64,000 bases of DNA from Methylomarinum vadi. GTDB taxonomy: Bacteria; Pseudomonadota; Gammaproteobacteria; Methylococcales; Methylomonadaceae. Shown here in pieces: positions 1 to 64,000 of this stretch. How positions within the stretch are numbered: the first letter of the stretch is position 1; every line of letters begins with the position of its first letter. Made by a program: the position numbers and the translations under genes. The notes under the pieces were generated by a model that saw only the letters and a program-made list of their open reading frames with translations, made no database searches and had not been told where the DNA came from. Where the stretch lies: assembly GCF_000733935.1 (NCBI RefSeq), contig NZ_JPON01000001.1, positions 1,550,001 to 1,614,000 on the forward strand. Direction: 5' to 3'.

Positions 1-293
1 TTCAAACAACGCACCGCGCCAATCAGATTGAGTTCCAGATCTCCGACAAAATCCTGGCATTGCAAATTTTTGAAAGGCTTCAGAATAATACTGCCAGGAC
101 AATACACTAAGCCCGCCAACGGCTCATCGATAGAAGGCAAGGGATCAGTCAACACATCACAAAGATGAAATTCAGCGACATCGCCTTGCGGCTGCGTTCG
201 ACTCAGCGCAATAACCTCGAACTCGGGCCGTGCCAGTGTAACGATAGCCGCGCCTACCCCTTTGCTGGCGCCGACAATGAGAACTTTAGCCAT
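1..293 (-). CDS. Short-chain dehydrogenase/reductase (SDR), 3' end cut by window edge
   Basis: The minus strand from the ATG at 293 stays open to the window edge (97 codons). Near the N-terminus is the Rossmann glycine motif GASKGVG after a hydrophobic strand (MAKVLIV). A conserved Asp in LCDV and a strand ending in YCPG, at the usual NNAG position, follow. This is an NAD(P)-dependent SDR of unknown substrate; the catalytic Tyr/Lys region lies outside the window. It diverges from the second SDR at 758, so the two are not one operon. The family call is firm and the function unknown. Confidence 0.8.
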   Translation of the reverse strand, partial: MAKVLIVGASKGVGAAIVTLARPEFEVIALSRTQPQGDVAEFHLCDVLTDPLPSIDEPLAGLVYCPGSIILKPFKNLQCQDFVGDLELNLIGAVRCL

Positions 294-757
294 TGTTCCC
301 CCCTTCGTAGAAATATCTGTAATCTTTAATCTGGCCAGATAGGTTATCTATCAACAAACATTTAAAGATAAATTCAGGTTACCACCGAGTAAAGCAATTG
401 CAATGCACAATCGGCGACTCAAATTCGTAGAAACCGAGCGTCAGCGGCGCTAAGTTTTAAGCCGCGCTAGTCGTAACGCAGTTTTTTTGCCGAAATCTGA
501 ACGAATAGCGCGAGCGTAGGCAGCATACAAGGTATCGCGAAACAGCGTTGCTCGAGGGGCAACGGGGTCAGCAGATATTTTTTGGGCTTATTGACACCGG
601 CTGGCTAATGGGTGTCCCGGTTCGCGTGTTTTTCCGAGCTGTAAAACCTTCCCCGGCCTAGCTTCGGGGTCGAACCGTTTCTGAGGCCGGCGAGCGTTTT
701 TGGAGATTAAGCATTATTATATTCTCTACGTCGAAAGAACCTGAATATCCTTAGTCT
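294..757. other. Divergent intergenic region, no gene seen
   Basis: These 464 bases separate two divergent SDR genes. I see no credible coding frame. A short GC-rich hairpin (CCCCG, 9-base loop, CGGGG) lies near 652-670. Promoters for both flanking genes must lie here, but I see no convincing -35/-10 pair and no strong Shine-Dalgarno before 758. Confidence 0.5.
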
Positions 758-1483
758 ATGAAAACCATTTTGCTGACCGGCAGCAATTCCGCTATAGGCG
801 CCGCCGTGGCCAAAGCCCTGGTCGAACAGCCGGTACAACTGGCGCTACACTATTTTTCCAATCAAGCCAAGGCCGATGAACTCAAGGCCTGGCTGGACGA
901 GCAAGACATCGCCAATAAGCTGTTCCAGGCCGATCTGACCGATCACCGCCAAGCCGAATCTTTGGTTGCCGATACGGTGCGCGAGTTCGGCGGCATCGAT
1001 GTGTTGATCAATGTCGTCGGCCCTTTCGTGCATAAAGACATACTCGAGGTCGGCCCTGAACAATGGCTTAGCGACATTAACCTGAACCTGAACAGCTGTT
1101 TTCACACCAGCCATTACGCACTGGAAGAACTGCGCCGCAATAGAGGACAAATCATCAACTTCGCCTTCTCCGGCGTCGACAACATCAAGGCCTGGCCGAT
1201 GTCGACCGGCTATTGCGCCGCCAAGACCGGCGTCGTCGCCCTGAGCAAAAGCCTGGCCGTCGCGCTGGCACCGTACCAGGTCCGGGTCAACACGATCTGC
1301 CCCGGCCTGACCGAAGACGACGAAATCGGCGCGTCCGAACGTCAAGCCATGGCCAGCCAAATCCCCGCCGGCCGCCCCGTGCAGCCCGACGAAATCGGAA
1401 AAACCGCTGCTTGGTTGATCTTCGACAGCCCGGAGGCGATGACCGGTTCTTTGCTGACCGTTTCCGGCGGCTGGGAGTATTGA
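758..1483 (+). CDS. SDR family oxidoreductase
   Basis: A 241-residue classical SDR, the usual length for the family. The dinucleotide motif TGSNSAIG is at residues 7-14, the NAG-equivalent strand reads NVVG (about 85-88), and the catalytic Tyr/Lys lie in YCAAK (about 153-157), with a Ser about 14 residues upstream. The PG motif after the catalytic helix (CPGLTEDD) and a C-terminal LTVSGGW, typical of FabG/pteridine-reductase-like members, are present. The reaction is NAD(P)H-dependent carbonyl or pterin reduction; the substrate cannot be read from sequence. Ribokinase follows 91 bases downstream on the same strand, so co-transcription is possible. Confidence 0.85.
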   Translation: MKTILLTGSNSAIGAAVAKALVEQPVQLALHYFSNQAKADELKAWLDEQDIANKLFQADLTDHRQAESLVADTVREFGGIDVLINVVGPFVHKDILEVGPEQWLSDINLNLNSCFHTSHYALEELRRNRGQIINFAFSGVDNIKAWPMSTGYCAAKTGVVALSKSLAVALAPYQVRVNTICPGLTEDDEIGASERQAMASQIPAGRPVQPDEIGKTAAWLIFDSPEAMTGSLLTVSGGWEY

Positions 1484-1574
1484 AAGGCCAACCGTTTGAT
1501 GTTTTCATGCTTGCATCACACTACAAAACCAGCATAATCAAACCAGTTTAAGCTCTTCCACCTCTCCATTAGTC

Positions 1575-2498
1575 ATGAACAAAGCTATCGTCGTCGGCAG
1601 CATCAATATGGATATAGTCGCCTTCGTCAAAGACCATCCCAAGGTCGGCGAAACGATCTTCGGCCGCGAAGTCAAATATTTTCCCGGCGGTAAGGGGGCC
1701 AATCAAGCCGTTTCCTGCAAACGGCTGGGCTGCGAGACCTTGATGGTCGGCCGTCTGGGCGACGATGCCTTCGGCGAACAATTGCTGGCCTTCCAACGAC
1801 AGGAAGGCATCGATGTCGGCGGCGTTCGCCGCTTGCCGAATACCGCGACCGGCTCCGCTTTCATCACGGTCGCGGAAAGCTCGGCCAATTCGATCGTCGT
1901 GATTCCCGGCGCCAATGCGCAGTGGGATGAAAGTTTTCTCGACGACTTGCCCATCGAGGCCGGCGACATCGTGCTGACGCAATTCGAAATACCGGACCGG
2001 GTGATCGAACAAACCTTTACCAAGGCAAAGGCATGTGGCGCGATGACGATACTGAACCCTACCCCGGTTCACCCGGTTTCGCCCCTGCTCCGCGACTCGA
2101 CCGATCTGCTCGTCGTCAACGAAATCGAACTGGCGGCCTTGTCCGGCATGGCGATCGACGCCGAGAGCGACGAAAACATTTACGCCGGGGCGTCAACATT
2201 GTTGCAGCACGGTTTTAGCACCATCGTCGTGACGTTGGGCGAAAAAGGCGTGCGTCTATTTAATGCCGATCGGCAACATCGCATCGACGCCAGAACCGTT
2301 CAGGCGGTCGACAGCACGGCCGCCGGCGACACCTTCATCGGCAGCCTGACGGCGGGACTGTTATCGGGCCTGGATTTGCCGGAAGCCGCTAAACTGGCCA
2401 ACATTGCCGCGTCGATCAGCGTCACCCGTGCCGGCGCCGCCTCTTCCATCCCCACGCTCGTCGAAGTCGAAAAACTCCGCGCCGCTTATTCCCGGTAG
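1575..2498 (+). CDS. rbsK: Ribokinase, PfkB family
   Basis: A 307-residue PfkB-fold sugar kinase, normal ribokinase length. It opens with the strand VVGSINMD and has the first PfkB signature with GGKGANQA around residue 41. The second signature with the catalytic Asp is in AAGDTFIGSL near residue 255. Ribokinase converts D-ribose plus ATP to ribose 5-phosphate in the cytosol; GGKGANQA and the NMD near the N-terminus favour ribokinase over fructokinase or adenosine kinase. No ribose transporter or RbsD is next to it, so a salvage role or a different sugar is possible. Confidence 0.88.
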   Translation: MNKAIVVGSINMDIVAFVKDHPKVGETIFGREVKYFPGGKGANQAVSCKRLGCETLMVGRLGDDAFGEQLLAFQRQEGIDVGGVRRLPNTATGSAFITVAESSANSIVVIPGANAQWDESFLDDLPIEAGDIVLTQFEIPDRVIEQTFTKAKACGAMTILNPTPVHPVSPLLRDSTDLLVVNEIELAALSGMAIDAESDENIYAGASTLLQHGFSTIVVTLGEKGVRLFNADRQHRIDARTVQAVDSTAAGDTFIGSLTAGLLSGLDLPEAAKLANIAASISVTRAGAASSIPTLVEVEKLRAAYSR

Positions 2499-2590
2499 CG
2501 ATCAGCGCCCGAATACTCGCTCACGCGCCGATATTCGTCCATCTTCTCAGCAGTAAAGGCTTTACTCGGCATGTCGATTACATCGATAGG

Positions 2591-2698
2591 AACCCGGACA
2601 AACACGGATATGCCAAACAGGCTATCGACTGGCCTGATTCGGGGTTTCATTAATTTGTGAAAGAGGAATTTACTCGCCAGCCTGGGGATATTCAAGTT
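2591..2698 (+). pseudogene. Decayed C-terminal fragment of a REP-associated tyrosine transposase (RAYT)
   Basis: Frame +1 from 2591 translates to NPDKHGYAKQAIDWPDSGFH, then a TAA stop at 2651, then FVKEEFTR and onward. This aligns by eye with the intact RAYT at 22035-22592, which has [20 protein letters not shown] followed by RFVREG. Only the C-terminal piece is present and it carries a nonsense codon, so it is dead. It lies immediately upstream of a 130-bp palindromic element, the usual RAYT/REP pairing. Confidence 0.6.
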
Positions 2699-2704
2699 AG
2701 CCAA

Positions 2705-2834
2705 GTAGGTCGGGCAACTGCTTTTCGTTGCCCGACGTATTAGCGCCAATAATCTCATCGATCTCTGAAATTCCAGGCGAGTCGCCCAATTGAAATATTG
2801 GCATTGTCGGGCAGAAAAAGCATGCCCGACCTAC
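2705..2834. repeat. 130-bp REP/BIME-like palindromic element, copy 1
   Basis: The element begins GTAGGTCGGGCA and ends with the exact reverse complement TGCCCGACCTAC, a 12-bp perfect terminal inverted repeat. Each end also folds on itself (GTCGGGCA / TTGCCCGAC). The copy at 3144-3273 looks identical over the full 130 bp. It has no coding capacity and resembles a BIME or small MITE moved by a RAYT. Confidence 0.85.
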
Positions 2835-3143
2835 AAGACTAAGCGTATTGATGCACATGAATATTATTGAATGACATAAGTGAATTTGCCTTTGCTAATC
2901 CAATCGGTCGTTTGGATCGTAGAAGAATTGTGAATGCCGCTGACGTTGGGAGGCTTTATGGCCGACGTTTAGCGACTTTCAATCGTGTCTGCCCCATAGA
3001 TTGTTAATTCTTGATTCACTTTATTCTAGACCGATGCGGTTCGTGCCACACCCCATCCTTGATCAACCAATCGAACTCGGCCACTTCGATTTTTTGCATA
3101 GGAAAATCCCAAAACTATGCGGGTTCAGGTTTCAGCAAGCCAA
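2835..3143. other. Intergenic spacer between the two 130-bp elements
   Basis: About 300 bases with no credible gene. On the minus strand, 3013-3100 contains a tiny open frame beginning MQKIEVAEFDWLIK and containing WHEPHRSRIK. Part of this recurs at about 4255-4345, so it is probably a gene remnant rather than a functional peptide. Confidence 0.4.
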
Positions 3144-3273
3144 GTAGGTCGGGCAACTGCTTTTCGTTGCCCGACGTATTAGCGCCAATAATCTCATCGA
3201 TCTCTGAAATTCCAGGCGAGTCGCCCAATTGAAATATTGGCATTGTCGGGCAGAAAAAGCATGCCCGACCTAC
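3144..3273. repeat. 130-bp REP/BIME-like palindromic element, copy 2
   Basis: Same 130-bp element as at 2705-2834, in the same orientation, with the same 12-bp terminal inverted repeats. Read by eye, the two copies show no differences, and the shared sequence extends a few bases to either side. Confidence 0.85.
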
Positions 3274-3330
3274 AAGACTACCGCGCTTTTGTTGTTTTTT
3301 ATTCTTTGTCAAAAAAATTTACAATTCAGA

Positions 3331-3360
3331 CTGAACTGAACTGAACTGAACTGAACTGAA
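3331..3360 (+). repeat. Pentanucleotide tandem repeat (CTGAA)6
   Basis: Six uninterrupted copies of CTGAA at the left edge of an AT-rich segment, about 245 bp upstream of the PEP-CTERM-like gene at 3605. Pentamer runs can change copy number by slippage. Here the run is non-coding, so any effect would be on transcription. Confidence 0.85.
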
Positions 3361-3604
3361 TTTATTATATATTTATCAATTTCTTATATGTATTATATCA
3401 ATTATGGAACAATTTTTGCTTACTTGTAAGAAGCAAGGCATTAATACGTAATATTCATTGCATAATTAGCCGAAGACGAAACGGAACCAAACGGCCGCTC
3501 GTATTAATTAGAATGGAATGCGCCAACAGTCTTCAACATGGATAAAAATGCCTTGTACATAATGAACAATTTTTCCGAAAGAATAAACGAATTATGGAAC
3601 ATAT

Positions 3605-4165
3605 ATGGATAACAAAAAACTAACAAAAAGACTTGCACCCCTAGCTTTGGCAGGTGCTATGGCAGCGCCAATTTCAAACGCTGCACCAGTTGTTAACGTA
3701 ACAAACTGGTATGACTACGAAGGTAATTCAAATCAGAATGCTTTGGAATTCAACATCTTCGAAGATGATACAGATTTAGGAGTTCTTGGTGTTGCAATTA
3801 TTGACTTCTATAACTCAACTGGAATCAATGACAGTAATTTCCTTTATTCAACTGGGGATAATGTTTATTTTAACGATTCAATTGCATTCTTAGGTATTAG
3901 TGGTGGTGATTTTAGCCCGATTGAAGCAACTTTAATTTATGATTCAACAGATATCGGAGATATATTGAATTATTCGGGATTGGCTGATGTCCAAAGTACT
4001 GATAAAACTACATTTCAGGATTATTTTACTGATGTTCAATTTAGTGTTGCAAATCAGAAATGGGATAGTGGGGATGTTTCAACAGTCCCTGCCCCAGCTC
4101 CTTTATATTTATTTGCATCCGGTTTAGCTGGTTTAGCTTTCTCCAAAAGGAAAAAGAATAATTAA
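3605..4165 (+). CDS. PEP-CTERM-like exported protein
   Basis: A 186-residue protein with an N-terminal signal (MDNKKLTKRLAPLALAGAMAAP, likely cleavage after SNA). An acidic, beta-rich body of unknown function follows. The C-terminus has the tripartite sorting layout: a VPAPAPLYL motif near residue 162, a hydrophobic helix (ASGLAGLAF) and a basic end (SKRKK). Proteins of this type are exported and processed by exosortase/archaeosortase-like systems, often with exopolysaccharide. The gene is much more AT-rich than its neighbours and is preceded by an AT-rich 300-bp region and a pentamer repeat, which may mean recent acquisition or distinctive regulation. The Shine-Dalgarno is weak. Confidence 0.7.
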   Translation: MDNKKLTKRLAPLALAGAMAAPISNAAPVVNVTNWYDYEGNSNQNALEFNIFEDDTDLGVLGVAIIDFYNSTGINDSNFLYSTGDNVYFNDSIAFLGISGGDFSPIEATLIYDSTDIGDILNYSGLADVQSTDKTTFQDYFTDVQFSVANQKWDSGDVSTVPAPAPLYLFASGLAGLAFSKRKKNN

Positions 4166-4254
4166 TATATTTTTATACATTGTTTAAAGCTATCGGGCAT
4201 GGAAAATTCTCCATATATATTTAAATAATGAATCAATAGTAAATCCAAAGAATC

Positions 4255-4345
4255 AATCTCGCTTGACAAACCGATCAAAGTCGCCCACTTTGATTTTTAT
4301 TCACTTTATTCTCGACCGATGCGGTTCGTGCCTCACCGCATCCTA
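4255..4345 (-). repeat. Degenerate repeat related to 3013-3100
   Basis: The plus-strand segment 4299-4345 repeats 3013-3059 with few differences (TTTATTCT, GACCGATGCGGTTCGTGCC). The part just before it resembles 3058-3096. On the minus strand both encode pieces reading HEPHRSRIK and a KI-V--FD-fK-like stretch, in different order. It is probably a broken repeated gene end flanking the PEP-CTERM-like gene. Confidence 0.45.
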
Positions 4346-4350
4346 CCGGG

Positions 4351-4995
4351 CTACAATTTAGGGCGGGTGTCGATGCGGGCGGACAAGGCGATCTGCATCA
4401 ATTCGGCGACGCTGGCCGCGTTCAGTTTTTTCTTGATTTGCGTTGAATAATTGGCGACGGTTTTATAGCCGAGACAGAGTTCGTCGGCAATCGTGTGGAC
4501 CGTAAGTCCCTTGGCCAGCAAACGGAAGATATCGAATTCGCGCGGGGTAAAATTCGCGATGATGGCCTGATAGTCCTGGTCGACGGCATCTTTCAACAAG
4601 CCCGCCTCGACATAGCGTTGTCCCGCGACGATGCTGGCGATCGCTCTGGGTAGAATCTCCGGGGCGCTGTTCTTGCTGATATAGCCTTTGGCGCCGGACG
4701 ACAACGCCCGGTTCACGTAGACCTGTTCGTCATGCACGCTGAACACCAGGATATTGGCTTGTTCATAGCGTTGCAACAAGCGGCGTATCGTCTCCAAGCC
4801 GCCGATCCCAGGCATCGACAGGTCCATCACGACGATGTCCGGCTGCAGGCTTTGGTACAGTTGTATGGCCTTCTCGCCGCGGTCGGCCTCGCCGCAGACG
4901 TCCATCCCCGCCACCGAGGACAGCAACAGCTTGAACCCCGCCCTGACCACGGCGTGATCGTCCACCAACAATATTCTGATTTTCTCTTCTGTCAT
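4351..4995 (-). CDS. NarL/LuxR-type response regulator
   Basis: A 214-residue two-domain regulator. The receiver domain (about 1-120) has the acidic pair in LLVDDHAVVRAG, the phosphoacceptor Asp in VVMDLSMPGIGG, the conserved Ser/Thr region in ILVFSVHD and Lys in GAKGYISK. A LuxR-type helix-turn-helix (about 145-205) follows, with the recognition region near GYKTVANYSTQIKKKL. The start overlaps the end of the upstream sensor kinase (4992-4995, ATGA), so the two are translationally coupled and form a two-component pair. It lies at the 3' end of the pilus/secretion locus. Its paralogue at 19995 sits at the other end. Confidence 0.92.
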   Translation of the reverse strand: MTEEKIRILLVDDHAVVRAGFKLLLSSVAGMDVCGEADRGEKAIQLYQSLQPDIVVMDLSMPGIGGLETIRRLLQRYEQANILVFSVHDEQVYVNRALSSGAKGYISKNSAPEILPRAIASIVAGQRYVEAGLLKDAVDQDYQAIIANFTPREFDIFRLLAKGLTVHTIADELCLGYKTVANYSTQIKKKLNAASVAELMQIALSARIDTRPKL

Positions 4996-6320
4996 GCGAT
5001 CGGAACGCTTGCCTCAACCGTCATTCCCGCGCCCGGCCGGGAATGAAACGAAAATTCGCCGTCCAGTGATTTGATTCTTTCCTTCATGCCCAACAGCCCG
5101 AAACCGGCGGCGACATGTTCGATATGACAACCCTCGCCGTCGTCGACCACCTTGACCGCTAGTTGCCCGGGCCTGGCCGGGTCGATTGCCAGGGTGATTG
5201 TAACGCGACTGGCATGAGCATGGCGATTGATGTTGGTCAGGCATTCCTGGATCACGCGGAACAGCTGGATGGTGACGGCATGGTCGAGCGTGTCGACCGC
5301 GTCGTCGCAATCCAACTCGACCGACAGGGCGGGATTGCGCTCCGCCCAGTGCTCGACCAGATCTTCCAGGGTCGCCTTCAACCCCAGTTCGCTCAATATC
5401 AACGGATGCAATTGCTGCATCATCGAGCGCACGACCTTGATCAAATGATCGCAGATTTCGGTGATCGACTGGGTGATCTTCGGCGTATCGGCGCCCCGGT
5501 GCGCGGCGGTCGCCGCCATGACCTTGATCGCGGTCAACGACTGCCCCAGTTCGTCATGCAATTCCTGCGACAGACGTTGGCGCTCTTCTTCCTGAATCTG
5601 CAGGGAATGCTGGGTCAGCGCCCTATTCTTCTGCCGCGTCCTTTCCAGCACGTCAGTCATATGGTTGATCGCCCCGGCAATGCTGTCATATTCCTGGGTG
5701 GCAAATTCCGGCAGTTTTTTTCGGTATTCGCCGGTTTCGATCAGTTTCAACGCATCGACGATCGTCTCGATCGCCTGCAGCGTCTTGTTGAACACCAAGT
5801 GCACGGCCATAAAAATCAACAGCACCAACAGGCAGATGGTCAGAAAAAAGGCGCGGGTTTCCCCCCACACCTCGGTAATCTCATCCAAAGGATTGGCCTG
5901 GATAACCAAGGTCAGCACTTTATTGTCGTGGGTCTCGATGCGATATTCGACCTTCGGATAATCGCCGCCGACCAAGTCCGCGAACCAGCGCGGCGGCGTC
6001 TCGTCCTGTTCCGAACTTTCTCTGCCTCCGGCGATATCGATCAGATTACCGGAGTCATCCTGCAACTGAATGTTTAAATGCCGCGTTTGTTTCAACGCGC
6101 TCAAGCGAGAAATCCAGTCGGTGGCGTCGATATTCGGGTTGGGCGACGCCGAAAAGCCCAACTTGACCAACTGCAGGGCCAGATTAATGGAGGACTCGAC
6201 CTCGTCCTCGACCGCATTGCGCGCCTGCCAAATTGCGACCGCGCCGCCGATGACCATGATGCCGACGGCAAACAATAGCACCCGGTAGGTAATTTGAAAA
6301 CGTAAGCTCTTGCTTCGCAT
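4992..6320 (-). CDS. NarX/UhpB-type sensor histidine kinase
   Basis: About 442 residues from the ATG at 6320; an upstream start at 6377 would add 19 residues and overlap a dispersed repeat. Two membrane helices (about 10-32 and 157-178) bracket a roughly 125-residue periplasmic sensor. A HAMP-like linker and a HisKA_3 dimerisation domain follow, with the phosphorylated His in QELHDELGQS (near 258). The C-terminal HATPase has DDGEGC and GFGLLGMKERI. It autophosphorylates and passes phosphate to the overlapping regulator at 4351. The ligand is unknown. Its position after the PilP-like gene suggests control of the secretion/pilus locus. Confidence 0.9.
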   Translation of the reverse strand: MRSKSLRFQITYRVLLFAVGIMVIGGAVAIWQARNAVEDEVESSINLALQLVKLGFSASPNPNIDATDWISRLSALKQTRHLNIQLQDDSGNLIDIAGGRESSEQDETPPRWFADLVGGDYPKVEYRIETHDNKVLTLVIQANPLDEITEVWGETRAFFLTICLLVLLIFMAVHLVFNKTLQAIETIVDALKLIETGEYRKKLPEFATQEYDSIAGAINHMTDVLERTRQKNRALTQHSLQIQEEERQRLSQELHDELGQSLTAIKVMAATAAHRGADTPKITQSITEICDHLIKVVRSMMQQLHPLILSELGLKATLEDLVEHWAERNPALSVELDCDDAVDTLDHAVTIQLFRVIQECLTNINRHAHASRVTITLAIDPARPGQLAVKVVDDGEGCHIEHVAAGFGLLGMKERIKSLDGEFSFHSRPGAGMTVEASVPIA

Positions 6321-6376
6321 AATAGTTTTAATGGAAAAAAATAGCAGGCAACGCACGCCTGACGAATGGTGTATCA

Positions 6377-6440
6377 TTATCGCACTTCAATTTTCGGCAA
6401 TGTTTAAGGAAGCGCCGAATTTTGATTTACGATGGGTATA
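6377..6440. repeat. Dispersed ~65-bp repeat, copy 1
   Basis: This stretch (TTATCGCACTTCAATTTTCGG through GATTTACGA) recurs almost unchanged at 60125-60190, over 50 kb away. It contains a partial inverted repeat (AATTTTCGGC / GCCGAATTTT). Looser relatives lie at about 16890-16945 and 27700-27785. It is non-coding and probably another REP family. Confidence 0.75.
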
Positions 6441-6463
6441 AAAAACTGCGGTAGCGCAGCCGG

Positions 6464-6922
6464 TCAGCGTAACACGCGAATCGAACCCAGCATGCCGGTC
6501 TCGACCGTGACGCTCAGACGCGTAATTTTACCGATTCGAATCGCGTTTTTCGGCTGCGATGGATCGATATTAAACTCGTCCCCCTCGCGCACCATGAACG
6601 TGCCTATCCCTTTCACTTCCAACAAGGCGATAAATTTCTCGTCGTCGGGGTTTATTAGACCGCGCAATTTCATTGGCGGGATACGCTCGGCCTCATTCGA
6701 AGGGACGAAACCGTAAGCCCCGCTGGCCATGCCGGACTGCAGACCCACGGCCTCATACATCAGCTTACTCGGCGTGAAAGGGTCGCGCACCCATTGCGCT
6801 TCCGTTTGGCCGGCCCGGGCTAAATAATTGCCGTTTGCGGAACCATTGGCCGCAGCGCTTAACGGGAATAGCAGCGATGCCACAAACGTTAATCCATATA
6901 CACACTCTACAATATATTTCAC
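6464..6922 (-). CDS. PilP-like pilus/secretion assembly protein
   Basis: A 152-residue exported protein with a signal peptide (about 1-25, ending SAAA). The DPFTPS motif near residue 48 and a C-terminal small beta domain (about 80-152: LRGLI, ALLEVKGIGTFMVREGDEF, GSIRVLR) match the PilP/GspC-type homology region that docks onto the secretin. It would link the inner-membrane alignment complex to the secretin at 17644. Unusually, it lies after the GspF gene rather than next to PilO, with a repeat-filled 319-bp gap. The call rests on context and domain shape, not on a strong signature. Confidence 0.65.
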   Translation of the reverse strand: MKYIVECVYGLTFVASLLFPLSAAANGSANGNYLARAGQTEAQWVRDPFTPSKLMYEAVGLQSGMASGAYGFVPSNEAERIPPMKLRGLINPDDEKFIALLEVKGIGTFMVREGDEFNIDPSQPKNAIRIGKITRLSVTVETGMLGSIRVLR

Positions 6923-7241
6923 TTCATCCTACCTTGACAAAAACTCTTCGTTCCGATGCTGAACCATGGGAATCCAAAAAAGGCCTAACTGAAACTCTTC
7001 GCGCCGAGGGCGGCGCTCCTACAACACAATATTCTCTCGTCCCCATGCTCCTCGCTTCATCGTTATACATAAGTCTCGTCATACCCGCCGGGAGTGGGTA
7101 TCCAGTGTCAAGGATGACAAGCCAAATACATCCTTGTAACCTGGATTCGCGCAATCCTTGCCGGAATGACATGGTTCACATAAAGATGTGTATAACGATG
7201 AGTACTCTTCGCTGGGAACGCATAACCACGCGCGTCTTTTA
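6923..7241. repeat. Composite REP/MITE-like intergenic region
   Basis: Non-coding. A 13-bp perfect inverted repeat, TCATCGTTATACA at 7057-7069 and its complement at 7189-7201, flanks about 120 bp. Inside are further palindromic halves (GTCATACCCGCC with CCGGAATGAC). Before it, 6993-7022 contains CGCCGAGGGCGGCGCTCCTAC, related to 16979-17001. The block separates gspF-like from pilP-like in an otherwise tight cluster. Confidence 0.6.
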
Positions 7242-8462
7242 TCACCCCGATACCAACGAGAACAAAGCCTGGAAGAAGGCGTAATAAACGAAACCGACCA
7301 TCCCGCCGATCACCAAAATCATCGCCGGTTCGATCAGCGCCGACAGGCGCTTAATTGCGACTTCCAGCAATCTTTCGTAATACTCGCCCAATTCCTGCAA
7401 AACCTGATCCAGACTGCCCGCGCTCTCGCCCACCGCGATCATCTGCAGCACCAACGGCGGCATGCGCGGATGGCGGATGCTGCGGGCGACTTCGCGTCCC
7501 TGGAGGATTTTTCCGGCGGCATCCCGCAACTGATCGCTGTAGACCCGATTCCCGAGCAAATTGCCAGTGATTTTCATCGCCTCGTACACCGTGACGCCGC
7601 TGCGCAACTGGATGGACAAGGCCCAGGTCATTTGCGCCATCGCCCCGGTCGTCGCCAGCTTGCCCAGCACCGGCAGGCGCAACAGTGCGGCATCGATCCA
7701 GCGCCGCCCGATGCCGGTTTGATACAACACCAACAACGCGACGACCAATGCGATCAACGTCCCGACGATACTCAATCCGTTGGCGCGCACCGCATCGGAC
7801 AGATCGATCAACATCTGCGTGGACGGCGGCAGCGGTTTGCCCTGGCCGAGCAGGAATTTGGCGAACTTGGGAATGATCTTGACCACCATGAACACGCCCA
7901 CGCCGATCGCGGCCAACACCACGACGACCGGATAAATCATCGCATTGATCATCTGCGCGCGCAGCGCCGCCTTCTTGTCCAGATGCAGCGCCAGCCGTTC
8001 CATGATGGTGGCGAGGTCCCCGGTCGTTTCGCCGGCCACGACCAGGTTCACCGCCATGTCAGCAAACACGACCGGATGCTTTTTCATCGCCGCCGACAAC
8101 GACTGGCCGGCCTCAATATCCTGTAACATCAGGCGGATGGTCAAATTGAGCCGGGGGCTCGAAATCTGCTTCTGGGCCAGTTTCAAGGCCTGTGCGATGG
8201 AGAGGCCGGCGCGCAGCATGAACGCCATCTGACGAAAGAAAAAAATCAACGAAGCGTTGCCGACCGAGCGCTGCGAGGCCAGCCAGTCGGAGAAATTGGC
8301 CTGGCCGAGGAAGCCTTCCTTTCTCTTGCGCTCCTGCAGCTCCATCACCCGCAAACCCCGCTGACGCAGCATCAAGTTTGCCGCACCGATGTCGTCGGCC
8401 TGCACTCGTCCGGAAACCTCCGCGCCGCCGTTATCCAATGCGATATAGGAATAATACGGCAT
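7242..8462 (-). CDS. GspF/PilC-type inner-membrane platform protein
   Basis: A 406-residue polytopic protein with the two homologous T2SSF domains of the family (about 70-195 and 270-395). Membrane helices lie near 170-195, 220-245 and 375-400. The first domain contains FRQMAFMLRAGLSIAQAL and the second MTWALSIQLRSGVTVYEA. An N-terminal cytoplasmic segment (YSYIALDNGGAEVSGRVQA) is typical. It is the platform on which the ATPase drives pilin insertion. The gene starts one base after the upstream ATPase gene stops, so they are coupled. Confidence 0.93.
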   Translation of the reverse strand: MPYYSYIALDNGGAEVSGRVQADDIGAANLMLRQRGLRVMELQERKRKEGFLGQANFSDWLASQRSVGNASLIFFFRQMAFMLRAGLSIAQALKLAQKQISSPRLNLTIRLMLQDIEAGQSLSAAMKKHPVVFADMAVNLVVAGETTGDLATIMERLALHLDKKAALRAQMINAMIYPVVVVLAAIGVGVFMVVKIIPKFAKFLLGQGKPLPPSTQMLIDLSDAVRANGLSIVGTLIALVVALLVLYQTGIGRRWIDAALLRLPVLGKLATTGAMAQMTWALSIQLRSGVTVYEAMKITGNLLGNRVYSDQLRDAAGKILQGREVARSIRHPRMPPLVLQMIAVGESAGSLDQVLQELGEYYERLLEVAIKRLSALIEPAMILVIGGMVGFVYYAFFQALFSLVSG

Positions 8463-8463
8463 C

Positions 8464-10110
8464 TCAGTTCACCGCCAGCGTCTTATGGGTTTTATAGACC
8501 GCCACGTCGCGAAGTTCGTCCAGCGTCGTCAAGCCCAGCCGCACCTTTTGGCAGCCGTCTTCCCACATAAAGCGCAAACGCTCGCCGGCGCGCGTCTCCA
8601 ATACTTCTTCTTCCACCCCTCGCGTCACCAGGCGCGCCAAGTTGTCGTCGAACCATAGGGTTTCGAACAAACCCAGACGGCCGCGAAAGCCCGTGCCCTG
8701 GCAAACCGCGCAACCGACCGGTTGATAAATCTCGACCAGTTCCTGCTCTGCGCCCAAGATTTCCCGTTCCTCGACAGTGGCGGGGCGAGGCCGGCGGCAA
8801 TGCGCGCACAAACGCCGCACCAGCCGCTGGGCGATCACCGCCGTCAATGTCGAACCGATCAGGAACGGTTCGCAACCGATATCGACCAGGCGTGTCACGG
8901 CGCTGACCGCATTATTGGTATGCAGGGTAGAGAACACCCGGTGACCGGTCATCGCCGCCTTCACCGCCACGTCCGCGGTCTCCTGATCGCGGATCTCGCC
9001 GACCATCAGCACATCGGGATCGTGGCGCAGGAACGAGCGTAACGCGCTGGCGAAACCGACCTTCGGCCCGGTCTGAATTTGCGAGACGCCGTCGATGACG
9101 TACTCAATCGGATTTTCCACCGTCATGATATTGATATCGGGGCGATTGATTTCCTCCAACGCCGCGCACAGCGTGGTCGACTTGCCGCTTCCGGTCGGTC
9201 CGGTCAGCAAAATCATGCCGTAGGGTTTGTTGATCGCGTCGCGAAAATAGCGCAGGTCCGTCTCCAACATGCCCAGGTCGGCCAGGCTCAAGGCGCTCGC
9301 CTCCTGTCCCAACAAGCGCATGGTCACCCGTTCGCCCAGTCGAATCGGCGCAGTCGCGACGCGAATGTTGAACGAGCGGTCGATCGGCGGCGCCAGATGA
9401 TACGAGAAACCGCCGTCCTGGGGTTGACGCTGTTCGGCGATATCCAGGCCGGCCAACACCTTGACCCGCGAAATCACCGCCGCCGCGGCTCCCGCGCCGG
9501 CTTCGACCGGATAATCGCGCAGCTTGCCGTCCACGCGCAAACGCACGCGCAAACCCCAGGTCTCGGTCAACAGGTGAATGTCCGATGCGCGATGCAGATA
9601 AGCCTCGCGAATGATCGTGTCCAGCAACGCCACCAGATCGGTGTCGTCCTCCGCCGAGTCCGTCTCGGGCGCGGCGGCCTTGCCGGCCAGCGCCCGTTCG
9701 ATGCGCAGGCGCAACTGCGACGGATCCGCCATCGCCAACGGTAAAGGGCGTCCCAACAAGCGTTGCGCCGTATCGATCGCGTCGCGGTCGAAAGGATCGG
9801 ACAGCACCAGCATGGTTTTGTCGTCGGCGCGCCCCGGCAACAGTTGTTTGCGCCGCAACAGATTGGCGGGAAGCTTCTTTAATACTTCTAGGTCCACGCT
9901 CAGCGAGGTCAAATCGACATAGGCATGGCCGCCCTGCTCGGCCACGGCCCGGTACAAGGCCGACAACGGAAAACGGTAATGCGCCTGCACCATCGCCAAC
10001 AACGGCAAGCGCTGGCGCCTGGCTTCCAACCGCAGTCGTTCGACCGCCGCCGGTTCGACCAAGCCGCTGCGCGCGCCCGCACTCAATAATTGTTCCTCGG
10101 TTAACGCCAT
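8464..10110 (-). CDS. GspE/PilB-type assembly ATPase
   Basis: A 548-residue secretion ATPase. It has an N-terminal GspE_N-type domain (about 1-145), Walker A GPTGSGKSTT near residue 303, an Asp box and the Walker B region in LMVGEIRDQETAD near 368. His boxes include STLHTN. A zinc-binding four-cysteine motif (LCAHC near 433 and CAVC near 467) is typical of assembly rather than retraction ATPases. It powers pseudopilus or pilus polymerisation from the cytoplasm. PilO lies 21 bases upstream and the platform protein 1 base downstream. No PilT-like retraction ATPase is in the locus. Confidence 0.94.
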   Translation of the reverse strand: MALTEEQLLSAGARSGLVEPAAVERLRLEARRQRLPLLAMVQAHYRFPLSALYRAVAEQGGHAYVDLTSLSVDLEVLKKLPANLLRRKQLLPGRADDKTMLVLSDPFDRDAIDTAQRLLGRPLPLAMADPSQLRLRIERALAGKAAAPETDSAEDDTDLVALLDTIIREAYLHRASDIHLLTETWGLRVRLRVDGKLRDYPVEAGAGAAAAVISRVKVLAGLDIAEQRQPQDGGFSYHLAPPIDRSFNIRVATAPIRLGERVTMRLLGQEASALSLADLGMLETDLRYFRDAINKPYGMILLTGPTGSGKSTTLCAALEEINRPDINIMTVENPIEYVIDGVSQIQTGPKVGFASALRSFLRHDPDVLMVGEIRDQETADVAVKAAMTGHRVFSTLHTNNAVSAVTRLVDIGCEPFLIGSTLTAVIAQRLVRRLCAHCRRPRPATVEEREILGAEQELVEIYQPVGCAVCQGTGFRGRLGLFETLWFDDNLARLVTRGVEEEVLETRAGERLRFMWEDGCQKVRLGLTTLDELRDVAVYKTHKTLAVN

Positions 10111-10131
10111 GGATTCATCACCTGCCGAGTT

Positions 10132-10827
10132 TTACAATGCCAACACCAATTTCGCCAACAAAGCTTGCGGATAGCCGGCCGGCGAGGCGAGCGGCAATTT
10201 TTCGATATTCAGTTTCAGCACGGTGACCTGATAAGACAAGTCGTCCAGGCCGTGAACGAATTTACGTATCGCCATATAAGAGCCTTCCAGCTCGATTCGC
10301 TGCATCGGCCGGTGAAACATCGTTCCGGGCGACATCCGCGCGATCCAGCCCGAGGTTTCCGGCAGGATCAGCGGTTCCTTGGGCTTGTCGTCGATCTTGC
10401 CGCGTTTTTTACCCACTCGCTTGGCATTCTTGCTCGTCGCCGTTTGCGGCGGCGGCTGCAATTTTTCGTTGCTGCGTATTCTCACGCCGCTGTCGCGCGC
10501 CAGTTGCGAAATCCGCACCTTGAGTTCTTGGGAATCGAACGGCGCCAGCCGTAGTTGCATCAATTCGGCCTGCTCGCGGACCAGCGCCATCGCCCGCTCC
10601 AAATCGTCTAGCTGCGCCGTCAATTCTTCCACGTTTTCCAGCGGCTCGTCCGGGAGGCGCGCTTTCAGCAAACGTTTCTGCGTCGACTCCGCGCTTTTTT
10701 GTAACTGCCCGATGCGTTGGTCGACCGGCCTATAGCGCAGCAAGCCATAAGCGCCGGCCACGATCGCCACGATCACCAATGCCGACAAAAGCTGTTCGCG
10801 ATTACTCAAATGCGATCGTTTCATCAA
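10132..10827 (-). CDS. PilO-like alignment-complex protein
   Basis: A 231-residue bitopic protein with a short basic N-terminus, one membrane helix (about 13-30) and a coiled-coil stretch (about 35-95). A periplasmic ferredoxin-like domain follows. A Lys/Arg-rich insert lies near 128-145. It has the size and layout of PilO/GspM, which pairs with PilN/GspL in the inner membrane. Its start overlaps the stop of the PilM-PilN-like gene by four bases (ATGA, 10824-10827). Sequence motifs are weak; order and topology carry the call. Confidence 0.75.
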   Translation of the reverse strand: MMKRSHLSNREQLLSALVIVAIVAGAYGLLRYRPVDQRIGQLQKSAESTQKRLLKARLPDEPLENVEELTAQLDDLERAMALVREQAELMQLRLAPFDSQELKVRISQLARDSGVRIRSNEKLQPPPQTATSKNAKRVGKKRGKIDDKPKEPLILPETSGWIARMSPGTMFHRPMQRIELEGSYMAIRKFVHGLDDLSYQVTVLKLNIEKLPLASPAGYPQALLAKLVLAL

Positions 10828-12605
10828 GCCTTATCCTGTTGCCCCACCTGGTCGACCGGTCGTAACTTGACCAAACGCATCGTCATGCTGAAACCGTCCA
10901 GTTTCAGCGGCCCCTTGCCGCTGAATACCCGGCTGTCGCGCACGTCCAGATTCCACGGCGCCGCCGCCTTCTGTATAGTTTGAATGAAGGTCTGCGCCGC
11001 CGCTTCGCTGACCGCCCAGGACTCGAGCATGAAACTTTCCACTTCGACGCGATCGTCTTTCGCCGCGGGCGAATTCGGCGGAAACGGCATCGCCGGCGCT
11101 TTTGCTTCTCCCTCGCGCAGTCCGATCATGATGACTTCATCGCCGACGCTATTCTGCAGCATGCCCAATATCCCCTTGACCAGCGCCGCCCGTTCGGGAA
11201 TATCCCGTTCGTAAAAGCCCAACATCGCCTGCAACCGCCGCTGTTCGAGCTGTTGCTCGCGCAATGCCTGCTTACGTTGCTCGATCGCCTGAATTTGCGC
11301 GTCGATGCGTTTTTTCGCCGCGCTGATGCTCTGCCAGCGCGAATCCATTTCATCCTTGTAACTTTGCGCCTCGCTGTGTCGCAATTGCAGCGACGCCTCC
11401 GCCGCCACGAGCCCGAGCAGCAACACGCCGGCCAAGGCGACGGCGCGCACTTCCAATCGCTGCGCGGGCGGCGGCAAAGGCCCCCCGACCCTGACTTCGA
11501 TACAACGTCCCGGTTCGCCGACTCCCAAGGCATGGCGCGCCGCGCCGAGCATGCCCGGCGTGAGCGAGCCGTCCAACGCCGGATCGTGGAGCAGCTTGAC
11601 CTCCACTTCGAGCATCCGCCGCAGCTCTTCGGCCAAATCTTCCGCATTCTCGTCCCAGCTCGCCAGCCACAACGTTTCGTTGGGCGCGACATGCAGGGCG
11701 TGATAACTTTCCAGGCACAATTCCATCGCCGACTTGTTGACATGCCAATAGGCTTGCCAGTCGATGATGCGCCCTTCCCACAAGCGGACCGCCTTGACCA
11801 GGCCGTGGTGCGATTCCAACAGCACCTCGGATAACGGACGTTGCGGCAGCAGGCTAGCGGCGCAACCGGTCAACGGATACATCGCTTTAAGCTTCACCCC
11901 TTGGCGGGCGAACACCTCCACCCAGCGTTGCAGCAGGGATTGGCCGACGCAACTGGTCAGCCAATTAAACGTACCCGGAATCTCCTCCACCGCGCCCTGC
12001 GGCACCCAATTACACTCGATCTGTTCGTCATCGACCTTTAGCCACTCCTGGCCGGTCAGGCAGGCGTTCAACTGGCTGCGTTTGACAAACCCTAACTCCT
12101 CGGCCAGCTCGCCGAAACGGCGGAAGGAGAATTTGTCCAGCATTTCCAGACCGCCGGCCGGATTGGGCTTGCCCTGCTGTAAATCCATCACCACCTCGAC
12201 CTGCTCCTCGGTCATATAACCCCGACTGACCAGCAACCGGCCCAGCGACCAGCGCATCGAATGTTGCAACCACAACGCTTCCACATCCCCTTGCACCAAC
12301 GCCTTCATTTGCGGCAAAGGCCGAGGCTTTTTCGGATTGACCGGCAGTTCCACCAGCGTCGACAACACCGCATGCGACAGCAAAACCGCCGAACCGCCGC
12401 CCCGCCAACCTTTGGCCTGCAGCGTTTCGACCAGATCCGTCACCGCGTCGGCCATATCCACCTGCGCGATCGCCGCCCGGTGCAGCACCTCGACGCTCGT
12501 ACCGGACCGTTTCACCACCGCGCCGCGCAGGGAAAAACCGTCGGTTTCGCAGACGAGCAGCTCGGACGTCTTAAAAAACGGAAACAAGCCCTCGAATTTC
12601 ATCAT
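10824..12605 (-). CDS. PilM-PilN-like fusion (GspL-like) with inserted GspE_N/MshEN-like motifs
   Basis: A 593-residue protein. Residues about 1-375 are cytoplasmic and resemble the actin-like PilM/GspL fold (opening ELLVCETDGFSLRGAVV). One membrane helix lies near 390-410 (AVALAGVLLLGLVAAE), followed by a coiled coil (about 410-470) and a periplasmic PilN-like domain. PilM and PilN are normally separate, so this is GspL-like. An unusual segment at about 117-190 has two helical motifs, LGRLLVSRGYMTEEQVEVVM and RFGELAEELGFVKRSQL. These look like the repeats of GspE_N/MshEN domains normally found in the partner ATPase. It overlaps pilO by ATGA. Confidence 0.7.
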   Translation of the reverse strand: MMKFEGLFPFFKTSELLVCETDGFSLRGAVVKRSGTSVEVLHRAAIAQVDMADAVTDLVETLQAKGWRGGGSAVLLSHAVLSTLVELPVNPKKPRPLPQMKALVQGDVEALWLQHSMRWSLGRLLVSRGYMTEEQVEVVMDLQQGKPNPAGGLEMLDKFSFRRFGELAEELGFVKRSQLNACLTGQEWLKVDDEQIECNWVPQGAVEEIPGTFNWLTSCVGQSLLQRWVEVFARQGVKLKAMYPLTGCAASLLPQRPLSEVLLESHHGLVKAVRLWEGRIIDWQAYWHVNKSAMELCLESYHALHVAPNETLWLASWDENAEDLAEELRRMLEVEVKLLHDPALDGSLTPGMLGAARHALGVGEPGRCIEVRVGGPLPPPAQRLEVRAVALAGVLLLGLVAAEASLQLRHSEAQSYKDEMDSRWQSISAAKKRIDAQIQAIEQRKQALREQQLEQRRLQAMLGFYERDIPERAALVKGILGMLQNSVGDEVIMIGLREGEAKAPAMPFPPNSPAAKDDRVEVESFMLESWAVSEAAAQTFIQTIQKAAAPWNLDVRDSRVFSGKGPLKLDGFSMTMRLVKLRPVDQVGQQDKA

Positions 12606-12874
12606 AATATCTGCCTAATCCAGGATCGAAACTCGTTCCCACGCTCCTGCGTGGGAATGCAGATCGACCGGTCCACACTGCCATCGATCCCGGTTCCGCA
12701 CTCAGACTCCGTATGGGTTCCCACGGAGGACCGTGGGAACCAGATAAAAACGGTTTCGATACCTCGTCCGACATTATGCACGGAGCACTGAAGGAACCCA
12801 TAAATGATTGAACGAATTATGACCTGCAGATATTGGAGATTCATAAATTGAGTGTGTCTCATTTTAAACAGCCT
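12606..12874. repeat. REP palindromes (GTGGGAACC family)
   Basis: The 269-bp gap carries two self-complementary blocks: TTCCCACGCTCCTGCGTGGGAA near 12635-12657 and GGTTCCCACGGAGGACCGTGGGAACC near 12716-12742. The second type recurs at about 15187-15215 and 15346-15370. It lies between pilin D and the PilM-PilN-like gene and could form hairpins that set relative expression. No gene is seen. Confidence 0.7.
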
Positions 12875-13966
12875 TTAGAAATCCCAGATGAAATTGAATT
12901 GCGTCGATTGGGAAAAAGGTAGCATTGTTAATTTGCTTGAAATATCGGGCGGAGGAACTCCTGGGCAGGCGCCCTTGAATATCGAGTCATCCGAGGCACA
13001 TAAAACCTGCACGCTTCTAAGGCCCAGTGGAACTTTTTTCCCACCTGAAAAAGTGATCGGAGCTGAGTATTTGCTGCTGTTTGCAGCTACCGGATCACTC
13101 ACTAAAATCTGAAAATCATCGCTGTCTGCGGAGTCGATGGTCCCATCTCCCTTAGGAAAGAAAACTCTTAATTTAAGCGTAATGTCCGTTCCTGTAACGG
13201 GAGGCACCTGCGAAGCCGTCGAGTTTTTAAACAGTAATCGACCCGACCAATTATCAAGATCGACTTCCCAGTCAGACGAAACCACCAGCTTATTTGCTAA
13301 AATATTATCTCCGGAACCGGCATCATAAGCATCACTGGTTAAATTAACCTCTGCGCCCGAAACTGAAAAATCCCAACCTGAATTGATTGCATCGTTCGCA
13401 TCCGAATTGCCGTAACCGTCGCGGAAACGCAAAGCGCCATCACGTTCGGGCAACACATGAATATAAGGCCCGCGCCATCCGAACCCGACACCCGTGGTCG
13501 CATCCTGATGCCACACGACGATGGTTTTCGATGCATCGCAGGGGGAATCATAGGTTTTGGGATCTGTATTCGGCACTTTTTCATCACCCAATTCCAGTAA
13601 TTCCGCAATGCACTCCGGCAACCGCCCCATATCGGCGACAAAACCGCTGATTTCCGGCCCGCCGTTGACGGTGCGGGTCGGATCGCCGACGATGGCCTTG
13701 CGAATCATTTCCATGCGGCGTTTGGTCTCGTCGTACTTGGCCTGGTCTTCGACGCCCTCGGTCAACATCATCGACGCCGACGCCATCAACCCGACCAGAA
13801 ACAGCACCAGCACCATTTCCAGCAGCGTGAAACCGGCAGCGCGTCCCTGCCGGGACGGTAGGGTGCGCTCCGCGCACCTTTGCCACCGCACCAAGACGAC
13901 CGCCGTGTTGGTGCGCGGAGCGCACCCTACGGACCGTGTCATTAAAATAGACAAGAATCGATTCAT
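12875..13966 (-). CDS. Type II secretion/type IV pilin-like protein (pilin D)
   Basis: About 363 residues from the ATG at 13966 (a GTG at 13978 is also possible). The prepilin site is G|FTLLEM at residues 45/46, followed by a hydrophobic helix with Glu at +5. The body has a GspG-like WRGPYIHVLPERDG...GYGN stretch, then an extended C-terminal domain with Cys residues; at this size it is larger than usual pseudopilins. The 45-residue leader is mostly encoded by a 112-bp REP/BIME (13858-13969), so either the leader is REP-derived or the true start is an alternative codon in the element. The start overlaps the end of the upstream pilin remnant. Confidence 0.8.
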   Translation of the reverse strand: MNRFLSILMTRSVGCAPRTNTAVVLVRWQRCAERTLPSRQGRAAGFTLLEMVLVLFLVGLMASASMMLTEGVEDQAKYDETKRRMEMIRKAIVGDPTRTVNGGPEISGFVADMGRLPECIAELLELGDEKVPNTDPKTYDSPCDASKTIVVWHQDATTGVGFGWRGPYIHVLPERDGALRFRDGYGNSDANDAINSGWDFSVSGAEVNLTSDAYDAGSGDNILANKLVVSSDWEVDLDNWSGRLLFKNSTASQVPPVTGTDITLKLRVFFPKGDGTIDSADSDDFQILVSDPVAANSSKYSAPITFSGGKKVPLGLRSVQVLCASDDSIFKGACPGVPPPDISSKLTMLPFSQSTQFNFIWDF

Positions 13967-13969
13967 CGC
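13858..13969. repeat. 112-bp REP/BIME within the pilin cluster, copy 1
   Basis: Two long palindromic halves (GTAGGGTGCGCTCCGCGCACC and its complement) lie around a short GC-rich core, followed by a conserved tail ending ATCGATTCATCGC. Near-identical to 14157-14268, also 112 bp. It underlies the start and leader region of pilin D. Confidence 0.88.
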
Positions 13970-14156
13970 GGCAAGCACAATATGTTGTCATCCGAGTTGG
14001 CCGGCGGAACACAGGGCGTGTCGCCTTCACCCTCCACGGCATTATTAAGGCCGATAGCGACCACGCGGGCTTCGTCGTTATCATGCGAATCGATCATGAG
14101 ATAAGGGGGGTCGATAAGCTCCGTTAATGCCCCATAGTCCGCTTTCCGGAGCATAA
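13963..14156 (-). pseudogene. C-terminal remnant of a pilin gene (pilin C)
   Basis: Reading minus from an ATG at 14154, 63 residues begin MLRKADYGAL and end DDNILCLPR before a TGA at 13963. The tail resembles that of pilin B, which has DPYQEPYEI...DDDATARLV...TLYLLR, against DPPYLMI...DNDEARVV...NILCLPR here. The prepilin signal and N-terminal helix are missing: upstream the frame enters the REP at 14157. I infer a paralogous pilin cut down by REP-mediated deletion or insertion. A frame opening at 14265 reads through the REP into it without any prepilin motif. Confidence 0.65.
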
Positions 14157-14268
14157 GTAGGGTGCGCTCCGCGCACCTTGGCCACCGCACCAAGACGACC
14201 GCCGCGTTGGTGCGCGGAGCGCACCCTACGGACCATGACATTAAAATAGACATGAATCGATTCATCGC
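14157..14268. repeat. 112-bp REP/BIME within the pilin cluster, copy 2
   Basis: Same length and nearly the same sequence as 13858-13969, same orientation. It starts right at the truncated edge of the pilin C remnant and covers the stop codon of pilin B at its other end. Confidence 0.88.
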
Positions 14269-14945
14269 AGCAAATACAACGTCTTCACGCCTGCACCGGA
14301 GTCTCGACTCACAAGGCGCGCAGTCGCGTCATCGTCCAGTCCTTGTATTTCATACGGTTCTTGATAAGGATCGAGAATACCCCACGCCCCATTCGCGAGC
14401 AGGTTGTTTTTTCGTTGAATATATGGCCCGTGCCAGCCCCGCTTGGTATCTTCATTCCACTGGTCGTCCTCGGAGCGGCCAAAAGGGTCGGTAAACAACA
14501 TCCAAAAATTTGTAGTTGATTGGCACCAGGTAATTTTTTCGGCGTTGGTGCTTCCTGCTTCAGCAGGAAAAGTCATCGCCGTATTGGCATCGGTATCGCT
14601 GCCGCCATTAAAACTGTCGGTGCAATCATATACCCCCTGCCCCGGAAATTGGTTGGAACCGCTGTCGCGCCTAAACTGCAACAACGCCTTTCTGATCTCG
14701 GCCATTTCGAAACGGGTGACGTCCTCGCGGCCCTGGTCCTGCACGCCTTCGTAGCCCAACACCACGGCGCCGGCGACGATGCCCAGCAGGGTGATGACGA
14801 CCAGCAGTTCGAGCAGCGTGAAACCGCTTTGTTTGCACGCCACGGACGGGTGATGGGAAAAATGCTTGGTTCGGCGTTTTAAACGCAATTCGGTCAACGC
14901 GCCAACGGTGAAAAAAGGGAAATGCACAAACAATAAACCTCTCAT
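14262..14945 (-). CDS. GspG-like pseudopilin (pilin B)
   Basis: A 227-residue pseudopilin. A 41-residue leader, long for the family, precedes the prepilin site SG|FTLLELLVVITLLGIV with Glu at +5. The conserved GspG-type stretch RGWHGPYIQ...DPYQEPYEI is present near 175-205, and a Cys pair probably forms a disulfide. It would be processed by a prepilin peptidase encoded elsewhere and assembled by the ATPase at 8464. The stop codon lies inside the tail of a 112-bp REP. Confidence 0.87.
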   Translation of the reverse strand: MRGLLFVHFPFFTVGALTELRLKRRTKHFSHHPSVACKQSGFTLLELLVVITLLGIVAGAVVLGYEGVQDQGREDVTRFEMAEIRKALLQFRRDSGSNQFPGQGVYDCTDSFNGGSDTDANTAMTFPAEAGSTNAEKITWCQSTTNFWMLFTDPFGRSEDDQWNEDTKRGWHGPYIQRKNNLLANGAWGILDPYQEPYEIQGLDDDATARLVSRDSGAGVKTLYLLR

Positions 14946-15383
14946 TTACTTGCTTGGATGAACTGAAAAAAACAAGGTGGATACGGATGAATGCATCCAT
15001 CGTCAATATAACGAACCGCTGCAAGCAGAACCGCCCACCTCGTCCCATAGCTCGTCGTTATAACCCTCTTGCGGAGTGTCTTATTTGTCTGGGTTGGGCT
15101 GAATAGAATTGAGCCCAGCGAATTCAAGCGCATCGGAAATGTTGGGCTTCGCTATCGCGATGCCCAACCTACGGCTCGCTTAAACCCTATAGGGTTCCCA
15201 CGGAGGACCGTGGGTACCAGCAAGTAGCCCGGATGTAGCTTGCGGAATCCGGGATATTCGTGGCTTCGATGATCCCGCATTCCGCTTTGCTTCATGTGGG
15301 CTACTTACTATCGCGATGTCCAACCTAAGAGTCAGCCGTAAGGATTCCCACGGATGACCGTGGGAACCCGACAACATCAGCGC
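14946..15383. repeat. Intergenic REP cluster between pilins A and B
   Basis: Non-coding. It holds several palindromes: a GTTCCCACGGAGGACCGTGGG-type unit near 15187-15218 and another near 15346-15370. A GTAGCCCGGATG... / ...CATGTGGGCTAC pair spans about 15226-15305, and ATGCCCAACCTACGG-type halves lie near 15140-15175. These fall between two pilin genes and could attenuate or stabilise the mRNA. No gene is seen. Confidence 0.7.
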
Positions 15384-16481
15384 TTAAGCGTCTTGGTTAG
15401 CGCCGGCGATCGCCGCGTCCAGCGTACGGCCTTCCGGATCGACCACGCCGATCAGGCGGGCTCTTTGGAAAACTTCATCCGCATCGATCGTAGTGCTGTT
15501 GTCTGTATCTTCAGCGACCTGGAACAAGGCGATATAACGGGCATAGCTTTCGGCAGGGTTGACGTTTTCGGTGCCGGCGGTCGGCGCCTGGCCGATCGCC
15601 ACGCGACTGTCGATCGTGGTGCCCGGCACGTCCTTCCCGAAGCCTACGGCAATCACCAGACTGCAAGTATCATCGCTCAAGGCATCATTGATCAGATTAA
15701 GCGTTCTGTTATGATTAACCGTCGTGGTGTTGTCATAAAAGGTACTGATAGTGGCGCCATCGGCAGTACAGGTTGAATCGGTGCCCGTCGTTCCATCCTC
15801 GCCGCCCGAAGGAACGATCGACAAGGCGACAGGGCTGCCCAATTGTGAAGTTTCATCCCACAGGATATTTTGTAAAACACCAGCATCATCGACATCAAAT
15901 TCCAACTCAGATGCACCACCCGCAGTTAAACCAGGCGCGCTTTCGTTCCAGGAAAGGTTTGGAATAGGGTTAGTGTATGTTGTCGTGGAATCCAGCGTTT
16001 GCAACTCGTCAATGCCGACCGCCGCCAATGCTAGGCCGACGGCTTCCAATACGGTAGTTCCATCTAATGTTGCAGCTGGCGTAGTCACCCATTGCCCCAA
16101 GAACGCTTCGGTCGCATCGGCCAGCAACGGTTCGGTCCCGCTCGTTCCCGGTATCGTACCGTCCAGATTCGCCAAATTATCCCACTGGTTCGGATAGGCA
16201 TTCTCCACCGCGCGGTAGTTACGGATGGAGCTTTCCGCCGCCAGTATGTTGTTGGCATTGGCGGTATCCTGAGCGTTTTCGCCGATACCTTCATAGGCCA
16301 CCAGCGCCGCGGTAGACAGGGTCGCCAGCAGCGTGATCACGACCAGCAGTTCCAACAGCGTGAAACCGCCTTGCTTGGCTTGCAGTTTTCGCGCCTTCGC
16401 GCGCAGTTTTTCGTCCTCGATGACGGAAACGTCGGCCGCGCGGAAGCGGCTGATCGCCGATTTGATTTGTTGTATGTTCAT
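15384..16481 (-). CDS. Type IV pilin-like protein (pilin A)
   Basis: A 365-residue pilin with a 39-residue basic leader (many Lys/Arg), the prepilin site GG|FTLLELLVVITLLATL and Glu at +5. A long, Thr/Asp-rich, Lys-poor C-terminal domain with a few Cys residues follows. A good Shine-Dalgarno (GAGGA, 6 bases before the ATG) precedes it. First in the pilin series and preceded by the strongest ribosome site, it may be the most expressed pilin. The body matches no motif I recognise. Confidence 0.85.
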   Translation of the reverse strand: MNIQQIKSAISRFRAADVSVIEDEKLRAKARKLQAKQGGFTLLELLVVITLLATLSTAALVAYEGIGENAQDTANANNILAAESSIRNYRAVENAYPNQWDNLANLDGTIPGTSGTEPLLADATEAFLGQWVTTPAATLDGTTVLEAVGLALAAVGIDELQTLDSTTTYTNPIPNLSWNESAPGLTAGGASELEFDVDDAGVLQNILWDETSQLGSPVALSIVPSGGEDGTTGTDSTCTADGATISTFYDNTTTVNHNRTLNLINDALSDDTCSLVIAVGFGKDVPGTTIDSRVAIGQAPTAGTENVNPAESYARYIALFQVAEDTDNSTTIDADEVFQRARLIGVVDPEGRTLDAAIAGANQDA

Positions 16482-16658
16482 TTTTATCCTCGATTAAATG
16501 CCGCAACCGCCTCGCGCAGTCTGTTGGTCATCGTGTTTTGTATTTATTGCCGATGTGACCCGTTCACACTCGTAATTTTTTCCGGTCGGGACGCGCCCTC
16601 CCGTTGCGCGTTCCCGCGCGCTATGGTCCTTGTTGTTGGATGTCGCATGGAATGCTCG

Positions 16659-16850
16659 CTACGCCGGCGCATTAACGACGAAGCGGTATTGCTTGCCGCA
16701 GTGGATGATGACCTCTTTTTGCTTGCGCTTGAGTATCTTGACTTCCACATGGATATCGCCGAAGCCGTCGTGGCTCAACACGTCGTCGAGCAGTTCCAGC
16801 AGTTTGTTTTTGACGGGTTCGGTCTGATGGTCGATTCCTGTTGTCGTCAT
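16659..16850 (-). CDS. Small conserved-looking protein in the pilus/secretion locus
   Basis: 63 residues from the ATG at 16850, which has GGAG 11 bases upstream; an ATG at 16868 is the alternative. The product is mixed alpha/beta without signal or membrane segment: an amphipathic helix (KNKLLELLDDVLSHDGFG) and two strands (IHVEVKILKR, EVIIHCGKQYRFVV). Composition and order look protein-like rather than random. I do not recognise the family. It lies between the Sel1 lipoprotein and pilin A on the same strand. Confidence 0.55.
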   Translation of the reverse strand: MTTTGIDHQTEPVKNKLLELLDDVLSHDGFGDIHVEVKILKRKQKEVIIHCGKQYRFVVNAPA

Positions 16851-16868
16851 GTTCTGTCTTGCTCCCAT

Positions 16869-17230
16869 TCAATTTTTTATTCTTTCCCACGTACCCGAAG
16901 GGCGAAGGTATTAAGGCGCCGAACTTTGAATTGCGGTGCCTATATATACCTGCCGGCTTCCTCGTTTCCCGTTTCAGTCGCGCCGAGGGCGGTGCTCCTA
17001 CCTCTATTTGGGCATGGCCAGCAAACCGCCGCGCCTGCCCTGTTTAAGCCGGTAGCCGTCTTGTCATGGCTCCCATGCTTCAGCGTGGGAGCACGCCCCC
17101 GCCGCTCTGCGGCGCGGGACGCAAAGCGTCCCCAAAAGCATATCCACGCTGGGGCATGGATACGATTACATTGGGCATTCCGGAAAGTCATTTTTATCAA
17201 ATCCTTACCACGTCTACCCTTGGCGTCATC
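16869..17230. repeat. Intergenic region with several REP-type palindromes
   Basis: No gene is seen. It has a GCGCCGAACTTTGAATTGCGGTGCC unit near 16914-16940 (related to 6377 and 27700), CGCCGAGGGCGGTGCTCCTAC at 16979-17001 (related to 6993) and the palindrome CTCCCATGCTTCAGCGTGGGAG near 17070-17092. Confidence 0.6.
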
Positions 17231-17647
17231 TCATTTCTTCAACGCCAACTTGTAACCGCTCTGTCGTGCCTGCTTCAGCCAGTAGCCGGCCTGTTCGCGC
17301 AGGCGCGGTTCGGCGCTGACCGTGTAAATCCGGTACAGCATGTACTGGCCGTGGGCGTGGCCCTGCTTGGCCGCTTTTTCGAACCACTGCGCGGCCAGCT
17401 CGATATCCTGCCTGCCGCCCAGTCCCATGTAATACAGTTCGCCCAACAGCGCCTGGCTGTTGGCGTCGCCCCAGCGCGCGGAGCGATGGCACCAATCGAA
17501 GGCCTGGGCGAAGTTGATGCGCCGCAGCTTGTCGCCATAGCGATAGGCGTAACAGTTTTCGGCCGCGATATCGGCTTCCGAATCCAGGCCGACATGGGCG
17601 CAGGCATTGAGCAGCAGCGCCGACAACACGACCGCCAGCCGCTTCAT
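17231..17647 (-). CDS. Sel1-repeat lipoprotein
   Basis: 138 residues from the ATG at 17647, which overlaps the secretin stop (ATGA). The lipobox LLNAC at residues 12-16 predicts an outer-membrane lipoprotein. At least two Sel1-like repeats follow (about 55-125), with the patterns ALLGELYYMGLGGRQDIELAA and WFEKAAKQGHAHGQYML. In pilus and secretion systems small TPR/Sel1 lipoproteins act as pilotins that help the secretin insert, and the tight coupling to the secretin gene fits that role. The pilotin role is inferred from context. Confidence 0.82.
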   Translation of the reverse strand: MKRLAVVLSALLLNACAHVGLDSEADIAAENCYAYRYGDKLRRINFAQAFDWCHRSARWGDANSQALLGELYYMGLGGRQDIELAAQWFEKAAKQGHAHGQYMLYRIYTVSAEPRLREQAGYWLKQARQSGYKLALKK

Positions 17648-19428
17648 AAATCCGAATTCCGCAAGTTGGCCGGCGCGCAATAGTCGCCGCAAACCGGCGG
17701 CCCGGCCGGCGTTTTTTCCGGCAACGGCTTGGGCCGGAACGACGCATCCGGCGCGTAGCGGTGATATTTCTCGGTCGGATCGAAACGTTCCTTGTCGTCC
17801 CCTTCGTTGAGAATATAAGGGGTGATCAGCAACACCATTTCCGAGCGGCTGTCTTGGTCCTCGGTGGAGCGAAACACATTGCCAACCAGCGGAATATCGG
17901 CCAGATACGGCACCTTGCTGCGGTTCCTGGAGAAGCTGTCGCGAATCAGGCCGCCGACGGCGACGGTGTAACCGTGCCGGGCGAAGATCTCGCCCTGCAT
18001 CCTCGCCGTGGTAATGGTGTCGACCGGCAAATCGACCACGCTGCCGCTGCCGTCGGTAACCGGAATCAACGCCGCGCCTTCGTTCAACGTGGCGTTTTCC
18101 TGTTTCAGTAGGATATGGATGCTGCCGTCGCTGTTGATATGCGGCGTGATTTCCAGGGTCGTGCCGATTTCCTCCAGTTCGGTTTCCGGCGTCGTGATCG
18201 TGCGCGTGGTATTCAGGTTATCGATCGTATCGATGGAATAGCCCCGCACCATGATCCGTTCCTCGCCGACGAACAGCGTCGCCGGCCGATGATTGGACGC
18301 CACCAGCATCGGATTGGAAATGACGTTGACCCGGTTGTTCTGTTCCAACATTTCGATGTTGGCCTTGATGTTCTGGCTGACGAACTCGTATACCAGACTG
18401 CCTCCCCCGGAAATGGCCGCCGCCCCGCCGAGTACGATCGGGTTGGCGCTGTCGCCGCTCAGCGTGGTATCCTTCAATTCAAAATTGAACAAGGACGTGA
18501 AGTCCTCGCCGACCTTGATGTCGATGATCTTCATTTCCAGCATGACCTGCGTTTGCGGCTTGTCCAGCTGTTTCACCAGGCTGGCGATGGATTTCAAGAC
18601 CACCGGATCGCTGGTCTTGACGATCAATAAATTGTGTTCGACGTTGACGGTGACGTAAATCAACTTACTCATGCCGGAAACCGAGGCCAATTGCCCTGCC
18701 TCGACTTGCTTGCCGCCGGCCGACAATTCCGCCAATTGCTCCACCGTCAAATCGTCCGGCAAGCGCTGCTGCCTGGTTAAGCCGTTGACGCCGCCGCGTC
18801 TCGAGCCGTTTCTATTTCTGGAATTATTGCGCCGGTTGTTGTTACCGTTGACGCGACCGCCGAAGCGTTGATTGCCGCGACTGCCGGCGTTGCCAAACCC
18901 CGATCCGGTCGTACTGTTGCCGTAGGATACCTGAACCCGATCGTCGTACAGGTCTTCGATCGCGGAGGCGATGGCGATGACATTGGGGTTGCGCAACGAA
19001 AACACGCGAATAGCGTCGTCCTGTCCGACCACTAAGTCCTTGCCGTACTGTTCCTTGGTCATCAAGCGGTAGGTGCCGTTGCCGCCGTCGTCGCGACGAT
19101 ACCAGAGATCGCTGATCCGGCAAATCGCCTTGATGGCCTCTTCCAGCGTCACTTGTTTCAAGTACAGCGTCACTTCCTTCTCGCCCGCTTCCGGGGTCGC
19201 GATGATGTTGGCCTGTGCGTCTTCCGACAGCACGCGGATGATATCCATCACCCGCGACTGCTTGAATTCCAGCTCGGCGATTTTAAACGGCTTGGCTCCG
19301 TTAGCCACGGCCGGCAAAAACAACAACATCGCAACGAATATCCTGATAATCTTCTGTTTAACTTTAATCAACAACACTCTCGCCAACTCGCTGATCCCGC
19401 TCCACACGTCTGTCGCACCATCAGCCAA
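17644..19428 (-). CDS. Secretin (PilQ/MshL/GspD family)
   Basis: A 594-residue outer-membrane secretin. A hydrophobic export signal lies near residues 27-44. An STN/N0-like domain (about 48-110, FKIAELEFKQSRVMDIIRVL) and an N1-type domain come next. An Asn/Arg/Gly-rich low-complexity insert lies near 172-215. The C-terminal secretin domain ends with VPYLADIPLVGNVF and EMVLLITPYIL. It forms the outer-membrane gate and is closest in layout to MshL. It is the first gene of the minus-strand locus, with the promoter expected in the 566-bp divergent gap. The long N-terminus suggests the start may be downstream of 19428. Confidence 0.9.
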   Translation of the reverse strand: MADGATDVWSGISELARVLLIKVKQKIIRIFVAMLLFLPAVANGAKPFKIAELEFKQSRVMDIIRVLSEDAQANIIATPEAGEKEVTLYLKQVTLEEAIKAICRISDLWYRRDDGGNGTYRLMTKEQYGKDLVVGQDDAIRVFSLRNPNVIAIASAIEDLYDDRVQVSYGNSTTGSGFGNAGSRGNQRFGGRVNGNNNRRNNSRNRNGSRRGGVNGLTRQQRLPDDLTVEQLAELSAGGKQVEAGQLASVSGMSKLIYVTVNVEHNLLIVKTSDPVVLKSIASLVKQLDKPQTQVMLEMKIIDIKVGEDFTSLFNFELKDTTLSGDSANPIVLGGAAAISGGGSLVYEFVSQNIKANIEMLEQNNRVNVISNPMLVASNHRPATLFVGEERIMVRGYSIDTIDNLNTTRTITTPETELEEIGTTLEITPHINSDGSIHILLKQENATLNEGAALIPVTDGSGSVVDLPVDTITTARMQGEIFARHGYTVAVGGLIRDSFSRNRSKVPYLADIPLVGNVFRSTEDQDSRSEMVLLITPYILNEGDDKERFDPTEKYHRYAPDASFRPKPLPEKTPAGPPVCGDYCAPANLRNSDL

Positions 19429-19994
19429 AGCATCGCCTCAAGCCTTAATTTCTTAACCAATCGACTAAAAAAATCCGCGGGCGCCGTCTTTCAGGCGCTC
19501 CGCAGATTGATTTGCTTTACAACTAACACTTAGGAAACATTTCATATACTTTCTTAACCGTCCCTGACGCTTCCCTGCGCAACCCACTCCATCGCGCGCG
19601 TTCCGGCGCGCTCATCACACTTCATCTTTTGCTTACGAGCAAGGGGAATCAATCCTTATGCAAACCATGTGATCGCGGAAGTATTTTATGGAAACCTTCA
19701 GACCTTCCATAGGGAAGTATTCCTTCGGTTGCCGGGAATTTTTCCCGATCCCTCAATTTCCCTCCAAGACTTTCTTCAGGCACTCTTCGATCAGAACGAG
19801 ATAATCGTAACGGGCATAAGGTTTGAACGCCTCTGTCCTTATGATCGCTCCCTCTCCCACAGGACGAAGGAGCGCAAGACGTCGCCTCGCGATTTCACGG
19901 CAATGGGACAAATCGGGAATCTTTCCTATGGCATTTAACGGACATAACCGCAAGAATGCGCATTTCCTTTGCAGATTATGAAAAAGGTTTTAAG
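19429..19994. promoter_or_regulatory. Divergent control region between secretin and regulator genes
   Basis: A 566-bp non-coding gap from which the secretin locus (minus) and a NarL-type regulator (plus) diverge. It contains short dyads (CTTCCATAGGGAAG near 19705, GGGAATTTTTCCC near 19735). I see no clear sigma-70 or sigma-54 promoter. Its position makes it the natural operator region for the NarL-type regulators at each end of the locus. Confidence 0.4.
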
Positions 19995-20648
19995 GTGAAA
20001 GAAAAAATCAGCGTGCTGCTGGTGGACGATCACGCCGTCGTCCGCGCTGGCTACAAGACCTATTTGGGGCTGGCGGATAAAATCGGCGAGGTTTATGAAA
20101 GCGACCGCGGCGAAAGCGCTTGCCGTTTATACGAGCAACACCTGCCCGATGTCGTCGTGCTCGATCTGTCGATGCCCGGCATCGGCGGTTTCGAAACGAT
20201 GCGCCGCCTGCTCGGCCGCGACCCGGCTTGTAGAATCCTGGTTTTCAGCATACACGACGAACTGATTTATGTGGCCCGCGCCATCAAGGCCGGAGCCAAG
20301 GGCTATATCGTCAAGAACAGCGTGCCGGAAACGCTGGTCACCGCCGTTTGCACGCTCGCCCGGGGAGAGACTTTCGTAGCGCCGGAATTGGCGCAGAAGT
20401 TGGCGCTCAACATGGTGACCGGCGAGCAAGAAGACGAAAAAATCAGGCAATTATCCCCGCGGGAATTCGATATATTTTGTCTGCTGGCCAATGGTAAGAC
20501 GACCCGGGAGGCAGCGGAACAGCTTCGCCTCAGTTACAAAACGGTGTGCAACCACAGCACCGCGATCAAGGACAAGCTGGGCACCAAGACGGCCGCGGAA
20601 ATGACGCTGCTGGCCAGCCGCCTGGATTTAATCAATGCGGTTGATTAA
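19995..20648 (+). CDS. NarL/LuxR-type response regulator
   Basis: About 217 residues from a GTG at 19995, which has AAAGG about 7 bases upstream; the ATG at 19956 would add 13 residues. The GTG start aligns with the paralogue at 4351 (both read EKI-LLVDDHAVVRAG). The receiver has the acidic pair, the phospho-Asp in VVLDLSMPGIGG and Lys in GAKGYIVK. The C-terminal LuxR helix-turn-helix contains LSPREFDIFCLLANG and SYKTVCNHSTAIKDKL. It is divergent from the secretin locus and has no kinase beside it, so it may answer to the kinase at 4992. Confidence 0.9.
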   Translation: MKEKISVLLVDDHAVVRAGYKTYLGLADKIGEVYESDRGESACRLYEQHLPDVVVLDLSMPGIGGFETMRRLLGRDPACRILVFSIHDELIYVARAIKAGAKGYIVKNSVPETLVTAVCTLARGETFVAPELAQKLALNMVTGEQEDEKIRQLSPREFDIFCLLANGKTTREAAEQLRLSYKTVCNHSTAIKDKLGTKTAAEMTLLASRLDLINAVD

Positions 20649-20758
20649 TAGCGTCGTATAACTCCATCCTGGATTTCTCGGCGCCCGGTGCGTCCATGCG
20701 CACCAGGAAATGCTGAATTAATCGGCATTTCCTTAATTTTTATTGATACGGAGGATTC

Positions 20759-21715
20759 ATGAAACACTTTTTTTGCGCCGCCCTACTGCTCGGCAGCAGC
20801 CAAACACTAGCGGAAACGCTGTTCGTCACGCTGGAAAAAGACAATGCATTGGCCGTGGTCGACCCAATCGAAGGCAAGCTTTTGCAGACCGTGCCGGTCG
20901 GCCAACGTCCGCGCGGCATCGTCATGGCCGAGGACGGCAAGCATTTATATCTCGCCGCCAGCGACGACGACACCATTCAAATAGTCGATACCGAGACTTT
21001 CCGAGTGGTCGGCACCTTGCCTTCGGGCGAAGACCCGGAAACCTTCGCGATCGGCCCTGAAGGCAAACGGCTTTATGTGTCCAATGAGGACGACAGCCTG
21101 GTCACGGCCATCGATATCGCATCGGCCAAGGCGATCAAGCGAATTCCGGTCGGCGTCGAACCGGAACCGGTCGCGGTCAGTCCCGACAATAAATGGGTGG
21201 CCTGCGCCTCGGAAGCAACCAACATGGTGCATTGGATCGCCCGGGAATCTTTGCAAGTGGTGGACAACACCTTGGTCGACCCTCGCCCCCGCGGCCTGAC
21301 TTTCACCGCCGACAGCCGACAATTATGGGCCTCATCGGAGCTGGGCGGCACGGTCAGCGTGATCGATGCCGCGACCCGAAAGATCGTCAAGACCTTGAAA
21401 TTCGAAATCTCCGGCGTCACCGACGACAAGATACAACCGGTCGGGATAGCCATCGACAAGGAACGGAAATGGGCCTTCGTCGCCTTGGGGCCGGCCAACC
21501 GGGTGGCGTTGGTGAATGCGCAAACGTTGGAAGTGGAAGATTATTTCCTGGTCGGTCAACGGGTCTGGAACCTGGCGTTTTCGCCCGACCAGAAACGCCT
21601 GTATACGACCAACGGCGTCAGCAACGACATATCCATCATTGACCTGGAAGACATGAAGGTCAGCAAATCCATTGGCGTCGGCCGTTATCCGTGGGGCGTA
21701 GCGGTCAAACCTTAA
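20759..21715 (+). CDS. YVTN-type beta-propeller protein, PQQ-dependent-catabolism-associated type
   Basis: A 318-residue periplasmic protein with a signal peptide (about 1-18, ending TLAE). Repeated blades of the YVTN type follow (for example LYLAASDDDTIQIVDTETFRVVGTL and RLYTTNGVSNDISIIDLEDMKV). It closely fits the beta-propeller family that accompanies PQQ-dependent alcohol oxidation, a theme of methylotrophs. The exact role is not established; it may be a scaffold or cofactor-handling protein. The ribosome site GGAGG lies 6 bases before the ATG. It appears monocistronic, followed directly by REP elements. Confidence 0.85.
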   Translation: MKHFFCAALLLGSSQTLAETLFVTLEKDNALAVVDPIEGKLLQTVPVGQRPRGIVMAEDGKHLYLAASDDDTIQIVDTETFRVVGTLPSGEDPETFAIGPEGKRLYVSNEDDSLVTAIDIASAKAIKRIPVGVEPEPVAVSPDNKWVACASEATNMVHWIARESLQVVDNTLVDPRPRGLTFTADSRQLWASSELGGTVSVIDAATRKIVKTLKFEISGVTDDKIQPVGIAIDKERKWAFVALGPANRVALVNAQTLEVEDYFLVGQRVWNLAFSPDQKRLYTTNGVSNDISIIDLEDMKVSKSIGVGRYPWGVAVKP

Positions 21716-21729
21716 AGAGATTCAATAAT

Positions 21730-21786
21730 GGTGCATGGAATGCACCCTACGTTGATTTGCTGTATGTAGGGTGCATTTTATGCACC
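21730..21786. repeat. REP/BIME (GTGCATGGAATGCACCCTAC family), copy 1
   Basis: Two convergent palindromic halves, GGTGCATGGAATGCACCCTAC and GTAGGGTGCATTTTATGCACC, around a short spacer. They lie just past the beta-propeller stop and next to a truncated RAYT copy. The same unit recurs at 21949-22027 and 22682-22762. Confidence 0.9.
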
Positions 21787-21793
21787 GAAAAAA

Positions 21794-21946
21794 TCAATCA
21801 TATTGCCCGGCTTCCGGCATTTCGATGCGGGGGACGAATGCGTCTCCCCACCCCTCAGGATACCAACCTTTCCGGGCATATCGATGAAATGAGGAATAAG
21901 GCCAATCGGAAACACGAGCGGCATGTCCATGCCTGACCGGGTTGAA
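21794..21946 (-). pseudogene. C-terminal duplicate of the RAYT gene
   Basis: 153 bp that align without gaps to the last 153 bp of the RAYT at 22035-22592. The translation starts [20 protein letters not shown] and ends MPEAGQYD before TGA, against [20 protein letters not shown] and IPEAGQYD in the intact gene. The remnant keeps its frame but lacks the N-terminal catalytic half. It is bounded on both sides by REP units. Confidence 0.85.
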
Positions 21947-21948
21947 AT

Positions 21949-22027
21949 GGTGCATGGAATGCACCCTACGTCGATTCGTGTCTTCGAAGCCTCAATTACC
22001 GCCGATGTAGGGTGCATTCCATGCACC
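21949..22027. repeat. REP/BIME (GTGCATGGAATGCACCCTAC family), copy 2
   Basis: GGTGCATGGAATGCACCCTAC and its complement (GTAGGGTGCATTCCATGCACC) lie about 37 bp apart. The element sits between the RAYT duplicate and the intact RAYT. Confidence 0.9.
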
Positions 22028-22034
22028 AAAAATA

Positions 22035-22592
22035 TCAATCATATTGCCCGGCTTCCGGTATTTCGATGCTGGAGACGAATTCATCCCCCCAGCCTTCAGG
22101 ATAACGACCCTCCCGGACAAAGCGATGAAATGAGGAATAAGGCCAATCGGAAACACGAGCAGCATGTCCATGCTTGACCGGGTTGAAATGAAGATAATCA
22201 AGGTGACGGTGCAAATCCTCTTCGTCGCGAATTTGATGTTCCCAGAAACGTCGCTGCCAAAGCGTGCTTTCTCGGCGTTTAATTTTGGAAGCGATCATCC
22301 AGTCGCTGCGGTGATACCGTAATTGCAGCCTTTTACTGACATAACGTTTTATTAGCGCCCAGCGTTTGGAAAAATCGTCATCCTGCTCCGGCAAAGTCCA
22401 AATGCAGTGGAGATGATCTGGCAACAAAACCCACCCTTCTATCGTGAAAGGATGCTCAACCCGAATGCTCCGGATCCCTTCGCGCAATGAGGTTCTAACG
22501 TCCTCGTTACATAAAATAGGCCGGCGATGGAGAGTGACGACGGTAAAGAAATAAGTCGCGCCTGGGACAGTCACACGCCGGTAGTTTGACAT
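22035..22592 (-). CDS. rayT: REP-associated tyrosine transposase (RAYT, TnpA_REP)
   Basis: A 185-residue Y1 HUH transposase-like protein. The HUH histidines lie in LLPDHLHCIWTLP near residue 60. A Lys/Arg-rich helix (ALIKRYVSKRL) and the C-terminal signature HLDYLHFNPVKHG, which carries the likely catalytic Tyr, are also present. RAYTs bind, cleave and probably spread REP/BIME palindromes as single-copy domesticated genes. It is flanked by cognate-looking REPs at 21949 and 22682. Length and motifs are complete, so it is probably active. Confidence 0.93.
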   Translation of the reverse strand: MSNYRRVTVPGATYFFTVVTLHRRPILCNEDVRTSLREGIRSIRVEHPFTIEGWVLLPDHLHCIWTLPEQDDDFSKRWALIKRYVSKRLQLRYHRSDWMIASKIKRRESTLWQRRFWEHQIRDEEDLHRHLDYLHFNPVKHGHAARVSDWPYSSFHRFVREGRYPEGWGDEFVSSIEIPEAGQYD

Positions 22593-22681
22593 AATCGTTC
22601 AATATTTCAGCAGGTGCATTTTAAAATCAAACCTTGTCACAACGGCTTACACACTTTCATGTGTAAACGTCTGTCTTGAAA

Positions 22682-22762
22682 CGGTGCATGGAATGCACCC
22701 TACGCGGTTTCGTGTATCCGAAGACTCAATTTCCACCTGCGTAGGGTGCATTTTATGCACCC
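22682..22762. repeat. REP/BIME (GTGCATGGAATGCACCCTAC family), copy 3
   Basis: Palindromic halves at about 22682-22703 and 22741-22762 lie in the same arrangement as copies 1 and 2. It is upstream of the RAYT and ends just before the PepSY gene stop. Confidence 0.9.
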
Positions 22763-22770
22763 TATTTGCC

Positions 22771-23292
22771 TTATCTTCTTTCGTCGGCTTCCTCGCCGAT
22801 TTCCCATTCCTCGGTGGAGACTTCGATGATCTTGCCACTGGCCGCGTCGACTTCGACCTTGGTTTCGACGCCCTTGTCGTTGACGATGTCGAATTCATAG
22901 GACGCGTCGCCGTTGGACTCGATTTCGTACTCGACTTCCTCGATCACTCCGGGATAGGCCTTCAACGCGATCGCCGCCGCGTCTTCCTCGGTCACTTTCA
23001 TTTTGCTTTTGAACGCCTTGCTCTCAACGGATCTGACTTCGCTTTCGGTTTCGGTAATTTTGCCGCTATTGGCGTCACACATAAATTCCCATTCGAAACC
23101 GTTGGCGTCCCGGATTTCCAACTCGTACATGGCCTTTCCGTCCATCTTCAGCTTCTCCAGTTTGAGCATCTCGCCGGCTTTTTGCTGTTGCGCCGCGGCG
23201 ATGCAGATTTCCAGAGCTTGGTCCGAAGCCAGGACCTGGCCGGTCGATACAGCGGCCAAGATAATTACACTACCGATAAATTTCTTCTTCAT
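22771..23292 (-). CDS. PepSY-domain exported protein
   Basis: 173 residues from the ATG at 23292, chosen for its AGGAG Shine-Dalgarno. A signal peptide (about 1-23) ends QVLAS. Two PepSY-type modules follow (about 28-85 and 95-165) with the pattern YELEIRDANGFEWEFMCDANSGKI and YEFDIVNDKGVETKVEVDAASGKIIEV. PepSY proteins are small periplasmic domains that often bind or inhibit other proteins or sense conditions; the partner here is unknown. The protein is strongly acidic. Confidence 0.85.
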   Translation of the reverse strand: MKKKFIGSVIILAAVSTGQVLASDQALEICIAAAQQQKAGEMLKLEKLKMDGKAMYELEIRDANGFEWEFMCDANSGKITETESEVRSVESKAFKSKMKVTEEDAAAIALKAYPGVIEEVEYEIESNGDASYEFDIVNDKGVETKVEVDAASGKIIEVSTEEWEIGEEADERR

Positions 23293-23363
23293 TGTTCGCT
23301 CCTTTTTCAACAGAAAATTTCCGAAAACAGAAAAAATTCCCGTTTTTCGGGAATATTATACCA

Positions 23364-23972
23364 TCACATCAGATCAATCCGTGTTTTTTTGCCCATTCGC
23401 GTATCTGCAATTGATTGGCCAATCCCATCTTTTTCTTCAGTTGCGTTTGGCAATTGAATGCCGTTTTTGTCGAGACCCCCCAAGTTTTCGGCAATATAGG
23501 CCATGGGGTAACCTTCCGCCAGCAGGCAGAAAACATCGAATTCGCGCGAACTGAGCTTGACGAAGGGCGCGAGCATTTTTTTGATCTGGCGCATGGCCAG
23601 AATTTGGCTCATCTTCGCTTCGATGCACACTCCACCCGCGCGAACGGTTTCGATGCATTTCAGCAGAGTTTCGTCGTCATACTCATCGCTCAGCACACCC
23701 GCCGCACCCGCTTGAAAATATTGCAGATACTCGTGCGGGCTGCCGCTTTGATTGACGACCAGCCAGCGGAGTTTTTGTCGTTGCTTAATTCGTCCGAGCT
23801 GCACGCCTAACCATTCCTGGCCGAGCATGGCGTCGACAATCAGCACATCCGCCTCTTCTTCGAGCGGATCGTTTGAGTTCATACCCTCCCTGACAGTCAG
23901 GTCATAATGCTGGCGTAAAACATCCAGTTTGGAAGCGGAATCGGTCGAAGAAGTACAGAATAGTATTTTCAC
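23364..23972 (-). pseudogene. LuxR-type regulator with a frameshift in the DNA-binding domain
   Basis: The frame gives 202 residues: a degenerate receiver domain (about 1-115, lacking the N-terminal acidic pair but keeping a D in VLIVDAM), then LSSREFDVFCLLAEGYPMAYIAENLG. After a run of six C at 23476-23481 (G on the coding strand) the sequence loses the helix-turn-helix. Removing one base of the run restores VSTKTAFNCQTQLKKKMG...REWAKKHGLI, ending at 23369, a normal LuxR C-terminus. So the gene is broken, phase-variable at a homopolymer, or carries a sequencing error. It is paralogous to the regulators at 4351 and 19995. Confidence 0.8.
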
Positions 23973-24136
23973 AGACTAGCCTATCCTTGCCTATTGCATT
24001 CCTTTGGCGAGGTTCTCGGGCGATCAATGCGCGGAGCCACGACTTTCATCGCGGCATGAATTGTGTAGAACATATGAGTTATCAGTATCGTGAGAAATTG
24101 TCAGTTTAACCAATCTTGAACTCATTGACGGCATTT

Positions 24137-25505
24137 TCATGAATAAAATCGCGCCATCTCCCAGCTCGCCGTCAACACATAGCCGCTAAAGGCGACCGCG
24201 AGCGACAACAAATAGGGAAAATCCAGCTGCATACCGACTATCCAGGTAACGATGCCCCCTAGCAAGGCCGCTGCGGCGCTGTAAACGCCACCGAAACGGC
24301 TGAAGAGGGCGAAGATGACGACGACGAAGATGCCTGCACTACCGAAGTGCCGACGCCTCTTCGACCAGGTTGTAGACGCGGTTGGCATTCCAGGCCAGAA
24401 CGAAGGCAACGATACCGCACCCCATCACCAGCAGTCGAGCGAGGCGGATTTTATGCGTTTCCTCGCTGACCTTGAATACCGAAATCAGCAGGTTGTGGGA
24501 CATCAGCGCCGACGCCGCCAACAAGGCGCTGTCGACGGTCGACAAAATCGCCGAAATCAACGCCCCGGCGAAGATGATGTAAAGAAAGGTCGGCAAGAAT
24601 TGTTGTGCCAATTGCGGCAGAATCTGTTCCGGCTCGCTCAGTTCGGGCAGGATATTGCCTCCTGTCAAACCGATCATGACCGGAATCAGACCCACCGACA
24701 AATACAGCAGGCCGCCACCGATACAGGCGCGTTGCGCGACTTGCGGCGAGCGACTGGCCAACGTACGGGCGATCAGTTCCTGCGACAACACCGAACCGCA
24801 GATCGGAATGGCCCAAGCTTCCACGTTATGCAGCCAGGACTGTTGTTCCCCGCTGCGCATGCGCAAACGTTGTGGATCGATGCTATCGAGAGTGACCGAC
24901 AGGCTGCCGTGATGATCGACCACCAGCCAGGCGATCAACAACAGGCCTATCAGCAAGGCGACGCCCTGCACCGCGTCGGTGACGACATCGGCCAGCAGGC
25001 CGCCGTACATGGTATAAACGATGACGACCAGCGCCGCGATGCTGATGGTGAATTCGACCTCCAGCCCGGAGGAGGCCGACAACACCTGGCCGAAGGCGCG
25101 GATCTGCACCGCCGCCCACATAATCGATCCCGGAACGAGCAACAGCACGGCCAGCATTTCGATGTTGCGGGAGTAACGCTGGCGAAACAAGTCCGCCAAT
25201 GTCATCAACTGTCGCCGCCATAACGGTATCGCAAACACCAACCCCATAACGACCAGACACATGGCATAACCGAAGGGGTCGACCGTCGCGCCCGCCAAAC
25301 CCTGTTCGTACACCGCGCCGGCCGCGCCGATACAGGTTTCCGCGCCGAACCAGGTGGCGAAAACGCTGAGTGTCGCCAACGGATAGCCGAGACTGCGCCC
25401 GGCCAGCAAATAATCGGCTTCGCTGGCGATACGACGCGACAGCCAAACGCCGATCAGCAATTGCAGCAAAATGTAGGCGGCGATACCGAATACAATTATG
25501 TTCAT
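24137..25505 (-). pseudogene. Sodium:solute symporter (SSS family), frameshifted
   Basis: Two overlapping minus frames make one transporter. 24339-25505 gives 388 residues with about ten membrane helices and SSS features (ADYLLAGRSLGYPLATLSVFATWFGAET, STVDSALLAASALMSHN) ending EEASALR. The other frame continues FGSAGIFVVVIFALFSRFGG to 24137. Dropping one base near 24347 fuses them (EEASA-FGSAG) into a protein of about 455 residues, the normal size. The substrate is unknown. The gene is either inactivated near its 3' end or affected by an assembly error. It lies beside another frameshifted gene. Confidence 0.82.
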
Positions 25506-25554
25506 CAGACCTATAGATATTTATCTTGCTTATACGGTTGTTAACAAGGACGGC

Positions 25555-25641
25555 TTATACACAAAAGCTGTGGATAACTCTGTGGCTAGATTGTCGAAAT
25601 GCAGGCTAACTGTCCATCAGCATTGCATTTTTGTTAAATTG
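25555..25641 (+). repeat. 87-bp DnaA-box repeat, unit A
   Basis: First of three 87-bp repeats (others at 26466-26552 and 26843-26929). It contains two perfect DnaA boxes, TTATACACA at 25555-25563 and the complement-strand TGTGGATAA at 25569-25577, then a shared GATTGTC block, and ends with the shared TTTTTGTTAAATTG. AT-rich sequence follows. Confidence 0.9.
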
Positions 25642-25715
25642 ATCAAATATTGGTCAAAGACAGATAATCTAACGTATTCAACAACATAAAAAAGGCAATG
25701 GGAAATTTTATGCAA

Positions 25716-26292
25716 CTAAACAACCACCCGCTCAAGCGGGTGGGTTCCAATAACGGACTGAAAGTCCGGATACGCGTCGACTAAACGACGCGTCTTAGTC
25801 GGGCTCCATCTTGAAATTATCGTTTGGATTAGGTTCAAAGTGATGCTCCAAATATTGCTTTATCATCTCATCAGTCATTTGCCCCACTGTGGCGCAAAAA
25901 TAACCGCGGGCTCAAAAATGTCGACCCCAATATCGCTTTTTCAAGTGCGGGAACTCTTCGAACAGATAGCTCGAAGTTCGTCCCTTGATTCGCCTCATGA
26001 TTTCGCTTGGGGCCATAGTCGGCGGCGCACTCACCAAAATGTGCACATGATCTTTGCTCACGACACCTTTGATAATCCGTATCTCAAAGGCTTCGCATGT
26101 CTGCCGCACCAAGTCTCTCACTCGTTCGGCTATTTCATCCTTCAGCACTTTATAACGATACTTCGTAACCCAAACAAAATGATACTCAATTTGGTAAACC
26201 GTATGGCTGCCGTATCTATAGTCCATCGCCACCTCCTTGGGCAAATTATCGCAGCTAAAGCTGACCGGCTAAAGCCGGTGGTTTAAACCTTA
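25716..26292 (-). mobile_element. IS200/IS605-family insertion sequence (approximate ends)
   Basis: A single-gene element with a Y1 transposase frame and hairpins rather than inverted repeats at its ends: CCACCCGCT/AGCGGGTGG at 25724-25743 and ACCGGCT/AGCCGGT at 26264-26279. Two more small hairpins follow the left one. Ends are estimated, not mapped. It sits between DnaA-box units; subtracting roughly 580 bp restores the spacing seen in the other units. The transposase has a nonsense codon. Confidence 0.85.
25795..26226 (-). pseudogene. tnpA: IS200/IS605 TnpA transposase with in-frame stop
   Basis: From the ATG at 26226 (GGAGG 5 bases upstream) the frame encodes MDYRYGSHTVYQIEYHFVWV and the HUH motif in KDHVHILVSAPP, reaching YWGRHF. 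A TGA follows at 25912-25914, where family members have Trp. Reading on in the same frame gives ARGYFCATVGQ...MIKQYLEHHFEPNP and a natural stop at 25795. The lost segment contains the catalytic Tyr (IKQYLEHH). A single TGG-to-TGA change explains it, so the element cannot move itself unless the stop is read through. Confidence 0.88.
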
Positions 26293-26465
26293 TGATGGAT
26301 AATTAAGGAGCGCTCGCTTGGATATTCTTAGCTGAAAAATTTATGTGCATAAGACGAGATCCAGCCGATTCATTGTCACTGCCTGGCGAGCGACTGAACT
26401 TAACGCCTGATAATTCATTGATTCAGCCAGTCCACTTAGTCGTCACCGGAAAGTTAAGCACCACT

Positions 26466-26552
26466 TTACCCACAATTCCTGTGGATAACTTTGTGGACAG
26501 ATTGTCGAAACGTGTGCTAACTAACCATAAATATTACATTTTTGTTAAATTG
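26466..26552 (+). repeat. 87-bp DnaA-box repeat, unit B
   Basis: Second 87-bp unit: TTACCCACA (one mismatch) at 26466-26474, perfect TGTGGATAA at 26480-26488, the GATTGTCGAAA block and the terminal TTTTTGTTAAATTG. The similarity to unit C continues to 26677, where a perfect TGTGCATAA box lies. Confidence 0.9.
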
Positions 26553-26842
26553 GCCATTGTTTACACAATAAACAAAATAACATAAAAATCAATAAGATAA
26601 TAAGTTATATCGCCAGATTCAAACAAATTCCTTCGCATTAAGGCAACTGTATCGACTTCAAACCTTTCTGTGCATAAGAGCTTTATTCCACATTTTTCGC
26701 GGCCGGCCTTTCACATATTTTTTTGGCCATTCGAGAAAATAACACTGCCCGATGAAAAAAAGAAATCAACATTTATCGGCACAAATAAAAGTGATTTATG
26801 AACAACCTGGCTAAGTATTGATCGATATTGGAAAATTTCGCT

Positions 26843-26929
26843 TTACCCACAAAAGCTGTGGATAACTCTGTGGATAGATTGTCTAAATACGTCGCAACGT
26901 CCCATAACTGTTACATTTTTGTTAAATTG
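26843..26929 (+). repeat. 87-bp DnaA-box repeat, unit C
   Basis: Third 87-bp unit: TTACCCACA at 26843-26851, perfect TGTGGATAA at 26857-26865, and a second near-box TGTGGATAG at 26869-26877. It ends with the same TTTTTGTTAAATTG. The similarity to unit B continues to 27054. Confidence 0.9.
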
Positions 26930-27136
26930 ACTATTTTTTAACCAGCCAACAAAAATTATTTCTTTCAATGACTTATAAAAGTCAACAATAATTTTTACGA
27001 GACGTAAACGCTATGCCAAGAAATCATATCGACTGAAAACCTTTCTGTGTATTAATATGCATTGCCTATTCGATTGCTAACCCACGCCATTGCAAAAACT
27101 AGCAGCCGAAACATGCAGTCGCATACTAAATGCGAT

Positions 27137-27661
27137 TCAAGCAAGGGTTTTGATCATCTTATAGTCGTCCATGATGAACCCTTCTCCAATATCTTCAACC
27201 AAGCTGCCGCTATTTCGGAAACCGTTTCGTTGATAAAAGCGAATGGCTAAGTCATTATAGCGGTTGACGGTTAGCCATAATTCGGCAATGCCTTGTCGCT
27301 GACATTCCCGTTCTATATAGTCGAGAATTTTTTTGCCCAATCCGCAACCGCGCAAAGGCTTGCGCACGTATAGCTTGCTCAGTTTCATGGAACCGTCACC
27401 GATTGTCGAAACGGCAAAATAAGCCGCCCATTGTTGCCCATGCAACAGCAAAAAGTATCGACAGCCATCGGCAATCTGTCGGTTAATCGCTGCCCTGCTC
27501 TGGAAATTATTCAACATATAATCAACCTGCGCTTGGCCAATGATGGCAAGATAATGATCTTGCCAAATTTCTTTGGCCAATTCGCAAAGGACACTGATTT
27601 GCTCGTCCCGCCGGACCGCAATAATCTGAATTCCTGGCGGTTTATCGTAAATTGCTGGCAT
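27137..27661 (-). CDS. GNAT-family N-acetyltransferase
   Basis: About 174 residues with the GNAT fold. The acetyl-CoA pyrophosphate-binding loop is in LYVRKPLRGCGLGKKIL near residue 105 (Q/RxxGxG/A pattern). The following helix and the motif B region LTVNRYNDLAIRFYQRNGF are typical. The substrate is not predictable; small amines, antibiotics or protein N-termini are all possible. It stands alone, convergent with the candidate origin region and divergent from the lipase-like gene. Confidence 0.85.
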   Translation of the reverse strand: MPAIYDKPPGIQIIAVRRDEQISVLCELAKEIWQDHYLAIIGQAQVDYMLNNFQSRAAINRQIADGCRYFLLLHGQQWAAYFAVSTIGDGSMKLSKLYVRKPLRGCGLGKKILDYIERECQRQGIAELWLTVNRYNDLAIRFYQRNGFRNSGSLVEDIGEGFIMDDYKMIKTLA

Positions 27662-27699
27662 TGCCAAAAAATACCGACTTTTCCGTTAACATTATACTG

Positions 27700-27785
27700 T
27701 TCGCAAAATTCGGTTTCTTTGCCGCCATCACCCAGTCTTCTTTAGGAGGGCGAAGGTTTTTAAGGTGCCGAATTTTGATGCGAAG
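27700..27785. repeat. REP-type element related to the 6377/60125 repeat
   Basis: GCAAAATTCGG near 27703 and CCGAATTTTGATGC near 27769 form an inverted repeat around TTTAGGAGGGCGAAGG. The second half matches the GCCGAATTTTGAT segment of the repeats at 6377-6440 and 60125-60190. It lies in the divergent promoter region of the GNAT and lipase-like genes. Confidence 0.55.
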
Positions 27786-27822
27786 ATTATAGCGTCATGA
27801 AAGACTGGCCGGATTAATATCG

Positions 27823-28887
27823 ATGAAAAAAAAGAGTTTAGCTTTATTGAATTTATTGTTGATCTCGCTACTGTTACCGGCTTGCGCCCCGGTCGTGGTA
27901 AAACCGGGCCTATTCAACAATCAGGGCCGTTTAACCCCAAATACCTTCATCACCGATGACGGTATGAAACTGCCGTTATCCAGCTGGCAAGCCGAACAGA
28001 GCAAAGCTGTCATTATCGCCTTGCATGGCTTCAACGACTACCGGCAATTCTTCCAAGCGCCTGCCCAATTTTTCCAGCAACACGGCATTACTTCCTACGC
28101 CTACGACCAGCGGGGCTTCGGCGCCACCCCCAATCGCGGTTATTGGGCTGGCATCGATGCCTATACCAACGATTTGGCTTTATTTAGCCGCCTGATCAAG
28201 CAACGACATCCCGATACCCCTGTGTATTTATTGGGGGAAAGCATGGGCGGCGCCGTCATCATCAATACCGTCACCCAACCTTCGTCGCCCGCCATAGACG
28301 GTATAATCCTGGCGGCCCCGGCCGTGTGGGGCCGTAAAACCATGCCGTGGTACCAGACCGCTTTATTGTGGTCCCTGTCTTATAGTTTGCCATGGCTGAC
28401 CCTGACCGGCGAGGACCTGGAAATCACTGCGTCGGATAATATAGACATGTTGAAAGCATTGGGCCGCGACCCCCTCGTGATCAAGGAAACCCGGGTCGAC
28501 GCCATCCATGGCTTGGTCAATTTGATGGACCGGGCATTGGAAAACGCCGAACGGTTAACGGTCGATACCCTATTGCTATACGGTGAAAAAGACGAAATAA
28601 TTCCCCGCCGACCGACGATGATTTTTCTCCAGGGTTTATTGGACAAGCACGCTCGCGCCAAAACCATCGCCTTTTATCCGAATGGCTACCATATGTTGTT
28701 GCGCGACCTGCAAGCACCGGTTCTATGGCGCGATATTGCGGCCTGGATAAGTTCGCATGGCGCGCCATTGCCTTCCGGCGCGGACAAGCATGCTCAACAC
28801 TGGCTGAAACAAAACGAGGTATCCGCCGCTGGATTGCTAAACCCAGAGCCGGACCAAGCCCACCATGATTTCCCGGCGCCCGGCTGA
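27823..28887 (+). CDS. Alpha/beta-hydrolase lipoprotein (monoacylglycerol-lipase-like)
   Basis: 354 residues. The lipobox LLPAC near residues 17-21 predicts a membrane-anchored lipoprotein. The fold is the serine-aminopeptidase/Hydrolase_4 type: oxyanion region ALHGFNDY (about 66), DQRGFG (about 93), the nucleophile Ser in GESMGGA (about 143), an Asp in LYGEKDEI (about 255) and the His in GYHMLLRD (about 288). It probably cleaves lysophospholipids or monoacylglycerols at the envelope. Family and triad are clear; the substrate is inferred. Confidence 0.88.
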   Translation: MKKKSLALLNLLLISLLLPACAPVVVKPGLFNNQGRLTPNTFITDDGMKLPLSSWQAEQSKAVIIALHGFNDYRQFFQAPAQFFQQHGITSYAYDQRGFGATPNRGYWAGIDAYTNDLALFSRLIKQRHPDTPVYLLGESMGGAVIINTVTQPSSPAIDGIILAAPAVWGRKTMPWYQTALLWSLSYSLPWLTLTGEDLEITASDNIDMLKALGRDPLVIKETRVDAIHGLVNLMDRALENAERLTVDTLLLYGEKDEIIPRRPTMIFLQGLLDKHARAKTIAFYPNGYHMLLRDLQAPVLWRDIAAWISSHGAPLPSGADKHAQHWLKQNEVSAAGLLNPEPDQAHHDFPAPG

Positions 28888-28973
28888 GGCACGCGCGATT
28901 CGCGTCGACCCGGCACAATCATTCATTGGTCGCGATTGATTTCGAGCGGACCTCCCTCCCGCTCCCTGCTCAA

Positions 28974-29321
28974 TCAGCCAAAGGTCGAGCCGTTCCAGCC
29001 CCAATATTCGGCCGGGCAATTATCGAACTCGATATAAACCCGATCGGGCGGCAGTTGCAATCTGCCTTGCAGCAACTTGCTAATGGACGCGGATAATGCC
29101 TTGGCCTGGGTCGAAGTCAAGCCGATACTCTTGCATTCCAGATAAGCCAGCGGGTCGCTGCTGCCGGCAAAGATCATATCCCGTTCGGCGGCTAACTCCA
29201 CCATGACGTAGCGTTCCGGCTTACCGGTTTCTCCGGACAGCAGTTGCGATAATTCGCTCAACAATTGCGGCGATTGTTCCCGGCCGATACCGACATTGGT
29301 TCTCAGTTTCAAATAAGGCAT
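28974..29321 (-). CDS. MIF-like phenylpyruvate tautomerase family protein
   Basis: 115 residues, typical MIF length. Pro2 follows Met1 (MPYLKLRTNV) and would become the catalytic N-terminal proline. The stretch PERYVMVEL, then a hydrophobic SIGLTS and a C-terminal VYIEFDNCPAEYWGWNGSTFG, match the family. Bacterial members tautomerise enol/keto acids; the physiological substrate is usually unknown. It lies 23 bases downstream of a Tas-like reductase on the same strand and is probably co-transcribed. Confidence 0.88.
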   Translation of the reverse strand: MPYLKLRTNVGIGREQSPQLLSELSQLLSGETGKPERYVMVELAAERDMIFAGSSDPLAYLECKSIGLTSTQAKALSASISKLLQGRLQLPPDRVYIEFDNCPAEYWGWNGSTFG

Positions 29322-29344
29322 GTCTGGATCTCACGATTATTCAA

Positions 29345-30382
29345 TTAAGGACAAGGATTGGGATAACGCTGCTGAATGGCTTCGATCTCATCCAGCAATT
29401 GTTCGGGCAAAACCAGTTCGATACTTTTTAGATTTTCCTGTAATTGCTCAAGATTGGTCGCGCCGATGATATTGGCGCCGACAAAAGGCCGGTTATTGAC
29501 GAAAGCCAGCGCCATTTGTGCCGGCGACAGACCATATTTCCGCGCCAATTCGACGTATTCCCGCGTGGCCGCGACGCCGTTGACTGTGGAATAACGTTTA
29601 TAGCTGTCGAACAAGCTCAGTCTTGCTTTCTCGGGTTTGTGATCAAGATATTTGCCGCTCAAGACCCCGAAACCAAGCGGCGAATAGGCCAGCAACGGAA
29701 TCTGCTCCCGATGACTGATTTCGGCCAAGCCAATTTCGTAACTGCGATTAAGCAAGTTATAGGGATTTTGTATCGAGACGATGCGCGGCAAACCGAATTT
29801 GTCACTCAGGCGTAAATACTCCATGACGCCCCAGGGCGTTTCGTTAGAGACCCCGATATAACGGACCTTTCCCGCCTTAACCAGACCGCCTAACGCCGAA
29901 AGCGTTTCCTCCAACGAGGCGGGCGGCGACTCAGCGGGATATTGATAGCCCAGTTTACCGAAAAAATTGGTTTGACGGTCGGGCCAATGGACCTGGTACA
30001 AATCCAAATAATCGGTTTGTAACCGACGCAGGCTGCCATCGATCGCCTGTTCGATATTGGCCCGGTTCAGGCAAGCCTTGCCGTCCCTGATATGCGGCAA
30101 CCAATCGGCTTGACCGACCACCTTGGAGGCAAGGATGATGCGGTCACGCTTGCCGCTTTTAGCAAGCCAGTTGCCGATGATGCGTTCGGTCGCCCCATAG
30201 GTTTCGTTACGCGGAGGTATCGAATACATTTCCGCCGTATCGATAAAATTGACGCCATAATCAAGCGCCCTATCCAATTGAGCATGTCCCTCCGCCTCGC
30301 TATTCTGTTGCCCGAAGGTCATGGTTCCCAGACAAATTTCACTGACTTCGAGTTGCGAGTCTCCAAGTTGCCGATAACGCAT
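29345..30382 (-). CDS. NADP(H)-dependent aldo/keto reductase, Tas-like
   Basis: 345 residues from the ATG at 30382; an upstream frame start at 30469 adds 29 unlikely residues. The beginning MRYRQLGDSQLEVSEICLGTMTFG, the catalytic Asp/Tyr in FIDTAEMYSIPP (about 45) and the Lys in ILASKVVG match E. coli Tas in both sequence and length. The C-terminal cofactor region (ANIIGATNLEQLQENL) is intact. It reduces aldehydes or ketones with NADPH. Confidence 0.88.
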   Translation of the reverse strand: MRYRQLGDSQLEVSEICLGTMTFGQQNSEAEGHAQLDRALDYGVNFIDTAEMYSIPPRNETYGATERIIGNWLAKSGKRDRIILASKVVGQADWLPHIRDGKACLNRANIEQAIDGSLRRLQTDYLDLYQVHWPDRQTNFFGKLGYQYPAESPPASLEETLSALGGLVKAGKVRYIGVSNETPWGVMEYLRLSDKFGLPRIVSIQNPYNLLNRSYEIGLAEISHREQIPLLAYSPLGFGVLSGKYLDHKPEKARLSLFDSYKRYSTVNGVAATREYVELARKYGLSPAQMALAFVNNRPFVGANIIGATNLEQLQENLKSIELVLPEQLLDEIEAIQQRYPNPCP

Positions 30383-30568
30383 ATTGCCTACTTCCTTAGA
30401 TTCACAAAATTTTCCCAATCTTAGCAAATTAGCGATTGTTTGCCAGCGTCCAAAACACGATAACGACAATAATATTGACTTTTGACCCTATCCTTATATA
30501 ACTAAATAATCTTTTTTAATCCACTTGTCCCATAGTCCAGTCATTTTATCTAATGGCTAGGCAGATTT

Positions 30569-30736
30569 ATGAACAGCAACAGTTTAAAAGCCCGCACGAT
30601 AACCGCGTTGGTCATTTGCTTATTCATGGTGCTAGGCGTCGGCCCCATTCCCCTCACCAGTACGTTCGGTTTGTTTATCGTGATGTTCAGACCGCGCTGG
30701 TTTAAACAACTGGTCAGCCACATTTATTCCGGTTGA
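30569..30736 (+). CDS. Small membrane protein (55 residues)
   Basis: A 55-codon frame: MNSNSLKARTITALVICLF followed by MVLGVGPIPLTSTFGLFIVMF and a basic tail (RPRWFKQLVSHIYSG). It has two hydrophobic segments with a Gly/Pro turn and a positive C-terminus, a plausible small inner-membrane hairpin. The Shine-Dalgarno is weak. The composition looks selected, but I cannot name a family. It lies in the 500-bp gap between the Tas-like gene and the protein at 30896. Confidence 0.55.
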   Translation: MNSNSLKARTITALVICLFMVLGVGPIPLTSTFGLFIVMFRPRWFKQLVSHIYSG

Positions 30737-30895
30737 ATTAGCTTCAAAACACCCCTAAGGACAGCATTCACCCATTACCCAACCGATGGTTCTATTGTTT
30801 GGAAGTTTAAGTAATATTTAGATAAACTTACACCAGTAGTCTAAACTTGATGTCAGCAAGGTTTAGCGATTGAATTATTCAACCATGGAAAATTT

Positions 30896-32479
30896 GTGAA
30901 AAATTCTTTTTTTCTGGTCATTCCCGAACAAAAGCACGATCCGGAGCTATTACAATCCTTTGACGAAGAAACGTTAACGAGTTGGGTTGCCGAATTACCC
31001 ACCGCCAACCCGGGGCTATCCACCCGTTTATTTCATGATCTGATCATCGAAATGAATGGCTTGAAAATGCCGGCGCAAAAGCGACTGGAAGGCCTTGAAC
31101 GACTTAGGCCCAGTTTTCTTGTCATCGAGGACTATCTGCGTTCCAGGCTGATCAAGTCCGGCTTTCCGAAGAGCACGAACGATTGCAAAATCATGGATGT
31201 GCTGGTTTCGATAGAAAAAGAATTCACAATCGGTTACTGGATGATCGTCAAGGAACTGACTCGCCGTGAAATCGGCTGGTTTCAAGGGAAAAATACCGCG
31301 TTGACGATACAGCGCACCATCAAGGGTCTCAGCAGTATTGTCGTTACGCATTACATGATGAATCGCCCGGTCCCCGATTGGATCTGGATCGATCTGCATT
31401 CTCTTTACAAATTAAGCATTAAGGTAAAAAAAGACTCATCCAAGATCACCGATGAATCCTGTACCTTCGGCAAAACTACCACCAGCGAGGAATGCTATAA
31501 ACAAGTTCTGCTATTCAGTCTGACCGACCCGTCCGGCCTGATGCAGAAAGAATTCCGGCAGATTTACAATTTCATCGAGAAGATTAACGCCCTGGTCCGT
31601 ATCGAAAACCACCCAATCGACGAACAAAAACTGCAATGCGTGATTCTAATGGATGAGGATAGCGCGCCTTATTTCAATACCTCGGGCAAACAGGCCGACT
31701 CCTCCATGATGTATTTGGATCTGACTCGAATTATTAAGGCATTCCAACAAGCCGATAAATACTGTAGCGAAAATGAGCCTCGCTACAGTTCGATTGACCT
31801 TCATCAAACTAAATTCGGTAAATTGCCGGCCGAATTATTCAACTATTTATTGCAACGCTGGCAAGGCATCCCTTTGCAGGGAGCGGCTTTGTTTAGCGAC
31901 AGACTGGACAGATACATCGCCATCGGCCTGGAAGCGACCTACAACTTGCAATCCAGCAATGCCGAAGTCGACTTGAATGAATTGGAAATTCTCACCGAAA
32001 CCAATTCCGATATGGCTTTGAGTTGCCAATTCGATAATCCCGGCGTGCTATCGATCGGCAGTCTGGTAAGTTGCAGAAGAAAGGATGCCCCTCCCAGCGT
32101 CCGCTTGTTAGGCGTCATCAGCAAAATCACCATTCCCAAACAGGACAACAAACTGATCTTCGAATTAAACGTCGTCGCCAACCAAAGCTTTGCCGTCAAC
32201 TACCTCAACATCGATGCGCCGGCCGATTCCGAACCGCAGAAAGCCTTGCTGTATGCTCTGAAGGATAATAACGAGGAAAAAAGTTACATCATCTTCGACT
32301 CTTTCTTGTTCAAGGATGGAGACGTTCTGAGAATGTTCATGAACCAGGAAAATTTCCCCGTCATCTTGCGTGACCGCAAGAACATCGGTCTGGGCTATTG
32401 GCAATTCGAATGCAGGCGCCTGGCCGAAAAAGCGGTCTCGCCGGCCAGCCAAAAGAAAAAAGGCTATGATTTCATTTAA
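30896..32479 (+). CDS. Uncharacterised 527-residue cytosolic protein
   Basis: Starts with GTG (VKNSFFLVIPEQKHDPEL). No signal or membrane segment. The N-terminal two thirds are helical and contain LPTANPGLSTRLFHDLIIEMN and MNRPVPDWIWIDLHSLY. The C-terminal 130 residues are beta-rich and begin SIGSLVSCRRKDAPPSVRLLGVISKI, loosely like a PilZ barrel, but the RxxxR and D/NxSxxG c-di-GMP motifs are not clear. I do not recognise the family with confidence. The gene at 32662 follows in the same direction. Confidence 0.6.
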   Translation: MKNSFFLVIPEQKHDPELLQSFDEETLTSWVAELPTANPGLSTRLFHDLIIEMNGLKMPAQKRLEGLERLRPSFLVIEDYLRSRLIKSGFPKSTNDCKIMDVLVSIEKEFTIGYWMIVKELTRREIGWFQGKNTALTIQRTIKGLSSIVVTHYMMNRPVPDWIWIDLHSLYKLSIKVKKDSSKITDESCTFGKTTTSEECYKQVLLFSLTDPSGLMQKEFRQIYNFIEKINALVRIENHPIDEQKLQCVILMDEDSAPYFNTSGKQADSSMMYLDLTRIIKAFQQADKYCSENEPRYSSIDLHQTKFGKLPAELFNYLLQRWQGIPLQGAALFSDRLDRYIAIGLEATYNLQSSNAEVDLNELEILTETNSDMALSCQFDNPGVLSIGSLVSCRRKDAPPSVRLLGVISKITIPKQDNKLIFELNVVANQSFAVNYLNIDAPADSEPQKALLYALKDNNEEKSYIIFDSFLFKDGDVLRMFMNQENFPVILRDRKNIGLGYWQFECRRLAEKAVSPASQKKKGYDFI

Positions 32480-32661
32480 TTTCTTCGGCAATGGTAAAAA
32501 TCCTCAACATATTAAAACGATAATTCAGTAGAATAGCTTACCCTGCCGGTTTACCCTTCACGCATGCGAATAAGCACTTGAAATGTTCTGGCAGCATGGT
32601 AACTTTATAGCTTGTTTCATAATAATAATTACATACTTATCTTTACTAGAGGAATTTTAGA

Positions 32662-33195
32662 ATGAGTAACGGTGAACACGAAAACGCTAACGAATCAGAA
32701 AACCAGACTGATGTTGAAAACCGTACCGAAAACGAAAACCAACAGGAATCGGTAGAAAAAGCCAAAAATGCTGTCGGCAATGCACTTGCTTCGCTGATGA
32801 CTTTAAAAGAGTCCAATCCGAAGGTTTTCTATGGCGGTATCGCCGGTGTCGTTGTCCTGCTGATCGTTCTGATGAGCGGTGGTTCGGACAAAAAACTGCC
32901 CGTACACCAATCTAAAGCTATCGTCATTGGTCAAAATTACGTTCTAAAGAGCGCTAATGCGGCCGACCCTTCCGCTCCTATCCGCTTGGTTTCCGTTCCC
33001 GGTTCGATGGCTGCGTTCGACGATACCGAGGAAGAAGATCGCAGTGGTTGTAAATTGCAGCCTCCAGGTACACCCGTCAAGGCGGTACAAACCCAAGACG
33101 CCTATGGCAAGAAAGACGCTTTCGTTCAAGTTGAAATGGTCGGAGGCGAATGCCAAGGCCGTAAAGGTTGGGTTTTAGCAATTAATGTTCAATAA
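32662..33195 (+). CDS. Single-pass membrane protein, uncharacterised
   Basis: 177 residues. An Asn/Glu-rich, disordered N-terminus (about 1-50) leads to one membrane helix (VFYGGIAGVVVLLIVLMSGG, about 55-74), then a C-terminal globular domain with two Cys (CKLQPPGTPVKAV and GGECQGRKGWVLA) reminiscent of an SH3-like fold. A strong Shine-Dalgarno (GAGGA) is present. The topology suggests a cytoplasmic acidic tail and periplasmic domain. The function is unknown. Confidence 0.65.
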   Translation: MSNGEHENANESENQTDVENRTENENQQESVEKAKNAVGNALASLMTLKESNPKVFYGGIAGVVVLLIVLMSGGSDKKLPVHQSKAIVIGQNYVLKSANAADPSAPIRLVSVPGSMAAFDDTEEEDRSGCKLQPPGTPVKAVQTQDAYGKKDAFVQVEMVGGECQGRKGWVLAINVQ

Positions 33196-33200
33196 AACTG

Positions 33201-33228
33201 TTGACAAGTTTTGTCAGAACGCTAAAAT
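33201..33228 (+). promoter_or_regulatory. Sigma-70 promoter for the tRNA cluster
   Basis: TTGACA at 33201-33206 and TAAAAT at 33223-33228 with a 16-base spacer. The -10 box ends 18 bases before the first tRNA, a good fit for a stable RNA promoter. Confidence 0.75.
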
Positions 33229-33246
33229 ACACGGATAAATTGAAAC

Positions 33247-33322
33247 GCGGGAATAGCTCAGTTGGTAGAGCACAACCTTGCCAAGGTTGGGGTCGCGAGT
33301 TCGAATCTCGTTTCCCGCTCCA
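33247..33322 (+). tRNA. tRNA-Gly (GCC anticodon)
   Basis: 76 nt including an encoded CCA. The acceptor stem GCGGGAA pairs with TTCCCGC, the D-arm is GCTCAGTTGGTAGAGC, the anticodon loop is CTTGCCAAG and the T-arm is GGTTCGAATC-type (GAGTTCGAATCTC). It is identical to the copy at 33483-33558. Confidence 0.97.
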
Positions 33323-33334
33323 AGGATTTCAAAA

Positions 33335-33358
33335 AGCCGCGGGCAACGCGGCTTTTTT
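33335..33358 (+). terminator. Intrinsic terminator between tRNAs
   Basis: AAAGCCGCG - GGCAA - CGCGGCTTTTTT: a GC-rich hairpin followed by a T run, just after the first tRNA-Gly. It would partly end the first transcript; the next tRNA starts 10 bases on. Confidence 0.8.
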
Positions 33359-33367
33359 AATTGACAA

Positions 33368-33441
33368 GGCTGCGTAGCAAAGTGGTTATGCAGTGGCCTG
33401 CAAAGCCATCTACACCGGTTCGATTCCGGTCGCAGCCTCCA
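33368..33441 (+). tRNA. tRNA-Cys (GCA anticodon)
   Basis: 74 nt including CCA. The acceptor stem GGCTGCG pairs with CGCAGCC, the anticodon loop contains CTGCAAA, and the T-arm is CCGGTTCGATTCCGG. It lies between two identical tRNA-Gly genes. Confidence 0.96.
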
Positions 33442-33482
33442 TTCACATCTGCCTGCCGAATCTTCGGAGGCATTCAAAAATT

Positions 33483-33558
33483 GCGGGAATAGCTCAGTTG
33501 GTAGAGCACAACCTTGCCAAGGTTGGGGTCGCGAGTTCGAATCTCGTTTCCCGCTCCA
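33483..33558 (+). tRNA. tRNA-Gly (GCC anticodon), second copy
   Basis: 76 nt, identical to 33247-33322 including CCA. The sequence right before it differs from that of the first copy, so the duplication is limited to the tRNA. Confidence 0.97.
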
Positions 33559-33661
33559 ATATTTTCCAGACTTTCTCTTCCCTTTCTTACTCATAGCTTC
33601 CAGCTATGCGTAACCCAACATATTCAAGCATTGGATTACGCGGTTACGTAAGACTGAATTG

Positions 33662-35293
33662 TCACCTTTTAGTATCGCTAACAGCACTCTCGTTCAAAAC
33701 ACCAATCAACCGTCTCGCGATATCGGTATGATGCGACAGCGACGAAAATGGTCTCGCATAGCGCTCCGCGCCCCAGACGATAACAGGTACCGGAGTATGA
33801 GTATGGGTCCCGGTCGCCCAAACGACATTCTGCTCTTTCGCTAGGGCGCGCCCGATCAAATCCAGACGCACATCCTTGCCATAGACATAGAATTCCTTAA
33901 AATCATGCACCTTAGGAAAATATTCGGCGCTTAAATACTTATGCCCCTTGCGCCGGTATTCGTTAGCTTCCTGCGCTAAAATAGCTTTGGCCTGCTCGAG
34001 ATCTATTTTGAAATCGCTGTAGTCGTTCACCACCTGCATGATTTGCCGAGCCGAAGGCTCGCTATTTTCGCGCTCGATTTGCCGCCACATCTGATAGAAG
34101 CTTTTTTTCTGTTTGTATAATCGATCCAGAATGCCCACACTACCGAAATTGAAATTCGGCCGATATTGCGTGTGCTCGAACATTTTTCCCGGCAACGCTT
34201 TAGCCTCTGGCGTGCGATAACGGCTGTAGCTGAAGCCGAAGCCGCCGGTTTCGTGATCGGCCGTGATAAGCACCAAAGTATCGTCGCGCCGGCTTGCCCA
34301 CTCGTAAACGACGGCGACCGCTTCTTCGAACTTGACCATCTCGTGCAACAGATTACCAGCATCGTTGTTGTGACCGGCCCAATCGATCTGTCCGCCTTCT
34401 ACCATCAGGAAAAAACCCTTCGGATTGCTGGCCAGCGTTTGCAATGCTTTTAGGGTCATTTGCGCCAGGGAGGGTTCATTGTCATGCCTGTGCTGATGAT
34501 AATCGATCCCATCCTGCATGGCAGCCGATGCGAACAACCCCAACAACTTATTCCCTGTTGCCTGTTGCAACTGCTTCTGATTAAAGGCCAACCGATACCC
34601 GCGGCGCTCTGCTTGGCTCAATAAGTCCAGCGAATCTTTGCGTTTGGAAACAAGGGCCAATGCCGGCTCGCCGATTCGTCGTTCAAGCGCTCCGCGCACA
34701 GCCGGGTCGGCATTGGCCGTAGCCGGCAACCAATACCGTAGCCCTCCCGACAACATCACATCGACATTGCCGCTGCTCAACATTTCCTCGGCTATCTCGT
34801 TTTCCCACGAGCGGTGAGGCTGATGGGCGGCGAATGCGGCCGGCGTGGCATGAGTGATCCGGGTATCGGACACCAGTCCGGTCGATTTTCCCTGTATTTT
34901 CGCTTTTTCCAGTATCGTTTCAACCGGGTTGCCGTCCTGGTCCAAACCGATCATTTCACTGCCGGAGGCGACGCCGCTGGCCAATTGCGAGGCGGAACAG
35001 GCGGAATCGGTCACCAACGCATCGGCCGGCCAATGATTGGATAGACCGACATAGCCTTCGGCGGCAAAACGATCGAAGGCGGTCAACCCGCCTTTCCCGC
35101 TATAGATCGAATGTTGCGCTCGCTGGGCATAAGCCTGCAACAAACCCAACTGCTGCGGCCCCATGCCGTCTCCGATCATTAAAATGATGTTTTTGACCGT
35201 TGGTTCCCGTCTGACTTCCTGTTGGCTGCAAGCAGTCAACGCCAAAAACAGTAAACACAGAGAACCACTACCGAAATAGCGTAACCAATTCAT
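33662..35293 (-). CDS. Alkaline phosphatase (PhoA family) lipoprotein
   Basis: About 543 residues from the ATG at 35293. The lipobox LALTAC near residue 21 predicts an outer-envelope lipoprotein. The metal site and nucleophile are complete: IGDGMG (about 40), the phosphorylated Ser in VTDSACSA (about 98), EGGQIDWAGHNND (about 300), TADHETGG (about 345) and GTHTHTPVPV (about 500). It hydrolyses phosphate monoesters in the periplasm using two zinc and one magnesium. It is larger than E. coli PhoA, with an insertion between the last two metal motifs. No Pho box was recognised upstream. Confidence 0.92.
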   Translation of the reverse strand: MNWLRYFGSGSLCLLFLALTACSQQEVRREPTVKNIILMIGDGMGPQQLGLLQAYAQRAQHSIYSGKGGLTAFDRFAAEGYVGLSNHWPADALVTDSACSASQLASGVASGSEMIGLDQDGNPVETILEKAKIQGKSTGLVSDTRITHATPAAFAAHQPHRSWENEIAEEMLSSGNVDVMLSGGLRYWLPATANADPAVRGALERRIGEPALALVSKRKDSLDLLSQAERRGYRLAFNQKQLQQATGNKLLGLFASAAMQDGIDYHQHRHDNEPSLAQMTLKALQTLASNPKGFFLMVEGGQIDWAGHNNDAGNLLHEMVKFEEAVAVVYEWASRRDDTLVLITADHETGGFGFSYSRYRTPEAKALPGKMFEHTQYRPNFNFGSVGILDRLYKQKKSFYQMWRQIERENSEPSARQIMQVVNDYSDFKIDLEQAKAILAQEANEYRRKGHKYLSAEYFPKVHDFKEFYVYGKDVRLDLIGRALAKEQNVVWATGTHTHTPVPVIVWGAERYARPFSSLSHHTDIARRLIGVLNESAVSDTKR

Positions 35294-35449
35294 TTCACCC
35301 ACTCCGAGTCATATAACGGACGGCTACTATAACAAAGCCGGGGAAAATAACCGTTCACTTTTTATGTCTCCCGACTCATCGTCGTTGGACGACTGCAGTA
35401 TAATAAGCCAATTCTTTATTGCCGTTTTTTCCTTTTAAATTTCTATCGC

Positions 35450-36241
35450 ATGCATAAAAATCGCCCCGTCGTTTTATCTTTTTCCGGCCACGACCCCAGT
35501 GGCGGCGCCGGCGTTCAAGCGGATATCGAAGCCTTGATCAGCCATCAATGCCATGCTTGCAGCGTCATAACCGCATTGACCGAACAGGATAGCCGCAACG
35601 TCAAAAAACTGATTCCGCAACAACCGCAGGACATCATCGACCAGGCGCGAACCTTGATGTCCGATTTCACGATCGCCGCAGTAAAAATCGGCCTGCTCGG
35701 CCACCATGAAACGGTAGCGGCAATACATTCCATTTTGTCCGAATACCCTCGCCTGCCGGTTGTTCTCGATCCGGTGCTGGCAGCCGGAGGCGGTAAACAA
35801 CTAAGCAACGCCCCCCTGGTCGACAGCATTGTGCAATTATTATTGCCGATGACCACGGTACTGACCCCGAACAGCGAAGAGGCTCGCAAACTCGCCCAAC
35901 GAGACGACCTGAATTTGTGCGGCCAACAACTGCAAAACCAAGGCGCCGACTTCGTCCTGATTACCGGCACACACGAGCAGTCGCAGCAAGTCCATAACCG
36001 CCTGTTCATGCCCGATCAGCAACAAGAAACGTTTAATTGGCAACGCTTGCCGCAGCACTATCATGGTTCCGGCTGCACGCTGGCCAGCACCATCGCCGCC
36101 CTGCTCGCCCATGGCCTGGATCCATTTACCGCCATTGCCGAAGCCCAGGAATACACCTGGCATGCCTTGCAGGCCGCCTATCGGCCAGGCAAAGCCCAGT
36201 TCAACCCTAATCGATTGTTCTGGATGGAGGAAAACGCATGA
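35450..36241 (+). CDS. thiD: Hydroxymethylpyrimidine/phosphomethylpyrimidine kinase
   Basis: 263 residues, the usual ThiD length. The N-terminal FSGHDPSGGAGVQADIEA (about 9-26), the KIGLLG strand (about 83) and the GSGCTLASTIAA anion hole with the catalytic Cys (about 204) are all present. It phosphorylates HMP and HMP-P to HMP-PP for thiamine synthesis. The next gene, thiE, starts within its last four bases (ATGA). No TPP riboswitch is evident upstream. Confidence 0.94.
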   Translation: MHKNRPVVLSFSGHDPSGGAGVQADIEALISHQCHACSVITALTEQDSRNVKKLIPQQPQDIIDQARTLMSDFTIAAVKIGLLGHHETVAAIHSILSEYPRLPVVLDPVLAAGGGKQLSNAPLVDSIVQLLLPMTTVLTPNSEEARKLAQRDDLNLCGQQLQNQGADFVLITGTHEQSQQVHNRLFMPDQQQETFNWQRLPQHYHGSGCTLASTIAALLAHGLDPFTAIAEAQEYTWHALQAAYRPGKAQFNPNRLFWMEENA

Positions 36242-36855
36242 AATTTCCCCACCGCGGCCTCTACGTCATTACCCAAACTGAAAACAAATCCGCCACCACG
36301 ATCATCGCTGAAGTGACCGCCGCACTCAAAGGCGGCGCCGTGGTTGTCCAATACCGCGACAAGAACCCTGAAGACGCCAAAGCCTTGGCGACGCAACTGC
36401 TGGAGATTTGCCATCAATACCACGCGCCATTGATCGTCAACGACGACATCGAGCTGGCGGCCGCCATTGGCGCCGACGGCGTTCACCTGGGCCGGGAAGA
36501 CGAAAGCATAGAAACCGCTCGCCAACGCTTGAACCAAGATGCCATCATCGGCGTATCTTGTTACGACGACTTGGACAAGGCCCTAGCCATGCAGCAGGCC
36601 GGCGCCGATTATGTCGCCTTCGGCCGTTTCTTTCCGTCCACCTCGAAACCTCTGGCGTCCCCGGCGCATATCGAAACTTTGCGCCGCGCCAAGCGGTCGA
36701 TTAGCGTACCGATCGTCGCTATCGGCGGCATCCTGCCCGACAACGGCGATCAGTTGCTGGCAGCCGGCGCCGACCTTCTGGCCGTCATAGGCGGAGTCTT
36801 TGACGACGACCCGGAACAAGCGGCCCGTTCTTATCAACGCCTGTTCGAACAATGA
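36238..36855 (+). CDS. thiE: Thiamine-phosphate synthase
   Basis: 205 residues, full ThiE length. VVQYRDKN (about 38), VNDDIELAAAIGADGVHLGRED (about 67) and the phosphate-binding loops VAFGRFFPSTSKP and VAIGGI are as in the family. It joins HMP-PP and thiazole phosphate to make TMP. It overlaps thiD by ATGA and its own last bases overlap the frame leading to soxY, so thiamine and sulfur genes share one transcript. Confidence 0.93.
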   Translation: MKFPHRGLYVITQTENKSATTIIAEVTAALKGGAVVVQYRDKNPEDAKALATQLLEICHQYHAPLIVNDDIELAAAIGADGVHLGREDESIETARQRLNQDAIIGVSCYDDLDKALAMQQAGADYVAFGRFFPSTSKPLASPAHIETLRRAKRSISVPIVAIGGILPDNGDQLLAAGADLLAVIGGVFDDDPEQAARSYQRLFEQ

Positions 36856-36872
36856 CCTCGCGGGGAGACAAT

Positions 36873-37343
36873 ATGCATTACAGCCGTAGACAGTTTTTAC
36901 AGCACAGCGCCTCGTGGGGCGTCTTCAGCGTATTTGCCGTAACCGGCCTCCTGAAACCGGGGGTTGCCATGGCCCAATGGCCGCATGATGATTTTGCCAC
37001 CGCTAATCTCGAACAAACCTTGCAAACACTGTTTCATGACCGTGAAATCATCGATAGCAACCAAATTACGATCAAGGCACCGAAAACGGCGGAAAATGGT
37101 GCCAACGTTCCGGTCACGATCAAAAGCGATCTCGACAACATCGGCAAAGTTTACTTATTGGCGGAAAAAAACCCGGTACCATTGGTCGCCGAGTTTGCTC
37201 TCTCTCCTGCCGTCGCCGTTTACCTCAAGGCCCGCATCAAAATGGCGGAAAGCAGCGATGTCATCGTCATAGCCGACACCGGCGAACAATTATTGCGCGC
37301 CAGCCGTACCGTAAAAGTCAGCGTAGGAGGCTGCGGTGGCTAA
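36873..37343 (+). CDS. soxY: Thiosulfate-oxidation carrier protein SoxY
   Basis: 156 residues from the ATG at 36873 (GGGGAGA upstream). A Tat signal (SRRQFLQHSASWG) exports the folded protein. The end VSVGGCGG is the hallmark SoxY swinging arm, whose Cys carries the sulfur substrate. With SoxZ it forms the carrier for periplasmic sulfur oxidation. No soxAX, soxB or soxCD is in the window. The end overlaps the SoxZ start. Confidence 0.93.
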   Translation: MHYSRRQFLQHSASWGVFSVFAVTGLLKPGVAMAQWPHDDFATANLEQTLQTLFHDREIIDSNQITIKAPKTAENGANVPVTIKSDLDNIGKVYLLAEKNPVPLVAEFALSPAVAVYLKARIKMAESSDVIVIADTGEQLLRASRTVKVSVGGCGG

Positions 37344-37656
37344 GAAATCGAGCATCAAAATCCGCAGCAAGCGTTTGCACGACGGCATTCAAATCAGAAC
37401 CCTGATTGCCCACCCGATGGAAAACGGCCGCAATCTAGATCAGTTGAACGGCGAATTGATCCCGGCTCATTTCATCCAGGAAATAACGGTGAAACATAAC
37501 GACCGGGTGATTATTTCCGGCAATTTAGGTGGCGGTATCGCCAAAGACCCTTTTTTCACATTCTTGTTAAAGGAGGCGCAATCGGGCGATAAAATCACCA
37601 TCAGCTGGCTGGACAATCAACAACTGAGCGATTCCAAAGATCATTTCATCAAATAA
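37336..37656 (+). CDS. soxZ: Thiosulfate-oxidation carrier partner SoxZ
   Basis: 106 residues from a GTG at 37336 with AGGAGG four bases after the SD core, overlapping soxY by eight bases. KIRSKRLHDGIQIRTLIAHPMENGR at the start and SGNLGGGIAKDPFFTFLLK are typical SoxZ. It forms a heterodimer with SoxY and presents the carrier arm. It lacks its own signal and would be exported with SoxY. Confidence 0.92.
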   Translation: MAKKSSIKIRSKRLHDGIQIRTLIAHPMENGRNLDQLNGELIPAHFIQEITVKHNDRVIISGNLGGGIAKDPFFTFLLKEAQSGDKITISWLDNQQLSDSKDHFIK

Positions 37657-37658
37657 CC

Positions 37659-38921
37659 ATGATAGTTCAACAACCCAGTTGCGTAGATGACCATGAGTCC
37701 GGTGCCTTACCCGTCGATCGGGCGTTACACAATGTCTTGGACGCCGTATCGACTATCTCGGCCTATGAGCAAGTCGACTTAAGCGAAGCTTGCGGCCGAA
37801 CCCTGCATGAAACGGTCTTCGCGCGCTTCGACATCCCCTGCCATGACAATGCGGCGATGGACGGTTACGCCATCCGCAGCGGCGACATTCCCGATCAAGG
37901 TTTTCGGGAGTTAACGGTCATCGGCCATGTCTACGCCGGCCAAACCTTTACCGGACTCCTACAAGAAGGCCAGTGCATACGCATCACCACCGGAGCGCCG
38001 ATACCCGAAGGGGCCGATACTGTGCTCATGCAGGAACATGTGAATGTCGTTAACGACACGATCCGAATCGGTCATCGGCATCGCGCCGGAGAAAATATTC
38101 GCCGGGCCGGCGAGAACATAAAGCAAGGCGAAGCTGTCCTTAAACCTGGAAAATGGCTGACTCCGGCCGATATCGGCCTACTGGCCTCCCTCGGCATAGC
38201 CGAAATCAAGGTTAGGCGCAAACTCCGCATCGCCATCGCGTCCACCGGCGACGAACTTTATGCCATCGGCGAACGACGCGCCAACGGCGGCATATACGAC
38301 AGCAACCGTCACAGCCTGCGAGCGGCCCTGACCCGAGCCGACATCGAAATCAGCGACCTTGGCATCCTGGCTGACGATCCGGCTATACTGATGCGAGAGT
38401 TCAACGCCGCCAGCCAATACGCCGATCTGATCATTTCCTCGGGCGGCGTGTCGGTCGGCGATGCCGACTATACCAAAACCGTCCTGCAGTCCTCGGGCCG
38501 AATCGATTTCTGGAAAGTCGCCATCAAACCCGGCAGGCCGCTGGCGTTCGGCTCACTCAATGACTGCATTTTCTTCGGCCTGCCCGGCAATCCGGTCGCG
38601 GTGTTGGTGTCCTTTTATCTGTTCGTTCTGCCCGCCATCGAAAAAATGCTGGGCATCGGCGAAAAGCCCCTCGCCCCCTCTTTTAGTGCCATCAGCGGCG
38701 AACATCTCCGCAAAAAACCGGGGCGAACCGAAGTGGTGCGCGGCATCATCGAGCGGAACCCTAACGGCGAATGGCAAGTCAAGACGACTGGCAAACAAAG
38801 CTCGGCCGACCTGCGTTCGATGAGCCGTGCCAATGCCTTCATTATCCTGGAGCATGACAGGAGCGATATCGAAGCGGGAGAACGAATCACGGTGCTGCCG
38901 CTCGCCGGCTTGATGGTCTGA
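37659..38921 (+). CDS. moeA: Molybdopterin molybdenumtransferase MoeA
   Basis: 420 residues, the standard MoeA length. It has DIPCHDNAAMDGYAIR (about 60), TGAPIPEGADTVLMQE (about 112), the GGVSVGDADYTK motif (about 265) and KPGRPLAFG. MoeA inserts molybdate into adenylylated molybdopterin. It starts two bases after soxZ stops, so it belongs to the thi-sox transcript. This hints at a molybdenum enzyme linked to sulfur or nitrogen oxidation, but none is in view. Confidence 0.93.
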   Translation: MIVQQPSCVDDHESGALPVDRALHNVLDAVSTISAYEQVDLSEACGRTLHETVFARFDIPCHDNAAMDGYAIRSGDIPDQGFRELTVIGHVYAGQTFTGLLQEGQCIRITTGAPIPEGADTVLMQEHVNVVNDTIRIGHRHRAGENIRRAGENIKQGEAVLKPGKWLTPADIGLLASLGIAEIKVRRKLRIAIASTGDELYAIGERRANGGIYDSNRHSLRAALTRADIEISDLGILADDPAILMREFNAASQYADLIISSGGVSVGDADYTKTVLQSSGRIDFWKVAIKPGRPLAFGSLNDCIFFGLPGNPVAVLVSFYLFVLPAIEKMLGIGEKPLAPSFSAISGEHLRKKPGRTEVVRGIIERNPNGEWQVKTTGKQSSADLRSMSRANAFIILEHDRSDIEAGERITVLPLAGLMV

Positions 38922-38987
38922 TGCTGCGCCGTTTTTATTTATTGCTGTATAATTGCCACCCTTATATAACGGGAATAGGACTTACCC

Positions 38988-39683
38988 ATGCATCATCAAG
39001 TCAGTTGCAGTAACTGCGGCCTGGACAAAATCTGTCTGCCGCGCGGCTTGTCGCAACAGGAAATCGAAAATATCAGCCGGGTCGTGAAAGCGAGGAGAAC
39101 GCTACAACGCGGGGAATTCATTTACCACGAAGGCGATAATTTCAAAGGCGTGCTGGCGATCAAATCCGGCAGCGCCAAACTGGTAGCCAACGACCCGCAT
39201 GGTAACGAGCATATCCTGAACATACTACTGCCCGGCGAACTGCTCGGTTTCGACGGACTGTCCAGCGACCTGCACCAATGTTCCGCCATCGCCCTGGAAA
39301 CGACTAGCTTCTGTATTTTGCCCGCCTCCAACCTGGATGAGCTGTTCCGCAATGTGCCAGGCCTGACGCGCGAGTTGTTCCGCCACACCGGCGAAAAAGT
39401 CAATATCGACAAAGACCAATTGGTGTTGAGTAAAAGACCCGCGGAAGAGCGCCTGGCCTATTTCTTGATCAGTCTGGGGGATCGCCTGAAAAAACGGGGG
39501 TTTTCGGCTTCCGCCTTTACCCTGTCGCTGACCCGGCAGGAAATCGGTAACCATTTGGGGTTGGCGCTGGAAACCGTCAGCCGCCTATTGAAAAAATTTC
39601 AACAGGACGACTTGATTCGGGTAAAAAACAAGCTGATCGAGATCAAAGACCCGGAAGGATTGAAAGAGATTTTGGAGCCTTAA
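38988..39683 (+). CDS. fnr: FNR/Anr-type oxygen-sensing transcription regulator
   Basis: 231 residues. Four Cys for a [4Fe-4S] cluster: C7, C10 and C16 near the N-terminus and one in TTSFCILPA (about 109). The cyclic-nucleotide-like sensor fold is present. A coiled dimerisation helix and the helix-turn-helix LTRQEIGNHLGLALETVSRLL, with the FNR-type E--SR recognition residues, follow. It binds TTGAT-N4-ATCAA sites when oxygen is absent. It is 66 bases after moeA, probably with its own promoter. Confidence 0.93.
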   Translation: MHHQVSCSNCGLDKICLPRGLSQQEIENISRVVKARRTLQRGEFIYHEGDNFKGVLAIKSGSAKLVANDPHGNEHILNILLPGELLGFDGLSSDLHQCSAIALETTSFCILPASNLDELFRNVPGLTRELFRHTGEKVNIDKDQLVLSKRPAEERLAYFLISLGDRLKKRGFSASAFTLSLTRQEIGNHLGLALETVSRLLKKFQQDDLIRVKNKLIEIKDPEGLKEILEP

Positions 39684-39763
39684 TCGACATAAAATATCGA
39701 GGCAGGCAAAGCAAGACCAGTTTTTTATCGCCCCTTTAACCTACACACCTTGCGATATTCCGC

Positions 39764-40939
39764 TCAATGGTTAATGGCCGCATTCTGCCTTCCGGCGGCT
39801 TTTCTCAGTTTCTCTAACAAGCTGTTTTTCAACCCTTCGAAATAGCGAGCGGCTTCTTCCAGATCGGCGCCACGGGCATAGCGTATGAGCGGGCCAAGTA
39901 ACCAGGCTTCGGTCGGAGTTAATTTGGCCTCCAAAGTCCCTGCTTGGTAATGCAAGCCGATCCATTGTACGCTGGAAGGAACATGCGTTTGGTGCCGATA
40001 AAGGCTATCCATGCACGCTTTGAATCTTTCCTCGAAATCATCCTCCATGTCATAGGCTTTTACCGCCTGGCCTATGCGAAATACCCAACCGCATAATTCC
40101 CTGATTTCCTCCAGTTGTGGTCCATGAAGCATGTCCTTGATAGATAGAGGCCTAAAACGCCCTTCGTTATCAATGCCATGAATTTGTCCCAATAGATTGG
40201 TGGAAAGATTGATCATTGCCTTGTCGAACTCCAGACGGGTGGCCGAGTCATGGTCCGCCTGCTCGAACCAGCCTCCCCGCTGTTGCAAAAGTTGGCAACA
40301 GCGCCGCCTTACCTGCGGTTCTCCGCCAGCGACCTGCGTCATACCTAACGGTCCGGGACGATACAGCGAAACGCCATTCGCGCCATCGCGAACGCCCGTC
40401 TGCAAGGTAACACCGCGAAGTATGCGGCCAATAATTTGCGGCATTAGTTCGGGCCACAAATCGGGCAACCGACCAAACAACACGGACTCTTCCAGTTTTT
40501 CCAGAAACAGCGAACGCAAGCGCTGGAAATAAATGCCGTTCGAACAGAGAACGATGACCGGAAAAGGCAATTCTTTAGCCGACAAAAGCCCTGCTTGCTG
40601 AATGCACTCCAACAACTTAACCAAATTACCGATAACGCCGGTCAATTGGTCCGGATTCGGACAAACCAAGAGCACTTCAGGCAAACAACCGTCGGCAAAG
40701 CAGGATTGCAAATCTGATTTGAAGAATGCCGAGGTAGCAAGGTGGTGAATGCCGGCATCGTCGACAACAAGGCATTCGCCTTGTGCCCGCAAAGCCTTGG
40801 CGCTTCTGGAACCGCTTCTTTCCACGAAATAAACATGACCGTCGAGATGCTGCAATCGCTTGGTCAGATGATAAAAAAAACTCATTCCCAAGGCGCCGGC
40901 CGGCAGCATCCCTATTCCGCCTACCATCGTCTTCGCCAT
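39764..40939 (-). CDS. Ketopantoate-reductase-like (ApbA/PanE-type) protein, uncharacterised
   Basis: 391 residues. A Rossmann-like start (MVGGIGMLPAGALGMSFFYHLT) is followed by VYFVERSG and later VLLVCPNPDQ. The central VIVLCSNGIYF and a C-terminal all-helical region (about 230-391) fit the ApbA/PanE layout. The family assignment is by fold pattern; it is longer than PanE (about 300) and the pantothenate-specific motifs are not clear. It follows the ACT protein by three bases, so they share an operon. Confidence 0.55.
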   Translation of the reverse strand: MAKTMVGGIGMLPAGALGMSFFYHLTKRLQHLDGHVYFVERSGSRSAKALRAQGECLVVDDAGIHHLATSAFFKSDLQSCFADGCLPEVLLVCPNPDQLTGVIGNLVKLLECIQQAGLLSAKELPFPVIVLCSNGIYFQRLRSLFLEKLEESVLFGRLPDLWPELMPQIIGRILRGVTLQTGVRDGANGVSLYRPGPLGMTQVAGGEPQVRRRCCQLLQQRGGWFEQADHDSATRLEFDKAMINLSTNLLGQIHGIDNEGRFRPLSIKDMLHGPQLEEIRELCGWVFRIGQAVKAYDMEDDFEERFKACMDSLYRHQTHVPSSVQWIGLHYQAGTLEAKLTPTEAWLLGPLIRYARGADLEEAARYFEGLKNSLLEKLRKAAGRQNAAINH

Positions 40940-40942
40940 AAC

Positions 40943-41350
40943 CTAATTTTCCAATTCCGACATGGCCTTGATCGCCTCGGCCATGTTCGAAACCTTGAAG
41001 ACGATGCGCTCCTCCTCTTCGCGCGCATCCTCGCTGCCGTAAGCATACTCGATATTGACCCCCGCTTTATCCAATGCATGACAAACGCTTTCCAATTGTC
41101 CCGGGTTATCTTTGAGTATCAGCACCAGAACGTCGGCTTCGATGACGAAATAATTCGCTTGCTGCAGCGCCGCTCTACAGGCTTCAGGATCGCTGGGAAT
41201 CAACCGGATCACTCCTTGTTCGATATTATCGATCACGCAAAGATCACGGATATTGATTCCCTGATTCGCCATCAGTCTGGCGATGGTCGCCAGGCGACCA
41301 GGCTTGTTTTCGATGGCGACGGACAATTGCCGTTGAATTGAATACTGCAT
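40943..41350 (-). CDS. Tandem ACT-domain protein
   Basis: 135 residues made of two ACT modules (about 5-65 and 70-132): LSVAIENKPGRLATIARLMANQGINIRDL and LVLILKDNPGQLESVCHALDKAGVNIEYA. The Gly in the first turn and the hydrophobic strands are conserved. Such proteins bind amino acids or regulate enzymes allosterically. No catalytic domain is attached. It is coupled to the ketopantoate-reductase-like gene. Confidence 0.85.
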   Translation of the reverse strand: MQYSIQRQLSVAIENKPGRLATIARLMANQGINIRDLCVIDNIEQGVIRLIPSDPEACRAALQQANYFVIEADVLVLILKDNPGQLESVCHALDKAGVNIEYAYGSEDAREEEERIVFKVSNMAEAIKAMSELEN

Positions 41351-41802
41351 GATATTTCGTTCCTATTGGGCAAAATCATTAAAACCATCAAGGTGTCGGC
41401 GCGGCACTTCTGGCCAATGGTACGATACCGCCCGACGAAATCTTGTTTCGCTGAAGGGGGAACGTCTGGCCCGCCACCGCATCCACCGGTTAGAGAGGCC
41501 CCATTGTTGGCAAGGTGGTCAAGAGCTTGCTTGGCCTGATTTCTTTGACCTGGTTAACCTGTAATAATCGATTTTCAAGAGATCATGTGTTCCAGCCATG
41601 AAAAACATGGACTCGTAACTAAGGTGGCATATTTACCCGCAAGGCATAAAGGCCTTATTCATCCTTTCGGCGTTGGGTTAAATTAGGGATTTTCGGCAAA
41701 GATTGGGGGGCCGAACCAAACTAAATCGAACAAAATCAGGAACAACGGCAACGCTGGGTTTTCCATTGTAAAATCCAGCTTACGACCCTGAATAACCGAG
41801 CA
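41351..41802. other. Intergenic region, nothing recognised
   Basis: 452 bases. A short frame reading GAALLANGTIPPDEILF on the plus strand near 41395-41450 looks like a fragment, but I cannot place it. No tRNA, terminator or repeat seen. Confidence 0.4.
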
Positions 41803-42402
41803 TCAGCGCATGCGCCTCGCCACGCCCAGCATGCCCACCATAGCAGTGCCGAATAACCACGCCGCTGCAGGCACCGGAACGGCGCTAACGTCTCCGTCAT
41901 GTACCGCCCAGGCATAGTTGCTCCCTGTTTTGCTGTTGGTTGCCAGTTGGCCCATGTTGAAGCCAAGTGCCCACGCGCGGCTCAAATCTGACGAGGATTC
42001 TGTAGCAATCCAGTAAACGCCCGATCGTACGTCAGAGAATGGACCGGGATTGATCGTTGTGATCCCTTCTTCCCAATAAAGAAAGCCCATTTCATTATCG
42101 GCACAACCGGTGACGCCCCCACCATTGCAATCGACCACTGCTCCATCTCCATTGACATCGGCGCTTGGCAAGCGCCAATCACTGACCCCACTGATGGTCA
42201 GGTTAGCCGCCCATGTATTCGCGGCGTTCCAATCCATCAGTCCGTTGATATTGGAATCCGCCGCCCATGTAATGTTAAGGTTCGGGTCGTAGTAGGCCGC
42301 GCCGCCGAGGCGTATTTGCAATGGCGCAATGGCTGACTGGGCGGACTGCGCTATCGACATAAAGAAACAGGCGCTGATTGCGCCCAACAGACGTGATGCC
42401 AT
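41803..42402 (-). CDS. VPLPA/PEP-CTERM exported protein
   Basis: 199 residues from the ATG at 42402 (GGGGA upstream). A signal peptide (about 1-26) is followed by YYDPNLNITWAADSNINGLMDWNAAN and a DWRLPSADVNGDG stretch typical of DUF1566-like proteins. The C-terminal tag is AVPVPAAAWLFGTAMVGMLGVARRMR, with motif, hydrophobic helix and basic end. It is exported and sorted by a dedicated protease; the role is surface or polysaccharide-associated. Confidence 0.87.
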   Translation of the reverse strand: MASRLLGAISACFFMSIAQSAQSAIAPLQIRLGGAAYYDPNLNITWAADSNINGLMDWNAANTWAANLTISGVSDWRLPSADVNGDGAVVDCNGGGVTGCADNEMGFLYWEEGITTINPGPFSDVRSGVYWIATESSSDLSRAWALGFNMGQLATNSKTGSNYAWAVHDGDVSAVPVPAAAWLFGTAMVGMLGVARRMR

Positions 42403-42408
42403 AATCAC

Positions 42409-43085
42409 TCCCCTTCTTGTTCATTCGTTCTTCTCTCAACCCGGCGGTTGCCCAGCCTTGGCTGGCGTCACATAGACTACCCCGGCGCCTAAACACATCC
42501 ATGCGCTAATTGGACGCTTTGGCCCGTTTCCGCTAATAAACCTGGATAAACGGCAATATACCTCGCTCCGACCCAGTGGACTGCAAGCAGCCGTCTCAGA
42601 GACGCATTGACAAATTATACAGATATGCCTCATGACTTCTACACTAAACAAACTATATAAGTCAATCCATGTCCGATACCCAACTCACAAGGATGCGGTA
42701 AACGACATACACTGCATTGATCTTGAATGGTGCGGTTCGCGCACTCACCACACACGACATTCAGAATTCAACGACAGCTTTCCTTTGTTCGATCATTGCG
42801 CTGAAACGATCAATCGGCCGCTTTTAGCCGGATTTGAAACATTCAATATCACTAGTGTCCGATTCACCAAATTGAATCTCTAACTGCATGGCAGAGGTCG
42901 ATTTATCAGGTTTTCGTTTCTGCTGCGAAACGGTGTCTCGTAAACAGCTATTTTATCTTAAATTCAAGTCACTTAGTCTATTCAGACTATGGCGATTTTT
43001 TTAACCGGGCAGTAGTGATCCGATGCTGTGAATTGCCTCGCTTCTTCCAACTCAATCGATGAAGAAAACTTGAGCAATTGAGAAA
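42409..43085. other. Intergenic region, nothing recognised
   Basis: 677 bases between the VPLPA gene and the tandem-Cache gene. A frame at 42632-42883 (83 residues) has no motif, ordinary composition only and no ribosome site, so I do not call it. No repeat or RNA seen. Confidence 0.4.
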
Positions 43086-45116
43086 TCAGAACGGAATAAA
43101 CAGCAGGCACAATACATCATTGCGATAATTGTCGGTCGATTTGAATTCCCGGTAACCTTGCGAGACGGCGACGCCGAAAATGTATTTTTTACCCCGGAAT
43201 TCTATGATCTCGGAGGTTTTTTCGCCATTTTTCAATTGGAAAAAACGTTCCGGCAGAGTCAGCCGCTCACCCACCTTCAATTCGCTATCATTGGCCACGG
43301 CGATGATGTCCTGTTGGCGGTCGCAGAAAAGTGCGAAGCAACCATCGACCAAATGACCTTGTTTATTGCGCGGAAGGGCATCTTCCAACATCGAACGAAA
43401 TTGGGGCTCGCTGTCAAAAACTATGCCGATGCCGCCGAGCACGTCATTGCTGTTGTTTAAATGAGTAATCGAGGCATTGTAAATATAGGTATGACGGTTA
43501 TGATAAAACTCCGACTCGACGAAAGGAGAAACGGCATACTGCTGCGAATCTTTGATGGATAATGCCATATAGGCCGCGGTTTGTTCCGGCAACCGCTGGC
43601 CTATGATATGTTGTGCGCTTTTGTTTGACACGGCCACGATTTCCCCTTCTCTATCATAAACATATAAATTCGTGTAAACCGTATACAAGGCGTTGATGTA
43701 TTCGAGAATATTGGCTATTTGCTGTTTGTCTACCGAACTCAAGACGTCTTGCTGCAATAAACGCCTGAATTCGGTGGTCAACGCCCACCAGCGGCAGTCG
43801 TTGGCTCGTTCGTAGAGGTTTCGATCCATGATATCGACCGCCAGAGCTGCTAGGAAGCCGGCGTTGTCCAGGTGCGATGAAATGACTGTCACTTCCTGTA
43901 GCGAATCGACCGATTCGGTAAAAATATCGGCAATGTCCGTCCCGATTTGCTTGATCGCTTCCAAGACAGGCATAAACTCGGCCGCATTCTTGCGGGCAGA
44001 AGTGATTTGACCGTTCAACACCAACAAACTCAAATCCGTGTTGACGTCGATGGAGGCGCTACGGATTTCTTTCAGCTCGGGGGTAAAATGACTGGCCTGG
44101 CTGATAATTTCCGAATAATTATGGCGCTTGCTTTCTTTTCTGATATCGGTATCGAAGGCTTGGCTCAAAGGGGTCATCATCTGTCCCTGCCAGCCCAAAC
44201 CATAAAACCCCTGGTAACCGTTGGTCTTGCAATTGCTGGCAACATATTTTTGCCCCTTATAAGTCACGATGCTTAACGGCTTATCGGTCTTGATCGTAGC
44301 GGATAAAGGAATCTGATTTTTGTTGCTGCTGGCGATGACCTTGCCATGCTCGTCCAAAATCATCAATATCCCACTATCGTTGTCGGACATTAGTTTCTTG
44401 AAGATGCCATCCATTTCGTCTTCGAAGCGAAAACAAAGACACATGACGCCTAAAGGACGCGACGCCGGATCGTTGGTCGCAGTGATCTTGCAGGAATAAA
44501 TCAGCGAATTCTGTTTCCCGGGCTGTAAATCGCTGTAACGGAACGTTTCGACATATTCCGCCTTGCTATTCAAGGTCTCCCGCAGCAACGGATCGTTCGA
44601 ATACCGAATAGGATTGTTCCCGTCAAGATGGGCTTTGACATTACCTTCGAGGTCGAAAATAATGATTTCGTCATAGACGGAATATTTTTTGACATATTCC
44701 TCGAGTCGCCGGTTTATGAAATCCTGATACGCATTGCGAGCTTCTTCATTCGATAGAAACGAGCGAATGTCCTCATCGGTCGCTAGAAAACCGACATCCG
44801 CGGTTCGTTCGAAAAGATTACGGATCAGGATATCGATCGCCACTTGCGCCTTGGAAGCATTGTCCAACCTCAGTTTTTGCAGGTTTTCCAACAGCAGATT
44901 ATGGGTCAGTTTTTTCTGTAACTCCCCGAATTTATCCTTGGTCCTCTGCATGTCATCGAGGATCGTGGAAGCAATGTTGTAGCTATTGATTTTTCCGATC
45001 AGGGCGATTTTGCCCCACCAATCGTTCAACGAAGCCAAACGTTTTTCATAATTACGCACCAATGGCATCGCTTGCATGAGAGTATCGGAATGCTGTTCTA
45101 AGAAAGTCTGCATCAT
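43086..45116 (-). CDS. Cytosolic tandem-Cache sensor protein without output domain
   Basis: 676 residues with no signal or membrane helix. Two similar halves: about 85-345 contains IDILIRNLFERTADVGFLATDEDIRSFL and YDEIIIFDLEGNVKAHL; about 415-670 contains VDIMDRNLYERANDCRWWALTTEFRRLL and YTNLYVYDREGEIVAVS. Each is a PAS-like/dCache module with helical leader. An N-terminal coiled stretch (about 1-80) may mediate dimerisation. No methyl-accepting, kinase or cyclase domain follows, and no CheW or CheA is adjacent. It probably senses a small molecule and acts through a partner. Confidence 0.7.
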   Translation of the reverse strand: MMQTFLEQHSDTLMQAMPLVRNYEKRLASLNDWWGKIALIGKINSYNIASTILDDMQRTKDKFGELQKKLTHNLLLENLQKLRLDNASKAQVAIDILIRNLFERTADVGFLATDEDIRSFLSNEEARNAYQDFINRRLEEYVKKYSVYDEIIIFDLEGNVKAHLDGNNPIRYSNDPLLRETLNSKAEYVETFRYSDLQPGKQNSLIYSCKITATNDPASRPLGVMCLCFRFEDEMDGIFKKLMSDNDSGILMILDEHGKVIASSNKNQIPLSATIKTDKPLSIVTYKGQKYVASNCKTNGYQGFYGLGWQGQMMTPLSQAFDTDIRKESKRHNYSEIISQASHFTPELKEIRSASIDVNTDLSLLVLNGQITSARKNAAEFMPVLEAIKQIGTDIADIFTESVDSLQEVTVISSHLDNAGFLAALAVDIMDRNLYERANDCRWWALTTEFRRLLQQDVLSSVDKQQIANILEYINALYTVYTNLYVYDREGEIVAVSNKSAQHIIGQRLPEQTAAYMALSIKDSQQYAVSPFVESEFYHNRHTYIYNASITHLNNSNDVLGGIGIVFDSEPQFRSMLEDALPRNKQGHLVDGCFALFCDRQQDIIAVANDSELKVGERLTLPERFFQLKNGEKTSEIIEFRGKKYIFGVAVSQGYREFKSTDNYRNDVLCLLFIPF

Positions 45117-45769
45117 TGTATCGCTTCGGTTTTGAGTATTCAGTAAATCGATTAGTCAGCAACTGGATGCCGAAACCAAACCGAGCAATCTCTCGCCAGG
45201 TTGTCTGGTCATTTCTGTTGAATTATCCAATTCGCATCGCTAAGGTAGCGCGGAACCAATCCATTCCGAATTTCTTAACGTTCGGCCAACGAAAATACGA
45301 TCAAACTTGATCGATTTTGGCCGCACATCACCGCACTCGAGAAAATAGTAATCAATCAGAATTCCTTAGGAATAATCCGATTATTGGTTTAGCTTGGCAT
45401 CATAAAAAACACAGTTTAAAGCAATAGTCATGCCGAATTTCCCTTAGGCGGCCGATAAGCAGTTTTAGTATATAAGTTTTGGATGAACAACAAATTTCGA
45501 TTGATAAGAGAATATGAGTCGGCAATAAAGTAGCCTTGTTTGCACAGATTTAGTGCAGTACACGCCCACGAATGGTGCAAAGCACTGATAAGGCGTTTGA
45601 CATGACTTCTAAACCAATTTGGAACTTGGTGTCTGAAAGGCGGTAAGGTTTATAAAGTCGAGCCTCAATAGGCCTGAACCGTATTTTGCCGTTTTTGACT
45701 CTTCGAGTTGCCGACGTCTAACGCGGGCTTTGATGTCACTGCATTTTGATATCAGCCCGAAAACTTTCT
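45117..45769. other. Intergenic region, nothing recognised
   Basis: 653 bases, AT-rich in part, between the Cache gene (diverging) and the ABC permease stop. No coding frame, RNA or repeat that I can support. Confidence 0.4.
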
Positions 45770-46534
45770 TCAATTCTTGATCCCCACTCCTTTATGCAAC
45801 AGGAACAGGCTGAATAGCGTCAGAAATAAGATAAAACCGCCGGTAATCGCAAAGGCGATTTCGATGTTAATGTCGGTAACCCCGATCAAACCGAAACGGA
45901 AGGCGTTGATCATGTAAAGAATGGGATTGCCCAAGGAAATGGTTTGCCAGATATCCGGCAGCATCGGCACCGAGTAAAACACGCCGCCCAGATAGCTTAA
46001 CGGCGTCAGAATAAAATTGGGGATGATGGAGATATCGTCGAAGCTGTCGGCAAAAATCGCGTTGATGAAACCGGCCAAGGCGAACAACGTGGCGGTCAGT
46101 ATGAATACGCCGATGGCGACCCCCCAATACAGCACCTTAACCTCGGCGAACAGCAACGAAATGGCCGCCACCACGATACCCACCAGCACGCCGCGAGCAA
46201 TGCCGCCGCACACATAACCGCCCAGGATCACCCAATTGGGCACCGGCGCGACCAGCAACTCCTCGATATGGCGCTGAAATTTGGTGGAATAAAACGACGA
46301 TACGACGTTGGCATAGGAATGACTGATCACCGACATCAGAATTACGCCGGGCACGATGTAATCCATGTAGCTGGCGCCGTTGATGGTGCCGATGCGGTCG
46401 CCGATCAGTTTGCCGAAGATCAGAAAATACAATGAGGTGGTGATCGCCGGCGGCAACAGCGTTTGCGGCCAGATGCGGGTGAAGCGGCGCACCTCTTTTG
46501 TGACGATGGTGCGAAAAGCGATGGTATAATTCAT
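45770..46534 (-). CDS. yadH: ABC-2 type exporter permease (YadH-like)
   Basis: 254 residues with six predicted membrane helices. The cytosolic N-terminus has VTKEVRRFTRIWPQTLLPP and the ABC-2 motif region FSFYSTKFQRHIEELLVAPVP-like (SSFYSTKFQRHIEELLVAP). The conserved L-x-G-x-x-Y/F near PLSYLGGVFYS is present. It overlaps the ATPase gene by four bases. Members export lipids, polysaccharides or drugs; the substrate is not clear. Confidence 0.87.
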   Translation of the reverse strand: MNYTIAFRTIVTKEVRRFTRIWPQTLLPPAITTSLYFLIFGKLIGDRIGTINGASYMDYIVPGVILMSVISHSYANVVSSFYSTKFQRHIEELLVAPVPNWVILGGYVCGGIARGVLVGIVVAAISLLFAEVKVLYWGVAIGVFILTATLFALAGFINAIFADSFDDISIIPNFILTPLSYLGGVFYSVPMLPDIWQTISLGNPILYMINAFRFGLIGVTDINIEIAFAITGGFILFLTLFSLFLLHKGVGIKN

Positions 46535-47436
46535 TGCACGAGATCCATAAACAACTGTTCAAGACGATTGGATTTGTTTTTCAGGCTGAGGACGTAAATC
46601 TGTTGTTCCGAGAGTTTCTGGAACAACAGATTAAGTCCCTTATCCTTGGGAACCGCGACATCGAGCACGCGCGGTTCCAACAGTTCGATATGATAACCGT
46701 CGATGCGCGGCGCCTTATCCAGCGGCCGAGCCAGATTCAACACGAAGTGATCGATATGGATACGGCTTAACAGACTATTCATGTCCGACTTTTCGACGAT
46801 TTGGCCCTGATTGATGATGGCGATATTACGGCACAGGCTTTCCGCTTCTTCCAAATAATGCGTCGTCAGGATAATCGTGGTGCCCTGCTTGTTGACCTCC
46901 CGCATCAAGTCCCACATGGAGCGGCGTATTTCGATATCGACCCCGGCGGTGGGCTCGTCCAGTATCAACAAACGCGGCGAATGTACCAAAGCCCGCGCGA
47001 TCATGACCCGCCGCTTCATACCGCCGGATAAACGCCTAGAGACGCTATTGCGCTTGTCCCACAAATCCATTTGTTTCAGGCATTTCTCGGTTCGAACCAC
47101 CGCATCCTTATGCGGGATGCCGTAATAACCCGCCTGGTTCAGCACGATGTTCCTGACCGTTTCGAACTGATTGAAATTGATCTCCTGCGGCACCAGGCCA
47201 ATGCAACTTTTCGCCCGGGCGTTCTCTTTATCCAGGTCATGGCCGAAAATACTGACCGAACCGCTGCTTTTAGTCACCATCGAACTGATGATGCCTATGG
47301 CTGTCGATTTGCCGGCGCCATTCGGTCCTAATAAAGCAAAAAAATCGCCGCTTTCCACCTCCAGGTCGATTCCCTTCAAGGCGGTAAAACCATTGTTATA
47401 GGTTTTCTTCAGATTTTTGATTGATAAAGCATTCAT
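46531..47436 (-). CDS. yadG: ABC exporter ATP-binding protein (YadG-like)
   Basis: 301 residues. Walker A LGPNGAGKSTAI (about 36), Q-loop PQEINFNQFETV, signature RLSGGMKRRV (about 139), Walker B LLILDEPTAGVD and the H-loop TTHYLEEAE. The C-terminal 80 residues are a DUF4162-like extension. It powers the permease at 45770, whose start overlaps its stop. Confidence 0.9.
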   Translation of the reverse strand: MNALSIKNLKKTYNNGFTALKGIDLEVESGDFFALLGPNGAGKSTAIGIISSMVTKSSGSVSIFGHDLDKENARAKSCIGLVPQEINFNQFETVRNIVLNQAGYYGIPHKDAVVRTEKCLKQMDLWDKRNSVSRRLSGGMKRRVMIARALVHSPRLLILDEPTAGVDIEIRRSMWDLMREVNKQGTTIILTTHYLEEAESLCRNIAIINQGQIVEKSDMNSLLSRIHIDHFVLNLARPLDKAPRIDGYHIELLEPRVLDVAVPKDKGLNLLFQKLSEQQIYVLSLKNKSNRLEQLFMDLVQ

Positions 47437-47560
47437 ACAGTACGTTATACTTAACGGAATAGCCTAAATGCGGTACAGTAGCCCCCGCAAATGGACGCGA
47501 TAAAAACCTTGTAATTTTATCAGAAACTTAAAACCCTCGTAGATAAAACAGGACAAGACC

Positions 47561-49060
47561 TTGCCTCAACAATTACCCAGCAGCGTTGCCGCCGTAGACC
47601 TCGGTTCCAATAGTTTTCACATGCTAATCTGCAGCCTGAAAGACGGCAAACTGCAAACCGTCGACCGCTTGAAAGAGATGGTGCGCTTGGCTTCCGGCCT
47701 GGACGAAAACAAAAACCTGGACCAAGAAACCCAGCAACGGGCACTGGCTTGTCTGGAACGCTTCGGCCAAAGGATTCGCAATTTCCCTCCCCACAGCGTC
47801 AGTATCGTCGGCACCAATACATTGCGCACGGCCAGGAATTCGCGTAAATTCATCGCCAAGGCGGAAAAAGCGCTCGGCCATCCCATCCACATCGTCTCGG
47901 GTATCGAGGAGGCTCGACTGATCTATCAAGGGGTCGCCAACAGCCTGGGCAGTAATGCCAACAACCGGTTTGTCATGGACATCGGCGGCGGCAGCACCGA
48001 ATATATTATCGGCAGCAATAATGTCGCCCATACCAAGGAAAGCCTGCACATGGGATGCGTGACCTTCAGCAATATGTTTTTCAAGAACGGCGTACTGTCG
48101 AAAAAAGCCTTTAAAAAAGCGACGCTGTTGGGCGAACAACGGTTGGAGCCTTTTCAACAAAAATTCAATCGCTCCAATTGGGACGAGGCGATCGGCGCTT
48201 CAGGCAGCTTGAAAGCCATCAGCAACGTGCTGCAGGCCACCGGCTGGAGCAACAATGGCATCACCATAGACGGATTGGAGCAACTGGTTGCCCATATCGG
48301 CAAATGCAGACATATCGATGAGCTGAACCTTCCGGAACTGAGCAGCGAACGCCTACCTGTTTTTACCGGCGGCGTTGCCATCGTCTACGCCACTTTTCGC
48401 GCCCTGGGCATCGAACAAATGACCGTTTCCGACGGCGCGCTACGCGAAGGCCTGATCCACGATTTGCTGGGCAGAATTTACGATCACGATATCCGCTCGC
48501 AAACCAGTCGAACCATCGCCGAGCACTACCGCGCCGATTTGCGCCATGCCGAGAACCTCAAGCAGACTATCCGTAACATCGTACGGCAGTTATCGAAACA
48601 TCCCTGCCTGAGTATTGATAACCAGGAATGTCTTCAATTTCTGGAATGGGCAGCGGAATTACACGAAATCGGCCAAAGCATCGCCCACAGCCAATACCAC
48701 AAACACAGCGCCTATATCATCGAGAACGGCGATTTTGCCGGTTTCTCGCGCCAGGATCAAATTCTGCTCGCCACGATAGTCCGCAGCCATCGCAAGAAAT
48801 TCTCCTTGTCGCGTTTCGAAAACTTGCATGCCCCCTGGGACCGATGCGCGCCGATACTGGCCATCATTCTGCGACTGGCCGTCCTGCTCCACAGAAACCG
48901 CCATAGCCCTTGCCCGGAATTCCGCATCACGTTCATAAAAAACACCATTCATTTGCAATTCCAGGAAAATTGGCTCGATCAGGCCCCGTTGACCCAAACG
49001 GATCTGGAGTTGGAAGCCTCCTTTCTGAACGTCGCAAAATTCAAACTCGAATTCCATTAA
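47561..49060 (+). CDS. ppx: Exopolyphosphatase/guanosine pentaphosphatase (Ppx/GppA)
   Basis: 499 residues from a TTG (AGGACA upstream). ASKHA-fold motifs: AAVDLGSNSFHMLI (about 10), SGIEEARLIYQGV (about 115) and DIGGGSTEYIIG (about 142). The C-terminal HD-like helical domain (about 300-499) contains AELHEIGQSIAHSQYHKHSAYI. It hydrolyses polyphosphate or pppGpp. Ppx versus GppA cannot be separated here; the length favours Ppx. Confidence 0.9.
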   Translation: MPQQLPSSVAAVDLGSNSFHMLICSLKDGKLQTVDRLKEMVRLASGLDENKNLDQETQQRALACLERFGQRIRNFPPHSVSIVGTNTLRTARNSRKFIAKAEKALGHPIHIVSGIEEARLIYQGVANSLGSNANNRFVMDIGGGSTEYIIGSNNVAHTKESLHMGCVTFSNMFFKNGVLSKKAFKKATLLGEQRLEPFQQKFNRSNWDEAIGASGSLKAISNVLQATGWSNNGITIDGLEQLVAHIGKCRHIDELNLPELSSERLPVFTGGVAIVYATFRALGIEQMTVSDGALREGLIHDLLGRIYDHDIRSQTSRTIAEHYRADLRHAENLKQTIRNIVRQLSKHPCLSIDNQECLQFLEWAAELHEIGQSIAHSQYHKHSAYIIENGDFAGFSRQDQILLATIVRSHRKKFSLSRFENLHAPWDRCAPILAIILRLAVLLHRNRHSPCPEFRITFIKNTIHLQFQENWLDQAPLTQTDLELEASFLNVAKFKLEFH

Positions 49061-50308
49061 ATGCTTCGGCCGCTTAGAATACTGTTCTTCTTTCTGGCGG
49101 CTCCACCAGCCCTGCTGGCCGCCATTGTGTTTCTAGCGGTTTCCGACCGCCCTATGAACACCTCGAGTCGGCAACTGACTCAAAGCGATATTCAGCGCGC
49201 CAAGCAGATCCTGAATTTCTCGTCCACCGACGCGGAACGGCTCAGGACCTTCGAACTGAACGAAAACGACCTGAATATCGCGAGCAATTATTTATTCAAT
49301 CACTTGCTGAAGAGCTCCACCGAGGTCAGCCTGGACCATGACTCGCTTAATTTCGCCATCACGCTGACCCTGCCGCCCAATTTGTTCGGCCCTTATCTGA
49401 ACATGACTTTTAACCTCAGCAAGATGTACGGTTTCCCGGTCATCAAGGACTTAACAATCGGCCGCATTAAAGTTGCTAACGAATTTGCCGGACAGTTGAT
49501 CGAAAGCATCATCAACTATACGCCGCTGAAACAATATTACATTTTGGCGACGCAACACATCAGTACGATACAGATTCAACCCGACAAACTGAGCATCACC
49601 TTCTTGACCACCTTTCAGGATGCCGCCGACAATGCCGCGCTGCTGGAAAATAAAAGTTATCAATCGTTGGTTTTCTATCAACAATTGATCGACCAGGTTA
49701 TCTTGCAACATGATCCGAAATGGCGCCTGTCGTTAGCCGAAATCATGCAGCCCTTGTTTCTGGCCGCTTATCAGCGTTCGACCGAGGCCGATGCGGTCGA
49801 GGAAAATCGCGCCCTGCTCATCGCCGTCAGTACCTATGTCAACAGAGACGAGCTGAGTTCGTACCTGCCGATCAAACTGACGACAAGCAAATATTATCCG
49901 GTTTTTTTATATAAACGCATCGACATCGCCAAACATTTCGTGGCCTCCGCCGCGCTGGCGGCCACTGGCGCCACGACGCTGGCTCACATGCTGGGACAGG
50001 AAAAGGAATTAAACGACGCCCAAGGCGGCAGCGGTTTTAGTTTTATCGACCTGGCCGGCGACCGGGCCGGGCTCAAATTCGGTCAGATCGCCACGGCTTC
50101 GCCGGAAAGCGCCAGAAAAATGCAAAAAGCCATGCATGACATCAAGGACTACCAGGCCTTTATGCCGGATGTGCGGGATCTGCCCGAACGCATGACCCTG
50201 CAACAGTTCCAGCAACGTTACGTCTCCATTTACAGCCCGGCCTATCAAAATATGCTGCTGCTGATTGATCAGCGCATAACGGCGCTGTCGATTTATCAAA
50301 ATCAATAA
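49061..50308 (+). CDS. Conserved membrane-anchored protein, uncharacterised
   Basis: 415 residues starting at the base after the ppx stop, so the pair is likely co-transcribed. One N-terminal membrane helix (about 8-28: FFFLAAPPALLAAIVFLAVS) anchors a large soluble part with beta strands (SLNFAITLTLPPNLFG) and helices. A late motif FIDLAGDRAGLKFGQIA (about 325) is typical of a conserved family without known function. It would face the periplasm. Confidence 0.6.
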   Translation: MLRPLRILFFFLAAPPALLAAIVFLAVSDRPMNTSSRQLTQSDIQRAKQILNFSSTDAERLRTFELNENDLNIASNYLFNHLLKSSTEVSLDHDSLNFAITLTLPPNLFGPYLNMTFNLSKMYGFPVIKDLTIGRIKVANEFAGQLIESIINYTPLKQYYILATQHISTIQIQPDKLSITFLTTFQDAADNAALLENKSYQSLVFYQQLIDQVILQHDPKWRLSLAEIMQPLFLAAYQRSTEADAVEENRALLIAVSTYVNRDELSSYLPIKLTTSKYYPVFLYKRIDIAKHFVASAALAATGATTLAHMLGQEKELNDAQGGSGFSFIDLAGDRAGLKFGQIATASPESARKMQKAMHDIKDYQAFMPDVRDLPERMTLQQFQQRYVSIYSPAYQNMLLLIDQRITALSIYQNQ

Positions 50309-50311
50309 GCA

Positions 50312-50346
50312 ATAAAAAAGGAGGATCAAAGTCCTCCTTCTTTATT
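50312..50346. terminator. Bidirectional intrinsic terminator
   Basis: AAAAAAGGAGGA - TCAAAG - TCCTCCTTCTTT: an 8-bp stem with A tract before and T tract after, between the converging genes at 49061 (plus) and 50392 (minus). Confidence 0.85.
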
Positions 50347-50391
50347 ACTCTAAAGAGAATGCGCTGCGACTGTGCAGCGCATCTTCCCAAA

Positions 50392-51393
50392 TTAGTTGAA
50401 AGTTGTACCCGCTTGAGGCGGCAAATGCGGCATTTTTTGCTCTGGAAACTCACCGGTCAGCGCATTCAGGAATGCGACGATATCGGCGACATCTTCATCG
50501 GATAAGTCTTTACCCAACTGCAGTTTAGCCATGAGTTTAACCGCCTTATCCAGCGTTTTAACCTTGCCGTTGTGGAAATACGGCGCAGTCAAAGCGACAT
50601 TACGCAGCGTCGGTACCTTCCAGAAGTTTTCGTCTTCTTCCTTACCGGTCACTTCGGCGCGACCTTTATCCTTCTTGAAGTGATACTGCGCTTCGAAGTA
50701 GCCGTTATCGATCACAGGGAATTTTTGGAAGGTGCCCGGTCCGTTAAAGGCCGGACCGCTATGACAGCTGGTACACCCCAATTCGACCGCTTTATTCATA
50801 CCGCGAACCTGTTGTTCGGTCATGGCCGACTTACTTCCTTTGACATATTTGTCATAAGGGCTGTTCGGCGTGATCAAGGTCCTTTCGTAAGCGGCAATCG
50901 CCTTGGTCGCATTGTCCTTGGAAATGGAGCCCTTACCGAAGGCTTTCTCGAACGCAACTTGATAGCCTTCTATCGTTTTCAAGCGGGCAACCACATCATC
51001 CCAGCTTTTCATGCCCATCTCGATCGGATTAGTCACAGGACCGGCCGCCTGCTCTTCCAGGCTAGCCGCACGGCCGTCCCAGAATTGCACTTTGTTGAAA
51101 GCGGCATTCCAGACCGTCGGCGCGCTACGCCCGCCAACTTGGCCGCCAACACCGACGGAGCCGCCGCGATTATCGTCACCGCCCAGCATGGTGTTATGAC
51201 AGGAGGCGCAAGATACCGTGCCGCTGGATGACAAGCGTGGATCGTGGTACAGCATTTGTCCCAAGGCGACTTTTTCAGGCGTGGTAGGGTTGTCGGCCGG
51301 TGCGGGTGCGTTAGTTGGCAATGCTTCTGCGGCATTGACCGCCATGGAACCGGTCAACGCCAACGCGGAAACCAGTAAGCGAATTTTGAACAT
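50392..51393 (-). CDS. MauG/CcpA-type dihaem cytochrome-c peroxidase
   Basis: 333 residues with a signal peptide (about 1-22). Two CxxCH haem sites, SCASCHN (about 60) and GCTSCHS (about 207). The stretches DPRLSSSGTVSCASCH, WNAAFNKVQFWDGRAASLEEQA and KVPTLRNVALTAPYFHNG are typical bacterial cytochrome-c peroxidase sequences. It reduces H2O2 in the periplasm or acts in MauG-like oxidation. Confidence 0.92.
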   Translation of the reverse strand: MFKIRLLVSALALTGSMAVNAAEALPTNAPAPADNPTTPEKVALGQMLYHDPRLSSSGTVSCASCHNTMLGGDDNRGGSVGVGGQVGGRSAPTVWNAAFNKVQFWDGRAASLEEQAAGPVTNPIEMGMKSWDDVVARLKTIEGYQVAFEKAFGKGSISKDNATKAIAAYERTLITPNSPYDKYVKGSKSAMTEQQVRGMNKAVELGCTSCHSGPAFNGPGTFQKFPVIDNGYFEAQYHFKKDKGRAEVTGKEEDENFWKVPTLRNVALTAPYFHNGKVKTLDKAVKLMAKLQLGKDLSDEDVADIVAFLNALTGEFPEQKMPHLPPQAGTTFN

Positions 51394-51539
51394 ACTCTCC
51401 TCCAGGTATTATTATTAGTTAATGAACCACTGCTGAATTGTAAGGGATGAGACCGGTCAGGTAAAACAAAAATACGGCCCGCTGCCGACCTTGCCAGCGA
51501 CAAATACAAGCCGTGACGCGCAAACCACTCGGCTCAGGA

Positions 51540-51725
51540 CTATTCCGTCCACAGAAAATACCCCAAGGCCAGCAACGCGATCTGTACAAACGCCAAGCCC
51601 CAGAAATACAGCACGAATAACATTACTTTCACCGGCTTTTCAACCGGCTTGCGGGAACTGAAGAACCAGCCTCCAAACGCGGCCAGCAACAACATCCCCA
51701 ATAACACCGCAATATATTCATTCAC
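51540..51725 (-). CDS. Small two-helix membrane protein after ftsK
   Basis: 61 residues from a GTG at 51725, four bases after the ftsK stop; a longer frame starting at 51797 overlaps ftsK. Two hydrophobic helices (IAVLLGMLLLAAFGGWFF and VMLFVLYFWGLAFVQIALLALGYFLW) around a KPVEKPVK loop. Unknown function, probably translated by coupling from ftsK. Confidence 0.65.
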   Translation of the reverse strand: MNEYIAVLLGMLLLAAFGGWFFSSRKPVEKPVKVMLFVLYFWGLAFVQIALLALGYFLWTE

Positions 51726-51729
51726 GACA

Positions 51730-53991
51730 TCAATCCTTCGGTGGCGGCGGCGCCAATACTTCGCGGCTACCGTTGCCCTCCGGTGCACTGACGACACCGG
51801 CCGCCTCCATGTCCTCGATCATGCGGGCAGCGCGATTGTAGCCAACTTTAAAGCGGCGTTGTACGCTGGATATCGAGGCCTTGCGCGATTCGGTAACGAA
51901 CTGTACCGCTTCGTCGTACAAACTATCCATTTCCGCGTCGACGCTTTCGCTACCGGCAATCTCGCCGCTGTCGCTACGTTCCTGGGTAATCTCCTCCAAA
52001 TAATCGGCGGGGCCGGTTTTTTTCAAGAATTCCACTACTTGATGCACCTCGTTGTCGTCGACGAAAGCCCCATGGGCCCGCAACGGAATGCTGGTTCCGG
52101 ACGGCAGGAACAACATGTCGCCGTTACCGAGCAGTGCTTCCGCGCCGCCCTGGTCGAGAACCGTGCGCGAATCGATACGCGAAGAAACCTGGAAAGAAAT
52201 CCGGGTGGGAATATTGGCTTTGATCAGCCCCGTCAATACGTCGACCGACGGCCGCTGCGTTGCCAATACCAGATGGATGCCGGCCGCCCTGGCTTTCTGC
52301 GCCAAGCGGGCGATCAATTCCTCCACCTTCTTGCCGACAATCATCATCATGTCGGCCAGCTCATCGATCACGATGACAATGCTTGGCAACGTGCTCAGCA
52401 TCGGGAATTCCTCACCTTCTTCTAAAGGCCGTTCCAATTGAAACAAAGGATCGCGAATCGGCTGGCCTTTTTTCTCGGCTTCCCTGATCATTTGATTGAA
52501 ACCGGCCAGATTTCGCACACCCACCTTGGACATTAACTTATAGCGCCGTTCCATTTCGGCGACCGCCCAACGCAAGGCATTCTGGGCATCTTTCATATCG
52601 GTGACGACTGGCGTTAATAAATGCGGGATGCCTTCGTAAACCGACAATTCCAACATTTTCGGGTCGATCATGATTAATCGCACATCCTCGGGCCGCGACT
52701 TGTACAGCAGACTGAGAATCATCGTGTTGATCGCCACCGATTTACCGGAACCCGTGGTACCGGCCACCAAGGCATGCGGCATTTTGCCCAAGTCGGACAT
52801 GACGGGGACACCGGCAATGTCTTTGCCCAACGCCAACGTCAAATTCGATCTGGATTTCTCGAAATTACGCGACGCCAGCAAATCCCGCAACGGCACGATT
52901 TCCCGTTCTTGGTTGGGGATTTCCAGACCGATCACGCTTTTGCCTTCGATCACTTCTACAATGCGCACGCTGGTCACGGACAACCCGCGCGCTAAATCCT
53001 TCGCCAACCCGCTGATACGACTGACTTTCACCCCTGCCGCCAACTGCAGTTCGAAACGGGTGATCACCGGACCTGGATGCACGGCGACCACTTCTGCAAC
53101 GATATTGTAGTCCTGCAAAACATCCTCGACCTGCCGGGACATCTCTTCCAGGTCGCTTTGGGAATAGCCTTTGACTTTGATATCGCGTTTTTCCAACAAC
53201 GATAACGGTGGCAATGCGCCCTTGAAATCCGCGCCATCGAACAAGTCGATTTGCGCTTCTTTTTTCGCCCGCTCGCTGCTTTCGACGGCCTTGACCACCG
53301 GCGCGATTTTGACTTTCGCTTTTTTCTGCGGTTTGCTTTTCGTTACGGCCGGTTTGGGACGGCTAACCTTGTTGTCCTGATAACCCTGCCAACCTTGTAT
53401 GGCCTTACGATAAAGAAACGCGCACAGCGTCAGCGAATATTTACCGACGAAGTCCATCAACGCGAACCAGGACAAGCCGGTAAACAACGTGATGCCGGCC
53501 AGAAAGATCGCCAGCAATAACAAAGTGGCGCCGGAATCCCCCAACATGATGACCAATGCATCGCCAATCTCTTGCCCCAGCACGCCGCCGGTGCTGCCGG
53601 GCAACTCCAGCCCAACCCTGAGCAGATGCAAATAAAATAGCGCGGAACCGGAGATCAACGTGGCGACAAAACCGCTCCAGCGAATGGCCAGCACGAATTT
53701 ATTGCCTTTTAATTTGGCCTGCGTGTAAACCAGATAGCCATGCCACAAAATCATGACCGGAAACAGGAATGCCATCAAGCCGAAAAAACTGAGCACGAAA
53801 TCGGCCACCCAGGCGCCGACGACGCCGCAGGCATTGTTGATATGTTGCATGGAGCCGCTATGGGTCCAGCCGGCATCCTCGTGATCGAATGTAAATAAAG
53901 CGATGAAAAAAAACAGCGCACAGCTGATGAAAGCCAAAAACGCCACTTCGCGCAATCCGCGTACGGTTTTCTCTTCGATAACAGCAACCAT
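51730..53991 (-). CDS. ftsK: DNA translocase FtsK
   Basis: 753 residues. Four N-terminal membrane helices (within about 15-185), a Lys/Pro-rich linker (about 215-265), then the motor. The alpha domain has [20 protein letters not shown]; the RecA-like beta domain has Walker [12 protein letters not shown] (about 408) and Walker [13 protein letters not shown] (about 538). The C-terminal winged-helix gamma domain (about 690-745, [19 protein letters not shown]) reads KOPS/dif polarity. It pumps chromosomal DNA at the septum and activates XerCD. Confidence 0.95.
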
Positions 53992-54159
53992 TTTAAATAA
54001 CGAATAAAGATCTGATAAAACATCATTATAGATGATTAAGTATATATTTCACCTTAAATCGTAACGCACTGAAATAGCGGATTTTACTACCGCCCATACT
54101 TGGTTGATTCGTTCCCATGACGGGCAAACGGTTTTTTCGCCAAGCAATAATTCGTATAA

Positions 54160-55161
<1,002 letters not shown>

Positions 55162-55206
55162 CTGTTTTTTCAGGGAGCGACTGAATAACCGTTCCCTGTC
55201 ACCGAC

Positions 55207-55902
55207 ATGAATCTGACCGTTCTCGACCCACTTAGACCGGAACAGCCTTTTCCCAGCCCGGAAAAGGCCTTGCGCGAACCGGACGGCCTGCTTGCGATCG
55301 GTGGCTGCCTTTCTTCCCGGCGCATCGTCAACGCTTATCGCCATGGCATTTTCCCCTGGTTCAGTCCGGGTGAACCGATCCTATGGTGGTCCCCTGATCC
55401 GCGTTTGGTGTTATTTCCCGAGCAATTAAAGGTTTCCCGCAGCCTCAGAAAAACACTGAGGAAGAATATTTTCCAACTCAGTTTCGACCAAGCCTTTTCT
55501 GCGGTCGTCGATGCCTGCGCCGCCCCGCGCGAGCGTCAAAGCGGCACTTGGATCACCGAGGAAATGAAACAGGCCTACAACCAGTTACATAGACAAGGCA
55601 TTGCCCATTCGATCGAGGCGTGGCGTGATGGAGAGCTGGTTGGTGGCCTCTATGGGTTGGCCATCGGCAGGGTGTTCTTCGGGGAGTCGATGTTCCACCG
55701 CCAAACCGACGCATCCAAAGTGGTCTTCGTACACCTGGTGAACAATCTGATCGCCTGGGATTACCGGCTGATCGACTGCCAAGTCCATACCGAGCACTTG
55801 GTCAGCCTGGGAGCCATTGAGATTGCACGGTTGGACTTTCTCCAACACCTACGCCGGCTGTGTAACCGGGCACCGGCCGAACAGGCTTGGCAAACGACAT
55901 GA
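55207..55902 (+). CDS. aat: Leucyl/phenylalanyl-tRNA-protein transferase
   Basis: 231 residues, normal Aat length. [26 protein letters not shown] (about 29-54), [21 protein letters not shown] and [19 protein letters not shown] are the family's conserved blocks. It adds Leu or Phe to N-terminal Lys/Arg of proteins, marking them for ClpAP. It overlaps bpt by ATGA. Confidence 0.95.
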
Positions 55903-56600
55903 TCTCCGTTCCACTACTGCTAACGGGTCAGCACGAATGCAGTTATTTACCCGGACAAACGGCGCAAACGGCTTTTGTTCATCCTTCTTTTCCGCTCAAC
56001 GTCGAAATTTATTCGCGCCTGATCGAACAAGGTTTCAGGCGTAGCGGCAACGATGTCTACAGTCCCCACTGTCAGCACTGCAAAGCCTGCATTCCGGTCA
56101 GGATTCCGGTTCGTTTGTTCAACGCCAATCGACGGCAGAAACGTTGTCTGAAGAAAAATCAATCGGCAACCGCCATCGTCAAACCCGCCGCTTTCGATCA
56201 ACGCCATTACGACCTGTATTTGCGTTATCAACACCAGCGCCATGCCGGCGGCAGCATGGCCGATTCCAGTCCCGAGGAATATATCACTTTTCTCGGCAGC
56301 GCTTGGTGCGACACCCTCTTCGTCGAATTTCACCTGGATGGCAAGCTGGCAGCGGTCGCCATTGCCGACCTATTGGATAAGGCCCTGTCTGCCGTCTATA
56401 CCTTTTTCGATCCTGAGCTGGCTTCCCATAGCCTCGGCACCTACGCCGTATTGTGGCAAATCGAGCATGCCAAACAGCTCGGCCTGGATTATTTATATCT
56501 GGGATATTGGATAAAACAATGCCGCAAAATGAGTTACAAAGACCAATACTGGCCGCTTTACGGGTTTATCGATCAACAATGGCGCGGAATCAATATATAA
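55899..56600 (+). CDS. bpt: Aspartate/glutamate leucyltransferase (arginyltransferase family)
   Basis: 233 residues from the ATG at 55899, overlapping the aat stop. The N-terminal Cys-rich part [41 protein letters not shown] and the C-terminal [21 protein letters not shown] are typical of Bpt/Ate1. It transfers Leu from tRNA to N-terminal Asp/Glu. With aat it forms a complete bacterial N-degron tagging pair. Confidence 0.94.
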
Positions 56601-56655
56601 TTCCTCGGCACGACACATTTAACTTTTTTTCCAACAACGAATTGAGGACATTACC

Positions 56656-57222
56656 TTGCCAAAAGCCAGCGAACTCAAACAAGGATCGGCCGTTGAGATC
56701 AACGGCGAACCCTATGCCGTGAAAACCATCGAGGTCCGCAACCCGACTTCCCGCGGCGCGTCGACGCTCTATAAAATTCGCTTCGCCCACATGAAAACCA
56801 AGCAAAAACTGGATGAAACCTTTAAGGGCGACGATTTTCTCAAGGAGGCGGACTGTTCCCGGGTGATGGTGCAGTATTCTTATCAGGACGGAGAGGAATA
56901 CCATTTCATGAACTCGGAAACCTACGACCAATACAGCCTGAACGCCGCCGATTTGGAAGGCCAAATAGCCTATCTGACCGAAGGCCTGGAAGGCATCGTC
57001 ATGTTGTTATTGGACGACTCCGCCCTGGGCATAGAGCTTCCCACCACAATCACGATGGAAATCGTCGAAACGCCGCCGGCGATGAAAGGCGCCAGCGCCA
57101 CGAATCGCACCAAGCCGGCCAAACTGAATACCGGACTGGAGATTCAAGTTCCTGAATATATCCAAACCGGGGAAATCATCAAGGTCAATAGCGACACCGG
57201 AAAGTTTATGTCCCGCGCGTAG
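56656..57222 (+). CDS. efpL: Elongation factor P-like protein EfpL (YeiP)
   Basis: 188 residues from a TTG (GAGGA 10 bases upstream). It has the three beta-barrel domains of EF-P. The tip loop VRNPTSRGAST carries Arg where EF-P has the modified Lys, the EfpL/YeiP signature. It binds the ribosomal E site and relieves stalling at proline-containing motifs. It lies 55 bases after bpt. Confidence 0.92.
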   Translation: MPKASELKQGSAVEINGEPYAVKTIEVRNPTSRGASTLYKIRFAHMKTKQKLDETFKGDDFLKEADCSRVMVQYSYQDGEEYHFMNSETYDQYSLNAADLEGQIAYLTEGLEGIVMLLLDDSALGIELPTTITMEIVETPPAMKGASATNRTKPAKLNTGLEIQVPEYIQTGEIIKVNSDTGKFMSRA

Positions 57223-57393
57223 CTACTCATTAATGAATGAAAATTAATGTAGACCGCCATTTGGTGGCATGCGACAAAAAGCGCCATCGCGTTCCACCTG
57301 GTTAAGTCGAACTCGCTGGCGCTCACCATGATCCACGACAACGGAATAACCCAACTGATGAACTCAAATAGCTCCAGCTTAGCTTGAGACGCG

Positions 57394-57789
57394 TCAGGCC
57401 GCAGCCAAGCGCCGTTGCTGCAAACCGTAGCGGGCGATCGAAGCGATCTCCTCATCGACATCGTGAACAAATTGCTCCAGGTCGTGGCCGCGCTTAACAA
57501 CGATGAAGCGGACAAAATCGTTCTTGTCGTTCTTCAAAATATCGAGCAGACGCTCGTCGTCGCAATATTGAGCCACCGTCGCCCTGACCCGCCAATTTTC
57601 ATCATGAACCAACTGCTCATGACCCACTTTCTTCCGAGCCACCGCGCGCCTGACCAAAGCCGAGCGATCGTTGACCAGGGCGCGCAAGGCGAAACATAAA
57701 TCGACCGCTTCCAAGCGGACATATTCTTGCTTTTCCTTAACAATATCCCGCTCACTATAAATTTTTCCGTCTATCGCTATCGTATTCAT
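57394..57789 (-). CDS. HEAT-like (leucine-rich variant type) repeat protein
   Basis: 131 residues from the ATG at 57789. Short repeated helix pairs: LVNDRSALVRRAVARK, LVHDENWRVRATVAQY, LKNDKNDFVRFIVVKR and FVHDVDEEIASIARY, each with a D/N-x-x-x-VR pattern. This is the leucine-rich variant/HEAT class used as a scaffold. No catalytic motif. The partner is unknown. Confidence 0.75.
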   Translation of the reverse strand: MNTIAIDGKIYSERDIVKEKQEYVRLEAVDLCFALRALVNDRSALVRRAVARKKVGHEQLVHDENWRVRATVAQYCDDERLLDILKNDKNDFVRFIVVKRGHDLEQFVHDVDEEIASIARYGLQQRRLAAA

Positions 57790-57889
57790 TTGCTCATGTT
57801 CCGTGTCAATCAAGAATAATTAACAGTCTAGCTTAGAAAGGCTCCATAACTTATTAATTTATAACAAATGTGAATGAGTTCACCTTCAT

Positions 57890-58096
57890 TTAATAATGCG
57901 GCGGAATTTCATGCACCGGATTTTTTTTCGGCTCCGCTACTGCCAGCGCGTTGATTTTATCGTGCAACAGTTTGCAGGTTTCTTCCAACTTATCAATCTG
58001 CGTTTGTTGCTTGGCGACAATGGAATTTAACGTGTCGACCAATTCTTCTTGATAAGCCAGTTTGATTTCCAATTCGATAATTCTTTCTTCGCTCAT
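57890..58096 (-). CDS. slyX: SlyX-like coiled-coil protein
   Basis: 68 residues, the SlyX size. An N-terminal coiled coil (about 2-48: RIIELEIKLAYQEELVDTLNSIVAKQQTQID) is followed by a Pro-rich tail ending HEIPPHY, the SlyX hallmark. The role is not settled. The start overlaps the stop of the HMA protein by ATGA. Confidence 0.88.
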   Translation of the reverse strand: MSEERIIELEIKLAYQEELVDTLNSIVAKQQTQIDKLEETCKLLHDKINALAVAEPKKNPVHEIPPHY

Positions 58097-58602
58097 CGTT
58101 CTTCGCCGATATGTTTATATCCCAATTTTTCGATACGCTCGATCACCTGCTCTCTGCTGAGGGAACCAAAAACCCTGACCAACTTGCTATCCAAATCAGC
58201 GCTGGCATCGACGACCTGTTCGTCTTTTTTTAACGCCATTTCGATCAACAAAGCACATGCCGGACAGCTCATGCCGCCGACCCGTAATTCGATTTCTTCG
58301 GGATTGCCGGGCAACTGCTTTTTGTCGATCGCGGAGGATTTTTTCGCCACGTTGCCCAAGATATTATCCATGGCCAGAAGCAACTGTTCCCGCGACAAGG
58401 ATTCGGCGGCAAATTTGATGTCGATTTCGCCGCTCTTCACGGTGATCAACAACTCTTGGATCTCCGGCCTTTTGTTCAATAATATTTGAAATATATAGGC
58501 GCGTTCCGGTTCGCCTTGCAAGGCGGGCGCAATCACTTTTACCCTGTTTTCCCAGGTTTTGACTAGTCGGAAGTTTTTGTATTCAATCGATTCGCTCGTC
58601 AT
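58093..58602 (-). CDS. Protein with C-terminal HMA-type metal-binding domain
   Basis: 169 residues. The first 90 are an unassigned domain (LVKTWENRVKVIAPALQGEPERAYI...). The C-terminal 70 form an HMA fold with GGMSCPACALLIEMAL (the CxxC metal site), VVDASADLDSKLVRVFG and a closing helix. Such domains bind Cu(I), Zn or Hg and pass it on. The N-terminal part may be a degenerate second HMA-like fold. Coupled to slyX. Confidence 0.78.
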   Translation of the reverse strand: MTSESIEYKNFRLVKTWENRVKVIAPALQGEPERAYIFQILLNKRPEIQELLITVKSGEIDIKFAAESLSREQLLLAMDNILGNVAKKSSAIDKKQLPGNPEEIELRVGGMSCPACALLIEMALKKDEQVVDASADLDSKLVRVFGSLSREQVIERIEKLGYKHIGEER

Positions 58603-58695
58603 AACGATCAGAGATTGCCCGCAAAACCTGCCAAGGCATCCAGAAAATTAATCTCCCATGGTACCAAATTGAACGCTCATCGACAAAATGCTTGC

Positions 58696-60030
58696 TCATC
58701 GCTGGGTTGATAACAAAATCAACATGCGGATGAAATCCGTCAGATCATCCCCAAAAATATCGTTATGTCCATCCATGACATCGCTATGCACCAAGATGTT
58801 CAAATAAGGATTATGCAGTTCGGTCTTGCCTAAATGGGTGAGTTCGGTGTTACCGTAGCGCATCGCCTTGCCCTCCTTCTGTTGCCGCCACAAAGCCGCT
58901 AATTCCTGCGGCCTTGGTTTGGCAACCTCGCGTTGCGCTTTAGCCTTGCTCAATTCATGCGTTAACAGGGGAGAAAAATGCCCCACCGTGTTGCGATCGG
59001 CTTCGCCTTCATCCATGATTAATTTGCGCTTGCCGCCGCATTCCTCGCGTTCGATGGTGTTATGCGTTTCCCACAACGTGGAAAAAACCCTACCGGCCCA
59101 GAAAGCGTATTTAGTAGCGTAATCGGTTTCCGATGTCAGTATGGCCAAGCGCGGCCGCTTGGAAAACGGATAGCTGCAACGCGATTGCGCCAAGTCATAC
59201 AACGGCGCAAATTGCGTGGCTTCGAACGCCGGATTGAGCAAGACCACGAGATCGCCAAAGCCTTCCACCGCTCCCACATAGCTTTTGCCGATTTTACTGT
59301 TGACGAAACGACTGGCCAGAATCTGCGAAGCGGCATTGTAAACCACCGCCCCGCCAAAACTGTGGCCGATGATAACCAACCGGCTGGACGATTGTTGCAA
59401 ACTGTTATCACCCGCATCCGTAAGCCCAGGTTTTTTTTCATCTTCGATCCGCTGAGTTTTTTTAACGTGGGTAACTTGCTCTAGACGCAACAATAACTCG
59501 CTAATGCCCAAATAACCGACATCCTCGGCGGTGTTTTTCCGATCCCAAAAGGTCACATAGCGCAGCCCGGGGAAATCGATCGATTCGCCTTGCCAGCCGA
59601 CATAGATTCCGATTACCTTACGCGGTTCGTCTTTTGCATATTCGTGTTCGATCTGGCTGAGCTTGGCCAGAGTCTCCTTGAAACCCTCGATATTGCTATC
59701 GCCCGGCGCGGCATTATGATGCCAGCCATGAACAAACACATTGATCAACACATCGTCGTCGGAAGACATTCGGTACACGCTGTCCATCAATGCGTTCATT
59801 TGCAGGCGGTCCCGTAACTGCCCCTGATCGTCGATTTCGACAAAACCCAGCAAAAATTCCTGGTCGCTGCCGGCATGATGAAGCTGGATGGAATGACTAT
59901 CGCAGGGATTGTTATCGGTGATCGTGCAACTGGCGTAATCGCTGCGATAAATGATGTTCGGCGCGCAGCCGGCCAATAAAGTTGAACATAAAACCACGAG
60001 CCCAATGTAGGCTTTGCCCGGAAAAGTCAT
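58696..60030 (-). CDS. Alpha/beta-hydrolase lipoprotein, uncharacterised
   Basis: 444 residues from the ATG at 60030, with GGAGG upstream. The lipobox LLAGC near residue 19 marks a lipoprotein. The hydrolase core has VFVHGWHHNA (about 97), the nucleophile elbow VIIGHSFGGAVVY (about 218) and a late His in LNILVHSDVMDGHND. It is probably an esterase or lipase at the envelope. Upstream on the same strand lie a 106-residue helical protein and a 299-residue lipoprotein that may act with it. Confidence 0.78.
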   Translation of the reverse strand: MTFPGKAYIGLVVLCSTLLAGCAPNIIYRSDYASCTITDNNPCDSHSIQLHHAGSDQEFLLGFVEIDDQGQLRDRLQMNALMDSVYRMSSDDDVLINVFVHGWHHNAAPGDSNIEGFKETLAKLSQIEHEYAKDEPRKVIGIYVGWQGESIDFPGLRYVTFWDRKNTAEDVGYLGISELLLRLEQVTHVKKTQRIEDEKKPGLTDAGDNSLQQSSSRLVIIGHSFGGAVVYNAASQILASRFVNSKIGKSYVGAVEGFGDLVVLLNPAFEATQFAPLYDLAQSRCSYPFSKRPRLAILTSETDYATKYAFWAGRVFSTLWETHNTIEREECGGKRKLIMDEGEADRNTVGHFSPLLTHELSKAKAQREVAKPRPQELAALWRQQKEGKAMRYGNTELTHLGKTELHNPYLNILVHSDVMDGHNDIFGDDLTDFIRMLILLSTQR

Positions 60031-60124
60031 ACTGTTAACCTCCACCGTTTCAGTCTTCGAACCGGATCAACACAAAACGTAAAAAAATGAATGCGGCGCT
60101 ATTCCACCACCGTCTCAACTATAC

Positions 60125-60190
60125 TTATCGCACTTCAATTTTCGGCAATGTCTAAGGAGGCGCCGAATTTTGATTTACGACAGGTGTAAG
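60125..60190. repeat. Dispersed ~65-bp repeat, copy 2
   Basis: Near-identical to 6377-6440, differing at a few positions (TCTAAGGAGG versus TTTAAGGAAG). It lies between the hydrolase lipoprotein and the 106-residue protein. Confidence 0.75.
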
Positions 60191-60231
60191 CATGGCTCGG
60201 CAACGGCGGCAACTCGACACGAAAGGCTCGA

Positions 60232-60552
60232 TCAGCCGACTAATTTGACAACCTTTTCCGCCACGGCAATAGCCTGGGCCGCGCGATAAATCACCTTGGC
60301 CACATTCTGCAAATTGTTCTTTTCCTGTTTCAGTTCCTGGGTGATTCCTTCCAAAGTGGTTTTCGCTTCCGTCAATTCATCATTCCCTTCACCGGCCCGA
60401 GCGTCGTCGATTTTCCGCCATAGACTGGTCAATGCCATGATTTGATTATTAATCGCCGCCCGGTCTATCTTGTCCTGCGTCTGCTCCCGAATCGAGCCGA
60501 GGTCCAGAATTAAAGTCGATAATAAATCGAGAATTTCTTCAGTTGAAACCAT
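60232..60552 (-). CDS. Small all-helical cytosolic protein
   Basis: 106 residues, mostly helix with heptad patterns (ILDLLSTLILDLGSIREQTQDKIDRAAIN, LEGITQELKQEKNNLQNVAKVIYRAAQAIAVAEKVVKLV). GGAGC precedes the ATG. No motif recognised. It begins 18 bases after the 299-residue lipoprotein and probably shares its mRNA. Confidence 0.6.
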   Translation of the reverse strand: MVSTEEILDLLSTLILDLGSIREQTQDKIDRAAINNQIMALTSLWRKIDDARAGEGNDELTEAKTTLEGITQELKQEKNNLQNVAKVIYRAAQAIAVAEKVVKLVG

Positions 60553-60570
60553 GATGAGTTGCTCCTAAAT

Positions 60571-61470
60571 TTAAGGGATATCGGAAATACTGTTGTAAAG
60601 GTCGCGCGCATCGCCGGCAAACTCGACGAGAACTTTGGCGTCCTTCTTCAAACCGGTTTCGCCGATGGCCTTATGCGCGGCAAGGCAACTGTTGGCGGTT
60701 TTTTGTAATTTTTCCAGAAAACGGCGGGAGGGCAATTCGGACAATTTTTCCGCTAGTTCATCCTCCACCAATTGCCCTGCCGCCATCGCCAATAAGGATT
60801 TCTGCGAGTCCGCCAAACCGGCCGACCGATAATCATGCTGGAAGCTGTTGAACCACTTTTCCCGGTTCACATTGGCGCTCAGCCGGGCGAGCGAAAACCT
60901 GACCTGCTGCCGTTCGATATCCCTCAACATCGTATAGACAATAGTTTCCACATGCGGCTGGGCTTTTTTCACCTTTTCGAGGATAACGGAACGGGTCTTA
61001 ACCTTGCTGTACAAACCCGCCAGTTGGGTAAAAGCCTGAGCCAGCGCCGATTCATCCACACTGGAACTACTATCCAACTCATGACTGAGACTCACCAGAT
61101 TGCGGCTTAACTTGCCGGATGATTCGGCAATCTCTTCCTCATCGTCGTACTCGGCAATTTCCCGCAAACTCTCGGCATAGCTCGCCAACGCCGCGACCGC
61201 CGCCCTGTTTCTGCGCGCTTCGGCGATTAGGTTTTCCCCTCGACTGCTGGCATTCACCCAAGCTGATTCATCGGCCGGAACCGTCTCGCCGAGATCGACG
61301 ACCAAACCGGCCAGTTTCCTGTCCGTTTCCAATTCTGACCGGTAAAATTCAGCCGAAGCAATGGATAGTTTTTCCGTGCCGTCGGCAAATTTGCCGACGG
61401 CATCGAGATTGACACAACCGCTTAATAAAGCCGGCAACGATAAATATAAAATAAATTTCAGCTGTCTCAT
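60571..61470 (-). CDS. Helical lipoprotein, uncharacterised
   Basis: 299 residues from the ATG at 61470 with GGGAG upstream; an earlier frame start at 61608 is unlikely. The lipobox LLSGC near residue 17 is followed by VNLDAVGKFADGTEKL and a long, mostly helical body (about 30-290). No enzymatic motif. First gene of the group 61470-58696; probably an envelope protein acting with the helical protein and the hydrolase. Confidence 0.65.
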   Translation of the reverse strand: MRQLKFILYLSLPALLSGCVNLDAVGKFADGTEKLSIASAEFYRSELETDRKLAGLVVDLGETVPADESAWVNASSRGENLIAEARRNRAAVAALASYAESLREIAEYDDEEEIAESSGKLSRNLVSLSHELDSSSSVDESALAQAFTQLAGLYSKVKTRSVILEKVKKAQPHVETIVYTMLRDIERQQVRFSLARLSANVNREKWFNSFQHDYRSAGLADSQKSLLAMAAGQLVEDELAEKLSELPSRRFLEKLQKTANSCLAAHKAIGETGLKKDAKVLVEFAGDARDLYNSISDIP

Positions 61471-61825
61471 GATCCGCTCCCTTAATACAAAACCCTGCCC
61501 ACAACAAATTTCGACGCTTAACCTTTTCTCCCTCGTAAGAAGCCGGGATGAAGCAATATCATTCCGAAACTGGCAACGCGAAAACTTAATCGATTCGATA
61601 ACAAGCAAGTTTTAACCCCAAGGCTCATCCTGGCACAAAAGCGGATAATCCGCCAGAAATATACTGCTTGAATTCGTGTTTTCAAGCACGCTAACAAAAA
61701 ACGAACAAACTGGAAAAACAATGCCCGGCATAACCGCTAATATTTCCGGACTTAGCATGACGGCTGCACAACGAGGTCGTGAATAAGGTATTATCTTCGG
61801 CTTTTATGCAATGACAGCTTATTCT
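61471..61825. other. Divergent intergenic region, no gene seen
   Basis: 355 bases between the divergent lipoprotein group and the DUF6164 gene. Moderately AT-rich; no repeat, RNA or strong promoter identified. Confidence 0.4.
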
Positions 61826-62191
61826 ATGGCAACTCTGCTTTTCCCGTTACGGGGCGTACCGGAAGACGAGGCCGAGGAAGTACGCGAATTACTCGACGCA
61901 CACAATATCGATTTTTACGAAACCTCGGCAGGCAATTGGGGCATTTCGATGCCTGCTCTGTGGCTCAGGAACGACGACGACCTGACCACGGCTAAACGAT
62001 TGTTGGAAACGTATCAACAAAAACGCTATTCCGAGCAACGGGCGATTTATGAGCGATTGAAACGGCAAGGAAAAAACAAACGCCTGATCGATGGCGTTCG
62101 GAAACAGCCATTGCAGTTTTTGCTGTATATCGGCCTCATCATTCTAATCGTCTATGTTTCGATCAAGCTAGTGTTCGAGCTTGGGCTGTAG
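61826..62191 (+). CDS. DUF6164 family membrane-anchored protein
   Basis: 121 residues from the ATG at 61826. The opening MATLLFPLRGVPEDEAEEVRELL, the HNIDFYETSAGNWGIS motif (about 27) and the ALWLRNDDD segment match the DUF6164 pattern. One C-terminal membrane helix (FLLYIGLIILIVYVSIKLVF) anchors it. Unknown role. Confidence 0.8.
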   Translation: MATLLFPLRGVPEDEAEEVRELLDAHNIDFYETSAGNWGISMPALWLRNDDDLTTAKRLLETYQQKRYSEQRAIYERLKRQGKNKRLIDGVRKQPLQFLLYIGLIILIVYVSIKLVFELGL

Positions 62192-62194
62192 GCG

Positions 62195-62848
62195 TTAGGT
62201 CAGACAATCGGCATCGTCGTGGGCCGGGTTGTTGACCCAATCGCTAACAGGCTTGGCGACGAAATCCTCATAGGCGTCATCAAGCAATAGGCTATTCAAT
62301 TCGTCGATAGGGGTTTGCTTATCCAGCCAAAGCGGGTACTGGCCGGAATTCACCACCACCGGCATACGCTCGTGTATCGACTGCATCAAGGCATTGGCCG
62401 CCGTTGTGAGAATCGTGCAGGAATAAACGGTTTCCGCGCCCTTTTCCCAATGTTCCCATAATCCGGCGAAAGCGAACACACTAAGGTCTTCGCGGCAGAT
62501 ATGGTAAGCCTGTTTGCCGCGATCGGTTTTGTGCCATTCATAAAAACCGGTGGCCGGAATCAGGCACCGCCGTTGCCGGAAGGCTGCCCTGAATGCCGGC
62601 TTTTCGGCAGCCGTTTCAGCGCGGGCATTGATCATGCGAGCACCGATCTTACGGTCCTTGGACCAGGACGGAATCAGCCCCCACCATAAATTGACCGCCT
62701 TATGGCTGCCGTCTCCCAATCGCACGACGGTGAGGATTTTTTGCCCTGGCGCGATATTGTAACTGGTTCGATAAGGGCGTTGCCGTTGTAATTGAAAATG
62801 CTCGCTCAGCCGGTCGGGCCCGGCCAACAAGTTGAATCGTCCGCACAT
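62195..62848 (-). CDS. yedK: SOS response-associated peptidase YedK (HMCES/SRAP)
   Basis: 217 residues. The catalytic Cys2 follows Met1 (MCGRFNLL). N in YNIAPGQ (about 31), the WWGLIPSW block, ATGFYEWH (about 100) and the ERMPVV active-site His/Glu region (about 165) are present. It crosslinks to abasic sites in single-stranded DNA, protecting them. Confidence 0.94.
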   Translation of the reverse strand: MCGRFNLLAGPDRLSEHFQLQRQRPYRTSYNIAPGQKILTVVRLGDGSHKAVNLWWGLIPSWSKDRKIGARMINARAETAAEKPAFRAAFRQRRCLIPATGFYEWHKTDRGKQAYHICREDLSVFAFAGLWEHWEKGAETVYSCTILTTAANALMQSIHERMPVVVNSGQYPLWLDKQTPIDELNSLLLDDAYEDFVAKPVSDWVNNPAHDDADCLT

Positions 62849-62866
62849 CGGTCCAGGTGTTTGCGA

Positions 62867-63451
62867 TCATTCTTCATGGGACATGTCGCAACCATTCAGA
62901 TAAAAATAAAAAGAGTCCTGCAACGGCACTAAATCGATCATCAGGGTTGTGTTGGCTTCAAACTCGACGATGGCATCGGCAATCGCGGCGTCGAACAAAT
63001 CGGTCAATTTTCCCGCCAATCGACGTTGCGCATCTTCCTCATCCAATGCAAACGGGTCATCGGCAAATTCCAGCTCTTTGACTGCCTGTTCCAAAGCCAG
63101 CATGGAAAACTGCTCGATAACCTGTTCATAATCGGCAAATACTTTTTCTCCCTTTTCTTGCTTGATGCGTTCGATATCATCCGGATCCGCATACAACATG
63201 AACATGCCCACGACACCCTGATCTTCATTCTTACAAGCGCCGCCCTCCATCATGCGGACCAATTTCAACGTCTTGCCTTCCTTGTCGCGATACAAAAACG
63301 GCGCCGGCAACGCAGTCGTCACCGTCGCTTGTTCCTCCATGTCATCACCAATAGCCGGCTGTTCGTTATGCACTGGCCGTATCGGTTGCGAAGAACAGGA
63401 AAATAAAAGGGGTAAAGCCGCGATAACGGTAACTAAGACTGATTTTTTCAT
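62867..63451 (-). CDS. Lipoprotein, uncharacterised
   Basis: 194 residues. The lipobox LLFSC near residue 19 is clear. The mature part has an acidic, helical middle (DDIERIKQEKGEKVFADYEQVIEQFSML) and a C-terminal VPLQDSFYFYLNGCDM. No recognised domain. It starts near the divergent 73-residue gene. Confidence 0.7.
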   Translation of the reverse strand: MKKSVLVTVIAALPLLFSCSSQPIRPVHNEQPAIGDDMEEQATVTTALPAPFLYRDKEGKTLKLVRMMEGGACKNEDQGVVGMFMLYADPDDIERIKQEKGEKVFADYEQVIEQFSMLALEQAVKELEFADDPFALDEEDAQRRLAGKLTDLFDAAIADAIVEFEANTTLMIDLVPLQDSFYFYLNGCDMSHEE

Positions 63452-63545
63452 AGGGGCCGATTGATTATGTAATGACTTGCATTGTAACCAAATTCAGCTC
63501 AAACTCGGCAAAATAAATTCGTTTATAATCGCACCAGGAGAAACC

Positions 63546-63767
63546 ATGACGACCGAAAACAACCAACTGGCCGATAAAGTCGTGACCGCCTTTAAAAACG
63601 TGTTGAGCGATGAAGCGAGGGATGCAATTTCCGACAAAGAGTTCCACGAACTTAACCTCATCGTCCGCGAAGCGCTATCGCAACACTTATCGATGGCGGC
63701 CGAACTGGTGGAAGACACCGCCAAACGGCTGAAAAGCATGACGGATCATCAGGATATTGGTTTATAA
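63546..63767 (+). CDS. Small helical protein, uncharacterised
   Basis: 73 residues from the ATG at 63546, with AGGAG upstream; an earlier frame start adds 23 implausible residues. Amphipathic helices (LADKVVTAFKNVLSDEARDAI, FHELNLIVREALSQHLSMAAELVEDTAKRL). Its end overlaps the possible TTG start of the next gene. Confidence 0.65.
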   Translation: MTTENNQLADKVVTAFKNVLSDEARDAISDKEFHELNLIVREALSQHLSMAAELVEDTAKRLKSMTDHQDIGL

Positions 63768-64000
63768 AGTACGCTTTAAGCAAACCATAGATGAGTTACT
63801 CTATAATTATTGTTTCAAGCCCTTGTTCTCTGTGATTGCCAAACCCGATCCTATCCAGTCGTTCTTAATGGTATGCAAGGAACTCAATACTTTTTGCAGC
63901 CAGAACGGCTGGATTATCGACGACTCGATTCATTACGAAATTCTAATACGCCAACCCGGCCGTCTTTTGATTTATTTCACATTTCTGGAAAGCATCATGG
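63757..64000 (+). CDS. Partial unknown protein, 3' end outside the window
   Basis: A frame from a TTG at 63757 stays open to the window edge (81 codons): MVYKVRFKQTIDELLYNYCF... then QSFLMVCKELNTFC and IHYEILIRQPGRLLIYFTFLESIM. Protein-like composition, but no motif; the start is uncertain (AGGA close to the TTG). The full gene would be needed for a call. Confidence 0.45.
   Translation, partial: MVYKVRFKQTIDELLYNYCFKPLFSVIAKPDPIQSFLMVCKELNTFCSQNGWIIDDSIHYEILIRQPGRLLIYFTFLESIM

Follow-up and report, generated by a model that had tools for sequence, protein, structure and literature searches.

The question and the DnaA-box cluster

What does a dense cluster of DnaA boxes do when no dnaA gene lies nearby? 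The cluster considered here is in a 64-kb stretch of the Methylomarinum vadi chromosome (hereafter the window; bases 1,550,001–1,614,000 of the single 4,335,162-bp contig), and an earlier note on this DNA had proposed that it might be an oriC moved away from its usual genes or a site that titrates DnaA; a DnaA-reactivating sequence (DARS) is a further candidate. The six perfect TTATNCACA boxes listed in the note are all in place (25555, 25569, 26344, 26480, 26669 and 26857), and the whole window holds seven. The excess over chance claimed for them is borne out, as 100 dinucleotide shuffles of the window gave a mean of 1.52 boxes (sd 1.28, largest 6), and none of the 100 reached seven. The three 87-bp repeats said to carry the boxes do exist, but they are not exact, since they are only 60–78% alike: identity to copy 2 over 114 bp is 69% for copy 1 and 78% for copy 3, and the three pairwise identities over the first 230 alignment columns are 60%, 62% and 67%. 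The reported extension of two repeats to ~212 bp is consistent with a fourth DnaA box 198 bp from the start of the core.

The units share a common element of ~210 bp. Its core has three boxes, with box II and box III oriented against box I; a Fis consensus follows at +81 and, in two of the three units, an IHF-like site at +115/116. A fourth box lies at +198 and occurs in all three units once an insertion sequence is removed. The core of unit 1 (25555..25589, +) comprises box I at 25555-25563 (+), box II at 25569-25577 (–) and a degenerate box III at 25581-25589 (–); it is followed by an exact, unstranded Fis consensus at +81 (25641..25655) and an exact fourth box at 26344..26352 (–), which is at +198 from the core with the insertion left out, and an IHF consensus within one mismatch was not found in this unit. 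Unit 2 has its core at 26466..26500 (+; box I at 26466-26474 with one mismatch, box II at 26480-26488, box III at 26492-26500), an exact, unstranded Fis consensus at +81 (26552..26566), an IHF-like site with one mismatch at +116 (26587..26599, +), and an exact fourth box at +198 (26669..26677, –). The same order is seen in unit 3, with a core at 26843..26877 (+; box I at 26843-26851 and box III at 26869-26877 with one mismatch each, box II at 26857-26865), an exact, unstranded Fis consensus at +81 (26929..26943), an IHF-like site with one mismatch at +115 (26963..26975, +), and a fourth box with one mismatch at +198 (27046..27054, –).

The description of the region as non-coding fails in part, for unit 1 contains, and is split by, an IS200/IS605 insertion of ~586 bp (25715..26301, –; ends placed where other copies stop matching, with an error of one or two bases), which carries a 110-aa transposase ORF (25912-26244, –). 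This element has 45 near-identical copies and one fragment in the genome (including contig 143335-143920), and two of the 45 copies sit 20–30 bp downstream of two DARS-like elements and share the same orientation relative to them. A gene for a REP-associated tyrosine transposase (22035-22592, –; 197.2 bits against a cut-off of 80) lies ~3 kb to the left of the cluster. One protein encoded in the neighbourhood shows 64% identity to Methylomonas lenta.

Position on the chromosome

An oriC is expected at the GC-skew switch and usually near dnaA. As the earlier note had it, dnaA is absent from the window; the gene is at 2,645,353 on the same contig, with three DnaA boxes just upstream (2,644,770-2,644,902). 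GC skew, computed on 35 sampled 20-kb stretches of the contig, is positive at 0–0.56 Mb, negative at 0.58–2.44 Mb, slightly positive at 2.44–2.52 Mb, negative at 2.52–2.64 Mb and positive from 2.64 Mb, the switch being imperfectly sharp because of the slightly positive patch that precedes the last negative stretch. Skew over the window is –0.077, and its 2-kb values are all negative except two (+0.009 and +0.003). The cluster thus lies neither at the skew switch nor near dnaA; it is 1.07 Mb from the gene, about halfway along a replichore of ~2.07 Mb if the change of skew sign close to 0.57 Mb marks the terminus. We therefore rejected the reading as a relocated oriC, since dnaA with its three boxes and the sampled skew switch both lie at ~2.64 Mb, about a megabase away.

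Two further observations concern this part of the chromosome. Inverted DnaA-box pairs with a start-to-start distance of 34 bp match between 2644770-2644812, upstream of dnaA, and 2646376-2646418, ~1.6 kb on. The slightly positive patch inside the negative replichore (contig 2440001-2520000) is possibly a small inversion, and contains one DARS-like element at 2,473,674.

Conservation of the core and of the layout

The core pattern can be written CACA-N5-TGTGGATAA-NTN-TGTG, with one box facing two others. Counted in its exact form, which overlooks diverged cores (both E. coli DARS included) and may count near-palindromic cores twice, once per direction, it has ten matches in the M. vadi genome, and occurs in 52 of the 61 genomes of a set of relatives and in 238 of 377 genomes sampled from the class. 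The reversed control pattern had no match in any of the 61 genomes or across the class sample of 377. The M. vadi count is the highest in both sets, and outside the order the maximum is four per genome. Cores lie mostly between genes (7 of 112 are inside an ORF of at least 100 aa), and sets of two to four cores, 200–430 bp apart, recur in other genera. One relative (C176:5627-6617 of G012) carries four DARS-like cores at intervals of 322 bp; they are near-palindromic, and all but one match in both directions. A recent mobile repeat was considered and rejected, as the exact core is found in 33 of the 39 genera of the relatives set and holds the same position relative to genes in a relative of the same genus (G001).

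Sequence around the core is also constrained. Across 104 core sites with no more than one mismatch, taken from M. vadi and its relatives, conservation at fixed spacing extends to about +127. An exact Fis consensus is found at +81 in 34 of these sites, with no other Fis position between +60 and +129 above the reporting limit; an exact IHF consensus at +115 or +116 is found in 40, and no other IHF position between –200 and +279 reached six. Between +150 and +250 there are 47 boxes oriented like II and III, of which 28 fall at +197 to +200; between +50 and +150 there are none. Outside the order, 40 sites were fetched and 38 were usable (two stretches were too short); in nine of the 38 the Fis consensus is exact at +81, compared with two at the next best position, and in seven an IHF consensus lies between +113 and +116. 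The layout thus extends beyond the order, in a looser form.

A profile, R1, was made from 76 of 93 sites in relatives (17 dropped) and includes no M. vadi site. With E ≤0.01 it has a match in every one of the 61 genomes, in one case only at 0.006, and the number of matches reaches 13 in M. vadi, 15 in G002, and 14 each in G027 and G033. On the M. vadi loci R1 places at least 11 elements (47.7–82.3 bits) at nine loci. Three are in the window, at 25554-25693 (unit 1, 74.7 bits), 26465-26607 (unit 2, 79.4 bits) and 26842-26981 (unit 3, 81.2 bits). A separate scan for Fis and IHF sites began from 13 core sites in M. vadi, of which two were left out: one was a near-palindromic core matched in reverse, the other a match with two mismatches lying within a 676-aa ORF. 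Among the 11 elements, the Fis consensus is exact at +81 in nine, and eight carry an IHF site with no more than one mismatch between +114 and +117.

Comparison with E. coli control sites

DARS have been worked out mainly in E. coli, where at least two are known. The three-box spacing is found in E. coli DARS1, just after bioD, with two mismatches to the core pattern, and in DARS2, between rppH and ygdT, with three. When R1 was run over four E. coli stretches (111 kb), DARS1 came first (32.0 bits) and DARS2 second (20.1 bits), followed by partial matches to a stretch that we take to carry datA (15.1 bits over 52 positions) and to oriC (14.8 bits); the DARS2 match is modest, and only slightly above the last two. 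The likeness to DARS thus goes beyond that to other DnaA-box clusters, modestly so for DARS2.

Published descriptions, in the portions available, place DARS1 at 0.81 Mb and DARS2 at 2.97 Mb on the E. coli map, give the DARS core a set spacing with box I opposite to boxes II and III, and present the head-to-head boxes I and II as a prominent DARS feature (PMC5742627). Conservation of DARS2 cores in related gamma-proteobacteria has already been reported (PMC4245941), and a DARS3 is called speculated (PMC4585315). The M. vadi units have the three boxes, the inverted box I and the spacing of both E. coli elements. DARS1, which has the same core, aligns with R1 over 143 positions without gaps; it differs in having no Fis or IHF consensus at the levels scanned, and is said to need no additional factors for its activity (PMC5742627).

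DARS2 resembles the M. vadi units in the spacing and orientation of its core, in having Fis and IHF sites downstream (our scan; PMC4245941, in part), and in its location between oriC and the terminus (PMC5742627, in part), which is also where the intergenic cores of the window lie. R1 matches it over 143 model positions and 131 bases, and the DARS2 IHF site falls on that of the model, with a core-to-IHF distance 12 bases shorter in E. coli. In our scan of the DARS2 stretch, IHF-like sites came out at +88 and +104, with a Fis consensus farther out, at +140; the two IHF-like sites after the core are 3 bp apart, in agreement with the available text of PMC4245941. The E. coli order is therefore core, IHF, Fis, whereas that of M. 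vadi is core, Fis, IHF, with the Fis site exact in all three units and the IHF site within one mismatch in two. A further difference is that DARS2 is described as a single copy in a 455-bp region (PMC5742627), compared with three tandem units in M. vadi, one of them split by an insertion sequence. Judged by architecture and profile, the M. vadi element is of the DARS kind.

Origin of the tandem array

The same-genus relative G001 has one full element immediately ahead of a collinear run of nine window genes, which begins with an acetyltransferase and a hydrolase, and R1 found no second element in this 85%-complete assembly. This single element before the same genes suggests that the tandem array in M. 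vadi may have arisen by local amplification. Another member of the genus, G002, has an element beside relatives of the left-side genes and another near relatives of the right-side ones, ~0.9 Mb apart, and this split therefore points to a rearrangement break at or near the cluster. Among 20 stretches from relatives, clear relatives of window genes were found only in those of G002, with weak ones in G004; a single shared locus for the tandem arrays of other genera is accordingly unsupported. Nor was a constant distance from dnaA seen when the arrays of G028, G031 and G032 were compared by hand. The open-access literature searched contained no paper joining DARS2 with Methylomonas or Methylococcales with the DnaA box, and tandem arrangement was not mentioned in that on DARS homologues.

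Proposed function and alternatives

We consider it probable that the three window units form a tandem array of DARS-type DnaA-reactivating sequences, at which DnaA would exchange ADP for ATP. By analogy with E. coli, ADP-DnaA would bind the three-box core such that the molecule on box I faces the one on box II; the complex would then be shaped by Fis and IHF at their downstream sites, leading to release of ADP, and the empty DnaA would take up ATP and become able to start replication at the distant oriC. DnaA, Fis and IHF would presumably bind at the predicted sites, the units would support nucleotide exchange on DnaA, and the three copies may act beyond what one would do. Among the proteins encoded by the genome are Hda (266.9 bits; cut-off 194.8) and both IHF subunits (ihfA, 155.5 bits, cut-off 120.25; ihfB, 157.5 bits, cut-off 115), together with an HU-like protein that scores below the cut-off of its model and a Fis homologue that adjoins dusB, is 48% identical to E. 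coli Fis and reaches 97 bits where the model cut-off is 99. Several observations run against the DARS reading: unit 1 is split and lacks an IHF site at the one-mismatch level, the Fis homologue falls below its cut-off, the match to DARS2 is modest, the site order is unlike that of DARS2, and the distance from dnaA varies among relatives.

The main rival is that the boxes simply soak up DnaA, with the fixed layout reflecting cooperative binding, as many consensus boxes within 1.5 kb might indicate. A 2025 E. coli paper, in the part available, attributes a large fraction of titration power to DARS1, DARS2 and datA (PMC12371093), so one site could both titrate and reactivate, and the two activities are not mutually exclusive. 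However, plain titration requires no inverted box I beside box II and no set spacing of Fis and IHF sites, and the same text stresses box enrichment near oriC, whereas this cluster is ~1.07 Mb from dnaA; we regard titration alone as unlikely. The titrating site of the earlier note was right in kind, as a non-origin site of DnaA control, while the architecture favours DARS over plain titration.

DnaA, Fis and IHF could alternatively regulate adjacent genes, for which the largely intergenic placement of cores might speak; yet flanking genes vary among most loci, few loci of relatives share relatives of the window genes, and transcription control seems highly unlikely. The slender chance that the cluster is a datA-type site, promoting ATP hydrolysis on DnaA, has in its favour that datA also combines DnaA boxes with an IHF site, but the source for this describes the head-to-head boxes I and II as a DARS feature (PMC5742627, in part). 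The R1 match to the assumed datA stretch is moreover weaker than those to both DARS, and partial. Most improbable is an origin displaced from dnaA: a DnaA-box cluster in AT-rich DNA would suit it, but the skew switch is found with dnaA, and the window falls within the part of negative skew.

Implications for the control of initiation

What is new here is a profile that recurs across the order (core, Fis site, IHF site and fourth box), with up to 15 matches per genome and with tandem arrays. Given at least 11 elements and one triple locus in M. vadi, we tentatively raise the possibility, which we hold to be rather less than even, that this lineage controls initiation by dispersed, locally amplified DARS. 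If so, DnaA reactivation would scale with DARS copy number, and its timing would be tied to the duplication of the mid-replichore array. R1 offers a profile usable for locating DARS elsewhere, and it becomes directly testable how the timing of initiation depends on the number of DARS, on their place and on their arrangement in tandem.
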